A stretch of 64,000 nucleotides of DNA from Candidatus Hepatoplasma crinochetorum. GTDB taxonomy: Bacteria > Bacillota_I > Bacilli_A > Mycoplasmatales > Hepatoplasmataceae. Position 1 is the stretch's first letter; each line of letters begins with the position of its first letter. The notes beneath the pieces were generated by a model. The model was not told the origin of the DNA. It saw only the letters and a program-made list of their open reading frames with translations, and made no database searches. The translations under genes were made by a program, and so were the position numbers. Below, one piece after another: positions 1-64,000 of the stretch. The stretch is taken from contig CWGI01000001.1 of assembly GCA_001179805.1 (NCBI GenBank), positions 496,001 to 560,000 on the forward strand, given 5' to 3'.

Positions 1-320
1 TAAAGAATTTCAATTTCTTTATTTTCTTCTTTTATTTCGATATCTCAATCATCATATTTTAAATCATTAGCAATTGAAATTAAAAAGTGAATAATATCAA
101 CAAACTCATCTAAAATAACTTCTTTTTTACTATGCTCTTTTTTCGATCAATATTTAAAAAATCTTAATTCATTTGCAAATTCTCCTAATTCTACAAAAAT
201 AGCAATTATTTTTTTATTAAATATTTCTTGATTATTTTTAAAATTACTTTTTTTTAATATATATTGATCTAAAATTTTTTGTTGGTCTGAAATATTTTTA
301 AAATTAATTTTTAATATCAT
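1..320 (-). CDS. Dimeric dUTPase (dUTPase_2 type), partial
   Basis: The minus strand encodes a protein that starts at 320 and runs off the left edge of the window, so only about 106 N-terminal residues are seen. The segment ELGEFANELRFFKYWSKKE, followed by LDEFVDIIHFLISIAND, is the metal-binding helical core of the all-alpha dimeric dUTPases (MazG-like superfamily) common in Firmicutes and phages. The enzyme would hydrolyse dUTP to dUMP and diphosphate, which keeps uracil out of DNA and supplies dUMP to the thymidylate synthase encoded nearby. It is divergent from tdk. Upstream of the start there is no Shine-Dalgarno sequence, but a TAAAAT hexamer sits six bases before the ATG, so the mRNA may be leaderless. 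The family call is confident; activity and full length are not seen. Confidence 0.75.
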
Positions 321-438
321 AGTTAAATTTTACATTAATAAAATTATCAAATTATTAAAGATTGATTTTTAATTTAAAATTGATAAAATCTAATTATTAA
401 TAATATTATTAATAAAATTAAAGGAAATATTTGTAAAA

Positions 439-1059
439 TTGAAACCAAATTCAAATTTATATCTTTATTATGGTCCTATGTTTTCGGGGAAATCAAAAAA
501 GTTAATTGAAGTCTATAATTCTTTAAAATTAGAAAAAATAATTTTTAAACCAAAAATTGATACTCGAAGTAAAAATTTTGTGATTTCTCGAGAAGGCGGA
601 AAAATTGAGGCAATATCAATACAAAAAATTGAAGATATATATAGTTATCTTGAAAATATTGATATAAAAGACATTTTTTTTGATGAAATGTTTATGCTTG
701 AAGGGAATATAAATAATGTAGTAGATGATTTACTATTAAAAAATTATCGTATTCATATTGCATCATTAGATAAAAATTATTTAGGAAATGAATTTATTGA
801 AATAAAAAAATTAATCAAAAAAACTCCTGAGTATAATAAACACAAATTATTCGGACGTTGTCATATTTGTAATATGCCTTCCAATTGAACGGTTCGTTTA
901 GTTGATGGATATCTTGATAGCGATAAATCACCAGAAATAATTGTTGATGATGATAATAAAAAAGTTATTTATGAAACAAGATGCGATAATCATAAATTTA
1001 CAGAAAAAATTTTAGAACAAGAAAAAATTTATAAAGATTCGGAGGCAATATATAATTAA
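439..1059 (+). CDS. tdk: Thymidine kinase
   Basis: The protein (206 aa) phosphorylates thymidine (and deoxyuridine) to the monophosphate in nucleoside salvage. It shows the type II thymidine kinase P-loop GPMFSGKSKK near residues 12-21, the DEMFML acidic motif of the active site, and zinc-ligand cysteines in CHIC and in TRCDNH near the C-terminus. I chose the TTG start at 439 because AAGGAA lies about 12 bases upstream and the family's N-terminal YYGPMFSGKS follows at once. The TGA at 886-888 is read as Trp. The stop overlaps the thyA start in a TAATG junction, so tdk, thyA and folA are probably one transcript. In Bacillus tdk also lies just before prfA, which supports the assignment. Confidence 0.93.
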
Positions 1060-1925
1060 TGGAACAATATTTAAATTTATTGAAAAAAATTTTAAATGAA
1101 GGGGATTTTAAAGATGATCGAACTCAAATAGGAACAATTTCTTATTTTAGTTTACAGACAAGATATAATTTACAAAATGGATTACCAATTATTACAACAA
1201 AGGAAGTAAATTTTAAAGCAATCTTACATGAATTATTATGATTTCTTAAAGGTGATACAAATATTAGATATCTTGTTTTAAATGATGTTTCAATTTGAAA
1301 TGCTTGACCTTTTGAGAATTTTAAAAAAAGTAGTGATTATAAAAATCAAGATATCAACCAATTTGCTGAATTAATTAAAAATGATTCTGAGTTTGCAAAA
1401 AAATATGGTGATTTAGGTCCAGTTTATGGAAAACAATGAAGAAATTTTAATGGAAAAGATCAATTAAAAGAGGCTTTAAAATTATTGAAAGAAAACCCTA
1501 ATTCAAGACGAATAATTATTTCTGCTTGAAATCCAAATGATGTTGATAAGATGCTTTTACCACCTTGTCATGCTTTTTTTCAATTTTATATTTTAAATGG
1601 GAAATTAAGTTGTCAATTATATCAAAGATCAGCAGATCTTTTTTTAGGGGTTCCTTTTAATATAACATCTTATTCTATTCTTACAATTTTGATCGCTCAT
1701 CATCTTGGATTGGAAGCAAAGGAATTTGTTCATGTTCTAGGTGATGCTCATATTTATAAAAATCATATCGAACAAGTAAAATCTCAACTTAAAAGAAAAC
1801 CATATAATTTACCACAATTGAAAATTAAAAAAAGATATCAAAATATAGATGATTATAGTTTTGATGATTTTGAATTATTAAATTATAATCATCATCCAAA
1901 AATAATCGGAAAAGTAGCGGTTTAG
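1059..1925 (+). CDS. thyA: Thymidylate synthase
   Basis: The protein (288 aa) methylates dUMP to dTMP with methylenetetrahydrofolate, producing dihydrofolate. The catalytic cysteine lies in [12 protein letters not shown] at about residue 170, followed by the signature block [17 protein letters not shown] and the C-terminal YNHHPKI segment that binds substrate. The reading frame crosses several TGA codons, all at plausible Trp positions such as [12 protein letters not shown] and SAWNPND. Start and stop join its neighbours with a one-base overlap to tdk and a three-base gap to folA. With glyA downstream this gives a complete thymidylate cycle (ThyA, DHFR, SHMT), although many mycoplasmas rely on thymidine salvage alone. 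Confidence 0.95.
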
Positions 1926-1928
1926 TAA

Positions 1929-2414
1929 ATGTTAAAAATAATAGCAGCTCATGACAACGAATTTTTAATTGGAAATAAAAATAAATTACCTTGAAATATT
2001 AAAGAAGATATTGAACATTTTCATAAAGAAATTGAAGGAAAAGTTATTTTAATGGGAAGAATTACTTATGAAAGTATTAAAAATATAAAGAACAATTTTA
2101 AAGTTAAAAAAATAATCGTGATGACTAAAAATCTAAATTATGATCCTAAAGATTCAGATATTTTAATTTTTCATAAAATAATTGATGTTCTTCAATATTC
2201 TGAAAAAGAAGATATTTATATTTGTGGTGGAAGTGAAATTTATGAACAATTATTACCATATACAAAAGAGATGATAATTACTGAAATTAAAGGAATTTAT
2301 GAAGGTGATAGTTATTTTCCTCTTTATGATAATAAAGAGTTTAAATTAATTAAAGAAAAAAAATTATCAGACCAAGCAATTGTAAAATATTTATCGCGCA
2401 TAAAGAAAAAATAA
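1929..2414 (+). CDS. folA: Dihydrofolate reductase
   Basis: The protein (161 aa) reduces dihydrofolate to tetrahydrofolate with NADPH, recycling the product of ThyA. The N-terminus MLKIIAAHDNEFLIGNKNKL, then PWNIKEDIEHFH, matches the DHFR active-site loop with an acidic residue at the folate-binding position. ILMGRITYESI is the family's MGRxTxxSI motif, and IYICGGSEIYEQLLPY is the glycine pair of the nucleotide-binding fold. The length equals that of typical bacterial DHFR. It lies three bases after thyA, with no separate Shine-Dalgarno sequence, so translational coupling is likely. Confidence 0.95.
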
Positions 2415-2444
2415 TTTATTTATTTAATTAATACAAAGGACTTC

Positions 2445-2474
2445 TTGAATATTTATATAAAATTAAAATATAAA
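2445..2474 (+). promoter_or_regulatory. Predicted promoter of prfA
   Basis: TTGAAT (2445-2450) and TATAAA (2469-2474) are separated by 18 bases. The -10 box ends five bases before the prfA ATG and there is no Shine-Dalgarno sequence, so transcription would begin at or next to the start codon. Confidence 0.5.
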
Positions 2475-2479
2475 ACAAT

Positions 2480-3547
2480 ATGGAAAAACAAGTTATTCTA
2501 AAATTAGAAGAAATTAAAAATAAATATCAAAATCTTGAAAAAGAAATATTAAATAATATAAAAAGTAATGATTTTAATAAAACTAATATTCTTGCAAAAG
2601 AACAAAAAAAATATCAATTAACATATGATCTTTATCAAAAATATTTAGATTTAATTTCTGAGATAAAAGATTCAGAAAGTATTTTAGATATTGAAGAGGA
2701 TAAAAAATTAGTTGAGCAATTAAAAAAATTAATATCAACAAATAAAAAAATAATTGCTAATTTAGAAGAAAGGATTTTGCAATCACTTGTTGAAAAAAAT
2801 CCAATCGATGATTATAATGCATTCATTGAAATAAAAGGAGCAGCAGGAGGATTAGAAGCTAATATTTTTGCGAGTGATCTTTTAAATATGTATTTAAAAT
2901 ATGCACAAAAGATAAATTTTAAAACACAAATTATTGATTTACAAGAATCAGAAAAAAAAGGAATCTCATATGTTAATTTTAAAATAAAAGGGATTGGTGC
3001 TTATGGAAAATTTAAATATGAATCAGGAGTTCACAGAGTTCAAAGAATTCCCGAAACAGAAAGTAATGGCAGAATTCATACATCAACGGCAACAGTTTCA
3101 GTTACACCAGAATTAGATGATTTTGATTTAAAAATAAATAAAAGTGATTTAAGGATTGATACATATAGATCTTCCGGCGCTGGTGGTCAACATGTAAATA
3201 AAACAGATTCTGCTGTAAGAATATTACATATTCCAACAGGAATAATCTCTTCTTCCCAAAACGGAAGAAGTCAACATGATAATAAAGATCGTGCGATGCA
3301 AGCTTTAAGAAGTAGAATTTATCAACAAAAATTAAAAGAAGAACAAGAAAATTTAAATAAAAATAAAAAAGAAGCTGTCGGAACGGGCGATCGTGCTGAA
3401 AAAATAAGAACTTATAATTATCAACAAAATCGTGTTACCGATCATCGTGCTAATATAACTTTAAAAAAATTAGATTTAATTATTAATGGTGATATGGATG
3501 ATCTTTTAAATTTGTTACATTCAGGATTACAAAAAGAAAATAATTAA
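2480..3547 (+). CDS. prfA: Peptide chain release factor 1
   Basis: The protein (355 aa) recognises UAA and UAG and triggers peptide release. The GGQ motif lies at residues 235-237 (SSGAGGQHVNKTDSAVRI), and the RF1-type recognition stretch reads RIPETESNGRIHTSTA, with PET in place of the usual PxT tripeptide. In a UGA-Trp organism RF1 is the only stop-codon release factor expected. The ATG at 2480 has no Shine-Dalgarno sequence but follows a -10 box closely. The gene is one base from prmC, whose product methylates the GGQ glutamine. Length and motifs are complete. Confidence 0.97.
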   Translation: MEKQVILKLEEIKNKYQNLEKEILNNIKSNDFNKTNILAKEQKKYQLTYDLYQKYLDLISEIKDSESILDIEEDKKLVEQLKKLISTNKKIIANLEERILQSLVEKNPIDDYNAFIEIKGAAGGLEANIFASDLLNMYLKYAQKINFKTQIIDLQESEKKGISYVNFKIKGIGAYGKFKYESGVHRVQRIPETESNGRIHTSTATVSVTPELDDFDLKINKSDLRIDTYRSSGAGGQHVNKTDSAVRILHIPTGIISSSQNGRSQHDNKDRAMQALRSRIYQQKLKEEQENLNKNKKEAVGTGDRAEKIRTYNYQQNRVTDHRANITLKKLDLIINGDMDDLLNLLHSGLQKENN

Positions 3548-3548
3548 A

Positions 3549-4385
3549 ATGATTTTTACAAAAAAAAGATATTCCGTAAATGATTTAATTTTAAAAAAAG
3601 ATTTAAATTATCAAAAAAATCTTGATCTTTTTCTTGTTAATTATTATGAAAAAGATCGTTTTTTTTATTGAAACAAAAAAACAGAAAAATTATTTTCATT
3701 TACAGATTTATTTATTATCAAAAAAAATTTAAGAAAGATAAATCAAAATAAAAATATAAATTTAATTTGCAAGAAAAAAAGATTTTATAATCTAGATTTA
3801 AAATTGAAAAAAGGAGTATTTATTCCCCAATATGATACAGAAGGATTAGTAAATCTTGTTCTTCAAAATGAAAATAATAAAAAGGGATTTGAAATAGGAG
3901 TTGGATCAGGAGCGATAATTCTTTCAATTCTTAAAAATAGTAATAATAAAATGGATGGGATAGATATAAGTAAAAAAGCAATTAAATTAGCAAGATATAA
4001 TCAAAATAAAAATCAATTAAAATTTAAAAAAATAAATCTTTTAAAAAAAGATTTATTTAAAATTACTAAAAAATTAAATTATGATTTTATTGTTGCAAAT
4101 CCCCCTTATGTTTCTTTCAATGATTCTTTTCTTACAAAAGAAGCAAAAAATATTCAACCTAAAAAGGGATTATTTGCAAAAGAAAATGGCCTTTATTTTT
4201 ATAAATATTTAATTTCACATAATGAATTTTTTTTAAATAGAAATGGTATTTTCTATTTTGAAATTGGATTAAATCAAAAAAAATATTTACAAAAATATTT
4301 ATTAGATTTTAAAAATTTAAGTTTTAAATTTGAAAAGGATTTAAATAATATTGATCGCTATCTTGTAATTAAGAAAGAAAAGTAA
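3549..4385 (+). CDS. prmC: Release factor glutamine methyltransferase
   Basis: The protein (278 aa) is the N5-glutamine methyltransferase that modifies the GGQ glutamine of release factors. The SAM-binding motif GFEIGVGSGAIILSIL and the catalytic NPPY (residues 184-187, in VANPPYVSF) are both present, and IPQYDTE corresponds to the family's IPRxxTE. The first 80 residues are poorly conserved, lysine-rich and helical, as expected of the substrate-binding domain. I placed the start at 3549, directly behind prfA, because the frame stays open through one TGA (Trp) to the recognisable domain. It belongs to the prfA-prmC-tsaC block. Confidence 0.92.
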
Positions 4386-4386
4386 A

Positions 4387-4938
4387 ATGAAATTTTTAAA
4401 AATTAATAAACTTGTAAAAGATATAAATGAAAATAAAATAATAGCAATGCCAACAGAAACAGTCTATGGGCTCTTTTCTAAAATTTCAAAAACAAATTTA
4501 AAAAAACTTAACAAACTTAAAAGAAGAGATTTATCAAAACAAATTCAAGTTTTTTTCTTAAATTTTGCACAGATTGAAAAATTTACCGATCTAACAAAAT
4601 TTCAAAAACAAATATTAATCCAAGAATTACCAAGTAATAAATCTTTTCTTGTTCCTAGTTCTGATTATTTTAAAAAAATAGTAAAAGAAGACACAATTCT
4701 TGTTCGTTTTCCAATTTGAGAAATAAAAGAATTAAAAGATACAAAGAAAGTTTTTTTAAAAGTTAAAATTCCATTATTTGCAACATCAGCTAATTTTAAT
4801 AATGAACAAGAAATAAATAGTGGTAAGGAAATACAAAAAGTATTTGAAATAAATGGATTTAATAGAAAGATTAAAATAAAAAAAGCTTCTACTATCATTT
4901 CTTTATTAAATAATAAAATAGAGATTATTAGAAAATAA
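4387..4938 (+). CDS. tsaC: Threonylcarbamoyl-AMP synthase (TsaC/Sua5/YwlC family)
   Basis: The protein (183 aa) makes threonylcarbamoyl-AMP from threonine, bicarbonate and ATP for the t6A37 modification of tRNAs reading ANN codons. IAMPTETVYGL near the N-terminus is the family signature. KLNKLKRRDLSKQ corresponds to the ATP-contacting KxR segment, and PLFATSANFNNEQ to the SAN motif. It is a short single-domain form without the Sua5 C-terminal domain. One TGA (4717-4719) is read as Trp. It begins one base after prmC, and the same prfA-prmC-ywlC-glyA-upp order exists in Bacillus, which makes the call firm despite divergence. Confidence 0.85.
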
Positions 4939-4940
4939 TC

Positions 4941-4968
4941 TTATTTTAAATTAAAAGATTTAAAATAA
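4941..4968 (+). repeat. Perfect AT hairpin between tsaC and glyA
   Basis: An 11-base inverted repeat (4941-4951 with 4958-4968, six-base loop) lies between the tsaC stop and the glyA ribosome binding site. No T-run follows on the plus strand, so it is not a normal terminator. It could be an mRNA processing or stability element, or chance in AT-rich DNA. Confidence 0.35.
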
Positions 4969-4985
4969 AAAAGAGGTCAATAAAT

Positions 4986-6140
4986 ATGAAAGATAGAGAT
5001 ATTGAAAAATTAATTTTATTAGAAAAAAAACGTCAAGACAATGAAATTGAATTAATTGCATCAGAAAATTTTGTTTCAAAAGATGTATTAAAAGCAACAG
5101 GATCAATTTTAACAAATAAATATGCAGAGGGTTATCCTAATGCAAGATATTATGAAGGTTGTGAAAATGTAGATAAGATTGAAATACTTGCAATCGAAAG
5201 ATTAAAAAAATTATTCAATGCAAAATATGCTAATGTTCAACCTCATTCTGGGACTCAAGCTAATCTTGCTGCTTATAATGCTTTATTAAAACCAGGAGCA
5301 AAAATTTTAGGATTATCACTTAGTTCAGGTGGCCATTTAAGTCATGGTTTTAAAATCACAATCAGTGGAATATTTTACAAGTCATTTACATATGAAGTTG
5401 ATAAAAAAGATAATTATTTAAATTATGAAGAAATTTTAAAAATCGCACAAGATGTAAAACCTGATCTTATTATTTGCGGATATTCAGCTTATCCAAGAAC
5501 GATTGATTTTAAAAAATTTAGAGAAATTGCTGATAAAGTGGGTGCTTATCTTCTTGCAGATATAGCTCATATTGCCGGTCTTATTGCAGCAAAATTACAT
5601 CCAAATCCATTAGATTTTGGTGTTGATATTGTAACATCAACAACACATAAAACTTTAAGAGGTCCAAGAGGAGGAATTATTCTTACTAATAAAAAAGAGA
5701 TTTTTGAAAAAATTAATAGTTCTGTTTTTCCTGGAAGCCAAGGAGGACCTTTAATGCATGTTATTGCAGCAAAAGCAGTCGCTTTTTATGAAGCACTAGA
5801 TCCATCTTTTATTATTTATCAAAAACAAGTTATCAAAAATGCAAAAGTATTAGCAGATAAATTAATTGAGCATAATATAAAAGTGATAACAAATGGAACA
5901 GATAATCATCTTTTATTAGTTGATGTAAAAAAAAGTTTCAATTTAACAGGATTAGAGGCTGAAAAAATCTTGAAAAAACATAATATTACGGTAAATAAAA
6001 ATACAATTCCTTTTGATAAATTAAGTCCAAAAATTGCTTCTGGAATTAGATTAGGAACACCAGCGATGACAACAAAAGGATGAAAAGAACAAGATTTTAT
6101 AAAATTAGCAGATCAAATTTATAAAATTTTGCAAAAATAA
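4986..6140 (+). CDS. glyA: Serine hydroxymethyltransferase
   Basis: The PLP enzyme (384 aa) interconverts serine and glycine and loads one-carbon units onto tetrahydrofolate, feeding ThyA and formyl-Met synthesis. The PLP lysine lies in [14 protein letters not shown], the N-terminal [10 protein letters not shown] and [15 protein letters not shown] blocks are complete, and the C-terminal [14 protein letters not shown] is followed by only about 20 residues, somewhat shorter than the E. coli enzyme. A good Shine-Dalgarno sequence (AAAGAGG) precedes the ATG. The TGA at 6081-6083 is Trp. It is followed after 11 bases by upp and then the ATP synthase operon, as in Bacillus. Confidence 0.96.
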
Positions 6141-6151
6141 GAGGATAACAC

Positions 6152-6778
6152 ATGAAAATTAAAATTATCAATCATTCTTTAATTCAGCATAAATTAACAC
6201 TTCTTCGTAGTAAAAATACAAATTCAAAAGAATTTCGTGAATATCTTTCTGAAATTGCACGATTATTAGCATTCGAAGTTTTAAGAGATATAAAATTAAA
6301 AGAGATTAATATTGAAACTCCAATTGAAAAAACAAAATCGAAAATTTTAAATGAAAAAGTAAATTTATTTCCAATTTTAAGAGCAGGTCAGGGAATGGTG
6401 GAAGGATTTTTAGGGGTTATTCCAAATGCTAAAATTGGACATATCGGTCTTTATCGCGACGAAAAAACACTTAAAGCAAAAAAATATCTTTTTAAATTTC
6501 CTCAAGATGCAAAGGAAGAAAGTTTAAATATTATTTTAGATCCGATGATTGCAACAGGAGGAAGTGCGATTGAAGCGATAAAATTATTAAAAAAAGAAGG
6601 AATTAAAAATATTAAATTTGTCTCAGTTGTTACGGTAGAAGAATCTGTTTTAAAGATAAACAAAAAATTTCCTGATGTTGAGATGATAACTTGTTCTGTT
6701 GATCAAAAGCTTAATAAAAAAGGATATATTGTTCCTGGATTAGGTGATGCTGGCGATCGAATTTATGGTACTAAGTAA
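6152..6778 (+). CDS. upp: Uracil phosphoribosyltransferase
   Basis: The protein (208 aa) converts uracil and PRPP to UMP, the main pyrimidine entry point in mollicutes. The PRPP-binding motif is LNIILDPMIATGGSAIEAI, and the C-terminal uracil-binding motif is YIVPGLGDAGDRIYGTK. The length is standard. GAGGATAACAC precedes the ATG. Its last 14 bases overlap the most likely start of atpI, so it is probably cotranscribed with the ATP synthase genes. Confidence 0.96.
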   Translation: MKIKIINHSLIQHKLTLLRSKNTNSKEFREYLSEIARLLAFEVLRDIKLKEINIETPIEKTKSKILNEKVNLFPILRAGQGMVEGFLGVIPNAKIGHIGLYRDEKTLKAKKYLFKFPQDAKEESLNIILDPMIATGGSAIEAIKLLKKEGIKNIKFVSVVTVEESVLKINKKFPDVEMITCSVDQKLNKKGYIVPGLGDAGDRIYGTK

Positions 6779-7250
6779 ATTAATAAATTTAAATCTTAAC
6801 TTAAAAATTTTAATAAACTTCACAATTATCGTTATTTTAAGTTTGATTATTTCTTTTATTTTATTTGTTTGATATCCTTTCGTTTTATATAGTTTTTTAT
6901 ACTCTTTTTTAATTTTATATTTTGTTTTTTTTATTACTTATTTAATAAATAAAATTGTAAAAAATAAAATTTCAATTTTAAATTCTTTGATTTTATTTGC
7001 CCTTAGAATTACAATTTTTGTAATATTTTTTTTCGTTGCAATATATTTTATTAATTTTTCAATTTTGGATATAAAAGGAGTAGAATTATTAATGAAACCG
7101 ATAAACATTTTTATATATTTGTTATCGTATTCTTTTTATTATCTAGCAATTTTACTAGTGCCAATATATGAGTGAATAATTTTTTCATTTATTAAAAGAA
7201 AAAATTATAAGAATATTAGAAAAGATAAATTAAAAAATGAATCTATATAG
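6765..7250 (+). CDS. atpI: Probable ATP synthase protein I (AtpI-like membrane protein)
   Basis: This poorly conserved hydrophobic protein (161 aa) has about four predicted membrane segments and a lysine-rich C-terminal tail (IKRKNYKNIRKDKLKN). I assign it by position, as the first gene of the atp operon, where AtpI assists c-ring assembly; the sequence itself carries no diagnostic motif I can see. The ATG at 6765 gives 14 bases of overlap with upp and lacks a clear Shine-Dalgarno sequence, so a later start is possible. TGA codons are read as Trp. The C-terminus overlaps atpB by 14 bases, consistent with translational coupling. Confidence 0.6.
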
Positions 7251-8055
7251 TACTTATTTCAGCGAAACACAAGATAGTTATAATCCTTTAGATTTAGTTG
7301 TAAATTTAGGGGCTTTTATTTTTACATTAATTGTGACATTGATAATTACAATTATTGTTGTTTGATATATTTATAGACAGGTTAAAAAATTTGATCCAGA
7401 AAAACCAGCAACAGGAATAGTATTATTTACGCAAAATTATGTAAATGGATTTAATAATTTATTTGATTCAATCACCGGTAATAGATTAAGAAAAGCTTAT
7501 CCTTATTTTTTTACTTTATTTAATTTTATTTTGGTCGCAAATCTTTTGTCCTTGATTAATTTATTACCAGCCGCAACAAGTCTTGCTTTTACTTTTACAT
7601 TAGGAATAATTACCTTCATAGGAATTTATGTCGTCGGTGTTTGTACGAATGGTTTAATTCATTTTATAAGACATAAATATGCTAATCCAATTGAGATTTT
7701 AGGACAATTTAGTCCACTACTTTCAATTTCAATTCGTCTTTTTGGAGCAACAATTGCAGGATATGTGATCGAAGAAATTGTTGTAATTATGGTCGGAGGA
7801 CTTACAGATAATAACGAGCGAGCGATGTTATTTACAGAATTAGGAATTTCACCAGGAATTTGAGTATGAGAGATTATTGATTCTGGATTAACAATTATTC
7901 AAGCTTTTGTTTTTGCTGTTTTAACATGTTTATATTGAAGTTTAGATCATGGCCCTTCATGAAATAAAGATGAACGAAAAAAACATTTTAAAGCAGAAAA
8001 AGAACTTAAAAAACAATTACGACAAGAAAAAAAACGAGCGAAAAGTAGTGGATAA
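7237..8055 (+). CDS. atpB: F1Fo ATP synthase subunit a
   Basis: The membrane subunit (272 aa) forms the ion half-channels against the c ring. It is a polytopic protein with NLLPAATSLAFTFTLG and the key helix ISIRLFGATIAGYVIEE, which contains the essential arginine (IRLFG) facing the c-ring glutamate. The N-terminal half has several Trp codons written TGA. The C-terminus is a soluble basic tail of about 40 residues (ERKKHFKAEKELKKQLRQ), longer than in E. coli. The start lies within the end of atpI. Identity is firm from the arginine helix and the operon. Confidence 0.93.
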
Positions 8056-8103
8056 GATTAATTATTTTTCGTCACAAAAATATAGCAATTTAAGGAGAAA
8101 TTT

Positions 8104-8532
8104 ATGGATAAAAATTTAAATACACAGATAAAAATAACAAATAAATATAAAAATATACAATCATTTGTAAAATGATCAACACTAGCAATTGCGATAATTA
8201 CAGCAATTTTAATTACATTCGCTTTTTTAATTCATTATGATGTAATTTTTCAAAACACAGTTTTATTACAATCAACACAAGATCAAATGGTAGGTGAATC
8301 AACTATTACTGATAAAGGATTTGCTTATCTTGGTGCAGGAGCTGCTTCAATTGGATTTTTAGGAGCCGGAGTTGGACAAGGATATGCTGCTGGAAAAGCA
8401 TCAGAAGCTGTTGGAAGAAATCCTGAAGCTGAAGGTAAAATTAGAAATATGATGATAGTTGGAGCAGCGATCGCTGAATCAAGTGCTCTTTATGCTTTAG
8501 TTATTGCCATTTTATTAATTTTTGTTGCATAA
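8104..8532 (+). CDS. atpE: F1Fo ATP synthase subunit c with N-terminal extension
   Basis: The C-terminal 80 residues are a normal c subunit: a glycine-rich first helix with [13 protein letters not shown], the loop RNPEAEGKI, and a second helix with the ion-binding glutamate in [11 protein letters not shown]. The protein is 142 aa because about 61 residues precede this, with a third hydrophobic segment ([20 protein letters not shown], about residues 24-43). The ATG at 8104 is well supported by AAGGAGA just upstream, whereas the internal ATG at 8287 has no Shine-Dalgarno sequence. Gln in helix 1 together with Glu-Ser and a downstream Tyr in helix 2 are residues found in Na+-binding c rings such as that of Ilyobacter; they are also present in some H+ rings. 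Confidence 0.92.
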
Positions 8533-8551
8533 AAATTAAAGGATACAAATA

Positions 8552-9046
8552 ATGGATTTTGGCTGAAAAATTTTAATTGAAGCATTAGCTACAATAATTA
8601 GTTTAGGAATTATATTTTTTATCATTTCCTACTTTCTTTATTTTCCAATTAAAGATAGTATCAAAAAAAGAGAAAAATTTTTAAGTGATCGTTATACAGA
8701 TGCAAATAAAATTAACGCTGATGCTTTGAAAACACAAAATGCGATCGAAGCACGCTTAAAAAATTCAAAAGATGAGGCAGATAAGATCGTCGATTCATCA
8801 AAAAAAGAGGCCATAGAACTTAAAAATCAAATCGTAGAAGATGCAAATTCAAAAGCAAAAAATACAATTGACCATGCAAGAGAACAGATTAAAAATGAAG
8901 AAGTTGAAATGTATGAGAAAGTAAAAAATGATATTTCTTCAATTTCGATTTTAGTTGCCAAAAAAATTCTTGAAAAAGAAGTTAATGCAAAAATCGATCA
9001 AAAATTGATTGATGATTTAATAAAAACGATTCAAAATGAAAAATAA
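8552..9046 (+). CDS. atpF: F1Fo ATP synthase subunit b
   Basis: The peripheral stalk subunit (164 aa) has one N-terminal membrane helix (residues about 10-32) and a long charged helical tail (about residues 35-164) rich in Lys, Glu and Ala, as expected of the b dimer. It has no lipoprotein cysteine, unlike b subunits of some mycoplasmas. AAAGGATAC precedes the ATG. The end overlaps atpH by 11 bases. The sequence is poorly conserved, so the call rests on topology and operon position. Confidence 0.9.
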
Positions 9047-9596
9047 TCAATTAATCTTGCCTTTTGTAGAAGCCTTTTATCAATTATCAAAAGAAAAAAA
9101 AATTCTAAATAAATCACTTTTATTAGTAAAGAAAACTTTAATAAGTTTATCAGAGACTAATTTTATTGATTTTCTTTCAAATTACAATATTGATTTAGAA
9201 AATAAGGATAAAGTTTTGCAAAAAATTTATCAAAAAAACACCTTATTTATAAATTGAATTCTTGTTTTAATTGAAAAAAAAGTTGTTAGAAATTTAGATT
9301 TTATTTTAAATAAATTTATTCAACTTTACAATCTTGAAAATAAGATTATCGAAGGAAAAATTTTTTCTGCGAGAAAATTAAATAGTAATCAAATCAAAAA
9401 AATTACTAATACAATTAAAAATAAATGAAAAAAAGAAATTTATTTAGATCCAAAAATTGATGCAGAATTAATAGGCGGAGTAAAATTAATTATTGGCGAT
9501 AATGTTTGAGATAATTCTATCTTAAAAAAACTAAATGATTTAACAGAAGAATTAGTAAACAAGAAAGGTATGATCGTAATAGATGGCAAATATTAA
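9036..9596 (+). CDS. atpH: F1Fo ATP synthase subunit delta
   Basis: The protein (186 aa) links the b stalk to the top of F1. The N-terminal LILPFVEAFYQLSKEK and the C-terminal IDAELIGGVKLIIGDNVWDNSILKKLNDL match the delta/OSCP ends, including the conserved GG near the C-terminus. It overlaps atpF at its start and atpA by 14 bases at its end. TGA codons at Trp positions are needed for the full reading frame. Confidence 0.9.
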
Positions 9597-11100
9597 TATA
9601 ACAAGTATTATTAAAAATCAAATTGAAAATTATAATCTTGATACAAAAAAAATATCAGAAGGAAAAATAATTGCAATTTCAGATGGAATTGCTACCGTTT
9701 CTGGTCTTTATGATACACAACTAGGTGAATTGTTAAAATTTCCTAAAAATACATATGGAATGGCACTTAGTTTAGAAGAAGATTTAATCGGAGTAATTCT
9801 TTTGGGAGAATATTCTCATTTAAATGAGAATGATAAGGTTTTACGAACAAAGGAAATCGTTCGTGTTCCAGTTGGTGATAAACTTTTAGGAAGGATTGTT
9901 AATTCATTAGGACAGGCAATTGATGGAAAATCAGTTATTAAAGAAAATAACACGAGGGAAATTGAACGTGTTGCATTAGGAATAATGACAAGACAATCTG
10001 TTGATCAACCGCTCGAAACAGGAATATTAGCGATTGATGCGATGATTCCGATCGGAAAAGGGCAACGGGAACTTATTATTGGCGATCGTAAAACAGGAAA
10101 AACAGCAATTGCAATTGATGCCATAATTAATCAAAAAGGGAAAAATGTAAAATGTGTCTATGTTTCAATCGGCCAAAAAAATTCTTCACTTGCGATTATT
10201 ACACAAAAATTAATCGATGCTGATGCTTTAAAATATACAACAATTGTCGCTGCTAATTCTTCTGAATCGGATGCGATGCAATATATCGCTCCTTATGCTT
10301 CAATCGCAATCGCTGAAGAATGAATGGAAAAAGGCGAAGATGTCTTGATCATTTTCGACGATTTAAGTAAACATGCTGTCGCTTATCGATCACTTTCTTT
10401 ACTTTTAAGAAGACCTCCGGGAAGAGAAGCTTATCCTGGAGATGTTTTTTATATTCACTCTCGCTTACTAGAACGATCAGCAAGACTTAATAAAAAATAT
10501 GGTGGTGGTTCAATTACAGCTTTACCGATTATTGAAACACAAGCTGGCGATATATCTTCTTATATTCCTACGAATGTAATTTCAATTACAGATGGACAGA
10601 TTTTTCTTATGACAGATGCCTTTAATTCAGGACAAAGACCCGCTGTTGATTCAGGTTTTTCAGTTTCTCGTGTTGGATCAGCAGCACAAACAAAACTTAT
10701 TAAAAAAGTCGCTGCATCTTTAAAGTTACAACTTGCAAACTATGGAGAAATAAAAGCATTTTCAGAATTTTCTTCTGATCTTGATCAAGAGACAAAAACA
10801 ATTCTTGAAAATGGAGAAAAGATTATGGCTTTTCTAAAACAAAAACAATATTCCCCTTATAATCAAGGATATCAAGCGATTATTCTTTATATCATTGATA
10901 AAAATATGATTGATCTTTTAAATACAGAAGATATATCTAAATTTAAGGATTTTTTATTTAAGGAAATAAATAACAAAGAAGAATATAAAAAAATCGTAAA
11001 AGAAATGAATCAAAAACTTGATTTTACAGATGAGATTGAAAATAAATTACATTCACTCCTTACAAAAACAATCAATAAATTTAATCAAGAACATAATTAA
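9583..11100 (+). CDS. atpA: F1Fo ATP synthase subunit alpha
   Basis: This is the non-catalytic nucleotide-binding subunit of F1 (505 aa). The P-loop is [15 protein letters not shown] (about residues 167-181), and [16 protein letters not shown] and [28 protein letters not shown] are hallmark alpha-subunit blocks. The DELSEED-side C-terminal helical domain is complete. A single TGA (10321-10323) encodes Trp in [12 protein letters not shown]. The start lies within the last codons of atpH. Length and motifs are those of the family. Confidence 0.97.
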
Positions 11101-11138
11101 ATTTATTGAATATTATATTTTAAAATTAGGAAGATAAT

Positions 11139-13381
<2,243 letters not shown>

Positions 13382-13390
13382 TTAATTAAA

Positions 13391-13798
13391 ATGGCCAATA
13401 CATTTAAATTATCAATTCTTACGCCCCGCGAAAATTTTTTCGTCGGTGAGGTTCAATTATTAGATATTGAAGCTTTTGATGGTTACATCGGCATTTTAAA
13501 AGATCATATTCCATTTGTTTCCTCTATTAAAACAAATTATTTTTGAATTTTGGATGAAAAAGGAGACAAGAAAAAAGGGGTTATTTTAGATGGAATTTTA
13601 AGTGTTTTACAATCTGAGGTAACGGTGATAACATCAAGAGTTAATTGATTAATTGATAAAGAATTAAAAGTTATCAATGCAAAAATAAAAGAAAAAACTG
13701 ATTTACTTAAAAATGATAAATTAACTGATTTTGAAAGAAAAGAGCTTGAAAAGAAATTACTTTTCTATCAAAAACGTCTCGAAGGTACAGAAAATTAA
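13391..13798 (+). CDS. atpC: F1Fo ATP synthase subunit epsilon
   Basis: The protein (135 aa) begins with the epsilon beta-sandwich (LSILTPRENFFVGEVQLL and AFDGYIGILKDHIPF), followed by a charged helical hairpin that can inhibit hydrolysis. It starts nine bases after atpD and needs TGA read as Trp twice. It is the last gene of the atp operon; a Shine-Dalgarno-led DUF2130 gene follows after 43 bases. Confidence 0.93.
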
Positions 13799-13841
13799 TT
13801 TTATAAAATTAATTTATAATCTAAATGATAGGAGTAGAGTT

Positions 13842-15239
13842 ATGAATAAAGAAATAAAAATTAAATTATTTGATGAAAATAATTTAAAGTTTAAATTACT
13901 AGAAAAAGGAGAAATAGGAGATATTATTAATTTAAATTCACTTAATAATATCGACCTTTCTGTAATTAAAGAAAAAATTAATCTTTTAAAGCAAACAGAG
14001 ATTAGAAATTTAATTGATATTAAATTAAAACAGCAAAAAAAAGAAATTGATTTAACTTATGAAAAACAAATTATTGAATTAAGTCAAAAATATGCTTTAA
14101 AAATATCTAATTTAGAAAAAGATAAGAATTATTTAGAATTAAATTCTGATGCTGAAATTAATAAAAAAGTAACTGAACTTGAAAAAGATTTAAAAACTGA
14201 AATTAATAAAAAAGAAGATCAGATAAGAGAAGAAGCATTTAAGCAAATTGATAAAGTTCTTCAAGTTTCAAACAAAAAAACAGAAGAAATTAATGATCTT
14301 AAATTAAGATTACAAAATTATGAAGAGAGATCTCAACTGACATTAGAAAAAGAATTATATAAAAAAGAACAAGAAATATTTAATCTTAAAATGACCAATG
14401 ATAATTTGATTAAAAAATTAGTAACAGAAAAAGATGAATTACTAGATCAGATTGATTACTTAAAAAGAACTAAATCACAAAATATTAAATTAATTGGAAA
14501 TGATCTTGAAAATTGAATTGATAATAATTTACAGAAAAATTTTGCTTGAAATGAAAGAATTACAATTAAAAAAGAACCAAAACCAATTAATGGTCAAAAA
14601 CCAGATTTTATGATTACAATCAAAAATGGTTCAATTGAAACAAAAATTGTAATTGAAGCTAAAACTGAATTATTGATAAGTGAGAATAAAAAAAATAATC
14701 GTAGTCATCTTGAAAAATTAGAAAATTATCGAAAAAGATCTGACAGTAAATATGCTATTTTAGTTTCAGAACTTGAAAATGAAAAAGATTTTTTGATATA
14801 TAAAGATAGTGATTATAAAAACATTTTTATAATAAGACCACATGTTTTAGTCTCTCTTTTACAATTTATGATCAGTCTTTTAACCGTAAATCAAAAAGTT
14901 CTTGCTTTAAATCTTGAATTTGAAGATAAACAAAAAATTGTGCAAGAATGGGATATTTTTCTAAATGATGTAGATAAAACATTTTCAAATCTTAAAAATA
15001 ATGTTGAAAGCATTCTAGAAGAAAAAGATAAATTATATAAAATTGCAACTAAAATTGGTGAAAGTGCAAATAAAATTTTAGATTCTCATCTTGGGGCTCT
15101 TGAAAAAAAATTAAAGAAATTTAGTATTGAAAAGAAAATTGTAAAAAAAATTACAGAATTGGAAAATATTGAAAGATTGAATGATAATTTTGTAAATGAA
15201 GAAATAAAAATTGAAGAGCAAAAAAAATATCAACTTTAA
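13842..15239 (+). CDS. DUF2130 family coiled-coil protein with nuclease-like domain
   Basis: The protein (465 aa) has a short N-terminal region, a long Lys/Glu-rich coiled coil (about residues 60-215) and a C-terminal domain of the DUF2130 type. In that domain KPDFMITIKNGSIETKIVIE followed by AKTE gives a D...ExK arrangement like PD-(D/E)XK nucleases. It is followed by KYAILVSELENEKDF and NIFIIRPHVLVSLLQFM, typical of DUF2130. The function of this family is not established; it may bind or cut nucleic acid. TAGGAGTAGAGTT precedes the ATG. It shares no obvious function with the upstream atp operon but is probably read through from it, ending at a terminator inside the convergent manA gene. Confidence 0.75.
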
Positions 15240-16174
15240 TTTTTTGGATTTGCGACCAACATTTCAAAATTACCCTCAAGGGTAATTTTTTTTAATTCAT
15301 CATAAGTAAGAATTAAAGTTTCAAAAGGCAATATTTCAATTTGATTAATTTTTCCTTTTCCCTTAATTGCTGTTACTATTAAAAAATTTCTTTCATCAGC
15401 ATTTAATTTAATTTCACTATTATCAAATATATGTCATTTTTGCAAATTAAATATTTCATTATTAATTAATTGCAAAATTCTTAAATTCAAGAAATTTACT
15501 TCGCTTTTATAATCAGATTCATTATTTTGATAATCTTTTACTACTTTAATACTTTTTTCAAGATGCAATTCTCTCTTTTTTCCATTTTGTTCTAATCGAT
15601 CATAATCATAAATTCGATAAGTAATATCAGATGGCTGCTGAATTTCATAAACAAATGTTCCGCTTCTAATCGCATGAACCGTTCCTGGTTTAATATCAAA
15701 AACATTTCCGATTTTTACTTTTCTAATATTAATAATTTTTTCTCAATTATCCTTGTTAATTTTTTTTAATTGATTTAAATCAGTAGTTTTTAAACCAATA
15801 ATAATTTCATGATTTTTCTCTAAATTTAAAATATATCAAGCTTCACTTTTCCCGTAAGGATAATTTTCTAATTCTTGTGCTTGTTTATTATTTGGATGAA
15901 CTTGAATTGAAAGATCTTCCTTTGCATCAAGAAATTTAATTAAAAGCGGAAAATCTGCTGTTTTATAATTATTGAATAATTTTTTATTGTTTTTATAAAA
16001 GGCATTAAGTTCAATTTCTTCCTTATTTTTTAAAATTATTGATTGATTATCTTTAATTCCTGAAGCGATTCAAGCCTCACCAATTTTTTGATCTGTAGCG
16101 AGAGAAAAGATCTCTTTAATCTTATTTCCTCCTCAAATTTTCTCTACAAAATGTGGTTTTAATTTTAAAATCAT
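15236..16174 (-). CDS. manA: Mannose-6-phosphate isomerase (class I)
   Basis: The protein (312 aa) interconverts mannose-6-phosphate and fructose-6-phosphate, feeding mannose into glycolysis. The N-terminal VEKIWGG and IGEAWIASG, the zinc-ligand blocks LSIQVHPNNKQA (Gln, His), GKSEAWYIL (Glu) and IKPGTVHAI (His), all match Firmicutes ManA. TAGGGAAG lies before the ATG. Several Trp codons appear as TGA on this strand. Its stop overlaps the DUF2130 stop by four bases (convergent). It is divergent from the fructose PTS gene, so the two probably share a regulated intergenic region. Confidence 0.9.
15266..15293 (+). terminator. Intrinsic terminator for the plus-strand operon, inside manA
   Basis: AAAATTACCC (15266-15275) and GGGTAATTTT (15280-15289) form a perfect stem with loop TCAA, followed by Ts to 15293. 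It lies 27 bases after the DUF2130 stop and within the last codons of manA on the other strand. Confidence 0.8.
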
Positions 16175-16201
16175 ATCAAACTTCCCTATATTAATATCAA
16201 A

Positions 16202-16224
16202 ATTATAAATATTTTGAATATAAT
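16202..16224. promoter_or_regulatory. Divergent -10 boxes of manA and fruA
   Basis: ATTATA at 16202-16207 reads TATAAT on the minus strand for manA. TATAAT at 16219-16224 is the candidate -10 for the fructose PTS gene. No good -35 is obvious for either, which hints at activation or at weak consensus use. Confidence 0.4.
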
Positions 16225-16244
16225 ATTTATAAATAATTTATTAT

Positions 16245-16278
16245 AAGTTTAAGAATACAATGGTATTTACTTAAACTT
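16245..16278 (+). promoter_or_regulatory. Long inverted repeat in the fruA leader
   Basis: AAGTTTAAG (16245-16253) pairs with CTTAAACTT (16270-16278), and inside them AATAC pairs with GTATT, giving a 14-bp stem with a two-base bulge and loop AATG. It ends two bases before the Shine-Dalgarno sequence of fruA. It could be a repressor operator or an RNA hairpin controlling translation. Confidence 0.5.
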
Positions 16279-16297
16279 GAAAGGTAAAGTGCAATTT

Positions 16298-18943
16298 ATG
16301 AGTGAAAATAAAATTGCCTTTGAGAAGTTAATTGTTGATAAAGATTTTAATTCTTCAGAAGAAGTTTTACATGAAATAGCAAATCTTTTAAAAGCAAATA
16401 ATTTTATCGAAGACAGTTCTACTGCTTATTCAAATCTTTTAGCAAGAGAAAAGCAAATTTCAACCGGTGTCGGAAATGGAATTGCTATTCCTCATGCTGA
16501 AATAAAAGATCTTGAAGAACCTAAAATTGCTGTAATTAGATCAAAAAAAGGAATCGAATGAAATTCAATTGATTCTAAAAAAGTTAATTTAATTATCTCA
16601 ATTTTGGTGCCTAAAGAAAATCGTGAAAAACACTTTGAGATATTAACAAAATTATCAAGTTCATTGGTTGAAGCAAAAAATATTGAAAAATTTAAAAATG
16701 CAAATGCAAAAGAACTTGTTGATTATATTGAAAATAGTATTTTAAATGAAAAAGAACAAGAACCACAAAAATTAGATGAAGATAAAAATGTAAAAAAACA
16801 AAATGGGGATCGTAAAGAAATTTTTATAGTTGGGATTACAACATGTCCTACCGGAGTCGCACATACTTTTATGGCCGCAAAAGCTTTAGAAGAAGAAGCT
16901 CCGAAACATAATATAAAATTGAGAATTGAAAAACAAGGACAGATGACAAGAGATAAACTTAGTCAAAAAGAAATTGATCAAGCTGACTATGTTTTACTTG
17001 CAATTGGAAAAGGAATTGATGAACCGGAAAGATTTATCGGTAAAAAAATATATCAAGTTCCAATTGGAAAAGCACTTGTTGAACCTGGCCAAATATTGGA
17101 AGATACAATCATAAAAGCAAAAGCAAAAGGGGGGGGAGAAGATAAAAATCAACAAACAGAAGTTAGATCTGTTAATAGTGAGAAAAAAAGTTTTAATGAA
17201 GGTCCAATAAGACATCTTCTTTCAGGAATTTCATATATGATTCCTTTTATTGCTTTTGCAGGAATTTTATTAGGTCTTACAACAGCATTTGGATATTCTA
17301 CTGGATATACAAATGCTGATGGGATTATTGACCCTACTAATCCTTTAGGACAGATAACAGAATCATTTGCTCCTAAAGGATATGCGGCACTTGCGATAAG
17401 TAATCTGGCAGGGATGGGATTTACGCTTTTTGTACCGATTCTTGGAGGATTTATTGGTAGTTCAATCGCGGGAAGAAAAGCATTAGCACCATCGATGATG
17501 CTTTCGCTTGTTTTAAATGATGCAAGTGGAACAAGTGTATTTAATTATCAAGAAGGAAGATTTGGTGGATTTGATCCAAATTCAGATCCTGTTGCGTTAG
17601 GTTTTTTTGGAGCGATCGCTGCTGGATATTTGGTTGGTTATTTAATCTTATATTTTACAAAATATACAGATAAAGTTGAGAATCAAGCATTTCAAACAAT
17701 TTTACCTTTAATTATTATTCCATTAGTATTTACGTTTGTTCCTTGAGTATTCTTCGCCTTTATCGGTTATTTACCACTTTATTGATTAAGTGTTGGCCTT
17801 AATGATCTGATAAATGTCTTAATAGATGTCAATCTATTATGGCTAGTTGGAGCGATCCTTGGAACGATGATTTGTTTCGATCTGGGAGGACCTGTTAATA
17901 AAATGGCGATGGTAACGGCTGCTTTATTTTTAGCTCCTGGAGCAAATTATTTACCTCTATTAAATGGAGCTGCTGCTGTCTGTGTTGCAATTCCACCGAT
18001 GGTATTAGTTCTTTGTGCTTATATGGGACCTTTACTTGGTTTTAGAATGGATGAAGCAGATAAAGTAAATGCAACAAGTGCAGGAGTAATGGGATTTTTT
18101 GGTGTTACAGAAGGATCAATTCCTTTTGCAGCAAAAGATCCTAAAGTTTATATTCCTTCATTTATGACTGCTGGATTTTTTGCTGGAATGATCGCTATTC
18201 TTGTCGGTGTTGGTAACTCTGTCTCTTTATTTGGGGGTCCAATAATTTATCTTGCAGGAGGAATGGGTAAATCTCCTGATATCGGAGGACAGGTAATGTC
18301 AACCGATTATCTTTATGCTTTGCTTTATTTTGTTCCTTTAATTATCGGTGCTTTCATCGGTATGTTTATGGTTTGTTTATTAAATAAAATTTATAGTAGT
18401 AAAAAAAATAAATTAAGTTACGAATTAAAAAATGAACTTAAAAAAGATAAACAAAAACAATTAAAAATAGCAAAATTTGATATTAAAGAATTAAATCGCA
18501 AATTTAAAAAAGCAAAAATTGATCAAAAAGAATATCAAAAAGAACTTGCTATATTAAGTAAAAAAATTGCCGATATTGAAGATACCTATCATAAAAATTT
18601 AGCAAAATTATTTACTTATGATAATGATTTTAAAAAATATGTTGCCGATAATATCGAAGCAGCAAAAAAAGATTTCTTAGCGCAAAAAGATGAACTTAAA
18701 AAAGAAATCTTAGATTATAAAGCAAAAATAAAAGAGATCAAAAATTCAAAAGAAAAAATAGATAAAAAAGAACAGACAAAAGAATACGAAGATTTAAAAA
18801 CAAAATTTAAAGAACTTAAAAAAGAAGTAAGAACACGTAAAAACAAAATAAGTGATCTTCACTTTCAATTTTTAAATCATCAATTTGCAGATTCTAAAAA
18901 AATAGAATATCATGATAAATTAAAACAATATCTTACTGTATAA
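16298..18943 (+). CDS. fruA: PTS fructose permease, EIIA-EIIB-EIIC, with C-terminal coiled coil
   Basis: The protein (881 aa) imports and phosphorylates fructose. Domains in order: EIIA (residues 1-150; phospho-His 66 in GIAIPHAE), EIIB (about 170-275; Cys 183 in GITTCPTGVAHTF), EIIC (about 305-695; many membrane helices, GVTEGSIPFA loop), then about 185 highly charged residues predicted as coiled coil. Fructose-family EIIB has the CPTGVAHT signature, so the substrate call is good; mannose or related hexoses are possible. I chose the ATG at 16298, preceded by AAAGG, over the TTG seven codons upstream, which overlaps the leader hairpin. The C-terminal extension is not part of usual FruA proteins of about 650-700 aa. 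A strong terminator follows. Confidence 0.93.
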
Positions 18944-18960
18944 GATTGAGATAAAGTTTA

Positions 18961-18995
18961 TAAAAGCAACTACATTTATGTAGTTGCTTTTATTG
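18961..18995 (+). terminator. Strong intrinsic terminator after fruA
   Basis: A perfect 14-bp stem (18961-18974 with 18979-18992, loop TTTA) ends in TTTTATTG. The right arm also contains TTGCTT (18984-18989), which, with TATAAT at 19008-19013, forms a plausible promoter for the next gene (18-base spacer). Confidence 0.85.
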
Positions 18996-19013
18996 TTATT
19001 TAAAGGTTATAAT
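18984..19013 (+). promoter_or_regulatory. Promoter of the DUF262 locus
   Basis: TTGCTT (18984-18989) and TATAAT (19008-19013) with 18-base spacing. The gene follows after a short leader with AAAAAGGTGA. The locus therefore seems to be transcribed independently of fruA. Confidence 0.5.
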
Positions 19014-19047
19014 TAATTTGTTAATTAATTATAAAAAGGTGATAAGA

Positions 19048-21552
19048 ATGGAATATGAAAGCGAAAATTTTACAAAAATATTTAATGAAATAGATAATTT
19101 TGAAAATTTTATTTCTTTAAAAAATGAAGAAGAAATTTTAATTAAAAATAAAATTAAAGATGTTATCTTTAATTTAGAAAAATATGCTTATAAAAATGAT
19201 AAGGAAATAAGTGAAAATTACATAGAAATTTGCAATATTTTAAAAAATTTTTTGAAAATTTTTTTAACTGATTTTATAATTTCAAGAATGAGTCTTAGCG
19301 ATTTTCAATATTATGAAAATGTAAATTCTGATTTTGAAAAAATTATTTTTTTAGATGAAAAAGGATATATAAATAATAAAGAAATAATTGAAAGTTTAAA
19401 ATTTATTTCAAGGATTGCATATTTTAAATTTTTAAGCAATGAAGAAAAAGAAAATTATTTTGAATTTAATAAATTACTTTTACTAAATTGTATAAATAAT
19501 ATTTATATTATATTTCATTGATTTTTTGAATTTGGATCTAATAATATAAAAAAATCTATAAATATAAAAAATTATTATGGTAATTTGAATGAAGGTTTTA
19601 AAACATCAATTAAAATCAAAAAAACTTTTTTTAGCAATATAGAAAAAAACATAGATATTAATCATGAGATATTATTAAATGTATTATCAGATGAAAAAAT
19701 AAAATTTGTAATACCAAATTATCAAAGAAAATATTCATGAAATAAAGATGAAATTAATGATTTAATTTTAGATTTAAAAAAACGAGCAAAAGATGATAAA
19801 AATCATTTTTTTGGAAATATAACTTTAAGTAATATAGGAAATAATGATGAAATTTATCAAAAAATTAAAGAAAATGGTCAAAATTTAAAACAGGAAGTTA
19901 AATTTTTGAAAATTGTAGATGGGCAACAAAGATTGACAACTATAACTCTTTTAATGAGAGTTCTATATGAATCTTATTTGAAAATTTATAAAAATAAAAA
20001 TAAAATAGATATAAATTTAAAAAAATTTGTGGAAAACAAAAATTTACCATCTAATAGATTTGATGATGAAGATTCTAATAAAATATTTAAACTTATTTGA
20101 GAAGGAGATGAAGATTTAAAAGAATTATTTTTTGATTCTGGAAAAGCAAAAAATAATAATATTTTTTTAATTTATAACTATATTTCTAATTTATTTAAAA
20201 AATATGAATTAGAACATCTAAATGAAATTTATAAAGGTCTAATAAAATTATTAGTTGGAATAAATTGAACAAAAGATTATGATGAATTTGAATTATTTGA
20301 ATCTATAAATTCAAAAGGAAAAAAATTAAGTAATTTTGATCAATTTAAATCTTATTTAATTTCGTTGGTTGATTCTGGAATTTCAGAAGAAAATTCAATT
20401 TATATAGGTAATTTATTTAAAAAATATATTGAAAATAAATTAAATATAATAAAACAAGATAGATTTGATATTTTAATAAATGATTTTTTAGATTTTTATA
20501 CTTTTTTTTATGGTGAAAGTTATTTTAAAAATATTTCAGATAATAGAAAATTTTCTAATTTTAGAAATGTCTTTGAAATAAAAATTGCACAAAAGTATAA
20601 AAAAAACAAAAATTTTCTTGATTTAAATTTAGAAGAATTTGAAAAAATTTTAAAAGAATTAGCAATTTTTTTAGATTCATATTTATTTGCAAAATCAAAA
20701 GAAAAATTAAAATGAAAAAATTTTGGTTTAATAAAAAATTATTATAAGTATTTTTATATTTTAGAAGGAACTGCTTTTTCAGATATTCTAATTTGTTATT
20801 TAATTAATGAAAGAAATGTTGAGCATAATGAATTAGGGGAATTGATGTTATTTAAAGATCATAATGAATTTAAAAATCTTTTAAAATTATTAGAAAATTT
20901 TAAAATTAGATTAATAATAACAAAATCTAATTATAAAATACATTGAAATAGTTTTTTAAAAGAATTTTATAAAAATTGAAATAAAGATAAAAATATTTCT
21001 TTTTACAATTATTTTCAAAAATTTATTTTTGATAATGGTTATATAATTATTCCTAAAGATAGTATATTTAAAAATTATTTAAATAATTCAATTGAAGAAA
21101 AAAATGTAATAAGAGACATTCTTTTAAAACTTTATCAAAATAACGATAAAAATATTTTTGATGAATATGACTTAAACACAATTGAATTATATCCAATAAT
21201 TGAGCCAAAAGAAATTGAACGAGAAAATACTCATTGGAATGAATATTTAACGAATTTTTATGATGTTAGAGAGCAAGAATTTTTAAAATTAGGTAATTTC
21301 TTTTTATATAAAAAGAATCCACAATTTAAAAAAGATTTAAAACAAAGTTATGATAATTTACTAAAAAATTTAAATAAAAATAATGATAATTTTTCTTTAA
21401 ATTTATTAAACCATTATGAAATTGAATCTATAAATAATCTTGGAAATTATCGAAATGAAAGCATTAAAAATTTTTTAAATAAAAGAACAAATTTTTATAT
21501 TAATGAAATAACTAAAATATTTTCATTAGATAATATTAGTAAAAATATATAA
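19048..21552 (+). CDS. DUF262/DUF1524 (GmrSD-like) protein with extra N-terminal domain
   Basis: The protein (834 aa) has three parts. Residues 1 to about 185 form a helical domain whose layout (NLEKYAY, later IIFHWFFEFG) resembles the DUF4145-like domain at the N-terminus of some restriction subunits. About 215-480 is DUF262: PNYQRKYSWNKDEIN (224-238), HFFGNITL, VDGQQRLTT (290-298) and FESINSKGKKLSNFD (about 417). The last 130 residues look like DUF1524, with LGNFFLYKKNPQFKK, but the usual EHIxP histidine is replaced (TIELYPIIEP, about 711). DUF262 plus DUF1524 proteins include the GmrSD type IV restriction enzymes that cut modified DNA. I chose the ATG at 19048 (AAAAAGGTGA upstream). The DNA is extremely AT-rich: 5 of 60 bases are G/C in 20401-20460. 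It is cotranscribed with the small gene 36 bases downstream. A defence role is inference. Confidence 0.75.
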
Positions 21553-21588
21553 TTTATATGTAAAACTTTTCAAAATACAAAGGAAAAC

Positions 21589-22104
21589 ATGGAAAATAGA
21601 ACAGAAAACTTTTCAAAAGTATTAAGTGTAATAAATAATTATAATTTTAAAAATCCAGAAAATAAAAAATTAGCAGAGGATGCTTTTAAAAAAGTAATTG
21701 CTAATTTAGAGAAATTTGCTTATCAGAAAGAAGAAAAACAAGAAGTTAATTTTGATAATGTAAAAAGTATGATTTTAAAATTTATTAATGTTTTTTTAAA
21801 TAATTTTGTAGAGGAAAAATTAAAACCTGATCAAATAAATGATTATAAAAATTTAAAATCTATTCCAGATAAAATAAATTTTTTAGCACAAAATCAATAT
21901 TTCTCATATAACAGTGAAATCAATGAAGGATTATATTATCTTTTTGTAAAAGGTAATTCAGAAAATAAAGATACTGTAAAAAAATTAATCTTAATAAATT
22001 CAATTTATCATATTTTTAATCTTCTTTGCTGATTCTTTAATATTGATCCAAAAAAAGCAAAAAAAGAATTAAATATCAAAAGATATTTTATAAATGAAAA
22101 ATAA
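21589..22104 (+). CDS. Stand-alone paralogue of the N-terminal domain of the DUF262 protein
   Basis: This protein (171 aa) has no recognised family, but aligns by eye along its length with residues 1 to about 175 of the preceding protein: ENFSKV with ENFTKI, VIANLEKFAYQKEE with VIFNLEKYAYKNDKE, ILKFINVFLNNFV with ILKNFLKIFLTDFI, and LLCWFFNIDPKKAKKELNIKRYF with the HWFFEFG...INIKNYY stretch. It is helical, without signal peptide. AAAGGAAAAC precedes the ATG. It is the second gene of the two-gene island and is followed by a terminator. It may be a partner subunit, a decoy or an inhibitor of the large protein; nothing in the sequence decides this. Confidence 0.7.
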
Positions 22105-22135
22105 AATTTAATTTTTAAGTAACATTTCAAAATAT

Positions 22136-22162
22136 AAAACATCTTTTTAAGATGTTTTTTTT
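22136..22162 (+). terminator. Intrinsic terminator after the DUF262 locus
   Basis: AAAACATCTT (22136-22145) and AAGATGTTTT (22149-22158) with loop TTT, followed by a run of Ts. Confidence 0.8.
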
Positions 22163-22233
22163 ATTGTAAATTAAATAAAAGATATAATTAAAATAAATTA
22201 TTTTTCAGATTATATTTATTTTAGGAGAAGGAA

Positions 22234-22464
22234 ATGTTTGGATTTAGTGGACCTGATTGATTTGTTGCATTAATTTTAGTAATTGCGTTTGCTCTTTCTT
22301 TTTCTATTTCATTATTATTTGATTGATCAAAAATTTTACGATTTGAAAAAAAAGAAACAAGTATTGGGATTTTGGTTTCTGTGATTTTTTCAATTGCTCT
22401 TTCTGTTTTACTTACACTTTTTATATTAATTTTAACAGAACCAATTTTTAGTGCTTTTTATTAA
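22234..22464 (+). CDS. Small two-helix membrane protein, possibly SecG-like
   Basis: The protein (76 aa) has two predicted membrane segments (about residues 9-29 and 44-68) joined by a short charged loop (DWSKILRFEKKET). It needs TGA read as Trp three times. TTAGGAGAAGGAA is a strong ribosome binding site. It lies 37 bases before secA, and two-helix topology would suit SecG, but I do not see the SecG glycine-rich loop, so I leave it unnamed. Confidence 0.6.
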
Positions 22465-22501
22465 ATTAAAATCATTTATTAAATATTATTAAGGAAAAAT
22501 T

Positions 22502-24907
22502 ATGGCTTTAAGGAAAAATAAAACAAAAGAAAAAAGAGCAAAACAAGCAATAAAATATTATAAAATTTTACGAAAAGCAGAGACTATTTCAGAAGAGGTT
22601 ATTAGTAAAGCAAAATCTTTTGAAGAACAATTAAAAGGTGCTGCCTTTAAAAGAAAAACAGAAGAATTTTTAAATTTAATACTTAAAGATAAAAAAAGTT
22701 TAGATAGTATTTTGGTTGATGTTTTTGCTACTGGTTATCTTGCGATTAAAGAAATATATGGTATTACTTTACATAAAGTTCAAATTATGGGTGCATATGC
22801 TTTACACCGTGGAGATGTTGCAGAAATGAAAACAGGAGAAGGAAAAACACTTACTGCTGTTCTTCCTGCTTATCTTAATGCATTAGAAAAAAAAGGTGTT
22901 CATATAGTTACAGTAAATGAATATTTATCAACTCGTGATGCCTTTAATATCGGTAAAATATTTCATTTACTAGGTCTTTCTGTCGGTTCGGTATTAAAAG
23001 AACAATCGCCAGATCAAAAAAGAAAAGAATATGCAAAAGATATTACATATCTTACAAATTCAGAATTAGGATTTGATTACTTAAGAGATAATATGGTAAT
23101 TAATATAAAAGATAAGATGCAACAAGAATTTAATTATGCAATAGTTGATGAAGTTGATTCAATTCTTATTGATGAATCAAGAACTCCACTTATTATTTCA
23201 GGTGGAATAAATGTCGTTGAAAAAGAATATCATGATGTAAATAATTTTGTATCTACTCTTTTAGAAAATGATTATATTGTCGATCGGGAGACAAGACAAG
23301 CATTTCTTACTGAATCTGGAGTGTTAAAAGCAGAAAAAATTTTTAACATAAAAAATCTTTATTCTTACAAAAATTCATTATTAGTTCATTTAATATTTAA
23401 TTCATTACAAGCAAATTATATTTACAAATTGGATGTTGATTATACCGTAAAAGAAGATCAAATTATTTTAATTGATGTATTTACAGGTAGATTATTAGAG
23501 GGAAGACAATTTTCAGAAGGATTAAATCAAGCAATTGAAGCAAAGGAAAATGTTACAATAAATCCCGAAACAAAAACACTAGCTTCAATTACATATCAAA
23601 ATCTTTTCCGTATGTATAAAAAATTATCAGGAATGTCTGGAACAGCAATTACAGAAGAGGAAGAATTTTTAGATGTTTATAATATGCGTGTGCTACAAAT
23701 TCCTACTGATTTGCCGATTATAAGAAAAGATAAAGCTGATGTGATATATGCGACTAAAGATGCTAAATTTAATGGGATTGTTAATAAAATTTTGCAAATT
23801 CATCAAACTGAACAACCAATTCTAGTTGGTACAAGAGCGGTCAGTGAATCAGAAGAATTAGCAAAATTATTAGAAGCAAAAGATATTAAATTTGAAATTT
23901 TAAATGCAAAAAATCATGCTCGTGAGGCCGATATTATTGCAAAAGCAGGACAAAAAAATTCGATTACTATTTCTACAAATATGGCTGGTCGAGGAACAGA
24001 TATTAAATTAGGAAAAGGAGTAAAAAAACTAGGTGGTCTTTTTGTATTAGGAACGGAAAGAAATGATGCAAGAAGAATTGATGATCAATTAAGAGGAAGA
24101 TCTGGACGACAAGGAGATATTGGGATGTCACAATTCTATATTTCATTGGATGATGAAGTAATGCAAAGATCAGGACTTAAGAAATTTCAAAAATTTTTAA
24201 AATCAATTGATCAAGATCCACTAGAAAGTAAATCAATTGCAAGATCAATTAAATCTGCCCAGAAAAAATTAGAGGGTTTAAATTATGATTATCGTAAATC
24301 AATAATTGAATATGATTCAGTTTTAAATTATCAAAGAATTATTACTTATAATCAACGTAATTTAATATTAAAAGCAGCAGATTTTACAAATATAATTGAA
24401 CAATTATTGAACAATTTTTTAAAGAATTTATCTAAATTAGAGAAAGTTTTTGAAAAAAATACTTTTAGTTCAAAATTATATTTTGTAAAATTAAATCATG
24501 ACTTTAATTTAACTTTAAAAGAAGAAGATAATTTAGAAATTGAACAGGCAGAAATAATTGCAAAAGAAGTATTATCAAAAAAATTAAAAGATAAAATTAA
24601 TAATTTTATCGAAGCAAATAAATTTGATGTAATTGATTATATAAGAAAAATTTTTTTATTCTCAATTGATATGAATTGACAGAAACAATTAGATCAATTA
24701 GATAAATTAAAATCTGGAATTAGATATCGTCAATATGCACAAAAAAATCCAGTCCAAATTTATATTCAAGAAGCTGATAAATTATTTAATCTTTATCGAG
24801 CTGAGATTAATGAGCAGATAATTACGATGTTATTAAATGCTAATCCACTTAATATGAATTTAAAACGCCAAGGTGAACAAAAAGTAAAAGACTTATTTGT
24901 TAGTTAA
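22502..24907 (+). CDS. secA: Preprotein translocase ATPase SecA
   Basis: The motor of the Sec pathway (801 aa) pushes preproteins through SecYEG. Walker A MKTGEGKTLTA (about residue 110), DEAD-type DEVDSILIDESRTP, STNMAGRGTDIKLG and the QLRGRSGRQGD arginine finger region are complete. The helical scaffold and C-terminal segment are present, but the zinc-binding C-terminal tail of E. coli SecA is missing, as is common in mollicutes. AAGGAAAAATTATGG supports the start. TGA at 24677-24679 is Trp. Confidence 0.97.
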
Positions 24908-24928
24908 AAAAAAGGAGAAAAGAAGAAG

Positions 24929-26581
24929 GTGACTGAAAAAAAAGAAATAAGTACAGAAAGTAATAAGCATCAATATGGTCTATTATCAATGCTTGCGATG
25001 ATTGTCGGTGTTGTTGTTGGATCTGGTGTCTATGTTGTAAATGATAGTTTATATCAGATAAGTGGAAGTGTAGGACTTATTATAATTACTTGAATTATAA
25101 TAAGTTTAATCGTTCTTTTTATGCTTGTAGCTTTTATTGAAATAGCTTCAATTACAGCGAGGACAAAAGAAGTTGGAACGATTAATAATTGATTCAGACA
25201 TCTTTGAGGAGAAAAAGGTTCTAAATATGTCGGAGTTTTTTTCCCAATCATTTATTTTCCGATTTTAATTTCTGTTCTTACTGTAATTGGATCAGAACAA
25301 TTATTTAATACGATTTGAATCGATGGTAATCATGATAATCCTTATTTAATGTTTTTATTTGTGACTTTATTTGCATATCTTTTTGCTTCGCTTTTTTATG
25401 GTGTAAATGCTTTTACACAAAAACCAGGAAAAATTTTCCAAAGTACAGGAACAGTTATTAAATTAATTCCTCTATTTTTGTTAATCTTTTTAGGAATATT
25501 AGCTGCTGGAAATGCTTTTTCTCCTGCCAACGCGGCATTTGATAATGGTGGTAATTTTAATTTTTTCGATCCAAATGCAGCATTTAATCAAGGATGGAGC
25601 GGTGGTCCGAATGGATGAGATAGTGGAATCACTAATTTAAAGATTATTCTTCTAATGGCTCCTACGATTATGTTTTCTTTTGATGGATTTTTATTTGCAG
25701 CAACTTTACAAAATGAATCTAAAAAGCCTTCTACTTATAAAGTTGCAGCCATTTCTGGAATTGTTTTTATTGTCTTTATTTATCTTATTTTATCGCTTTT
25801 TGTTTTTGCATTTGGTGATCCAGGTCAAAATCATGATTTTAGTGTTGTTAACTGTGTATTTAATATCACCGGACAAAAATGATTATCAATAATAATTGGA
25901 CTTATGATCGTAATATCTGTTTATACAGGATTTTCAGCATGTACAATTGCTCAAAATAGAATGCTTGCAGATCTTTCTGTTAATAATCAAATTCGTGATC
26001 CAAATGGTGACTTAATCGCAAGAAATAAAGCAAAGGTTCCGCAAAAAGCAGCTTTATGGTCTTGAGGGTTAACGATATTTTGGTTAACTATTCTAAGAAT
26101 CTTAGATCTTGCAATTTTAATTAGTTTGATAAGCGAAGATAGTGGAACGATAACTTCTACCTTATTTATCTCTGGTTGGTCACTTAATTTTATAACTTTG
26201 CTTTCTTATACAACTTATGCCTTATTGATTGTAGGAGCATTTAAAAATCGTTTTGATGATAAAGTCGAAGTTGAGAAAAATAAATTTTTCTATCCTGCAG
26301 CAATTATTTCTGTTTTTGCGATGGCGATTATTTTAATTGTCTTTACGATTAATTTGTTTGATTATCGACCTATATTTGATGCAAATGATAATTTAACAGT
26401 ATCGGGATTATTGTCATATTTAATTCATATTTTTATGGTAATTTTTATTATTCTATTTGCTGTTCTATTACCAATTTATCTTGCAAAAGATGTAAGAAAA
26501 GCAAAAAAAGAAGAAGCTATCAAAAAAGAAAAATTAATTAAACAGTATTTACAAAATAAAACAGATCCACGTTTTAATTAA
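24929..26581 (+). CDS. Amino-acid permease (APC superfamily), copy 1
   Basis: A polytopic membrane protein (550 aa) with about 12 helices. The first helix contains IVGVVVGSGVYVVNDSLYQIS, the APC GxxxGSG substrate-binding loop; later PTIMFSFDGFLFAATLQNESK is the helix-6 region of this group. The start is GTG, the only candidate near AAGGAGAAAAGAAGAAGG. Long hydrophilic loops rich in Asn, Phe and Gly (NFNFFDPNAAFNQGW) sit outside the membrane core. The substrate cannot be told from sequence. Its downstream neighbour is a close paralogue, so this is a tandem duplication. Trp is often written TGA. Confidence 0.85.
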
Positions 26582-26636
26582 CAATAAATGTAAGAATAAA
26601 GATAAATAAAAAAATATTTATTGGAGTTTTTTAAAA

Positions 26637-28295
26637 ATGAATAAAAAGAGTTTTACTAATAAAAGTAATCAAGAAGGCCAATATGGTCTTTTATCAATGC
26701 TTGCGCTAATTGTTGGAGTTGTAATAGGTTCTGGTATTTATGTTGTAAATGATGCTTTATATAAAATAAGTAATAGTGCTGGTCTTATTATAATCTCTTG
26801 ACTTTTAATAGCATTGATTGTTCTTTTTATGCTTATCGCTTTTATTGAAATAAGTTCAATTACAGCTAAAAAAAAGGAAGCGGGAACGATTAATAATTGA
26901 TTTAAACATCTCTGGGGCAAGAAGTATTCTAAATACATCGGTGTGTTTTTTGCAATCGTTTATTTTCCTGTCTTAATTTCAGTTCTTTCTATTATTTTGG
27001 GAGAAGAATTTTTTAAAACAATTTGACCTATCAACAACGCAACCGGGGGATATGATTCTCCTTATTTAATGTTTCTTTTTGTTACGGTTGTTTCTTTTTT
27101 TGCAATAAATATAATTTTTGCAATAAATACATATACATTTAAACCAGGAAATAAAATTCAAGAAACAGGAACAATTATTAAATTAATTCCACTTATTCTT
27201 TTGATATTTCTAGGATTATTAATTTTAATGAATGCATTTACAGCTAATAATGATGCGATAAATAATGGAGAAGGAAATTTTAATTTTTTTGACTCAACAG
27301 CAGCTTTTAATCAAGGCTGGAGTAATAATGGATTTGAAAATTTTAAAATGATTCTTCTGATGGCACCTACGATTATGTTTTCATTTGATGGTTTTTTATT
27401 CGCAGCTTCATTACAAAATGAATCTAAAAAACCCTCTACTTATAAAGTAGCTGCTTTAAGTGGAGTTATTTTCATTATTTTAATATATATTCTTCTTTCC
27501 TTATTTGTTTTTGCCTTCGGAGATGAAAGTGGAGGATTTATTGTAGCTAATTCTCTTTATAATATTACAGGACAAAAATGATTATCTACACTTGTAGGAT
27601 TAATGATTGTTATTTCTGTTTTTACAGGAATTTCTGGAAATTCAATTGCCCAAAATAGAATGATAGCTGATCTTTCAGTTAACAACGAAATAAAAGATTT
27701 AAATGGTAATTTAATTGCAAGAAATAAAGCAAAGGTTCCGCAAAATTCAGCTAAATTAAGTTGGATTTTAGCATTAATGTGATTACTAATATTTCGTTTA
27801 TTTGATTTATTCATATTGATAAGTATTGTAGAAAATAAAGATCAATTTATAACTTTTAATACAGTAAATTCAACACTTTTTATATCGGGGTGATCACTTA
27901 ATTTTATTACTTTAATTTCTTATACATTTTATGTACTTGTTATTATAGGGGCATTTAAAAATCGATTTAATCATAAAGTTGAAGTTGATAAAAATAAATT
28001 TTTCTATCCTGCTGCTTTCATTTCAATTGTGATGATATCTATTATTTTACTTGTATTTATGATTGATCTATTCGATTATCGTACGATATTTACAGATAAT
28101 AATCAAATAATTATTTCAGAATTGCTTTCTTATATTTTTCATATAATGGTTGTTGTTATAATAATTTTGATAATAATTTTTCTTCCAATTTATCTTGCAA
28201 AAGATGTAAAAAAAGCAAGTAAGGAAGAATTAAGAAAAAAAGAAAAATTAATAAAAGCATATAAAATGCAGAAGATAGATCCAAGATATAAATAA
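26637..28295 (+). CDS. Amino-acid permease (APC superfamily), copy 2
   Basis: The protein (552 aa) is collinear with the preceding permease over its whole length; the blocks GQYGLLSMLALIVGVVIGSG, INNWFKHLWG, PTIMFSFDGFLFAASLQNES and KNKFFYPAA are nearly the same in both. Differences are concentrated in membrane helices and in the loop after helix 4, which suggests different substrate preferences. It starts at 26637; a weak Shine-Dalgarno (TTGGAG) lies 14 bases upstream. No terminator is evident between the copies, so they may be cotranscribed with secA. Confidence 0.85.
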
Positions 28296-28318
28296 AATCT
28301 TATTAATTCAATATAAAA

Positions 28319-28396
28319 ATAATTTATAATAAAGGTGCAGCTAAATTAAAACAGCAGTGTTGAGATTTAGCCTCTAGTTTATAAATTATTTTTTTA
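28319..28396 (+). promoter_or_regulatory. Structured 5' leader before the predicted Mn exporter gene
   Basis: In the 202-base gap before the exporter gene, AATAATTTATAA (28319-28330) can pair with TTATAAATTATT (28379-28390), which is followed by Ts, enclosing a second stem GCTAAAT/ATTTAGC (28340-28346/28365-28371) and a third AACA/TGTT (28350-28353/28358-28361). TATAAT at 28325-28330 is an alternative -10 box, in which case only the inner stems would be in the RNA. It looks like a small metabolite- or metal-sensing leader or attenuator. It does not match by eye any riboswitch I know. The rest of the gap, to 28497, shows only an AAGGA ribosome binding site. Confidence 0.45.
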
Positions 28397-28497
28397 ATAA
28401 TTTAATAATCATTTTATTTTTTAAATTTATATTTAAAAGATTAACTAATTTAATATTTTTTCTAATAATTAAAATACTTTAAGGATTTTATCTATAT

Positions 28498-29718
28498 ATG
28501 GATGGATTGATACAAATTTTAATTGATTCGACCGATACAACAATTGTAGATATAATGGCTTGGGTTGCGCTTTCTCTTATTCTTTTCGAAATGATCAATA
28601 TATTTACGAAAGATAAGTTTTATAGTTCGATCGAGCATTCAAGAAAAGCACAACCGCTTTTAGGTGCATTATTAGGGTCTACTCCAGGGTGTTCTGGTCC
28701 AATCATAGTGACAAACCTTTACAATAAAAATAAAGTAACATTTGGAACATTATGTGCTTCCTTTATTGCTACCTTTGGTGATGCTTCTTTTGTTTATCTT
28801 GCTAATGATTGATTATTTTTTATGCAACTTTTAGTTATATCCCTTATAGTTGGCATTATAATGGGCTATCTTTTAGATTTTACTCCTTGAGGTAAAAGAT
28901 TACAGATATGATTAAAAAAAGGAGAAAAAGGGAAAGCACATCAAAATGCAATTGAAAAAGAAATAAAAGAAATAACACCAGAGTATTTCTTAATACTTGA
29001 TCGATATATAATGCCTCTTATATTTTTTACATTAATTTTATTTATTTTTCCTGAGACAATTTATCTTGTTAGTGGACACGTTGATGGGAATGGAATTATT
29101 ATTACTGATTTATGAGGAGCAGGATTTGAAAAATATATTGAAATTGTAAAATGAGTTGTGATTGCAATGGTTATAATTTTTATCTTTTATTATTTCTTTC
29201 GAAAATATTATTTTAAAAGATACTCTGATTATAGATTGAGAGAAAATCAGACAAAAGAGCGAGATTCTGGAAAAGGACAGGTTTGCGTAATAGCAAAACA
29301 TCAATATCGATCATTAAAAGGAGAAATGTACGAAGTTTATTATGATTCTTTTGTTGATTCGATGTTTATAATGATTTGAGTTTTTGTAGGAGTTCTTATT
29401 TTTACTTTCTTATATGATCCATTTAAAGATGGGTGAAATAAATTTTTTATGTTGGGAGGAGGATCAATTAGTGTTTTAATTGGAGTCTTTATTGGAATGA
29501 TTCCTGGTTGTGGTCCTCAAATTGCTTTTGCAAATATTTTCTTTCAATCGAACGGAGCGATAAGTAAATCTGCTGTTGTTGCTAATTCGATAAATCAAGA
29601 TGGAGATGCTGAATTTCCACTAATGACTACAAATAAAAAAACTTTTTATGTAATGGCATTATTGAATTCAATTCCTGCATTAATTGTTGGATTTGCTTTT
29701 TTACCTTGGTACGGATAG
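28498..29718 (+). CDS. Predicted manganese/heavy-metal exporter (ArsP_2, 10TM type)
   Basis: The protein (406 aa) has about ten membrane segments in two related halves. Each half carries a GxxPGCxGP-type motif: LGSTPGCSGPIIVTNLYNK in the first, IGMIPGCGPQIAFANIFFQS in the second, followed by NSINQDGDAEFPLM and IPALIVGFAF. This is the pattern of the putative manganese transporter family (PF11449). Export of a divalent cation is inferred from that family; the metal is not proved. AAGGA precedes the ATG. The stop lies four bases before the convergent YitT-type gene. Trp residues are often TGA. Confidence 0.7.
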
Positions 29719-29722
29719 ATAA

Positions 29723-30835
29723 TTATTTTTTATCTTTTTTATCTTTATTTATGTAATGTTCTTTGCTATATCTTTTTTTATGATCGATATCTTCATGCGT
29801 AATTGGATTTCAATAGACAATTTTTGTTGTCTGTACGCGAGCGATTTGGGTAGCATAAATAAAGCAATTAGTATCAATATTTTCAGCGATATTTATTACA
29901 TCATCGATTTCTTCAATATTTACAATTATTTTTAGAATTCCTCTTGTTTTTTTAGAAAATCCACCGATTACAGCTTCAATTGTATGTCCACGATGATAAT
30001 TAATTTGATTCAATTTATCTGATATTCTTTTATATTTTTCAGAATTTATCTCTAGTAAGAATATTTTTTTGGTAGAGTAAATTTTCGAAACAATAAAAGA
30101 ATAAAGAGAGATAAAAATAACAGAACCAATTATATAAGGTCCGAATAAAACATCTGTAATAAAGTTGATGCTTTCATTATTTTGATTAGCTACAATATAA
30201 GATTGAACAGATAATCAGATAATTGAATTTACGATTGAAATGAAAAATAAAACTTTTGCAATATTTAATCTTTTTTCTCTACTTAAATATCTTACAATCG
30301 GATCTAATCCTAAAGATGTAGCTCCTTTTGTAAAAATAATTCCTAACGATACTCCATAGACAATTCCTGCCATAAAGGCGAGAATAAAGGTTCTAAATGT
30401 ATTTAGTAACTCATAATTAGGATTTGCTTCATCAATTACAGGAATTATTTCGATTTCATTTACAACAGGAATATAGGTAATTGAAAAAGATACTGCTAAT
30501 GTAACAAAAAAGACATAAAGTGAATATCCTAAAAGTTTTTTTCCATATATTCGATAGGTGAAGAAAATGATCGGAATATTTATTAATAGATTTATAATTC
30601 AATAATAAATAATTGTAAATTCTTTATTTTGTCCAGTAATTGCAGTAATTGTATAAGATATACCTTGAGCAATTCCTGCTGCTCCGGCAGAAATTATTCC
30701 TGCTTCAATCACAAGTAAGTTTACAGCAAAAGCAAGGGCAATTGCTGCAAGGGTAATAATAAAAATTCCTTTAATTTTTTTATTTTTTGTTACTTTATTA
30801 ATATTTGCTTTAGTTGCAACAAATAACTCATTCAT
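29723..30835 (-). CDS. YitT family membrane protein (DUF161/DUF2179)
   Basis: The protein (370 aa) has an N-terminal lysine-rich segment, five or six membrane helices containing the family block EAGIISAGAAGIAQGISYTI (residues about 45-64), and a soluble C-terminal DUF2179-like domain with GHTIEAVIGGFSKKTRGILKIIVN and DTNCFIYATQIARVQ. YitT proteins are widespread; their function is not well defined. GAGGAAAAG lies before the ATG. It is cotranscribed, or nearly so, with the CNNM-type gene 58 bases upstream, and converges on the metal exporter gene. Confidence 0.8.
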
Positions 30836-30893
30836 TTATTTTCACTTTTCCTCAATAAAGGATATATATAATATTAGCACTAAATTAATTTAA

Positions 30894-32180
30894 TTAGATA
30901 ATTATATCTACTTCGATCATAATTTGTTTTTTATTTTGAATATTATTTTTATCTTCTCTAATTCAGATAACGATATTTTTAAAGTAATATTTATCACCTA
31001 TTTTAATTTTTTTGATTTTGAATTTATTTTTAATTCAATCTTCGATTGTTTCTTCTTTATTTCCATTAATTTCAAGTAATTCAAATACTTTTTTATTTTT
31101 TAAATGATTTTCGTAAAAATTAACCATTTTTACGCTTGGGTTCACTAAGAAATTATTTTCATTAAGAATATATATTCCTTCTTTTGTTACATCCTCATCA
31201 TCATATAATTTTCCAACAATTGTTTCTAAAATATCTTCGATTGTGATCAATCCAACAAATTTATTATTTTTATTTATTATGATTCCTATTTTCTGTCTCT
31301 TGCTTTTTAATTCATAAAAAATTTCACGCAGAAATTCATTATCTTTAAAATTTTGAAAACTTAAAATAAAATCTTTGATATTTGTCTGTTCTTGATTTTT
31401 AAGATAACTTATTAAAAATTTTTGTGTATTTAAGATTCCGACAATTTTATCTCTTTTATTATCGATTAAAGGAACTCTTGTTACATTGATATTTTCTATT
31501 TTTTTTGCAAGTTCTTCTTTTGTGAGTGATTTATCAAGAAAGACGGCATCTTTTTTATTAATCATTACTTCTTTTGCCGTTGTTTCATCTCAATCCAAAA
31601 TGGAAGTTATGATTTGTTGATCTTTTGTTGTCGTAATTCCTGTTTTTCCTGCCTCGTTTATCGCATATCGAAGTTCACTTTCATCTTGAAATATTTTTTC
31701 ATTTTCATCTTGTTTTACAATTTTTTTAAGAACAAATGAGATGGGTTTTATACTTCAATTTAAAATATTAGTTAGATCGGCAAATAACATCGCTCCTCTT
31801 TCAGGATATTTTTTTCCAAGCATTTTTGGAATTAATTCTCCAAAAATGATAATTAAAACAGTCATTAATATAAATGAAAAAAATGCACTTAATATAATCA
31901 TATCTTCGAATAAAAATGAAAATCAAACCGTTGAAATTGTTGTAAGTAAAACATTAATTATATTATTATAAATCACAAGAGAAGTTATAATTTCATTATA
32001 ATTATTGGTAAAATTTAAGACTTTTTGTGCACTTTTTTTGTGTTTTCCTGATTGGATTTGTGTTTCTAAACGAATTTTATTAATTGAGGCAATTGCCATT
32101 TCTACAAAAGCAATTATTCCAGAAAATATTAACAAAATAACGATTATAAGTGGTGGTAAAATATATTGAACAAATATCAT
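30894..32180 (-). CDS. CNNM/CorC-type transporter with CBS pair (HlyC/CorC family)
   Basis: The protein (428 aa) begins with a CNNM membrane domain (three to four helices; FSGIIAFVEMAIASINKIRLET, LVIYNNIINVLLTT and FGELIPKMLGKKYPE), followed by two CBS domains (about residues 205-335; EVMINKKDAVFLDKS, VTRVPLIDNKRDKIVGIL, KFVGLITIEDILETIVG) and a C-terminal CorC-type domain. Members are implicated in Mg2+/Co2+ efflux or homeostasis, not in haemolysis. AGAGGAATAA precedes the ATG. It heads a minus-strand pair with the YitT gene and is divergent from the anchored protein gene at 32317. Confidence 0.85.
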
Positions 32181-32316
32181 TTATTCCTCTTTTTCTACTA
32201 AAATTTAAATATTTCTAATATGCTAATAAATAACTAATTTATTATATAATAAAAGGGTTAAAACGTTTAATTATTTTATTATATAAGTGATAATATCGTG
32301 TTATTTTGGAAAAATA

Positions 32317-33192
32317 ATGAATAATAAATCAGAGCAAAAGAAAAAAAAATCTCGTCTAATAAAACTGAATAAAAAGGGAATAATTATAATTTCAATAATT
32401 CTTATTGTATTGGCTGTTGTAATTTCTCTTTCTGTTTATTATGGAACAAAAGATTATCGTCCTTATCCTCCTCATATCACAATTTATCAAAAAACAAAAA
32501 AATTTGATAAAGATATGGAAGGAATTCAAAAAAGAATTAATGACCAAAATAATACAGAACAAGAAATAACAGGGATTGTTTTTCTTTCTCGTAATGGACA
32601 GAATAGTAATTATGCTTTATATAATGATAATGGAAAAAAAGATAAAGATTATTCAATTAAAGGTGGACCTTTTTCAGAATATTTAACTAATTTTGATCCT
32701 ATTTCTGATTTTAAATGATATGGATTTATGACTTCTGAAGATGAAAATATTAGAGTAGTAATAGAAGATTTTATTATCGATAAAGATCAAGATTTGGATG
32801 AAAATAACCCCGATTATGATAGTAAGTTAAATTATGAAAAAGTTTATTTTATTAATGATACTAATAGTGCTTCAGAATCAATTGAAGATGATGATTTAGA
32901 TCCATATTATTTTAAAGTAAATTCAGATGATACTTTATCTCTAAAAGGACCTAATGGAAGTACAACTCCTGATGTTGGATTAGCAAATACAATTACTTGA
33001 ATGTGATTTGTTAATAATCCAGAAACAAATCTTGAAGGTGATTATATTATCGCCGTGAATGGTGATCAATTTGTCTATACAGAAACAGATGATGATGGAA
33101 ATGAGACAATTGAAATTAGAGATTTTAGTGAAGATTTCTTTAAAAATATTGAAGTAGGAATTGAAAATAATGATTTTAAATTTTCAGAGTAA
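32317..33192 (+). CDS. Anchored extracellular protein of unknown function
   Basis: I do not recognise this 291-residue protein. It has a short basic cytoplasmic end (KKKKSRLIKLNKK), one membrane helix (about residues 24-44) and a 245-residue extracellular part rich in Asp, Glu and Asn (for example SASESIEDDDLDPYYFKVN and TETDDDGNETIEIRD). There is no lipobox cysteine, so it is a type II or uncleaved-signal anchored protein, not a lipoprotein. TTTGGAAAAATA precedes the ATG. It lies 38 bases before ffh. Trp is TGA at several places. It may be a surface or adhesion-related protein of this lineage. Confidence 0.7.
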
Positions 33193-33230
33193 AAAAATAA
33201 TAGTTTTAAAATTTAAAAAGGAGTAGCAAA

Positions 33231-34592
33231 ATGGTATTTAATTTTATGCAAAAACGTTTAGAAAAAACTATTCGTAAAGTTCAATCTAAAGGAATGCTTA
33301 ACAAAGAAAATATAGAAGAAATTTTAAAAGAAGTAAGATTAATCTTATTAGAATCAGATGTTAATTTAAAAGTAGCGAATGATTTTATTGATTCTATTGA
33401 AAAAAAAGCAATTGGAAAAGTTGTTGATAATGATCGTACTTCTTCACAAGAAATTCTTAAAATTATTTATGATGAACTTGTAAATATTTTGGGAAAAGAA
33501 GTAAAAAAATGAAATTTTCAAGCACGATCTGTTGTGATGATGGTTGGACTTCAAGGTTCAGGAAAGACAACAACGGTTGCAAAATTAGCAAATAATCTTT
33601 TCAAAAAAGAGAAAAAATATAAAAAACCCTTGCTTGTTGGATTAGATATTTATCGTCCTGCGGCGATTGATCAATTAGAAATACTTGCTAAAAAAATAGA
33701 TGTTGATTTTTATTCTGATCGAGAAGAAAAAGATGTCGCTAAACTCGCACAAAATGCCTTAAAATTTGCTGATCAAAATAATCATGATTTAATTATTTTA
33801 GATACTGCCGGACGATTGCAGACCGATCAAAAATTAATGGAAGAATTACAAGTAATTAAAAAAATATTTCTTCCAACGAATATTATTTTTGTTGCTGATG
33901 GTTTTTCAGGACAAGAAATTTTAAATGTAGCTGAAGAATTTAATAATAAATTAAAATTATCATCTATTATTGTTACTAAAATGGATTCAAATACCAAAGG
34001 GGGATCTATTTTCTCACTTGCTTATTCCTTAAAAGTTCCAATTTCATATCTTGGAACAGGAGAAAAGATTGCAAATTTGGAAATATTTTATCCTAATCGG
34101 ATCGCTTCGAGAATTTTGGGACTTGGAGATATTGAAACGCTTACTGAAAAAGCACAAGAGTTAGGTGATGAAAAAGCACAAGAAAAAATGTTTCGTAAGA
34201 TGATGGCCGGTAAATTTGATCTTGATGATTTACTTGTATCGATGGAACAATTAAGCAAAATGGGTAATCTAGGGGCAATTACAAAATTATTACCAAGTTT
34301 TGGAAAATTAAGAAATATTTCTGAAGAAAAAATAAATTCAGCACAAACTAAACTTGAAATTTATAAGATTCTTATTAATTCGATGACACAACGAGAACGT
34401 AAAAATCCTCGTTTACTAAAACACCAAAAAAGAAAAGAACGAATTCTAAAAGGTTCTGGAAGAACAGCACAAGAATATAATGATTTATTAAGACAATTTG
34501 AAAGAATGCAAAAACAGATAATGCAACTTGCAAAAGTTTTAAAAGCAGGTAAAATGCCTGATTTAAATAAATTAGGAAATGGATTTTTTTAA
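33231..34592 (+). CDS. ffh: Signal recognition particle GTPase Ffh
   Basis: The protein (453 aa) binds signal sequences and SRP RNA and targets nascent membrane proteins with FtsY. N domain, then the G domain with GLQGSGKTTT (about residue 104), LDTAGRLQTD and TKMDSNTKGGSIFS (usual form TKxDGxxKGG), then the methionine-rich M domain with RKERILKGSGRTAQEYNDLL, the RNA-binding helix-turn-helix. AAAAAGGAGTAGCAAA is a good start signal. No SRP RNA gene is seen in the window. It precedes the rpsP operon, as in Bacillus. Confidence 0.97.
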
Positions 34593-34605
34593 ATTAATTT
34601 AATGT

Positions 34606-34638
34606 AACTGTTAAGGAAAAAAACTTAACAGTTTTTTT
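34606..34638 (+). terminator. Intrinsic terminator after ffh
   Basis: AACTGTTAAG (34606-34615) and CTTAACAGTT (34624-34633) with an eight-base loop, then Ts. Confidence 0.85.
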
Positions 34639-34673
34639 ATTTTAATTTATAATATAAATTGGAGGTTAGAAGC

Positions 34674-34952
34674 GTGGCAGTAAATTTAAGATTAACCAGA
34701 ATGGGTTCAAAGAAAAGACCATTTTTTCGAATTGTAGCGATTGATTCTCGGAAAAAAAGGGATGGTTCTTATATTGAATTAATAGGAACATATAATCCCC
34801 TTACTGAAGAAAAAACGATTAAAAGAGAGATTGCTTTAAAATGATTAAACAATGGAGCTAAACCTTCTGATACTGTACGAGAAATATTATCAAAAGAAGG
34901 AATTCTAAAAGAATTTCATGATGCAAAAACAAAAAGCAAAAAAGCAAAATAA
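34674..34952 (+). CDS. rpsP: 30S ribosomal protein S16
   Basis: The protein (92 aa) starts [20 protein letters not shown], then [13 protein letters not shown], the classical S16 sequence. GTG at 34674 is the start: GGAGGT lies seven bases upstream, and the family begins with this residue. The TGA read as Trp lies in [14 protein letters not shown]. It is first in rpsP-rimM-trmD-rplS. TATAAT at about 34648 may be its promoter. Confidence 0.96.
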
Positions 34953-35457
34953 TTTAATTTGATTAGGAACAATTGTAAATACACATGGATTAAAAGGTGA
35001 AGTTAGAATCCTTACTAATTCTGATGATATTACTAAAACTTTTGCAATTGGAACGGAAATATTTTTAGAAAATAATCAAAAATTAATAATAAAAAGTTAT
35101 CGTTCACATCGAAATTTTGTTTTAGTAATATTTGAAGGTATCGACATAATTGAAAAAGCAGAAAAATTAAAAGGCAAAAAAATTTATAGAATTTCAACTT
35201 TAAATCCGGAGGAAGAATTTTATTTAAAAGATTTAATAGATGCAAAGGTTATTAATAATAATGATCAAGAAATTGGTACTGTTATTGATTTATTACATCA
35301 AATTGCCTATGATAGTATTATTATAAAATTAAAAACTAATAATAAAATAATCAATATTCCTTTAATTGATGAATTTTTTGTAGATTTTGATGCAACAAAA
35401 AAAATTGTATATGTTAAATTATCAAAAGAATTCATAAATATGGATGTTAATTACTAA
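34918..35457 (+). CDS. rimM: Ribosome maturation factor RimM
   Basis: The protein (179 aa, or 178 if the second ATG is used) assists 30S head maturation and binds S19. The N-terminal domain [20 protein letters not shown] is the family signature; the C-terminal PRC-barrel contains [20 protein letters not shown] and IPLIDEFF. Its start lies 35 bases inside rpsP, in another frame, which implies translational coupling. It overlaps no further gene before trmD, whose ATG follows after seven bases. Confidence 0.92.
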
Positions 35458-35464
35458 AATAATT

Positions 35465-36133
35465 ATGAAAATAACATTTATAACTTTATTTCCTGAATAT
35501 TTTGATCTTTTTAAAAATCATAGTATTATTAAAAAAGCGATTGATAATAAAAAAATCAAGATTAAAATTTTAAATCCGCGTGATTTTGTAAAGGATAAAA
35601 ATAAGCAGGTTGATGATTATATTTATGGTGGTGGACCAGGAATGCTTATGCTTATTGATCCTGTTGTAAATGCAATTGAAAAAGCAAGAACAAAAAATAG
35701 TTTTGTGATTTTAACATCACCTAAAGGAAGAAAACTTAAGCAAGATTTTGTAAAAGAATTAGTTTCTTTTAAAAAGGAAATTATTGTTGTTTGTGGACAT
35801 TATGAAGGAATTGACGCAAGAATTAAACATTTTATTGATCTTGAAATTTCCTTGGGAGAATTTATTCTCACCGGTGGAGAAATAGTGGCAATGGCAATCG
35901 CCGATGCAATTATTCGTTTAATTCCTGATGTAATTAATAAAGATTCTTTAATAACTGAATCTTTTGAAAATGATTTAATTGAAGCCGATCATTATACAAG
36001 ACCAAGAAATTTTCGTAATTATTCTGTTCCTGATGTTTTGCTATCAGGTGATCATAAAAAAATTGATGATTGACGAAAAGCAAGTGCAATTGAAAATACT
36101 AAGCAATTTAAGAAAAATAATAAAAAAAAATAG
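35465..36133 (+). CDS. trmD: tRNA (guanine-N1)-methyltransferase
   Basis: The SPOUT methyltransferase (222 aa) makes m1G37. MKITFITLFPEYF at the start, YGGGPGMLMLIDPV, VVCGHYEGIDARIKHFIDLE and FILTGGEIVAMAIADAIIRL form the SAM-binding knot. The ATG at 35465 is where the family's sequence begins; a start 21 bases upstream in the same frame would overlap rimM. TGA (36071-36073) is Trp. Confidence 0.95.
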
Positions 36134-36154
36134 GAGAAGTTCATATTTAAACTT

Positions 36155-36523
36155 ATGGGAGCAAATAGTAATCTAATTAACGAAATTACAAAAAATCAAT
36201 TAAAAATAGATATTCCAAATTTTAAAACAGGGGATACACTTCGTTTGCATATTAAAATTAAAGAAGGAGCAAAAGAAAGAATTCAAATTTTTGAAGGCTT
36301 TGTTCTTAAGAGATCAAAAAATAATTCAATTGATGCAACTTTTACAGTTCGAAAAGAATCTTATGGTATCGGTGTTGAAAAAACATTTCCAATTAATTCT
36401 CCTGTTATTGCAAAAATAGAAGTACTCAAAAGAGGAAAAATTAGAAGATCAAAAATCTATTATATGCGTAATCGTAAAGGTAAATCAGCTAGAATTAAAA
36501 CGATTGAAAACAAAAATAAATAA
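36155..36523 (+). CDS. rplS: 50S ribosomal protein L19
   Basis: The protein (122 aa) contains [31 protein letters not shown] and the block [20 protein letters not shown] that define L19. GGAG lies 20 bases before the ATG. It ends the rpsP operon and is followed by an AT-rich hairpin and an RNA gene candidate. Confidence 0.96.
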
Positions 36524-36533
36524 TTTATTTATT

Positions 36534-36569
36534 TTATTATTTATTTATAAATAAATAATTTTGTTTTTT
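36534..36569 (+). terminator. AT-rich terminator after rplS
   Basis: ATTATTTATT (about 36535) and its complement AATAAATAAT around a TATA loop, then TTTTGTTTTTTTT. The stem has no G-C pairs, so it would be weak. Confidence 0.5.
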
Positions 36570-36594
36570 TTAAATAAAGTAATATCATATATAT

Positions 36595-36775
36595 GACGGT
36601 TAAGGGAATTCTTGTAAAAGGGGTTTGTTTTAATCGTCAATACATAATAATAATAAATTACATCCCATTGTTATTTACAAATTATTAAGCCTCAATTAAC
36701 TCTATATTGTTATTTCACTAAATAACCAATTTTACTAATTAAGATCACCATTCACTTGGTGATCTTTTATTTTTG
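36595..36775 (+). ncRNA. Candidate small non-coding RNA between rplS and sufS
   Basis: This 181-base stretch has no open frame of note, a candidate promoter in front (TTGTTT at 36561-36566, TATCAT at 36583-36588), and a perfect G/C-containing terminator at its end. Its 5' part, GACGGTTAA...TTAATCGTC (36595-36639), folds on itself. I cannot match it to SRP RNA (no GGAA/AGCAGC core), tmRNA, RNase P RNA or a T-box. The function is unknown. Confidence 0.5.
36741..36774 (+). terminator. Terminator of the small RNA
   Basis: AAGATCACC (36741-36749) and GGTGATCTT (36758-36766), eight-base loop, then TTATTTTT. Confidence 0.85.
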
Positions 36776-36798
36776 ATAATAAAATTTATTTATTAAAT

Positions 36799-36804
36799 TA
36801 TAAT
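36799..36804 (+). promoter_or_regulatory. -10 box of sufS, leaderless start
   Basis: TATAAT ends seven bases before the sufS ATG at 36812 and directly follows the terminator of the preceding RNA. No Shine-Dalgarno sequence is present, so the mRNA would begin at or next to the start codon. Confidence 0.55.
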
Positions 36805-36811
36805 ATTGATT

Positions 36812-38047
36812 ATGAAGGAAAATAAACGCAAGGAAATATTTCCTTTTTTCAAAAATAATCCCAACGCTACATATCTTGATTCAAGTCTTACAACTATAAT
36901 TCCAAAAGTTGTAATTGATGAAATGAGTAATTTCTATCAATTTTATCTTCCTACAATTGAACGTAGTAATAATATTCTTACTGAAAAAAGCAAAGAACTT
37001 TTTTTATTATCTTTACTTAAAATTGCACAATTTATAAATGCAAAAACAATTAATGAAATAATTCCTACATCAGGAACAACAAATAGTTTAAATTTATTAT
37101 CAATCTCTCTTTTAGATGATTTAAAAGAAGGTGACGAAATAATATTGGGAGAGTTTGAACATGCTTCAAATTATTTACCTTGGCTTGTTTTAGCAAAAAA
37201 GAAAAAATTAAAAATAAGACATTATAAAGTAAATAATGATTTAAAAATAGATTATGAAGACTTAAAAAAAATTAAAAATAGTAGAACAAAATTAATTTCA
37301 GTTTCTTATATTTTTAATTCAATTGGAACAATTAATGACATTAAAAAAATCAAAAAAATTGTTGGAAAAGATGTTTTAGTTGTTGTTGATGCAGCGCAAG
37401 CTGTTGGCCATATAAAAATAGATGTTAAAGATTTAGATTGTGATTTTTTAGCATTTGGTGGACATAAAATGTTTGGACCTAATGGAATTGGAATAATATA
37501 TGGAAAAGAGAATTTATTAAAAAATTTAAAGCTATCTAATTATGGCGGAGGGATGTTTGAATATTATAATTTGGAAAAATTTGATTATCGAAAATTACCT
37601 AATAAATTTTATGCGGGAACACCAAATATTACTGGAATTATTGGACTTGCAAAGGCGATTGAATTTATTAATCAAATAGGGATTGAAAAAATAAGAAACC
37701 ATTGTGAAAATTTAAAATTCTTATTGGAAGAAAAAATTAGTAAACTTGAAGATATATTGATTTTAAATCCAAAAATTAGATCATCAATTCTTTTATTTAG
37801 AAAAAAAAATATTCATTCAGAAGATATAAATTACGAATTACAACAGCATAACATTTTTGCAAGAAATGGATTTTATTGCGTAAATAATGACAATAAATTA
37901 TTAAATACAAAAGAACAATCAATCCGTATTTCTTTTCAATATTATAATAATGAAGATGATGTTTTAAAGTTAGTCGAGACATTGAAAAATGGAGGTGATT
38001 TTTTAGATGGATTATTCAACACAAAAAAAAATAAGAAATGTGCTTAG
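36812..38047 (+). CDS. sufS: Cysteine desulfurase (SufS type)
   Basis: The PLP enzyme (411 aa) takes sulfur from cysteine for Fe-S clusters and tRNA thiolation. The PLP lysine is in FGGHKMFGPNG, the substrate motif TSGTTNSLNLL near residue 85, and the active cysteine in ARNGFYCVN corresponds to the SufS RxGxxC position. I chose the ATG at 36812 over the TTG at 36806; both are in frame. The end overlaps sufU by 41 bases in another frame, so the two are translationally coupled, and GGAGGTGA for sufU lies inside sufS. Confidence 0.92.
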   Translation: MKENKRKEIFPFFKNNPNATYLDSSLTTIIPKVVIDEMSNFYQFYLPTIERSNNILTEKSKELFLLSLLKIAQFINAKTINEIIPTSGTTNSLNLLSISLLDDLKEGDEIILGEFEHASNYLPWLVLAKKKKLKIRHYKVNNDLKIDYEDLKKIKNSRTKLISVSYIFNSIGTINDIKKIKKIVGKDVLVVVDAAQAVGHIKIDVKDLDCDFLAFGGHKMFGPNGIGIIYGKENLLKNLKLSNYGGGMFEYYNLEKFDYRKLPNKFYAGTPNITGIIGLAKAIEFINQIGIEKIRNHCENLKFLLEEKISKLEDILILNPKIRSSILLFRKKNIHSEDINYELQQHNIFARNGFYCVNNDNKLLNTKEQSIRISFQYYNNEDDVLKLVETLKNGGDFLDGLFNTKKNKKCA

Positions 38048-38423
38048 TAATTTGAGTTTTAAAAAATTAGCAGAAAAAGATTTTAATTTAGCTTCTTCTT
38101 ATTATCTTACAAATTGTGCAGATAAAATTTATGTAAAAATAAATGTAGAGAATAACAAAATAGTTGATGTTAGTTGAAATGGTGATGGTTGCTCAATTGC
38201 ATATTTGTCTGCAGAATTAATCGCAAGATTAATTTACCAGAAAGATTTAAATGATGCAAAAAAATGATTGGAAGATTTAAAAAATTTTGCATTGAATAAA
38301 AAAGAAAATTTAGCAAAAGGTGAAATTTTTGATCTTTTCCAATTTTTAAAAGATCATCCAATTAGAAAACGTTGTTTACTCGTAGCGACTTCTTCGTATT
38401 TAATAGAGTTAAATAAATTTTAA
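38007..38423 (+). CDS. sufU: Iron-sulfur scaffold or sulfurtransferase SufU
   Basis: The protein (138 aa) is the IscU-like partner of SufS that accepts the persulfide sulfur. Three conserved cysteines and the aspartate are seen in LTNCADKI, NGDGCSIAYLSAELI and RKRCLLVATSS, the Cys-Asp, Cys, Cys set of SufU that binds zinc. GGAGGTGA lies at 37991-37998. It is the only sulfur-mobilisation pair in the window; no sufBCD genes are present here. Confidence 0.9.
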
Positions 38424-38424
38424 A

Positions 38425-40044
38425 ATGATTAAAAAAGAACAATTAAAAAATATTCCCAATACTCCAGGTTGTTATCTTTGAAAAGATAGCAATGGTTTTG
38501 TAATATATGTAGGAAAAGCAAAAAAATTAAGAAATCGAATGTTGCAATATTTTGATCCAAAAGACACACAATTAAAAACTAAACTTTTAGTAAAGCAAAT
38601 TGCAGATTTTGATTATATGCTTGTTAAAAATGAAATTGAATCTTTGATTTTAGAACTTGAGTTAATTAAAAAATATAATCCAAAATATAATATTCGTTTA
38701 AAAAATCAAAAATCTTATCCTTACATTTTATTTTCAAAGGAACCGATGTTAAGATTAGAACTTACAAATAAATTTTTAAAAAATAAAAGAGATGCCAAAT
38801 ATTTTGGACCTTTTCCTGATGGATATTCTGCTAATAAAATTAAAAAAATTATTGAATCCATTTATCCTGTAAGTAAATGTTTAAATCCTCATTCTGGAAA
38901 ACCATGTCTAAATTATCAAATGGGAATTTGTGCTGGATATTGTTTTAAAAATAAAGAAGAAATAGACACTAATAAAATAGTAAAAGAAGTTGAAAATTTT
39001 TTTAAGGGTACTGGTAATCAATTAAAAAAAATAATTATTGATAAAATTAGAATTTATACAGAAAAAGAAATGTACGAACAAGCACAATCTTTATATAATT
39101 TATTGCCAATTTTAGAAAAATATCACGAAAAACAACAAATTCTTTTCAATGATAATATTGCTCGAGATGTTTTAAATTTTTTCTTTGCAAATGATATTTT
39201 AGTAATTGTAATTTTGCATATAAGATATGGAAAATTAATTAATAAAACAACCGAAGTTATTTCAATTAAAAAAATAAATTATCAAAATATTGAAAGTTTA
39301 ATTGAGCATTTTTTATATCATTATTATCAAAAAAATTTAATTCCAAATACACTAATAATTCCATTTAAAACAGGATTAACAAAATTAATTGATTTTCAAA
39401 AAGTGATAATTCCAAAACAAGGAAGATTAAAAGATATTTTAGCTCTTGCAAAAAACGAAGCAAAACAATTATATAATCAATCTGAAGTTAAAGTAAAGCA
39501 AAATGAAGATCAATTTATTAAAGCAGAAAAAGAATTAGAAAAAATTTTAAAAACAAATAATCTTAATATAATTGAAGGTTGTGATATATCAAATTTAGCA
39601 GGGCAAAATCAAGTTGGTGTTGTTATTAGTTTTTTAAATTATCAAAAAAATCCTAGTATGTATCGTAAATATCATTTAGAAGAATTTCAAAATGATTATC
39701 AAGCCATATATGAAGTTACCTATCGTCATTTTAGACAAAAATTAATCAAAAAAGAACAATTAGCTAATTTATTTATTGTTGATGGAAAACATCAATTAGA
39801 TAATGCTAAAAAAGCGCTTATTGAATTAAATTTATATCCAAAAATTAAGATAATAGGATTAGTAAAAGATAAAAAACACAATACAGCAAAAATAATAACA
39901 GAAGATAAAAAAGAATTTATTATTGAAAACAAATCTCCGCTTTATTTTTTATTAGGAGGTTTTCAAGATGAGGTTCATAGATTTGCGATTACATTTTATC
40001 GCAATAAACAACAAAAAAGTTTATTCAATAAAAAGAAATCCTAA
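38425..40044 (+). CDS. uvrC: Excinuclease ABC subunit C, lacking the C-terminal HhH domain
   Basis: UvrC (539 aa) makes both incisions in nucleotide excision repair. The N-terminal GIY-YIG-like domain (NTPGCYLWKDSNGFVIYVGK) catalyses the 3' cut, and the C-terminal endonuclease domain (EGCDISNLAGQNQVGVVISF, LFIVDGKHQLDNAKKAL, GGFQDEVHRFAITFYR) the 5' cut. The cysteine cluster KCLNPHSGKPCLNYQMGICAGYC is present. The usual helix-hairpin-helix tail of about 50 residues is missing: the protein stops just after the endonuclease domain. It starts one base after the sufU stop. Confidence 0.93.
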
Positions 40045-40050
40045 ATAATT

Positions 40051-40056
40051 TATAAT
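40051..40056 (+). promoter_or_regulatory. -10 box of the ecfA1 operon
   Basis: TATAAT ends 12 bases before the ecfA1 ATG, leaving a leader of about six bases without a Shine-Dalgarno sequence. Confidence 0.45.
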
Positions 40057-40068
40057 ATTTGTTAAGAT

Positions 40069-40791
40069 ATGAAGATAAAAATAACAAATCTAACTTTTAT
40101 TTATAAAGATAATTTAATTTTAAAAGATATATCATTTTCATTTACAGATCAAGATTTTATTACTCTTATAGGTCGAAATGGATCAGGAAAATCAACTTTT
40201 ATAAAAATTTTAAGTGGTCTTTTAATTCCTACCAATGGTTTCATTGGTCAAAAAACTTTAACTCATAATGAATTATATTATTATAAAAAATTAAATACAA
40301 AAGAAAGAAGATTAAATTTAATTGGAATCATTTTTCAGAAACCTGATAATCAAATTATAAATTCAATTGTAGAAAATGATATTGCTTTTGGATTAGAAAA
40401 TAATAATATAAAAAGAACAGAAATGCATAAAATAGTTGAAAATATATTGGATTTTTTACATATTAAAAGATTAAAAGAGAGAGATATAAATACACTTTCG
40501 GGAGGAGAAAAGCAATTAGTTGCTCTTGCTTCTATTCTTGTTTTAGATTATAAATTTCTCTTATTTGATGAAGTTACATCAATGCTTGATATTGCAAATA
40601 CCAATTTTGTTTTAAAAAGAATTAAAACTCTTTATGATCAAAAAAAGTGTGGGATTATTTTTGTTACTCATAAATTAAATTTACTTCAATATGGTCAAAA
40701 AACATTAATTTTAGATCGAGGAGAAAAGATATTTTTTGATAAAACGAAAAAATTAACAGAAAGTTTATTAGAAAAACTTAATTTAATGTAG
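40069..40791 (+). CDS. ecfA1: ECF transporter ATPase EcfA1
   Basis: One of two ABC ATPases (240 aa) that energise vitamin and micronutrient uptake through interchangeable EcfS proteins. Walker A GRNGSGKST, Q-loop FQKPDNQI, signature LSGGEKQLVAL and Walker B LLFDEVTSMLD are present; the switch His follows in FVTHKLN. It is first in ecfA1-ecfA2-ecfT. No EcfS gene lies next to it, as in group II ECF systems that share one module. Confidence 0.9.
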   Translation: MKIKITNLTFIYKDNLILKDISFSFTDQDFITLIGRNGSGKSTFIKILSGLLIPTNGFIGQKTLTHNELYYYKKLNTKERRLNLIGIIFQKPDNQIINSIVENDIAFGLENNNIKRTEMHKIVENILDFLHIKRLKERDINTLSGGEKQLVALASILVLDYKFLLFDEVTSMLDIANTNFVLKRIKTLYDQKKCGIIFVTHKLNLLQYGQKTLILDRGEKIFFDKTKKLTESLLEKLNLM

Positions 40792-40798
40792 ATAAGAA

Positions 40799-41614
40799 AT
40801 GATTATAAAAATTACCAATTTAAGTAAAAAAATTAAAAATAAAGAAGAAGAATTTTATATTTTAAAGGATATAAATTTTTCTCTTCCTAAAAATAAAATT
40901 CTTACAATTTGTGGTGAAACGGGATCAGGAAAGACAACATTAGCTAGGATAATTGGGGGTTTTTTGATTCAAACAAGCGGTTCCATAAATTATAATTATT
41001 CTTTTTTTAGTTATGTAGATAATAAAAAAAAGATTAAATATAAAGATCTTAAGGAAGTAAGATATTTTTCTAAAATAACTTTTCAAGATTCAAATTTACA
41101 ATTTTTTAAGCAAAATATTTGAAGTGAAATTTCATTCGGTTTTAAAAATCTTGGTTATAAAGATGAAAAATTAGAAAGAAAAACGACAGAGGTTTTTAAT
41201 TTTTTAGAATTTCCAGAAAATTATAAAAAATTAAATCCCAATAATCTTTCAGGAGGAGAACAAAAGAAACTTTTGATCGCAATAATTGCCTTTTTTCCTT
41301 CAAAATTATTAATTTTAGATGAACCAACAGCTAATATGGATCATTATAATAGAATTGAAGTATTAAATTTTATTAAAAAAATTTTAAAAAAAAATAAAAC
41401 AATAATTATGATTACACATGATCTAAGAAATCTTAAATTTTCTGATTATGTACTTTTTTTAAATCAAGGAGAGCAAATTTCCTTTACAAAAATTTCATCA
41501 TTAATTAAAAATAAGAGTAAATTAAATCAAATTCTTTTAGATGCAAGATTAATTGATGAAAGAGATTTAAAAAAAGATATTTTAGAGCAAATTAATAAAT
41601 TACCATGGAAATAA
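40799..41614 (+). CDS. ecfA2: ECF transporter ATPase EcfA2
   Basis: The second ATPase (271 aa). Walker A GETGSGKTT, signature LSGGEQKKLLI, Walker B LLILDEPTANMD and switch region MITHDLRN are complete. One TGA (41120-41122) is Trp in NIWSEISFGF. It begins seven bases after ecfA1 and overlaps ecfT by ten bases. Confidence 0.9.
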
Positions 41615-42408
41615 CTTATGATATTTTAGCAAAAAGAAAATATAATTCATTTATAGATAAAATAAATCCAAGATCAAAATTTATTGTCTATTTCCTTTTG
41701 ATTATTGTCGTTTTATTTGCTCCTGGTTTTGATTATAAATCTGGAGGATGATTTTATAGTGAAGATTGATATCTTATTGGGACATTGTTAGCTTCAATAT
41801 TTTTTGCTTTAATTGTAAAAACACCCTTAAAAACTTATCGAAATTTACTTTATTATTCAATATTTACATTTATTATTTTTTTCAGTTTAAATGCTCTTTT
41901 TTTTCTAAATGCACAAAAAGCATTTATTTTAACATTAGAAATTACAATTAGAATTTTTATTTTAATTTTACTTTCGGCAATTTTAATTTTGAGTTGTACA
42001 CAAAAAGAAATTGCTGATGCAATTAGCTTTTTCATTTATCCTTTAAGATATATAAAAATTCCAGTGAACGAATTTTCTCTTATCATTACAATCGGACTTA
42101 GATTTCTCCCGCTTATTATTTTGGAAACAAAACAAATATTACAAGCATTAGCGACAAGAGGATTAGATATTTCTTCTTCATCTATTAAAACTAAAATCAA
42201 AGCAATATTGGCATTATTTAATCCTCTTTTTATCTCCTCTTTTGATCGTGCAAATAATCTATCTTATGCTCTTTACGTAAGACAATATCAAATTGGTAAA
42301 AAAAGAACACAATATGTTTATTATTATTTTAGCTTTATTGATATTTTATTTATAATTATATTTGTAGCAATTTTTATTGTGGGGATTAGTTTTATTATTT
42401 TAATTTAA
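41605..42408 (+). CDS. ecfT: ECF transporter transmembrane subunit EcfT
   Basis: The coupling membrane protein (267 aa) with several helices and an N-terminal segment DKINPRSKFIVYFLLIIVVL that matches the start of EcfT proteins. The conserved coupling motif is ALATRGLDISS; a second Arg-Gly-type motif is less clear (NNLSYALYVRQYQIG). Two TGA codons near residue 50 are Trp. It is the last gene of the ECF operon, followed after 18 bases by truA, which also follows ecfT in Bacillus. Confidence 0.88.
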
Positions 42409-42426
42409 AATAATAAAAGATTATTT

Positions 42427-43176
42427 ATGAAAACAAAAATTTTACTTAATATATGGTACGATGGGACAAATTTTTCAGGTTTTGCAAAACAGCCAGGGAT
42501 GAGAACAATTCAAGGTATTTTGGAAAACTATAGTCAAAAATATTTTTGAACAAATTCAAAGATTGAAGTATCTGGTCGTACAGATCGTTATGTTCATGCT
42601 TTAAATCAATTTGTCACAATTGAAATTAACCCTAATTATAAAGTTGAAAAAAATGATCTAAAAGAATTTAAAAATTTAATAAATGCTGTTTTTAAAGATT
42701 TAAAAATTAAAAAAATTAATTTTGTTGATCTTAATTTTTCAGTAAGATATTTTGTAAAAGAAAAAACATATATTTATAAAATAAATACAAAGAAAACAAA
42801 GAAAGCTGAAAAATTAGAGAATTATCAATATAATTATTATCAAAAATTAGATTTTAATAAACTTAAAAGTGATTTAAAGATATTTGAAGGAAAGAAAAAT
42901 TTTGCTTCTTTTACAGGAAAAGAAGAATATAAATCTTATATTCGAGAGATAACAAATATTAAAGTTTACAAAAAAAGATCAAATATTTATGTTGAAATTA
43001 CAGGAAGAGGTTTTATGCGTTATATGATTAGAAATATAATTGGTGCAGTTCTTGCGAAGAATCGTAATAAATATAGTGAAAATGATTTTCTTGATTTATT
43101 CAAGAATCCAATTAGAGGGAAAAATCATTATAAAGCACCAGGAAGCGGACTTTATTTAAAATCAGTTAAATATTAA
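42427..43176 (+). CDS. truA: tRNA pseudouridine synthase A
   Basis: The protein (249 aa) makes pseudouridine at tRNA positions 38-40. The catalytic aspartate is in SGRTDRYVHALNQF, and IWYDGTNFSGFAKQPGMRTIQG and GRGFMRYMIRNIIGAVL match the family. It begins 18 bases after ecfT with no strong Shine-Dalgarno sequence. ecfA1-ecfA2-ecfT-truA-rplM-rpsI is the Firmicutes order. Confidence 0.93.
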
Positions 43177-43205
43177 GTTTGAACTTATATATTATCTTTT
43201 TTTAG

Positions 43206-43301
43206 TATAATATAAACTATAAAGTTTTCGGAATATTATCCCACTAATAATCTATTTACTAAATTAAACTATAAGATTAAAAAGGAACAAGAATAATCAT
43301 A
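43206..43301 (+). promoter_or_regulatory. Promoter and untranslated leader of rplM
   Basis: TATAAT at 43206-43211 would start an untranslated leader of about 84 bases before the L13 ATG. The leader contains TTTTCGGAATATTATCCC and other short repeats. Leaders of L13 genes in Firmicutes are known to carry autoregulatory structures; a fit to that family is possible but not shown. AAGGA lies at about 43282, rather far from the ATG. Confidence 0.4.
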
Positions 43302-43748
43302 ATGAGACAAACAAAGATGGCATTCAATGATCAAATTGAAAGAAAATGATATTTAATTGATGCTACAGATTTAATTCTAGGTAGAATGGCGACCGAAGTT
43401 GCTAAAATTATTACAGGAAAAAATAAAATTTCATATACACCACATGAAGATCATGGTGATTATGTAATTATAATTAATGCTAATAAAATACATCTTACTG
43501 GTAACAAATTAGAACAAAAAAAATACTATGATCATTCTGGATATCCAAGTGGACTAAGAGAAAGAAAAGCTTCTGAAATGCTTGAAAAATATCCTAAAGA
43601 AATGATTTATCGTGCTATTTGAGGGATGGTTCCTCATAATAAACTAGGTAGAAAACAGATCAAAAAATTATTTATTTATCGTGATGAAGATCATAAACAT
43701 CAAGCACAAAATCCAGAAAAAATTCAAATTGATATTAGAAAAAAATAA
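43302..43748 (+). CDS. rplM: 50S ribosomal protein L13
   Basis: The protein (148 aa) contains [18 protein letters not shown], the L13 N-terminal block, and [22 protein letters not shown] in RKWYLI and RAIWGMV is Trp. It is 15 bases from rpsI, with which it forms the usual pair. Confidence 0.96.
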
Positions 43749-43763
43749 TTAGGAGAAAAAATA

Positions 43764-44144
43764 ATGTATCAAACAGTAGGAAAAAGAAAATCTTCAGTTG
43801 CAAGAATTATTATGAAAAAAGGAACAGGAAAGATAATTGTTAATAAAAAAGATATTAAAGATTATTTTCCTCAAGAAACACTTATTCAAGAAATTAAACA
43901 AGGTTTAATTGTGACCGATACAGAAAAAGATTTTGATATCGAAGCAAAAGTTCATGGTGGTGGATTTTCAGGACAAGCGGGAGCTTTAAAACACGGAATT
44001 GTAAAAGCATTGTTACTTGTTTCTGATGATTATCGTAAAGTTTTAAAACAAGCGAAATTAATTACACGTGATTCAAGAATAAAAGAACGTAAAAAATATG
44101 GACTTAAAGGGGCGAGAAAAGCTCCTCAATTTTCAAAAAGATAG
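43764..44144 (+). CDS. rpsI: 30S ribosomal protein S9
   Basis: The protein (126 aa) shows YQTVGKRKSSVARIIMKKGTG, GGGFSGQAGALKHGIVKALL and the basic C-terminal tail GLKGARKAPQFSKR that reaches into the P site. TTAGGAGAAAAAATAATG is a good ribosome binding site. Confidence 0.97.
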   Translation: MYQTVGKRKSSVARIIMKKGTGKIIVNKKDIKDYFPQETLIQEIKQGLIVTDTEKDFDIEAKVHGGGFSGQAGALKHGIVKALLLVSDDYRKVLKQAKLITRDSRIKERKKYGLKGARKAPQFSKR

Positions 44145-44159
44145 TTTTAAAAAGATCTG

Positions 44160-44219
44160 ATTTTGATATAATATATCTTGTTGGTGAAAGTTTGTTGGTT
44201 TATATAAACCGACTTGTTT
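44160..44219 (+). promoter_or_regulatory. Promoter and leader of tRNA-Ile
   Basis: A -10-like TATAAT lies at about 44167, followed by TTGTTGG and the palindrome GGTTTATATAAACC (about 44198-44211), just before the tRNA. The palindrome could be a processing signal. Confidence 0.4.
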
Positions 44220-44296
44220 GGAACTGTAGCTCAGTTGGTTAGAGCACACCGCTGATAACGGTGAGGTCGGTGGTTCAAGTCCACTCAGTTCCACCA
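44220..44296 (+). tRNA. tRNA-Ile (GAT)
   Basis: A 77-base cloverleaf with acceptor GGAACTG/CAGTTCC, D arm TAGCTCAGTTGGTTAGAGC, anticodon stem CACCG/CGGTG around the loop CTGATAA (anticodon GAT), T arm GTGGTTCAAGTCCAC, and an encoded CCA end. It is the only tRNA in the window. Confidence 0.97.
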
Positions 44297-44351
44297 TTTT
44301 TTATTTATTTATAAATAAAAATTTAAAGTAAGTAAAAAGTGGTTTTATTTT

Positions 44352-45110
44352 ATGAATAAACAATTACAATGATTTCCAGGTCATATGCAAAAAACACTTA
44401 ATGAATTTTTAAGTTTAAAAAAAGAATTTAATTTAATCATTTTTTTATTGGATTCAAGAGCACCTAAATCATCGTTTATTGAAAGCTTCTCTCAATTATT
44501 AGAAGATAAAAAAGTAATAATTTGTTTAAATAAAAGTGACCTCACTCCTAAAAGTGATCTTAAAAAATGAGAAAACTTTTACAAAAAAAATTTTTTAGAT
44601 GCAATTTCAATCTCTTTAAAAGAAAATAGAATAAATAATCGAAGAAAATTATTTAATCTTTTGGAAAAACATCAAAAGGTAAATGGATATACAAAAGTAA
44701 TAATAATTGGAATTCCAAATATTGGTAAATCAAGCCTTCTAAATTTGCTTATTGAAAAAAATTCAGCAAGAGTACAAAATATCGCCGGTGTTACAAAAAA
44801 ATTAAATTGATATCAAAAAGGAAAATTCTTATTTCTTGATACTCCGGGAGTTTTGGTTCCTAAATTTGAAAATGACTTACAAGGAACAAAACTTGCCTTA
44901 ATTGGAGCTCTTAAATTAAATATGATTCCCGTTGAGACTGTAATTGAATTAATGTTTGAAATTTTTAAAGAAAAAAAAATTACATTACCATTCAATTCTT
45001 TTTTAGATTTACAATCTAAAATAAAAGATCAGAATTTACAAAACAAAACTTATCTAAAATTAATTGATGATTATCAAAAACAAAAATTTACAAAATTTAT
45101 TTTAGATTAA
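44352..45110 (+). CDS. rbgA: Ribosome biogenesis GTPase RbgA (YlqF)
   Basis: The protein (252 aa) is a circularly permuted GTPase for late 50S assembly. QWFPGHMQKTL at the start, LLDSRAPKSS, NKSD (the G4 motif, here N-terminal to the P-loop), GIPNIGKSSLLN and DTPGVLVPKF are in the permuted order. Trp 7 is TGA. It lies 55 bases after tRNA-Ile. Confidence 0.94.
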
Positions 45111-45153
45111 TGAGATTTTTATATTTATTTTAATAATATTATTTTCGATATAT

Positions 45154-45915
45154 ATGCGAGAGATTTTATTATATTTTTCTGTAAAATACAATGGAAATTG
45201 AGATGAAATATATAGTGCGTTAAAAGAAAAAGAAAGTATTAATTATTCTTTATATAAGCAAATACTTAATAGATATAAAAATAAAAATTATATTACTATA
45301 ATTGATAATAATTATCCAAAAAACTTAAAGAAAATAGCTTTCCCTCCTTTTGTAATTTATTATCAAGGAAATATTAAATTATTAAATCAAAAGGAAATAA
45401 TTTGATTATTTGGAGCTAAATTTTTAGAAAGTGAAAAAAGGATTTTTTATAATCTAAAAAATCAATTTGACCAAAAAAATATTATAGTTGTATTAGGACA
45501 ATCAAATCCTTTTGAAAATGCTTTTATTAGAAATAGTAATTTAAAAAAAATGATTTTAGTAAAAGATTCAGGAATAGATTCACAAATAATAATCGATTAT
45601 AAAATAGAACAAAAAATTATTGAAAATAAATCTCTTATTATTTCTGAATTTCCTGATTATAATTTGCCGACAAAGAAAAGATGATATAAAAGTAACAAAA
45701 TAAAAATAGGATTATCAAATGGTATTTTTTTATATAATACAGAAAAAGCACAAGATATTTTTAATGTTCTTTCTCATGTTATTTTGGAAAATAAAAAAAT
45801 TTATTGTTATACAGAATCTTTTTATAAATACAATTTAAATTATGAATTAATAAAATATGGCGGCATAGAAATAAAGGATGTTGGAGACATAGTTAAGAAA
45901 TGACAAAAAATTTAA
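45154..45915 (+). CDS. dprA: Divergent DprA/Smf-like protein
   Basis: The protein (253 aa) keeps the DprA block YPKNLKKIAFPPFVIYYQGN, the N-terminal SAM-like segment and general length, and lies immediately before topA, as dprA does in many bacteria. The Rossmann-fold GSRxxS motif is, however, not evident (EIIWLFGAKFLESEKR at the matching place), so the DNA-binding core may be degenerate. DprA loads RecA on incoming DNA during transformation. The ATG at 45154 has no Shine-Dalgarno sequence, and the 3' end overlaps topA by 16 bases. It could be a relic or could have changed role. Confidence 0.65.
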
Positions 45916-47906
45916 TAATAGTAGAATCACCTAATAAAATAGATAAAATTCAAGCATATTTAAATGATGCATTTAAAAAAAATGAATTTAAAGTTATAGC
46001 TTCTGTCGGTCATGTGCGCGATCTTCGCAAATATGGGACTAAGATGGGTCTTGGAATTGATCTGGATTTAATGGAACCTATGTATGAACCAATAAGATCA
46101 AAAAAAGAAATTATTGATAATATTAAAAAAGAAGTTATTAAATCTGAAGTAATTTATCTTGCAACCGATCCCGATCGTGAGGGAGAGGCAATTGCTTGAC
46201 ATATTACACAAATTTTGCCAAATGATTTACTTAAAGAAAAAAAATTTTATCGCATAAATTTTAATGAGATTACAAAAGATGCAATTTTGCATGCGCTAAA
46301 ACATCGTGGTGATTTAAATAAAAATTTAATAAATTCGCAAGAGGCAAGAAGGATGCTAGATAGAATAATAGGTTTTCGTCTATCCTATATTACAAATAAA
46401 AAATTACGTGCATCTAGTGCTGGTCGAGTAAAATCTTCTGTTTTAAAATTAATTATGGATCGTGAAAATGAAATAAAAAATTTTAAAAAAGATTTTTGAT
46501 GAACGATTGAAGCAAAATTTGATAAAAATAAAGTTTTAATCAATTCTGATAATTTATTTAAAGAAATAAATTATCTAAAAGAAAATCAAGCGATAAAAGT
46601 TAAAAAAGAATTAACAAGTGAATTTATTTTTGAAAAAGATCAAAAATCAGAAACAATTATTTTAGCTCCACAACCTCTTGAGATGTCATCTTATCTTATG
46701 GCAGCTTATAATATGTATGGATTAAGTAATAAACAAGCTACTGCTGCTTCACAAATGCTTTATGAAAAAGGTTTAATTACTTATCCTCGTACTGATTCTC
46801 AAAGAATAAGTTCAAAAAAATTTATTTCCGATACTAAGAAATTTTTAATTGAAATTTTTGGAGAGAGATATTATTCTGGATTAAGAAGATCAAAAAAAGA
46901 ACAAAAAATTGCTGCTCAAGATGCTCATGAAGCTTTAAGACCGACAGATCTGAGAGTAAGAAGTTTTAAATTAAATACACCAGAATATACATTAATGGAA
47001 AGAAAAGCATATGATGTTATTTGAAAAATTACAGCAAAATCTTTCTTAAAAGATGGAATAAATTTAATTGTTAAAAATCTTTATGATAATAATAATCATA
47101 AATTTGTTTTAAAAGAAACAATTTATAAATTTTTAGGATTTAGAATTATAGATAAAGATTCTTATGAAAAAGAATCAGTTATTCCCGCACAAACAAAAAT
47201 TATTATCGAAACGAAAAATATTAATGTAAAAGAGCATAGTACTCAACCACCAGCAAGATATAATCAATCTTCAATTATTAGAAAAATGAAAGAAGAAGGA
47301 ATCGGAAGACCTTCTACATATTCAACAACAACTTCTGGGCTTGTTAAATATGGTTATATTGAAAAGCAAAAAGGAATTTTAGTTCCTACTGATATTGGTA
47401 ATGAAACTAATAAATTATTATTATCTAATTTTTCTGAATTTATAAATGAAAAATATACAGCAACAATGGAAACAGAACTTGATGAAATTGCTGATGGAAA
47501 ACTTTTAAAAGGAAAATTTTTAATTGATTTCTGAAAAGAATTTAATCCAAAAGTTCAATTTGTTGACGAAACGGTTCAAGTTAAATTACCAGAATATTTA
47601 GATGAAAAATGTCCGCTCGATGGAGGACAACTAGTTTATAAAAGATCAAAATATGGAAAATTTATCGGTTGTGAAAATTATCCTAATTGTAAATATGTAA
47701 GAAAAATAGAAGTTCGAGATAAATTTGAACCAATTTTAATAGAACAAAAATGTCCTAAATGTAAAACAGGTGATCTTGTAATTCGTAGATCTAAATTTGG
47801 TAATTATTTCATTTCATGTACAAATTTTCCCAAATGTAAATTCATTATGGAGAATAAAGAAGCTGATCCAATAATCAAAAAGTTTATACCAAATAATAAA
47901 AAGTAA
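45900..47906 (+). CDS. topA: DNA topoisomerase I
   Basis: The enzyme (668 aa) relaxes negative supercoils. TOPRIM acidic residues lie in LIIVESPNKIDKI and YLATDPDREGEAIAWH, the catalytic tyrosine is in GLITYPRTDSQRIS, and EEGIGRPSTYSTTT follows. Two C-terminal zinc fingers are seen, CPLDGGQLVYKRSKYGKFIG...CENYPNC and CPKCKTGDLV...CTNFPKC. Several TGA codons, including a double TGA at 46498-46503, encode Trp. Confidence 0.97.
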
Positions 47907-47940
47907 ATTTAACAATTTTTAATTAAAAAAGGCAATTTGT

Positions 47941-48046
47941 TATAATTTAAGTAAAACAAATATAAAACAGATATATAGATTTTTAAGCGGTGTCATTTTG
48001 ATTCTTAATTTTGAAGTATATCGAAGAAAAACTAGGAAATATAAAC
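47941..48046 (+). promoter_or_regulatory. Promoter and leader of rpsB
   Basis: TATAAT at 47941-47946 is followed by an untranslated leader of about 93 bases that holds AAGCGGTGTCATTTTGATTC and ends with the Shine-Dalgarno AGGAAA. It may carry a ribosomal-protein feedback site; no known leader is recognised. Confidence 0.45.
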
Positions 48047-49177
48047 ATGCAAGACATAAAAGAACAAAAAGTAACAGATAATAAAGAAGAAATTAATAAT
48101 GATGTAGATAAAATAATAGCAGATGAAAAAAAAATATCTGATGTAACTATTAATATTGATGAAAAAGGAAGAAAGATTCCTTTAATTGCAAAAGAAAAAT
48201 TATTAGAAGCTGGAGTTCAATTTGGCCATAAAACACAACGTTGAAATCCAGCGATGAAGCCATTTATTCATGGTGAAAAAAATGGAACACATATCATTAA
48301 TTTAAATAAAGTTAATGCTTCATTGAATGTATCTTATAATGCTATCAATAAAATTGCCGCTCGAGGGGGAAAAATTTTATTTGTCGGAACAAATAAACAT
48401 TCAAAAAAAACAATTAAAGAAAATGCATTACGTGTCAAAACTTATTATGTAAATGAAAGATGATTGGGTGGAACTTTAACTAATTTTAAAACAATTCAAA
48501 ATTCTGTTCGTCATTTGCGTTATCTTGAAAAATTAGCAAAAGATAATTTTACTGGATATACAAAAAAAGAGGCTGTTAAGTTACAAAAAGAATTAGATAA
48601 AGCAGAAGCAATGCTTGGGGGAATAAAATATATGCGTAGACTCCCAGATGCAATATTTTTAACATCTGTTAGTGATGAAAGAATTGTAATAAAAGAAGCT
48701 GATAAATTAGGAATTCCTGTGATTGGAATAGTTGATACAAATTGTAATCCACGAGATGTAAAAATTCCAATTTTTGCTAATGATGATGCAAATAAATCAA
48801 TTTCACTTATTACAACACTAATTGCTGATGCAATTGCTGATGCAAAAGGCGAAGAACGAAAAGCCGCATTTTTAGATAAAGATCAAGTTGAATTTATCGG
48901 TCTTGAAAAATCTACATTCCGCAAAACTAATTTTAAAAATGCGAGTTTTAATCAAGATTCAAATAATAATAGAAATTTTAAGAAAGATTATAAAAGAGAT
49001 TCGGGTTTCAAAAAAGATTTTAGAAGAGAAAATGGTTCAAATACATCAACTGTAAATAATTCAACTAACTCAACTAATACAAATAATTATAGTAATTCTA
49101 ATTATTCAAATAATTTTAAGAGAAATCCAACAAGAAAAGTTTCTAATCCAACTAACTCTACAAGAAATTCTAATTAA
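48047..49177 (+). CDS. rpsB: 30S ribosomal protein S2 with N- and C-terminal extensions
   Basis: The S2 core ([20 protein letters not shown], about residues 54-73; YVNERWLGGTLTNFKTI; PDAIFLTSV; VIGIVDTNCNPRDV) is complete, but the protein is 376 aa, against about 240-260 usually. About 45 acidic and lysine-rich residues precede the core and about 85 Asn/Ser/Lys/Arg-rich, low-complexity residues follow it (NNSTNSTNTNNYSNSNYSN). The ATG at 48047 is preceded by AGGAAA; a TTG start 36 bases upstream in frame is less likely. It is followed by tsf. Confidence 0.95.
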
Positions 49178-49191
49178 ATTTATAGGTTAAA

Positions 49192-50076
49192 ATGAAAAAA
49201 ATAAATATTGAAGATATTAAAAAATTAAGAGAAATTACAAGTGCAGGATTAATGGAAGTAAAAAAAGCATTAGATAATGCTCAAGGTAATTTTGATAAAG
49301 CAATAAAATGATTGCGAGAAAATGGGCTTGCAAAAGCAGCAAAAAAAGCAGATAGAATCGCTGCTGAGGGTGCGATCTTTATTTTAAATATAAAAAATAA
49401 AATTATTATTTTAGAATTAAATTCAGAGACAGATTTTGTTGCTCAAAATAAATTTTTTCTTGAATTTGGAAATAAACTAGCGAACTATATTGCTGATTCA
49501 AATTTAAAAAATAATGAATTAGAAAATTTCAAAGAAAAAATATTTGATAAAGAAAAAATAAGTGAAAAAATAGCTTTTCTTTCTGCTAAATTAGGAGAAA
49601 AGATAAATTTAAGAAGATTTTATGTTTTGGATTTAAAAGATTATCAAATTGGAAGTTATTTACATGTTAATAAAAAGATCGGTGTTATTGTAGTTGCAAA
49701 AAATGTTGATCAAGATTTATTAAAAGATATTGCAATGCAAATAGCCGCGATGAATCCTGAATATTTAAATTTAAATGAAATTCCTGCTGCAAAAAAGGAA
49801 GAAGAATATCAAATTGCAAAAAAAGATTTAAAAAATACTTTAGAAAATAAACCAAAAGAAATTCAGGAAAAAATAATTAATGGAAGAGTTAATAAAATTC
49901 TTTCTGATATAGTATTAGAAGAGCAAAGCTTTGTAAAAGATAATAGTAAAAAAATTAAGCAACTTTTAAGAAAAGATGCAAAATTAATTACCTTTATTCG
50001 TTATGAAGTTGGTGAAGGGATTGAGAAAAAGGTTGAAAATTTTAAAGACGAAGTTATGAAACAAATTAAAAAATAA
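49192..50076 (+). CDS. tsf: Translation elongation factor Ts
   Basis: The protein (294 aa) recharges EF-Tu with GTP. KKLREITSAGLMEVKKALDN and KAIKWLRENGLAKAAKKADRIAAEG are the two N-terminal signatures; ELNSETDFVAQN is the nucleotide-exchange TDFV motif. TAGGTT lies before the ATG. Trp at 49309-49311 is TGA. Confidence 0.96.
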
Positions 50077-50099
50077 AGAGTTTTACTCTTTATTTTTTT
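50071..50099 (+). terminator. Intrinsic terminator overlapping the tsf stop
   Basis: AAATAAAGAGT (50071-50081) and ACTCTTTATTT (50085-50095) with loop TTT and further Ts. It includes the tsf stop codon and separates rpsB-tsf from pyrH, at least partly. Confidence 0.75.
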
Positions 50100-50117
50100 A
50101 TAATTTTAAGAGGAACT

Positions 50118-50846
50118 ATGATTAATAAAAAAGAGCGCATTATTCTAAAATTATCAGGTGAGGCATTAACTAATTCAAAAGAAAAATTATTTTCACAAGA
50201 TATATTAAAAAATATTACGGAACAAATTTCCTATTTAATTAAAAAATATCAATTAAAAATTGGAATTGTAATCGGTGGGGGTAATATCTTCAGAGGTTCA
50301 TTTGCAAAATCATTAGGGATGATTAAAAATGAAGAGACGGCAGATCATATGGGAATGTTGGCGACAACAATAAATGCTCTTGCTTTAAATATTTACCTTA
50401 AAAATGCAAAAATTAAAAGCACGGTTTTAAATGCTAGAGAAATTAAAGGATTATTAAAAGAAGTCTCAGAAAAAAATATTGACGAGGCTTTTTTAGAAAA
50501 TGATGTGATAATCTTTGGAGGTGGAACAGGGAAACCTTATGTTTCAACAGATACTGCCGCAGCTTTGAGAGCGATTGAAAGTAAATCTTCATTTATTTTG
50601 ATGGCTAAGAATAATATTGATGGAATTTATAATAAAGATCCAAATAGATTTACAGATGCAAAATTTTTTAAACAAATAACTTTTAAAGAATTTATCAATC
50701 TTAATTTACAAGCAATAGATCATCAAGCATTAGAGAAATTACAAGATACAAATGTTAAAATAATTGTATTTAATATGAATGATAAAAATAATATAATAAA
50801 ATTGTACGAGAACAAATTAAAAATAAAAACGGTTTTAACTAAATAA
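50118..50846 (+). CDS. pyrH: Uridylate kinase
   Basis: UMP kinase (242 aa) of the amino-acid kinase fold, converting UMP (for example from Upp) to UDP. IILKLSGEALTN, GIVIGGGNIFRGS, FGGGTGKPYVSTDTAAALRA and NIDGIYNKDPN are all present. TAAGAGGAACT precedes the ATG. It precedes frr by two bases. Confidence 0.96.
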   Translation: MINKKERIILKLSGEALTNSKEKLFSQDILKNITEQISYLIKKYQLKIGIVIGGGNIFRGSFAKSLGMIKNEETADHMGMLATTINALALNIYLKNAKIKSTVLNAREIKGLLKEVSEKNIDEAFLENDVIIFGGGTGKPYVSTDTAAALRAIESKSSFILMAKNNIDGIYNKDPNRFTDAKFFKQITFKEFINLNLQAIDHQALEKLQDTNVKIIVFNMNDKNNIIKLYENKLKIKTVLTK

Positions 50847-50848
50847 AA

Positions 50849-51394
50849 ATGAATAACTATATTAATGATTTAAAAATCAAATTAGAAAGTATTCAAGATT
50901 ACTATCAAAATGAATTAAAAAAAATAAGAGCATTGGGTGCTCATCCTACTATTTTAGATAATGTTTTTATTGATTATTATGGGACAAAAATGCCTTTAAA
51001 TCAATTATCATCAATTAAAATTCAAGATGGAACAATTATCATTATAAATCCTTATGATAAATCTAAATTAAAAGACATGCTAATTTCATTAGAAAAAGCA
51101 AATTTAGGTTTTAATATTCAAAATGATAGTGATATTATTAAAATTTACGTTCCTCCACTTACGGAAGAGAAACGTAAATTTTATGCTAAAAAAGCTAAAG
51201 ATTTAAAAGAACAAGCAAAAATAAATTTAAGAAATGTAAGACAAGAGATTAATAAAAAAATAAATCTTGATAAGGAATTATCAAAAGATCAAATAAATGA
51301 TTATTTAAAAGAAGTACAAGATTTTATCGATCATAAAAATAATCTTTTTGATAACTTATTGAAAGAAAAGGAAAAATCGCTTTTTAAAATTTAA
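50849..51394 (+). CDS. frr: Ribosome recycling factor
   Basis: The protein (181 aa) splits the post-termination ribosome with EF-G. RALGAHPTILDNVFIDYYGTKMPL and IKIYVPPLTEEKRKFYAKKAKDL are family blocks. It sits in the pyrH-frr-cdsA cluster. Confidence 0.96.
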   Translation: MNNYINDLKIKLESIQDYYQNELKKIRALGAHPTILDNVFIDYYGTKMPLNQLSSIKIQDGTIIIINPYDKSKLKDMLISLEKANLGFNIQNDSDIIKIYVPPLTEEKRKFYAKKAKDLKEQAKINLRNVRQEINKKINLDKELSKDQINDYLKEVQDFIDHKNNLFDNLLKEKEKSLFKI

Positions 51395-51396
51395 TT

Positions 51397-52452
51397 GTGG
51401 AAAATAATCAAAAAAATGATATTAAAATAAAATCGATAAAAAATAATGAATTATTTAAAAGAATTACAACAGCAATAATTTTACTTGTTGTTGTAATTTT
51501 GTTTATTCTCCCCGCATCTTATATAAATTTTGGAAGTGAAGCTCCAGACAAGTTTGCTAAATTTATAAAATATGATTATTTTTTTATCTCAGTTATTGGA
51601 TTATTATTGGGATATATAATTTTTGAAATTGTTAACTTTACTTCCCCTTATAAAAAAGATAAAAATATTTTCTGAGTTAATTTAATTTATTTAGAAATTA
51701 TATTTATTACAATTTATGCTTTTACTTGCTATTATTTTATAAGAGATTATAATCCTATTTGAGCAAAACCTAATGATGTAGCACAAAGTTTTGGCTATAA
51801 TAATCAAATAAATTCATTGATGCTTTATTTATTATCATTTTCTGTTGTCTATCTTTTAATAAATGTTGGTTTTGCATCTGAAGCAAAGGATTCTATTATT
51901 AATCTTACTGTTTCTTTTTTAGCTTTTGCTTTTGTTTTATCAATTTTATTTCTTACAATTGCTTTTGGATTTACAGTGATTTTAATGCTTATTCTTACTG
52001 TCGCTTTTATAGATACTTTTGCTTATTTTGGCGGGAAGGCTTTTGGCGATCAAAAAATATTTATTAATGCCTCTCCTAATAAAACAATCACAGGTTTTGC
52101 TATTGGTCTTATTAGTGGATTTATTTTCTTTATATTTTTTTATTTTGTTTTTGTTGCTAATATGGAAAGTTCTAATCTTTATTGAATAAATGATGATCGT
52201 TATTTAAATATAGGTCAAAATACAGAATATTTAATTCATAATTTAAATTTGAAAATTAGTGCATTAATGATCGTTACAATCGTTTTATCTCCGTTTGGCG
52301 ATGCCTTTTTTTCTAAAATTAAACGTAATTATAATCAAAAAGATTTTGCAAATATCTTACCCGGACACGGAGGAATTTTAGATAGAATTGATTCTCATAT
52401 CTTTAGTTATACAATATTTTCTTTTGGACTTTTATTTATTGTTTTTATTTAA
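51397..52452 (+). CDS. cdsA: Phosphatidate cytidylyltransferase
   Basis: The integral membrane enzyme (351 aa) makes CDP-diacylglycerol for phospholipid synthesis. The C-terminal signature is seen in SPFGDAFFSKIKRNYNQKDF, then ANILPGHGGILDRIDS. About eight membrane segments precede it. The start is GTG at 51397, two bases after frr. uppS, which usually lies between frr and cdsA, is absent, as expected without a cell wall. Trp is TGA at several sites. Confidence 0.92.
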
Positions 52453-52488
52453 TATAATTTTCTTAATTGAAAAAGAAAAAGCGCAGAA

Positions 52489-53817
52489 ATGATATTTTTA
52501 TATTTTTTACTATTTTTAGTTTTACTACTAATTTTTATTACAATAATAACCTTTATTCATGAATTGGGTCATTTTTATATTGCTCGAAGAAATGGTGTTA
52601 GAGTATCAGAGTTTTCAATTGGTTTTGGTCCTGTGATGTTTCAAAGAAAATTGGAACTTACAACAATTAGTATTCGTTGATTTCCTCTAGGTGGATATGT
52701 TGCCGTCCTTACAGATGAAGTAATTTTAACGATTGAGAAATTACGTGATAATATTAAAAATTTAGGGCCAGAAGAAAAAAAAGCCCAGGAAAAATATATT
52801 CAAAAGAAACTTTCTGGTCTTACTCTACATGAAAATTTTGCGCAGCAAAAAACATTAGATAAAATTTCTGCACCTAGAAAAATTTATTTTGCTTTAGGGG
52901 GAATTTTATTTAATTTTGTCTCAATTTTCATCGCTCTTACAATTTTTTATACAATTAGCGGAAGAGAGGTAGCCAATGATACTTTACGTGAATATGGAGC
53001 GATATTTGAAGATCAAACTAGGGGTGATGTTCGTTTAGATTCACCGATCTATATTACAGATATTTATGATGTAAAAGATTTTACAGATCAAGAAATTGAA
53101 AGTATTACGATTTCAGAATTAGAGCAAGACAGTTTAATTGCAAATGGTTATGATCAACTCTATCAAGATTTTGATGCTTATCAAAGGGCAGCTGAAAAAG
53201 GGAGTGGCGGATTTATTGATTTTCCGACTACTAAAGTTTTAATTGCATATAAAGATAGTAATCAAAATCAAAAATTATTATTATATAATTTTTCACTTAC
53301 AGATAATATTGGTTATGATACACTTTTTATTTATGATTATGATTCTATAAATGATATGGTTGATATTGATACAAAAGTTTCATATACATTAATTAGTTAC
53401 ATTAATCTTGTTTATTATCGAACAGAAGGAGCTGATTATATTCAATATCCTCTATTTCTAGCGATATATTATGCTTTTATAGATACATTTGTTTATATTT
53501 ACCATGGAATAATTATTACGCTTAATTTACTTTTTGGCGTCTTTACAGCAGATAATAGAATAATTGATAGTTATCATAATGTTGATGGAAATTATAATAT
53601 TATAAATATACAAGTTCTTGTTGACTTTTTTGTAATTTTTTCAATGATCACACTTTTATTTAATGTAATTCCTCTACCACCACTTGATGGATTCCATGCT
53701 GTTCGATATGGATATGAAGGAATTTTCAAAAAAGATATTTCAAAGAGTTTAATTAGAGCTTTAACTTTTATTAGTATTACTTTTATGATTATTTGATTTT
53801 TCTTTCTTATTTTTTAA
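52489..53817 (+). CDS. rseP: RIP metalloprotease RseP (site-2 protease family)
   Basis: The intramembrane zinc protease (442 aa) has HELGH (in TFIHELGHFYIARRNG) near residue 26, the FSIGFGPVMFQRK segment, and the second metal-site motif NVIPLPPLDGFHAVRYG in the C-terminal helix. The middle part, about 200 residues, is acidic and does not look like an obvious PDZ domain. Its substrate is unknown. It follows cdsA after 36 bases with no dxr between them. Confidence 0.88.
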
Positions 53818-53837
53818 TTAAAAAAGGATAATAAAAT

Positions 53838-56800
53838 ATGATGAAAATTAATTTTTTAGAGAGTTTAAAATTACCAGATATTTTAAAAAAAGAATTCGAA
53901 TTAATAAATGCAAAATTAGAAATTAATAAGAAAAATGAGGATCATAAACTTTTTTTAAATTTTAAAAAAAATACTGATTTTAAAGCGCAAGATTTTGAAA
54001 ATTTTTATGAAGCAATTTTAGATTTTAAAAATAAAGAAAAAGATATAATTATAAATTTTGAAAATATTTTTTTAGAATGAGATCGTCATAATTTAGATTT
54101 AGATGAAATATATGCTTTTCTTTATTTTCTTTTTCCTAAACTAACAGAAAATAAAATTGAGATGTCAAAATTATATTTAGATTTTTATGATTCAAATCAA
54201 AAAGATTTGATTATTTTTATTGCAAATAATGATACTTATAATTTTATTGCAGATCATATCGATTTCATTCGTAAAATTTTCAAAAATTTTAAAATCTTTG
54301 AAGAAAAATTATTTATAAGACAAGATGCTTCCCTTTTTAATATTGAAAAAGTTATCGAAAATTCTAAACAAGATATCATTAATTTAAATAAAATTTCCAA
54401 AAAGCAAAATAATGATTTCAAAAAAGAAAATTCTTTATTTAAAAATTACAAAAAATTAAATTTGGAATTAAATAAAGAACAAGAAAAAATATTTTTTAAT
54501 GGTGAAATTGTTACTTTCGAAGATAGAAAATTTACAAAAAATGAAAGTATATTATTAAATATTTCCTTGAGAGGAGCGAATAATGATATTATTTTAATTT
54601 CAAAATGATATACACAAAAAGATTTTTCAAAGATTGATTTTAAAAAAAATGACTTTATCATTGCTTATGGAGATTTTAAATTTGATTCTTATATTAAAAA
54701 TTTTAAAATTAACCCTAAATTAATAAAAAAAATAGAAGAACCATTAATTTTAGATAAATCAAGCGATAAAAAAAGATCTGAATTTCATATTCATACTAAA
54801 ATGTCAACAATGGATGGAGTTGGATCGGTAAGTGAGTATTTTAAATTAGCAAATAAAGCAAATTTTAAAGCATTAACTTTTTTAGATCATGATTCTGTAC
54901 AGGCTTTTCCGGAAATTTATCGTGTTGGAAAAAATTATAAGAATATCAAAAAAATCTATGGAGCAGAATTTTCTATATTTGATGATTTAAATGAAAAAAT
55001 AGTTTTTAATAGTCGGGATGAGGATTTAAGAAAAAATAATTTTGTTTATTTTGATTTGGAAACAACTGGAATTTCTCCACTTGTAAATGAAATTATTGAA
55101 TTTGGTGCTGTAAAGATCAAAAATGGAATTAAAATTGATAAATTACAATTATTTATAAAGCCATCAATTAAATTACCAAAAATAATTACTAAAATAACAA
55201 AAATAAAAGATCAAGATTTAGAAAATGCTCTTTCCATTGCAGAAGCAATTCCAAAAATTATTGCTTTTTTTGATGATTATACATTGGTTGCACATAATGC
55301 TAAATTTGATTATTCTTTCCTTAATGCAGCATTAGTGAAGTTAAATAAAGAACGACTTAAAAATCCTGTAATTGATTCTTTAAAAATTTCTTGACTTGTA
55401 AATAATCATTTAAAAAGCCACCGTTTAGGAAATGTCGCTCGTGCTGAAAATCAACATTATGATGACACAATTTCTCATCGTGCAGATTACGATGCTGATA
55501 TTTTAAAAAATGTTTTCGAAAATATGCTTCATAAACTTTATGATTTAAATATTCGTAATCTAAATCAATTAGAAAAAGAAATTAATACAGATTTAATTAA
55601 GCAACGTTTATTTTTAAAACATATAAGCGTAATAGCAAAAAATCAAACGGGATTAAAAGATTTATATCAATTAATTTCTGATGCTCATATTAAATTTTAT
55701 AATAAGAGAATTGATCTTCCCTCTCTTCCTCTTTCTTATATTATAAATAAAGCCAAGAAAGGAAATATTTTACTAGGATCGGCTTGTGCGAATGGTATTT
55801 TATGAGAAGAAATTAATTATTTTAGTGATAATCTTAAAGATATTTTTAATTATTATGATTATATAGAGATATTTCCCCCTTCGGTTTATAGTTATTTAAC
55901 TCGCGATGAAAGGTTTACAGAAAAACAAATTGAAGAAATTATCAATAATATTATTTTATTAGCAAAAAAATATCATAAAAAAATTATTGTTAGCTCTGAT
56001 GCTCATTATGTAAATAAAGCAGATAAAATAATAAGAGATATTTATATTACAAATAAAGGATTAGGTGGAAGATTACATCCCCTTTTTTCGCGTAATAATC
56101 CTAATTATAAAAATCCTGATCAACACTTAAGATTAAATAACGAATTAGAAGCGGAGTTTAAATTTATTGATGATAAAAAGTTACGAGAAGAAATTATTTA
56201 TCAAAATGGGAATGATTTAGTCGATCAAATTGAAGATATAATTCCGATCAAAAGTGAATTATACTCTCCAGAAATAAAAGATGTAAATACAAATTTTAAA
56301 GATTTAATTAAAATTAATTTAAAAAGAATTTATGGTGATAATCCAAACCAAAAAATAATTGAAAGAATCAATCGTGAGGTTGATTCGATCATAACACATA
56401 AATTTGCTGTAATATATTATCTTTCCTCAACTGTTGTAAAAAAATCATTAGATGATGGTTATCTAGTTGGATCAAGAGGATCTGTCGGTTCTTCGCTTGC
56501 AGCAACACTTTCTGATATTACAGAAGTTAACCCACTTGAACCACACTATATATGTGATAAATGCAAGCATCATTTTTTTGTTGATAATGTTCTTTCTGGA
56601 TATGATCTTGAAGATAAAAAATGTCCGATTTGTAATTATAAGATGCGGGGAGAAGGACATTGAATTCAATTCGAAACATTTTTAGGATTTAATGGGGATA
56701 AAGTTCCTGATATTGATTTAAATTTTTCTCGTGAATATCAAGCAAAAATACATGAATATGTAAAAGAAATTTTAGGAAAAGATAATGTTTATCGTGCTGG

Positions 56801-58163
56801 AACAATTTCAACAGTCGCCAATAGAACCGCTTATGGTTATGTTAAAAATTGAGAAGAGATTACAAACAATAAACTTACAAATGAAAAATTAAGATATTTT
56901 ATCGACCTTGTTGAAGGAACAAAAAGAACAACCGGTCAACATCCAGGAGGTCTTATTGTCGTTCCCAAAAATATGAGTATTTATGATTTTACACCGATCA
57001 ATTTTCCTGGAAATGATACAAAATCAAATTGATTAACAACTCATTTTGATTTTCATTCTATTCATGATAATCTTTTAAAATTAGATTTATTAGGTCATTT
57101 AGATCCTTCGCTTTTAAAAATGCTTCAATCCTTAACAAAAATAAATCCACAAGAAATTCCAATGAATGATAAAGAAGTAATTTCTTTATTTAAAAATAGT
57201 AAATCTTTAAATTATATAAAAGATGAAACAGAGGAAGAATTAGGAATTCTTGGATTACCAGAATTTGGAACTAAATTTGTTCGAGATCTTGTAAGAGAAG
57301 CAAAACCAAAAACATTTTCCGAATTAGTAATGATTTCAGGATTATCACATGGAACAGATGTCTGATTATCGAATGCAAAAGATTTAATAAAACAAAATAA
57401 AGCGACATTAAAAGATGTTATTTCTGTTCGTGATGATATTATGAGATATCTAATTTCAAAAGATGTTCCAAATTTGGAAGCTTTTAAAATTATGGAATCA
57501 GTACGAAAAGGTCAAGGATTAACAGAAAATTGAGAAAAATTAATGTTAGAGCATAAAGTTCCTAAATGATATATTCAATCATGTAAAAAGATTAAATATA
57601 TTTTCCCGAAAGCACACGCCGTTGCTTATGTGATGATGGCTTATCGAATCGCATGATATAAAATAAATTATCCACTTGAATATTATGCGACCTTTTTTAC
57701 AAAAAGAGATACAGAATGAGACATTTTAAGCTTAAATAAAGGATTAGAGGGAATTAAGGAATGAAGAAAAAATTATAAAAATAAGCAAGAAAAAGAAAAA
57801 ACTGAGCGTGATAAAGCGATAAATGAAACTTATAAAATTTTACTCGAGATGTATTCACGAGGATATAAGGTCTCACCAATTAATTTAGAACAATCGGAAT
57901 CAACAACATGGGTAATCGATAAAAAAAATAATCAATTAATTCCACCTTTTACAATTATTGAAGGATTAGGTGAATCAGCTGCTGAAAAACTTGTGCTTGA
58001 AAATCGTAAGCAACACTTTATTTCTTTAGAAGATTTTAAACAAAGATCAGGTCTAAATAAAACTTTAATAAAAAAATTTTCTGATCTTGAAATATCTGAT
58101 AATTTAGCAATTAAACAAGAACAAAAAAAACAATTTTCAATTGATGATTTCTTTAATTTATAA
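53838..58163 (+). CDS. polC: DNA polymerase III alpha subunit, PolC type
   Basis: The main replicative polymerase of Firmicutes and mollicutes (1441 aa). N-terminal and OB regions are followed by PHP ([17 protein letters not shown], about residue 314), an inserted 3'-5' exonuclease ([13 protein letters not shown], about 403; [12 protein letters not shown]), the palm with [12 protein letters not shown] (about 878) and PDIDLNFS (about 957), a zinc-binding module CDKC...CPIC, and [15 protein letters not shown] near 1263. AAAAAAGGATAATAAAAT precedes the ATG; the start could be either of two adjacent ATGs. Many Trp are TGA. It is followed by the nusA leader. Confidence 0.96.
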
Positions 58164-58205
58164 TTTTTTTAAATTTAATAAATAATAATCAGTTTTACTG
58201 AACTT

Positions 58206-58250
58206 TATAATATAATTTAATTATGTTAAATAAAGGAGCAAAGCTCTTTT
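58206..58250 (+). promoter_or_regulatory. Promoter and hairpin in the nusA leader
   Basis: Two overlapping TATAAT boxes (58206-58211 and 58211-58216) are followed by AAATAAAGGAGC AAA GCTCTTTTATTT (58228-58254), a stem of about 12 bases with one G-T pair, ending in T-rich sequence. It may be an attenuator between polC and nusA. A further hairpin, CAGTTTTACTG, lies at about 58190-58200. Confidence 0.4.
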
Positions 58251-58339
58251 ATTTCTTAATTCTTTCTATTTATTTTTTTATAAATAATAATAATTGATCA
58301 AAAAATCGTAAAAAAAAGAAAGGTACGATATGAATATAA
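58223..58339 (+). CDS. Possible leaderless leader peptide overlapping nusA
   Basis: A 38-codon frame (MLNKGAKLFYFLILSIYFFI..., then a basic tail with two TGA-encoded Trp) begins six bases after a TATAAT box, exactly as rsgA does, and ends inside the first codons of nusA. No ribosome binding site is present. It may be a chance frame; if translated it could couple ribosome movement to the hairpin within it. Confidence 0.25.
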
Positions 58340-59583
58340 AAAATCAACAAAAAAAAATAGTTGAAGCACTTAAATCTTTTGCTGAATTAAAAGATATCTC
58401 AAAAGAAGAAATTAAGAAATTATTAGAAGAATCTTTTTTAAAAGCTCTAAGTAAAGAGTATGAAAAAGATTTGGAAAATAATGAAATAATGCTCCCTTTA
58501 TTTGATATCTCTGTAAAATTAGACGAAGGAAAAATTGATGTTAAAAGAAAATGAATTTTAACAGATCAAGAAATTGATGAAAAGGAAGTCAATGTTAAAA
58601 AGAATATTAAAGAAGTAAATTCAAAAGACTTAAAAATAGATGATTATTATTTTGAAGACATTTCTTTAGATTCAATAAAACATGATAGTTTCTTTCTCTA
58701 TATTAAGCAATTGTTTACACAAAAAATTTCTGAAGCAGAAAAAGTTAAAGTTTATGAAAAATTTATTGATTATAAAGATCATATTGTTAAGGCAAAAATT
58801 GAAAAAAGTGGGCCATCACATTATCTTTTAAATTATCAAGATAATATTATTTTTCTTTCAAAAAAAGAAACTTCAAGATTAGATCAATTTAATGTCGGTG
58901 ATTTTGTTTATGTTTATATTACAAAAATCGAAAAATCATCAAAAGATGCACAAATTATTGCTTCAAGAAAAAATCCTGAATTTATTTCAAAATTAATTGA
59001 AAAAGAGATTGAGGATGTTGCAGATAAAATCATTAAAATTGAAAAAATTGCAAGACAACCGGGATTTAAAACCAAAGTTATCGTTTCAAGTACTTTGGAC
59101 GAAGTTGATCCTGTTGGATCTATTATCGGTGTAAAAGGACAAAAAATAAGATCAATAATTGATGAATTACGTGGTGAAAGAATTGATATTATTGAATATA
59201 GCAAAGATATTGATATTCAAATTGCAAGAGCTGTAATTCCAGGAAAAATTATTGGAATCAATAAAGTAAATGATGAAAAATATATTCTTGTAACAGAAGA
59301 AAAAGATTTTTTATCTGTATTAGGAAAGAGTGGAATAAATATTAGATTAGTAGCTAATTTAGTTGAAAAAAAACTTGATGTTAAGACTAAAAAAATGGTT
59401 GAAGAAGAAAATATTAGATATCATCATATCTCTCTTCCTTTATATAATCAAAATCGTAACACACGAAAAAATTTTTCAAAAATCGTAGATGAAAATTATG
59501 AAGATAATTATGATTTATTGGAAGATTTAGCATCAATGGAAGAATATGATGATTATGATCAAGAATTAGATAAGCGTTACTAA
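58330..59583 (+). CDS. nusA: Transcription termination/antitermination factor NusA
   Basis: The protein (417 aa) binds RNA polymerase and nascent RNA. Order: N-terminal polymerase-binding domain, S1 domain (FNVGDFVYVYITKIEKSSKD, IIASRKNPEFISKL), KH domains (VDPVGSIIGVKGQKIRSII, DELRGERIDIIEYSKD, then IPGKIIGINKVN and GKSGINIRLVANLV). The acidic C-terminal tail (SMEEYDDYDQELDKRY) is short. AAAGGTACGAT precedes the ATG. rimP, usually before nusA, is absent, so nusA follows polC directly. Confidence 0.95.
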
Positions 59584-59600
59584 TTTATTTTATAAATTTA

Positions 59601-59873
59601 ATGAAAGAAATTATTCGAACTGATATTCTTACAAATAAAAAATATAAAAAAGAACAATTAATTAGAATTGCTATTTTAAAAGATAAAACAACAATTTTAA
59701 ATAATGATTTTCTCGGTCGTGGTCTTTATTTTCATCCTAAAAATTTAATAAATAAGAAAAGATGAATGCTTTTAAAATTTAAAATTGAAAAAAGCGGCGG
59801 TGATTTTTCACAAATATCCGATCAATTATCATCTTTTTATCAAGGAGGTAATTTCGATGGCGAAAAAAACTAA
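59601..59873 (+). CDS. ylxR: YlxR/RnpM RNA-binding protein (DUF448)
   Basis: The short protein (90 aa) carries FLGRGLYFHPKN, the GRG motif of the family, and LIRIAIL in the expected place. It lacks the N-terminal RxCxxC of many homologues. The family binds RNase P RNA in Bacillus. It lies between nusA and infB and overlaps infB by 17 bases; its last codons contain the strong AAGGAGGT ribosome binding site of infB. One TGA is Trp. Confidence 0.8.
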
Positions 59874-61701
59874 GAACAAAAAAAATAATATTTACAAATA
59901 TAGTTTAGACAAATTTTTTGTTGAAAGATTAAGTTTTAAGGATAATAAACTTAAATTTGGGACAAATACTTATTTAAATGAGCTTGCAAGAATTTTAGGA
60001 TTAAATCCTTATAAAATAAAGAAAAAATTAGGTCTTGATCTAAAGATTAATGATCATATTTTAGATGATGATCAAATAGCTGAAATTGCTTTATCAAATA
60101 ATATTGAATTTGAAAAAGTTGATGATGTCTCTCCTGAAAATATTATTTTAAAGATTAATGATTTAATTGAGAATTATAAAAATTGACCAAAAGAAGTAAT
60201 TATTAAAAAAAGAACCCCTATTGTTACGATAATGGGTCATGTTGATCATGGTAAAACAACACTTTTGGACACGATTAGAAATACTAATTTTACCGAAAAA
60301 GAAGCGGGTGGAATTACACAAAAAATCGGTGCTTATCAAATAATTTGGAAAGATAATAAAATTACTTTTATTGATACTCCTGGGCATGAGGCGTTTACAG
60401 AGATGCGCGCAAATGGTTCAAAAGTAACAGATTTATGTGTAATTGTCGTATCCGCTAATGATTCTTTAATGAAACAAACAAAAGAATCAATTGATCATGC
60501 AAGAGCTGCAAATGTTCCGATTATTATTGCTATCAATAAAATAGATATTCCTGGACATGATCGTAAGAAAATTTTAAATGATCTTGCTGATTACGGTGTA
60601 ATTTCAGAAGAATTAGGAGGAGATGTTCCTGTCGTTGAGATTTCTGCTCTTAAAAATCAAAACATCGATCAATTATTAGATACTATAATTTTATTAACTG
60701 ATTTACTTAATTTAAAAACCGCTTTTAATATTTTATCAAGTGGAACCGTAATTGAAAGTAATATTCATAAAGGAAGAGGAAATTTAGTAACAGTAATTGT
60801 TAAAAATGGAATTTTAAGAATCGGTGATAACATTATTTTAGATGATAAATTAATAACAGTAAAAGGTCTAAAAGATGAAAATCAAAACCCGATCTCTGAA
60901 GCTTATCCGGGACAACCGATTGAAATTTATGGAGCTGGATTTTCCCCATTAGCAGGTTCAAATTTTGTTGCGGTTAGTGATTTAAAATTAGCAAATAAAA
61001 TTGTAAATGTTTTTCATAGTTCAAAATTAAATGCTTTAAGAAATTCCAATAATAAATTAATCACAAGAGAGAATTTATTTCAAAGATTATCTGATCAAAA
61101 GAAACGTATTTTTAATTTAATTTTAAAAGTTGATTCAGTTAATTCTTTAAGCGCGATCAAAAATCAAATAAACTTATTAAATGATGATGACTTAATCATT
61201 AAAATAATCCACGAAGATGTCGGAGAAGTTACAAATAGTGATATCGTTCTTGCGGATGCTTCGAAAGCGATTATTTATCAATTTAATTTTAAAACACCGA
61301 ATAATTTGCAATCACTAATAAAATCAAGAGATGTTTTGGTATTAAATTTTGATATTATTTATAGATTATTTGAAGACATAAAAGAAAAAATTTCGCTTAC
61401 TGCAAAAAAAGAACCGGTTAAAAAAATAATTGGAAAAGGAGAGATAATTAAAAAATTTGTCTTTTCTAAAGTGGGCGCAATTTCTGGAACCAAAATTACT
61501 GATGGATTTGTAAAAAGAAATTCTAAAGTTGATATTTATCGTAATAAAAAATTAATTTATGAAACAGAAATAAAGAGTTTAATGATTGAAAAAAATAATG
61601 TAAATGAAGTTAAAAAGGGACAAGAATGCGGAATTACTTTCAAAAACTTTAATGATTTTCTTGAAAATGATAATTTAGAGTTTTTTGAAATAGAAAATTA
61701 A
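59857..61701 (+). CDS. infB: Translation initiation factor IF-2
   Basis: The protein (614 aa) places initiator tRNA on the ribosome. G1 MGHVDHGKTTLLD (about residue 126), DTPGHEAFTEMRANGS, AINKIDIPG and the C-terminal domains II-IV (RGRGNLVTV-type GRGNLVTVIV, IGKGEIIKKFVFSKVGAISG) are seen. The N-terminal region is short. The ATG follows AAGGAGGTAATTTCG, the best Shine-Dalgarno sequence in the window; the TGA at 60184-60186 is Trp. ylxQ is absent between ylxR and infB. Confidence 0.96.
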
Positions 61702-61702
61702 T

Positions 61703-62044
61703 ATGGATAAAAATGCAAAATTAAAAAGTTTAGAAAATCAAATTAAAATAAATCTTTCAGATATATTATTTACAGAGACAAATAATGAAAAAGTAAAATA
61801 TTTTTCAATAAATGATGTAATACTAACAAAAGATTTTTTAAATGCAAAAATTTATGTAAGTTATTTTGATCAAAAAAAAGAAAGCAAATATTTTCAAGAA
61901 TTTGCAAAAGTAAAAGGTTTCTTAAGATCAGAACTTGCAAAAAGACTTACTACAAAAAAAGTTCCAGAATTGGAATTTATTCTAGATGATCTCATTGATA
62001 AGATTGGAAATATTGATAAATTAATAGAAAAAAATAATAAATAA
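61703..62044 (+). CDS. rbfA: Ribosome-binding factor A
   Basis: The KH-fold protein (113 aa) needed for 16S 5' end maturation. The segments DVILTKDFLNAKIYVSYFDQ and FLRSELAKRLTTKKVPELEF followed by LDDLIDKIGNIDKLI match RbfA. It begins one base after the infB stop and is two bases before truB. Confidence 0.9.
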   Translation: MDKNAKLKSLENQIKINLSDILFTETNNEKVKYFSINDVILTKDFLNAKIYVSYFDQKKESKYFQEFAKVKGFLRSELAKRLTTKKVPELEFILDDLIDKIGNIDKLIEKNNK

Positions 62045-62046
62045 TT

Positions 62047-62877
62047 ATGGACAGAATTTTTATTGCTTTTAAGGAAGAGGGAATATCTTCTAATAAATTT
62101 ATTCAAAAATTAAAAAAAGAATTGAATGTAAATAAAATAGGTCACGCTGGAACTTTAGATCCTTTTGCAAGTGGTCTTTTGTTAATTGGAACTGAAAATT
62201 ATACAAAGCTTTTAAATTATTTCAAAGATTTAGATAAAACATATGTAGGAACAATTTTATTTGGAAAAGAAACAGATACATTTGATAAAACAGGAAAGAT
62301 AATAAAAGAAGAAAAGGTAAATATAAATTTTGAATTGCTCAAAAAAATTATTAAAGATAATTTTATCGGTAAAATTGAACAAAAACCACCTTTATATTCG
62401 GCAATTAAAATAAAGGGAATTTCTGCTTATAAATATGCTCAAAAAGGATTAAATCTTGAATTAATTGCAAGAGAAAGATTTATTTATTATTTTAAAATTT
62501 ATCGAACAGAAAAGCAAAATGAATTTACTTTTGAAATAAAAGTTTCATCCGGAACATATATTAGAGCAATCGCAAGAGATTTAGCAATTAAATTGAATAC
62601 AGTAGCAATTTTAACAAGTTTGAGAAGAATAAAAATCTTTGATTTAAAATTAGAAGATCAAAAAATGAAAGAAATTTCTGATCCATATAAATTTTTAAAT
62701 ATTGAAAAAATTTTATTATCGGATCAGTTAATTAAGAATCTTTTGAATGGTAAATTAATTGAAATTTTAGGACAAGAAAAGCAAATTTTAATAGCTCTAA
62801 GTCATGATCATATTCATGAAATACTAGTTGAAAAAATTAGAAAAGGTGTTTATAAAATCAAAAAGAGAATAAAATAA
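62047..62877 (+). CDS. truB: tRNA pseudouridine-55 synthase
   Basis: The protein (276 aa) makes pseudouridine 55 in the T loop. The catalytic aspartate is in KIGHAGTLDPFASGLLLIG; TYVGTILFGKETDTFD, QKPPLYSAIKIKG and VSSGTYIRAIARDLA are family blocks. It lies in the infB-rbfA-truB-ribF order typical of Firmicutes. Confidence 0.95.
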   Translation: MDRIFIAFKEEGISSNKFIQKLKKELNVNKIGHAGTLDPFASGLLLIGTENYTKLLNYFKDLDKTYVGTILFGKETDTFDKTGKIIKEEKVNINFELLKKIIKDNFIGKIEQKPPLYSAIKIKGISAYKYAQKGLNLELIARERFIYYFKIYRTEKQNEFTFEIKVSSGTYIRAIARDLAIKLNTVAILTSLRRIKIFDLKLEDQKMKEISDPYKFLNIEKILLSDQLIKNLLNGKLIEILGQEKQILIALSHDHIHEILVEKIRKGVYKIKKRIK

Positions 62878-62878
62878 G

Positions 62879-63790
62879 ATGGAAATAATTAATTTTGATA
62901 TTAAAAATAATAAATTAGATGATAAAACTAAGCGAATAATTATATTAGGAAAATTTAATACTTTTCATTTAGGACATCAAAAATTATTACATAAAGCGAT
63001 TGATTTAAAAGCAAAAAAAAATTATCAATTAATAGTAATGCTTTACCCAGATTATAATAATTTTACAAAATTAAAAGTAAAAAAAATTTTACCCTTAGAA
63101 GAAAGAATAAAAATTTTAAAAAAATATAATGTTGATTTTGTTCTTCTTTTCGAAGAAAGTGCTAAAAATTATCAAATAACTAGGGAGAATTTTATTGATT
63201 ACTTAAAGAAAAAATTAAATGTTTCAGATATTATTATAGGTGAAAATTTTTCTTTTGGTAAAAACAAAATGGATGATTTTGAATTGCTTAAAAAAAATTT
63301 TAATTTATATCTATTAAAACTTGAAAAATTTAATAATCAAATTATTTCATCAAGTCTTATTAAAATGTTATTAGATGAAGGTGCAATTGAAGATGCTAAT
63401 AAATTACTAGGTTTTAATTATTTTTATACTGGAAAAGTTGTATATGGAATGGGAATTGGAAAAAAATATAATACGCCGACAGCAAACGTAGATGTAAGCG
63501 AAACACTTTATCCTCCAATGCAAGGTATTTATTTGAGTAAAGTTTTAATTTTAAATAAATATTATTATGGAATTACATCTATTTCAAATAATCCAACATT
63601 TAAAAAAAGACCGATTACTTTTGAAACATATATTTTTAATTTTGATCAAGATATATATGGAAAAGAAATTTCAATCGAACTTCTAAAATTCATGCGTGAA
63701 TCGATAAAATTTAATTCAATTAAAAAATTATTTGCACAAATTGAAATAGATAAAATAAGAGCTATTGAGTTAATTAATACTAAAAAATAA
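62879..63790 (+). CDS. ribF: Bifunctional riboflavin kinase/FAD synthetase
   Basis: The protein (303 aa) makes FMN and then FAD from imported riboflavin. The N-terminal adenylyltransferase half has LGKFNTFHLGHQKLLHKA and IISSSLIKMLL; the C-terminal kinase half has GKVVYGMGIGKKYNTPTANV and YPPMQGIYLSKV. It begins one base after truB. With the ECF module, it suggests dependence on imported riboflavin. A structured terminator region follows. Confidence 0.94.
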   Translation: MEIINFDIKNNKLDDKTKRIIILGKFNTFHLGHQKLLHKAIDLKAKKNYQLIVMLYPDYNNFTKLKVKKILPLEERIKILKKYNVDFVLLFEESAKNYQITRENFIDYLKKKLNVSDIIIGENFSFGKNKMDDFELLKKNFNLYLLKLEKFNNQIISSSLIKMLLDEGAIEDANKLLGFNYFYTGKVVYGMGIGKKYNTPTANVDVSETLYPPMQGIYLSKVLILNKYYYGITSISNNPTFKKRPITFETYIFNFDQDIYGKEISIELLKFMRESIKFNSIKKLFAQIEIDKIRAIELINTKK

Positions 63791-63791
63791 T

Positions 63792-63890
63792 AAACCCTCT
63801 TACTTTATAAAAATAAAAGGGTTAAGAATACTTGGCATATCCTCTATATAATAGAGGATAAATCAATATTCTTGCTGTTTTTTTTATTTT
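63792..63890 (+). terminator. Two-tier hairpin and T-run after ribF
   Basis: First a hairpin AACCCT/AGGGTT (63793-63798/63818-63823). Then AAGAATA (63824-63830) pairs with TATTCTT (63867-63873), enclosing a perfect 10-bp hairpin TATCCTCTAT/ATAGAGGATA (63838-63847/63851-63860) with unpaired CTTGGCA and AATCAA between the two stems. GCTG and a run of eight Ts follow. It will act as a terminator, but the internal loop is unusual. Confidence 0.7.
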
Positions 63891-63919
63891 CTCACTTTCT
63901 TTTGATTTGATTATTAATT

Positions 63920-63925
63920 TATAAT
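63920..63925 (+). promoter_or_regulatory. -10 box of rsgA, leaderless start
   Basis: TATAAT ends six bases before the ATG and no Shine-Dalgarno sequence is present. Confidence 0.5.
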
Positions 63926-63931
63926 TTAATT

Positions 63932-64000
63932 ATGATTGGATTAATAATTTATTCAAGCGGTGGTAATTATCGTGTAAAAACCGATCAAGGAATTTTTAAG
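63932..64000 (+). CDS. rsgA: Ribosome small subunit-dependent GTPase RsgA, partial
   Basis: Only the first 23 residues are inside the window (MIGLIIYSSGGNYRVKTDQG...). They match the OB-fold start of RsgA (IxxGGxYxV...G), the GTPase that checks 30S maturation. The call is tentative because no GTPase motif is visible; the gene would extend beyond the right edge. Confidence 0.5.
   Translation, partial: MIGLIIYSSGGNYRVKTDQGIFK

Follow-up and report, generated by a model that had tools for sequence, protein, structure and literature searches.

The closest described relatives of the locus analyzed here are systems in which a DUF262 domain is joined to a DUF1524 domain, namely GmrSD, Eco94GmrSD, and BrxU, together with the phosphorothioate-sensing proteins SspE and DndI. 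A modelling study of GmrD assigns H114 as the general base, and nuclease activity has also been proposed for the ParB-like DUF262 fold of GmrS (PMC4619093). DUF4145 belongs to the HEPN superfamily, for which a fusion of HEPN to ParB(DUF262) and HNH (VNG7073) was tabulated in 2013 (PMC3710099).

The present locus lies in a window of 64,000 nucleotides (contig CWGI01000001.1, positions 496,001 to 560,000, forward strand) from Candidatus Hepatoplasma crinochetorum. Hepatoplasma are symbionts of isopod digestive glands. A survey of Hepatoplasma genomes describes type I and type II restriction systems and CRISPR-Cas9, with no mention of DUF262 or GmrSD in its text (PMC10928387). The locus consists of a large DUF262 gene followed by a small gene that resembles its first domain, and is best interpreted, at a probability of roughly 55%, as a mollicute HEPN-DUF262-DUF1524 restriction protein left over, or put to new use, in this lineage specifically, rather than as a functioning nuclease that has a subunit of its own.

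Locus layout and the shared N-terminal domain

The large gene (P0001; positions 19048 to 21552, forward strand) and the small gene (P0002; 21589 to 22104, forward strand) are open reading frames under genetic code 4 (TGA read as Trp), encoding 834 and 171 amino acids and separated by 36 bases. P0001 is arranged as a HEPN-like domain of the DUF4145 type, then DUF262, then a degenerate DUF1524 domain, while P0002 is a free-standing HEPN-like protein. Both ATG codons are preceded by a purine-rich, ribosome-binding-like stretch (for P0002, AAAGGA at 21579 to 21584, forward strand). The Rho-independent terminator of the upstream PTS-fructose gene (18960 to 18993, forward strand; a 15-bp stem with a T tail) is the sole terminator-like site found by a terminator scan across 18900 to 22300, where 0.1 would be expected; a terminator-like stem-loop 3' of the P0002 gene (AAAACATCTT...AAGATGTTTT; 22136 to 22159, forward strand) was read from the sequence and is too A+T-rich for that scan. 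The surrounding gene order (PTS gene, variable segment, small gene, small hydrophobic open reading frame, secA) is common to three species, and secA (22502 to 24907, forward strand), placed by this synteny, forms the right-hand flank of the variable spot. Beyond secA, two successive amino-acid-permease-like genes (24929 to 28295; 550 and 552 amino acids) appear to be a tandem duplication. Further upstream, a 502-amino-acid coiled-coil protein (13731 to 15239) has a syntenic counterpart (L011:2799-4190) in the sister genome G004, Candidatus Hepatoplasma scabrum Ps-JP (AP027133.1), and its C-terminal half presumably resembles a DUF2130-type nuclease-like domain.

The initial annotation reported that the small protein aligns along its whole length with the N-terminal domain of its 834-amino-acid neighbor, and this is borne out by BLASTP: amino acids 1-169 of P0002 match amino acids 1-179 of P0001 with 59/180 identities (33%; 56% positive; 12 gaps; E 7e-19). 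A search of the 621-kb genome places the domain at three sites only, namely P0001 (E 1e-111), P0002 (1e-13), and an 837-amino-acid full-length paralogue at 386.7 kb (2e-13). Homology between the N-terminal domains of the two proteins also survives profile-profile comparison (hhalign), in which the small proteins match the N-domains of the Hepatoplasma big proteins with 97.9% probability (E 6e-13) and a negative control with an unrelated alignment scores near zero. The genome search and the profile comparison together rule out an A+T-rich artefact as the source of the likeness.

Assignment of the P0001 domain (amino acids 1-180; 19048 to 19587, forward strand) rests on alignments and on a chain of hhalign comparisons. 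The Hepatoplasma N-domains match those of other mollicute DUF262 proteins (97%, E 1e-10), and the mollicute N-domains match six independent DUF4145 proteins (95.2%, E 2.6e-8, 144 columns). Compared directly with DUF4145, the small proteins reach 0.2% only, and their membership is therefore transitive, being reached through intermediates. The Pfam family DUF4145 matches 10 of 22 N-domains weakly (best 2e-5) and HEPN_Apea two of the 22, while P0002 alone has no match in Pfam, NCBIfam, or PADLOC and is placed by the profile chains only. A PDB profile search with the N-domain returned nothing meaningful; the HepT toxin 7bxo appears among the PDB fold matches without significance, and the mediocre structure model of P0002 (pLDDT 67.7, three sequences in the alignment) likewise gave no significant fold match. 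Taken as profile evidence, these comparisons class the domain common to P0001 and P0002 as DUF4145/HEPN-superfamily type.

Most mollicute relatives carry the catalytic HEPN motif as RNxxxH. P0001 instead reads RIAYFKFL at this site, so that the R-x4-6-H RNase motif is lost, and the small proteins, including P0002, have the entire stretch deleted. Hepatoplasma full-length copies located at ksgA keep the His and have lost the Arg. These residues bear on a toxin-antitoxin-like reading, in which P0002 would be the antitoxin or neutralizer of a HEPN toxin, either P0001 or its paralogue. Many systems use HEPN domains as RNase toxins (PMC3710099), and dead HEPN copies could conceivably serve as their partners. 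However, with the motif lost from both window proteins and only the His kept in the ksgA paralogues, there is no evident RNase for P0002 to neutralize, and no toxin-antitoxin family was matched at the locus, making this reading very improbable.

The DUF262 core, the C-terminal domain, and the mollicute cassette

The DUF262 (GmrSD_N) domain of P0001 (amino acids 211-437; 19678 to 20358, forward strand) matches PF03235 at 5.6e-30, and its YQR and DGQQR motifs are intact, with Y225, Q226, R227, D291, G292, Q293, Q294, and R295 invariant across 18 homologues. The GmrSD-type ancestry initially proposed for P0001 is upheld by these features. The further label of a DUF262/DUF1524-type protein holds for DUF262 and, in terms of ancestry, for DUF1524, but not for an intact nuclease domain. 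The C-terminal domain (amino acids 700-834; 21145 to 21549, forward strand) is recognizable as DUF1524-derived by full-length alignment and fold, and has no Pfam match to GmrSD_C/DUF1524 (PF07510) at E<=1. That family matches 12 of the 18 homologues, as many as keep the catalytic His, and none of the six from Hepatoplasmataceae. The AF2 model of P0001 (pLDDT 74.6), whose PDB matches are DndI, SspE, and BrxU, retains an HNH-like strand-strand-helix in this domain, and G749, N750, and W730 are likewise retained. However, where relatives carry IEH(I/V)xP, P0001 reads ELYPIIEP (amino acids 713-720; 21184 to 21207, forward strand), without the His.

The catalytic His is absent from all six Hepatoplasmataceae copies, as against 12/12 complete mollicute relatives and 23/23 aligned viral DUF262 proteins that keep it (69/71 viral proteins when scored by motif), and the second Asn of the (D/E)H, N, N set is also not conserved in Hepatoplasmataceae. 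Misalignment was rejected as the cause, the His being missing in two independent alignments; the facing residue depends on the alignment chosen, being E/D or else P or a gap. From these residues, the HNH nuclease of P0001 is predicted to be dead, although the DUF262 fold could possibly hold residual nuclease activity. Since the His is gone in all six copies and C5 methyltransferases are absent from the window genome, the description of P0001 as a nuclease protein is unsupported. In another genome of the family (G009), a His-less copy adjoins a second DUF262 gene with an HNH-like HIDHVIP motif (L062:3923-8250, reverse strand), placing a dead protein beside a possibly live one.

The HEPN-DUF262-DUF1524 architecture is widespread in mollicutes. 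At all 18 loci outside Hepatoplasmataceae with readable surroundings, a DNA methyltransferase gene belongs to the cassette, and 17 of the 18 also encode an accessory protein (~180-250 amino acids, but 429 at one locus) whose start is KFWKxxT-like; the three members scanned had no Pfam or PADLOC match. The methyltransferases form one family in 16/18 loci, those of the other two (L066 and L067) being recognized by motif only. Members of the family resemble M.SssI and M.MpeI in the catalytic part; the target-recognition part is not alignable, which leaves CpG specificity putative, and the nearest solved structure for the two tested is M.MpeI, a CpG enzyme. The set of C5 methyltransferase, accessory gene, and HEPN-DUF262-DUF1524 gene with an intact HNH is seen at L064, L065, L069, L070, L075, and L157-L167. 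At the window locus, neither a methyltransferase nor an accessory gene is adjacent; the accessory gene was absent from five Hepatoplasmataceae genomes in a search that detected its three positive controls, and some sister species do encode C5 methyltransferases at other genomic positions.

An active nuclease left without its methylase would threaten its host, a consideration consistent with the missing catalytic His. A more specific scenario, in which the cassette exists and the Hepatoplasma nuclease lost both active sites and the methylase before being domesticated as a HEPN-HEPN regulatory pair, can be offered only tentatively and is itself doubtful. Prokaryotic CpG methylation has been described as exclusive to mollicutes, with an unknown role and orphan enzymes (PMC9465063). 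The cassette is possibly the missing restriction side of these CpG-type methylases, and if it does supply the orphan enzymes with a restriction partner, then the role of mollicute CpG methylation becomes testable.

Distribution of the small gene and history of the pair

While the two genes are adjacent in the window, the pair is not conserved, and the small gene is the part that related species keep. Two sister species carry it between the PTS gene and secA without the big gene, leaving the two adjacent in only one of the three small-gene carriers. A search of 298 genomes of the order detected a free-standing N-domain copy adjoining a DUF262 gene in the window genome alone, so the neighborhood survey suggested by the initial annotation produced no second example. 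Other candidates in the order were rejected: a 63- plus 102-amino-acid pair of N-domain matches and a 300-amino-acid match are broken full-length genes beside decayed methyltransferases, and weak matches at five further loci are unrelated proteins. None of 80 DUF262 loci on viral contigs has the N-domain.

Across the three species, the small protein has 76-82% identity, comparable to secA, the PTS gene, and nagA, and its dN/dS (0.18-0.30) is akin to that of neighboring and housekeeping genes, indicating purifying selection. All three species also have the full-length paralogue, positioned ahead of ksgA or, in one, after nagB, and a small partner is never present there. A fourth Hepatoplasma genome has a single full-length gene at another place and lacks the small gene, from which it follows that the small protein is dispensable to some full-length copies. 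The PTS-secA interval is itself variable. In sister genome G003, it holds the defense genes IetA and IetS on the opposite strand (PADLOC 4e-30 and 4e-32), so that defense-type genes occupy it in two of three species. These genes, plus a 194-amino-acid protein (L009:4708-8472, reverse strand), stand where the window has the big gene, and approximately seven tandem copies of a ~21-bp unit (TATAAAAATGGTGGTAAAAAG) lie between IetA and the small gene (L009:8480-8630).

This distribution weighs against a functional two-gene defense system, in which P0001 would restrict foreign DNA with P0002 as an obligate subunit, regulator, or inhibitor. The shared strand, the short gap, the shared domain, the flanking terminator-like hairpins, and the intact DUF262 motifs all speak for such a system, as does the finding that the small gene is most closely related to the N-domain of its neighbor. 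Nevertheless, two species keep the small gene without the big one, big genes elsewhere never have a small partner, the HNH His is missing throughout Hepatoplasmataceae, and adjacency is confined to one genome of the order. A working two-gene system is thus distinctly unlikely, and the refuting case named in the initial annotation, absence of the small gene from otherwise conserved loci, came out reversed, the small gene being conserved and the big gene variable. As related species keep the small gene and not the pair, the locus is better regarded as a lineage-specific leftover or re-use than as a conserved two-gene weapon.

Alternatively, P0001 might be a decaying, functionless former restriction protein and P0002 a protein of unrelated role. 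The loss of both P0001 active sites, the lack of a C5 methyltransferase in the genome, and the confinement of P0001 itself to one of the four Hepatoplasma genomes are compatible with neutral decay. Reduced mollicute genomes, however, discard neutral genes quickly, while the P0001 frame is intact over 834 codons with its DUF262 motifs untouched, and the ksgA-locus paralogue is under purifying selection (dN/dS 0.24-0.30), rendering neutral decay rather unlikely.

Under the preferred reading of a lineage-specific remnant or re-use, the two genes probably lie side by side as the result of an old partial tandem duplication at the variable PTS-secA spot. The tree of N-domains places the small genes as the sister group of the P0001 N-domain (support 97/95), and a recent duplication was rejected because the branches are long (1.0 and 1.25 changes per site). 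In the simplest reading, the big gene would afterwards have been lost in the sister species; a gain beside its relative in the window lineage is also possible, since the species order of the trio is compatible with both gain and loss. P0001 would then combine an intact nucleotide-binding or sensor DUF262 core with the loss of the HNH His and the HEPN motif and, if it acts at all, would most likely serve as a scaffold or competitor that senses DNA or phage under nucleotide control and does not cut. P0002 would be an independently maintained, catalytically silent HEPN-like protein. HEPN domains commonly pair, which makes homotypic pairing between P0001 and P0002 reasonable, and P0002 may act as a subunit, regulator, or inhibitor through such contacts. 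Most likely, it would pair through its HEPN fold with the N-domains of full-length proteins and tune their assembly, its partners being P0001 and the ksgA-locus paralogue found in every carrier of the small gene.

The apparent two-gene nuclease system is thereby recast as restriction-enzyme retirement, with what is likely a retired restriction protein standing beside an independently kept HEPN-like protein. Hepatoplasmataceae keep DUF262 proteins without nuclease residues, and some species retain the free-standing first domain under selection. The comparison also brings to light the intact form found in other mollicutes, where methylase, accessory protein, and HEPN-DUF262-HNH protein make up a conserved cassette.

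Comparison with known systems

Like GmrSD, Eco94GmrSD, and BrxU, P0001 has a DUF262 core with YQR and DGQQR, a long helical linker, and a DUF1524-derived C-terminus, and its full-length model matches BrxU (7p9m) at E 7e-4. It differs from these systems in the extra N-terminal HEPN-like domain and the adjacent small paralogue of that domain, and from GmrSD in lacking the catalytic His (H114 of GmrD, PMC4619093). SspE and DndI provide the best PDB fold matches of P0001 (9jfl, 2e-9; 7drs, 5e-8), and SspE is also among the PADLOC matches. According to published accounts, the HNH nuclease of SspE and DndI is active, unlike the predicted dead domain of P0001; in addition, no phosphorothioation genes were seen in the inspected neighborhoods. 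Neither SspE nor DndI is known to carry a HEPN domain.

The PADLOC profiles HEC-06 and Orf5, which describe candidate DUF262 plus DUF1524 defense proteins, match at 1e-22 to 1e-25; the Orf5 match in the paralogue spans nearly the full Orf5 length, and in both cases the profile is restricted to the region following the N-domain. That domain has its profile likeness in the DUF4145/HEPN superfamily, from which the two window proteins depart in having lost R-x4-6-H. The mollicute cassette proteins share the three-domain architecture of P0001 at 16-21% identity, and differ from it in their intact HNH, their often intact RNxxxH, and the adjacent methyltransferase and 'KFWK' accessory genes. The Hepatoplasma locus is a lineage-specific variant of this known architecture, and the intact mollicute cassette is the more interesting thread.
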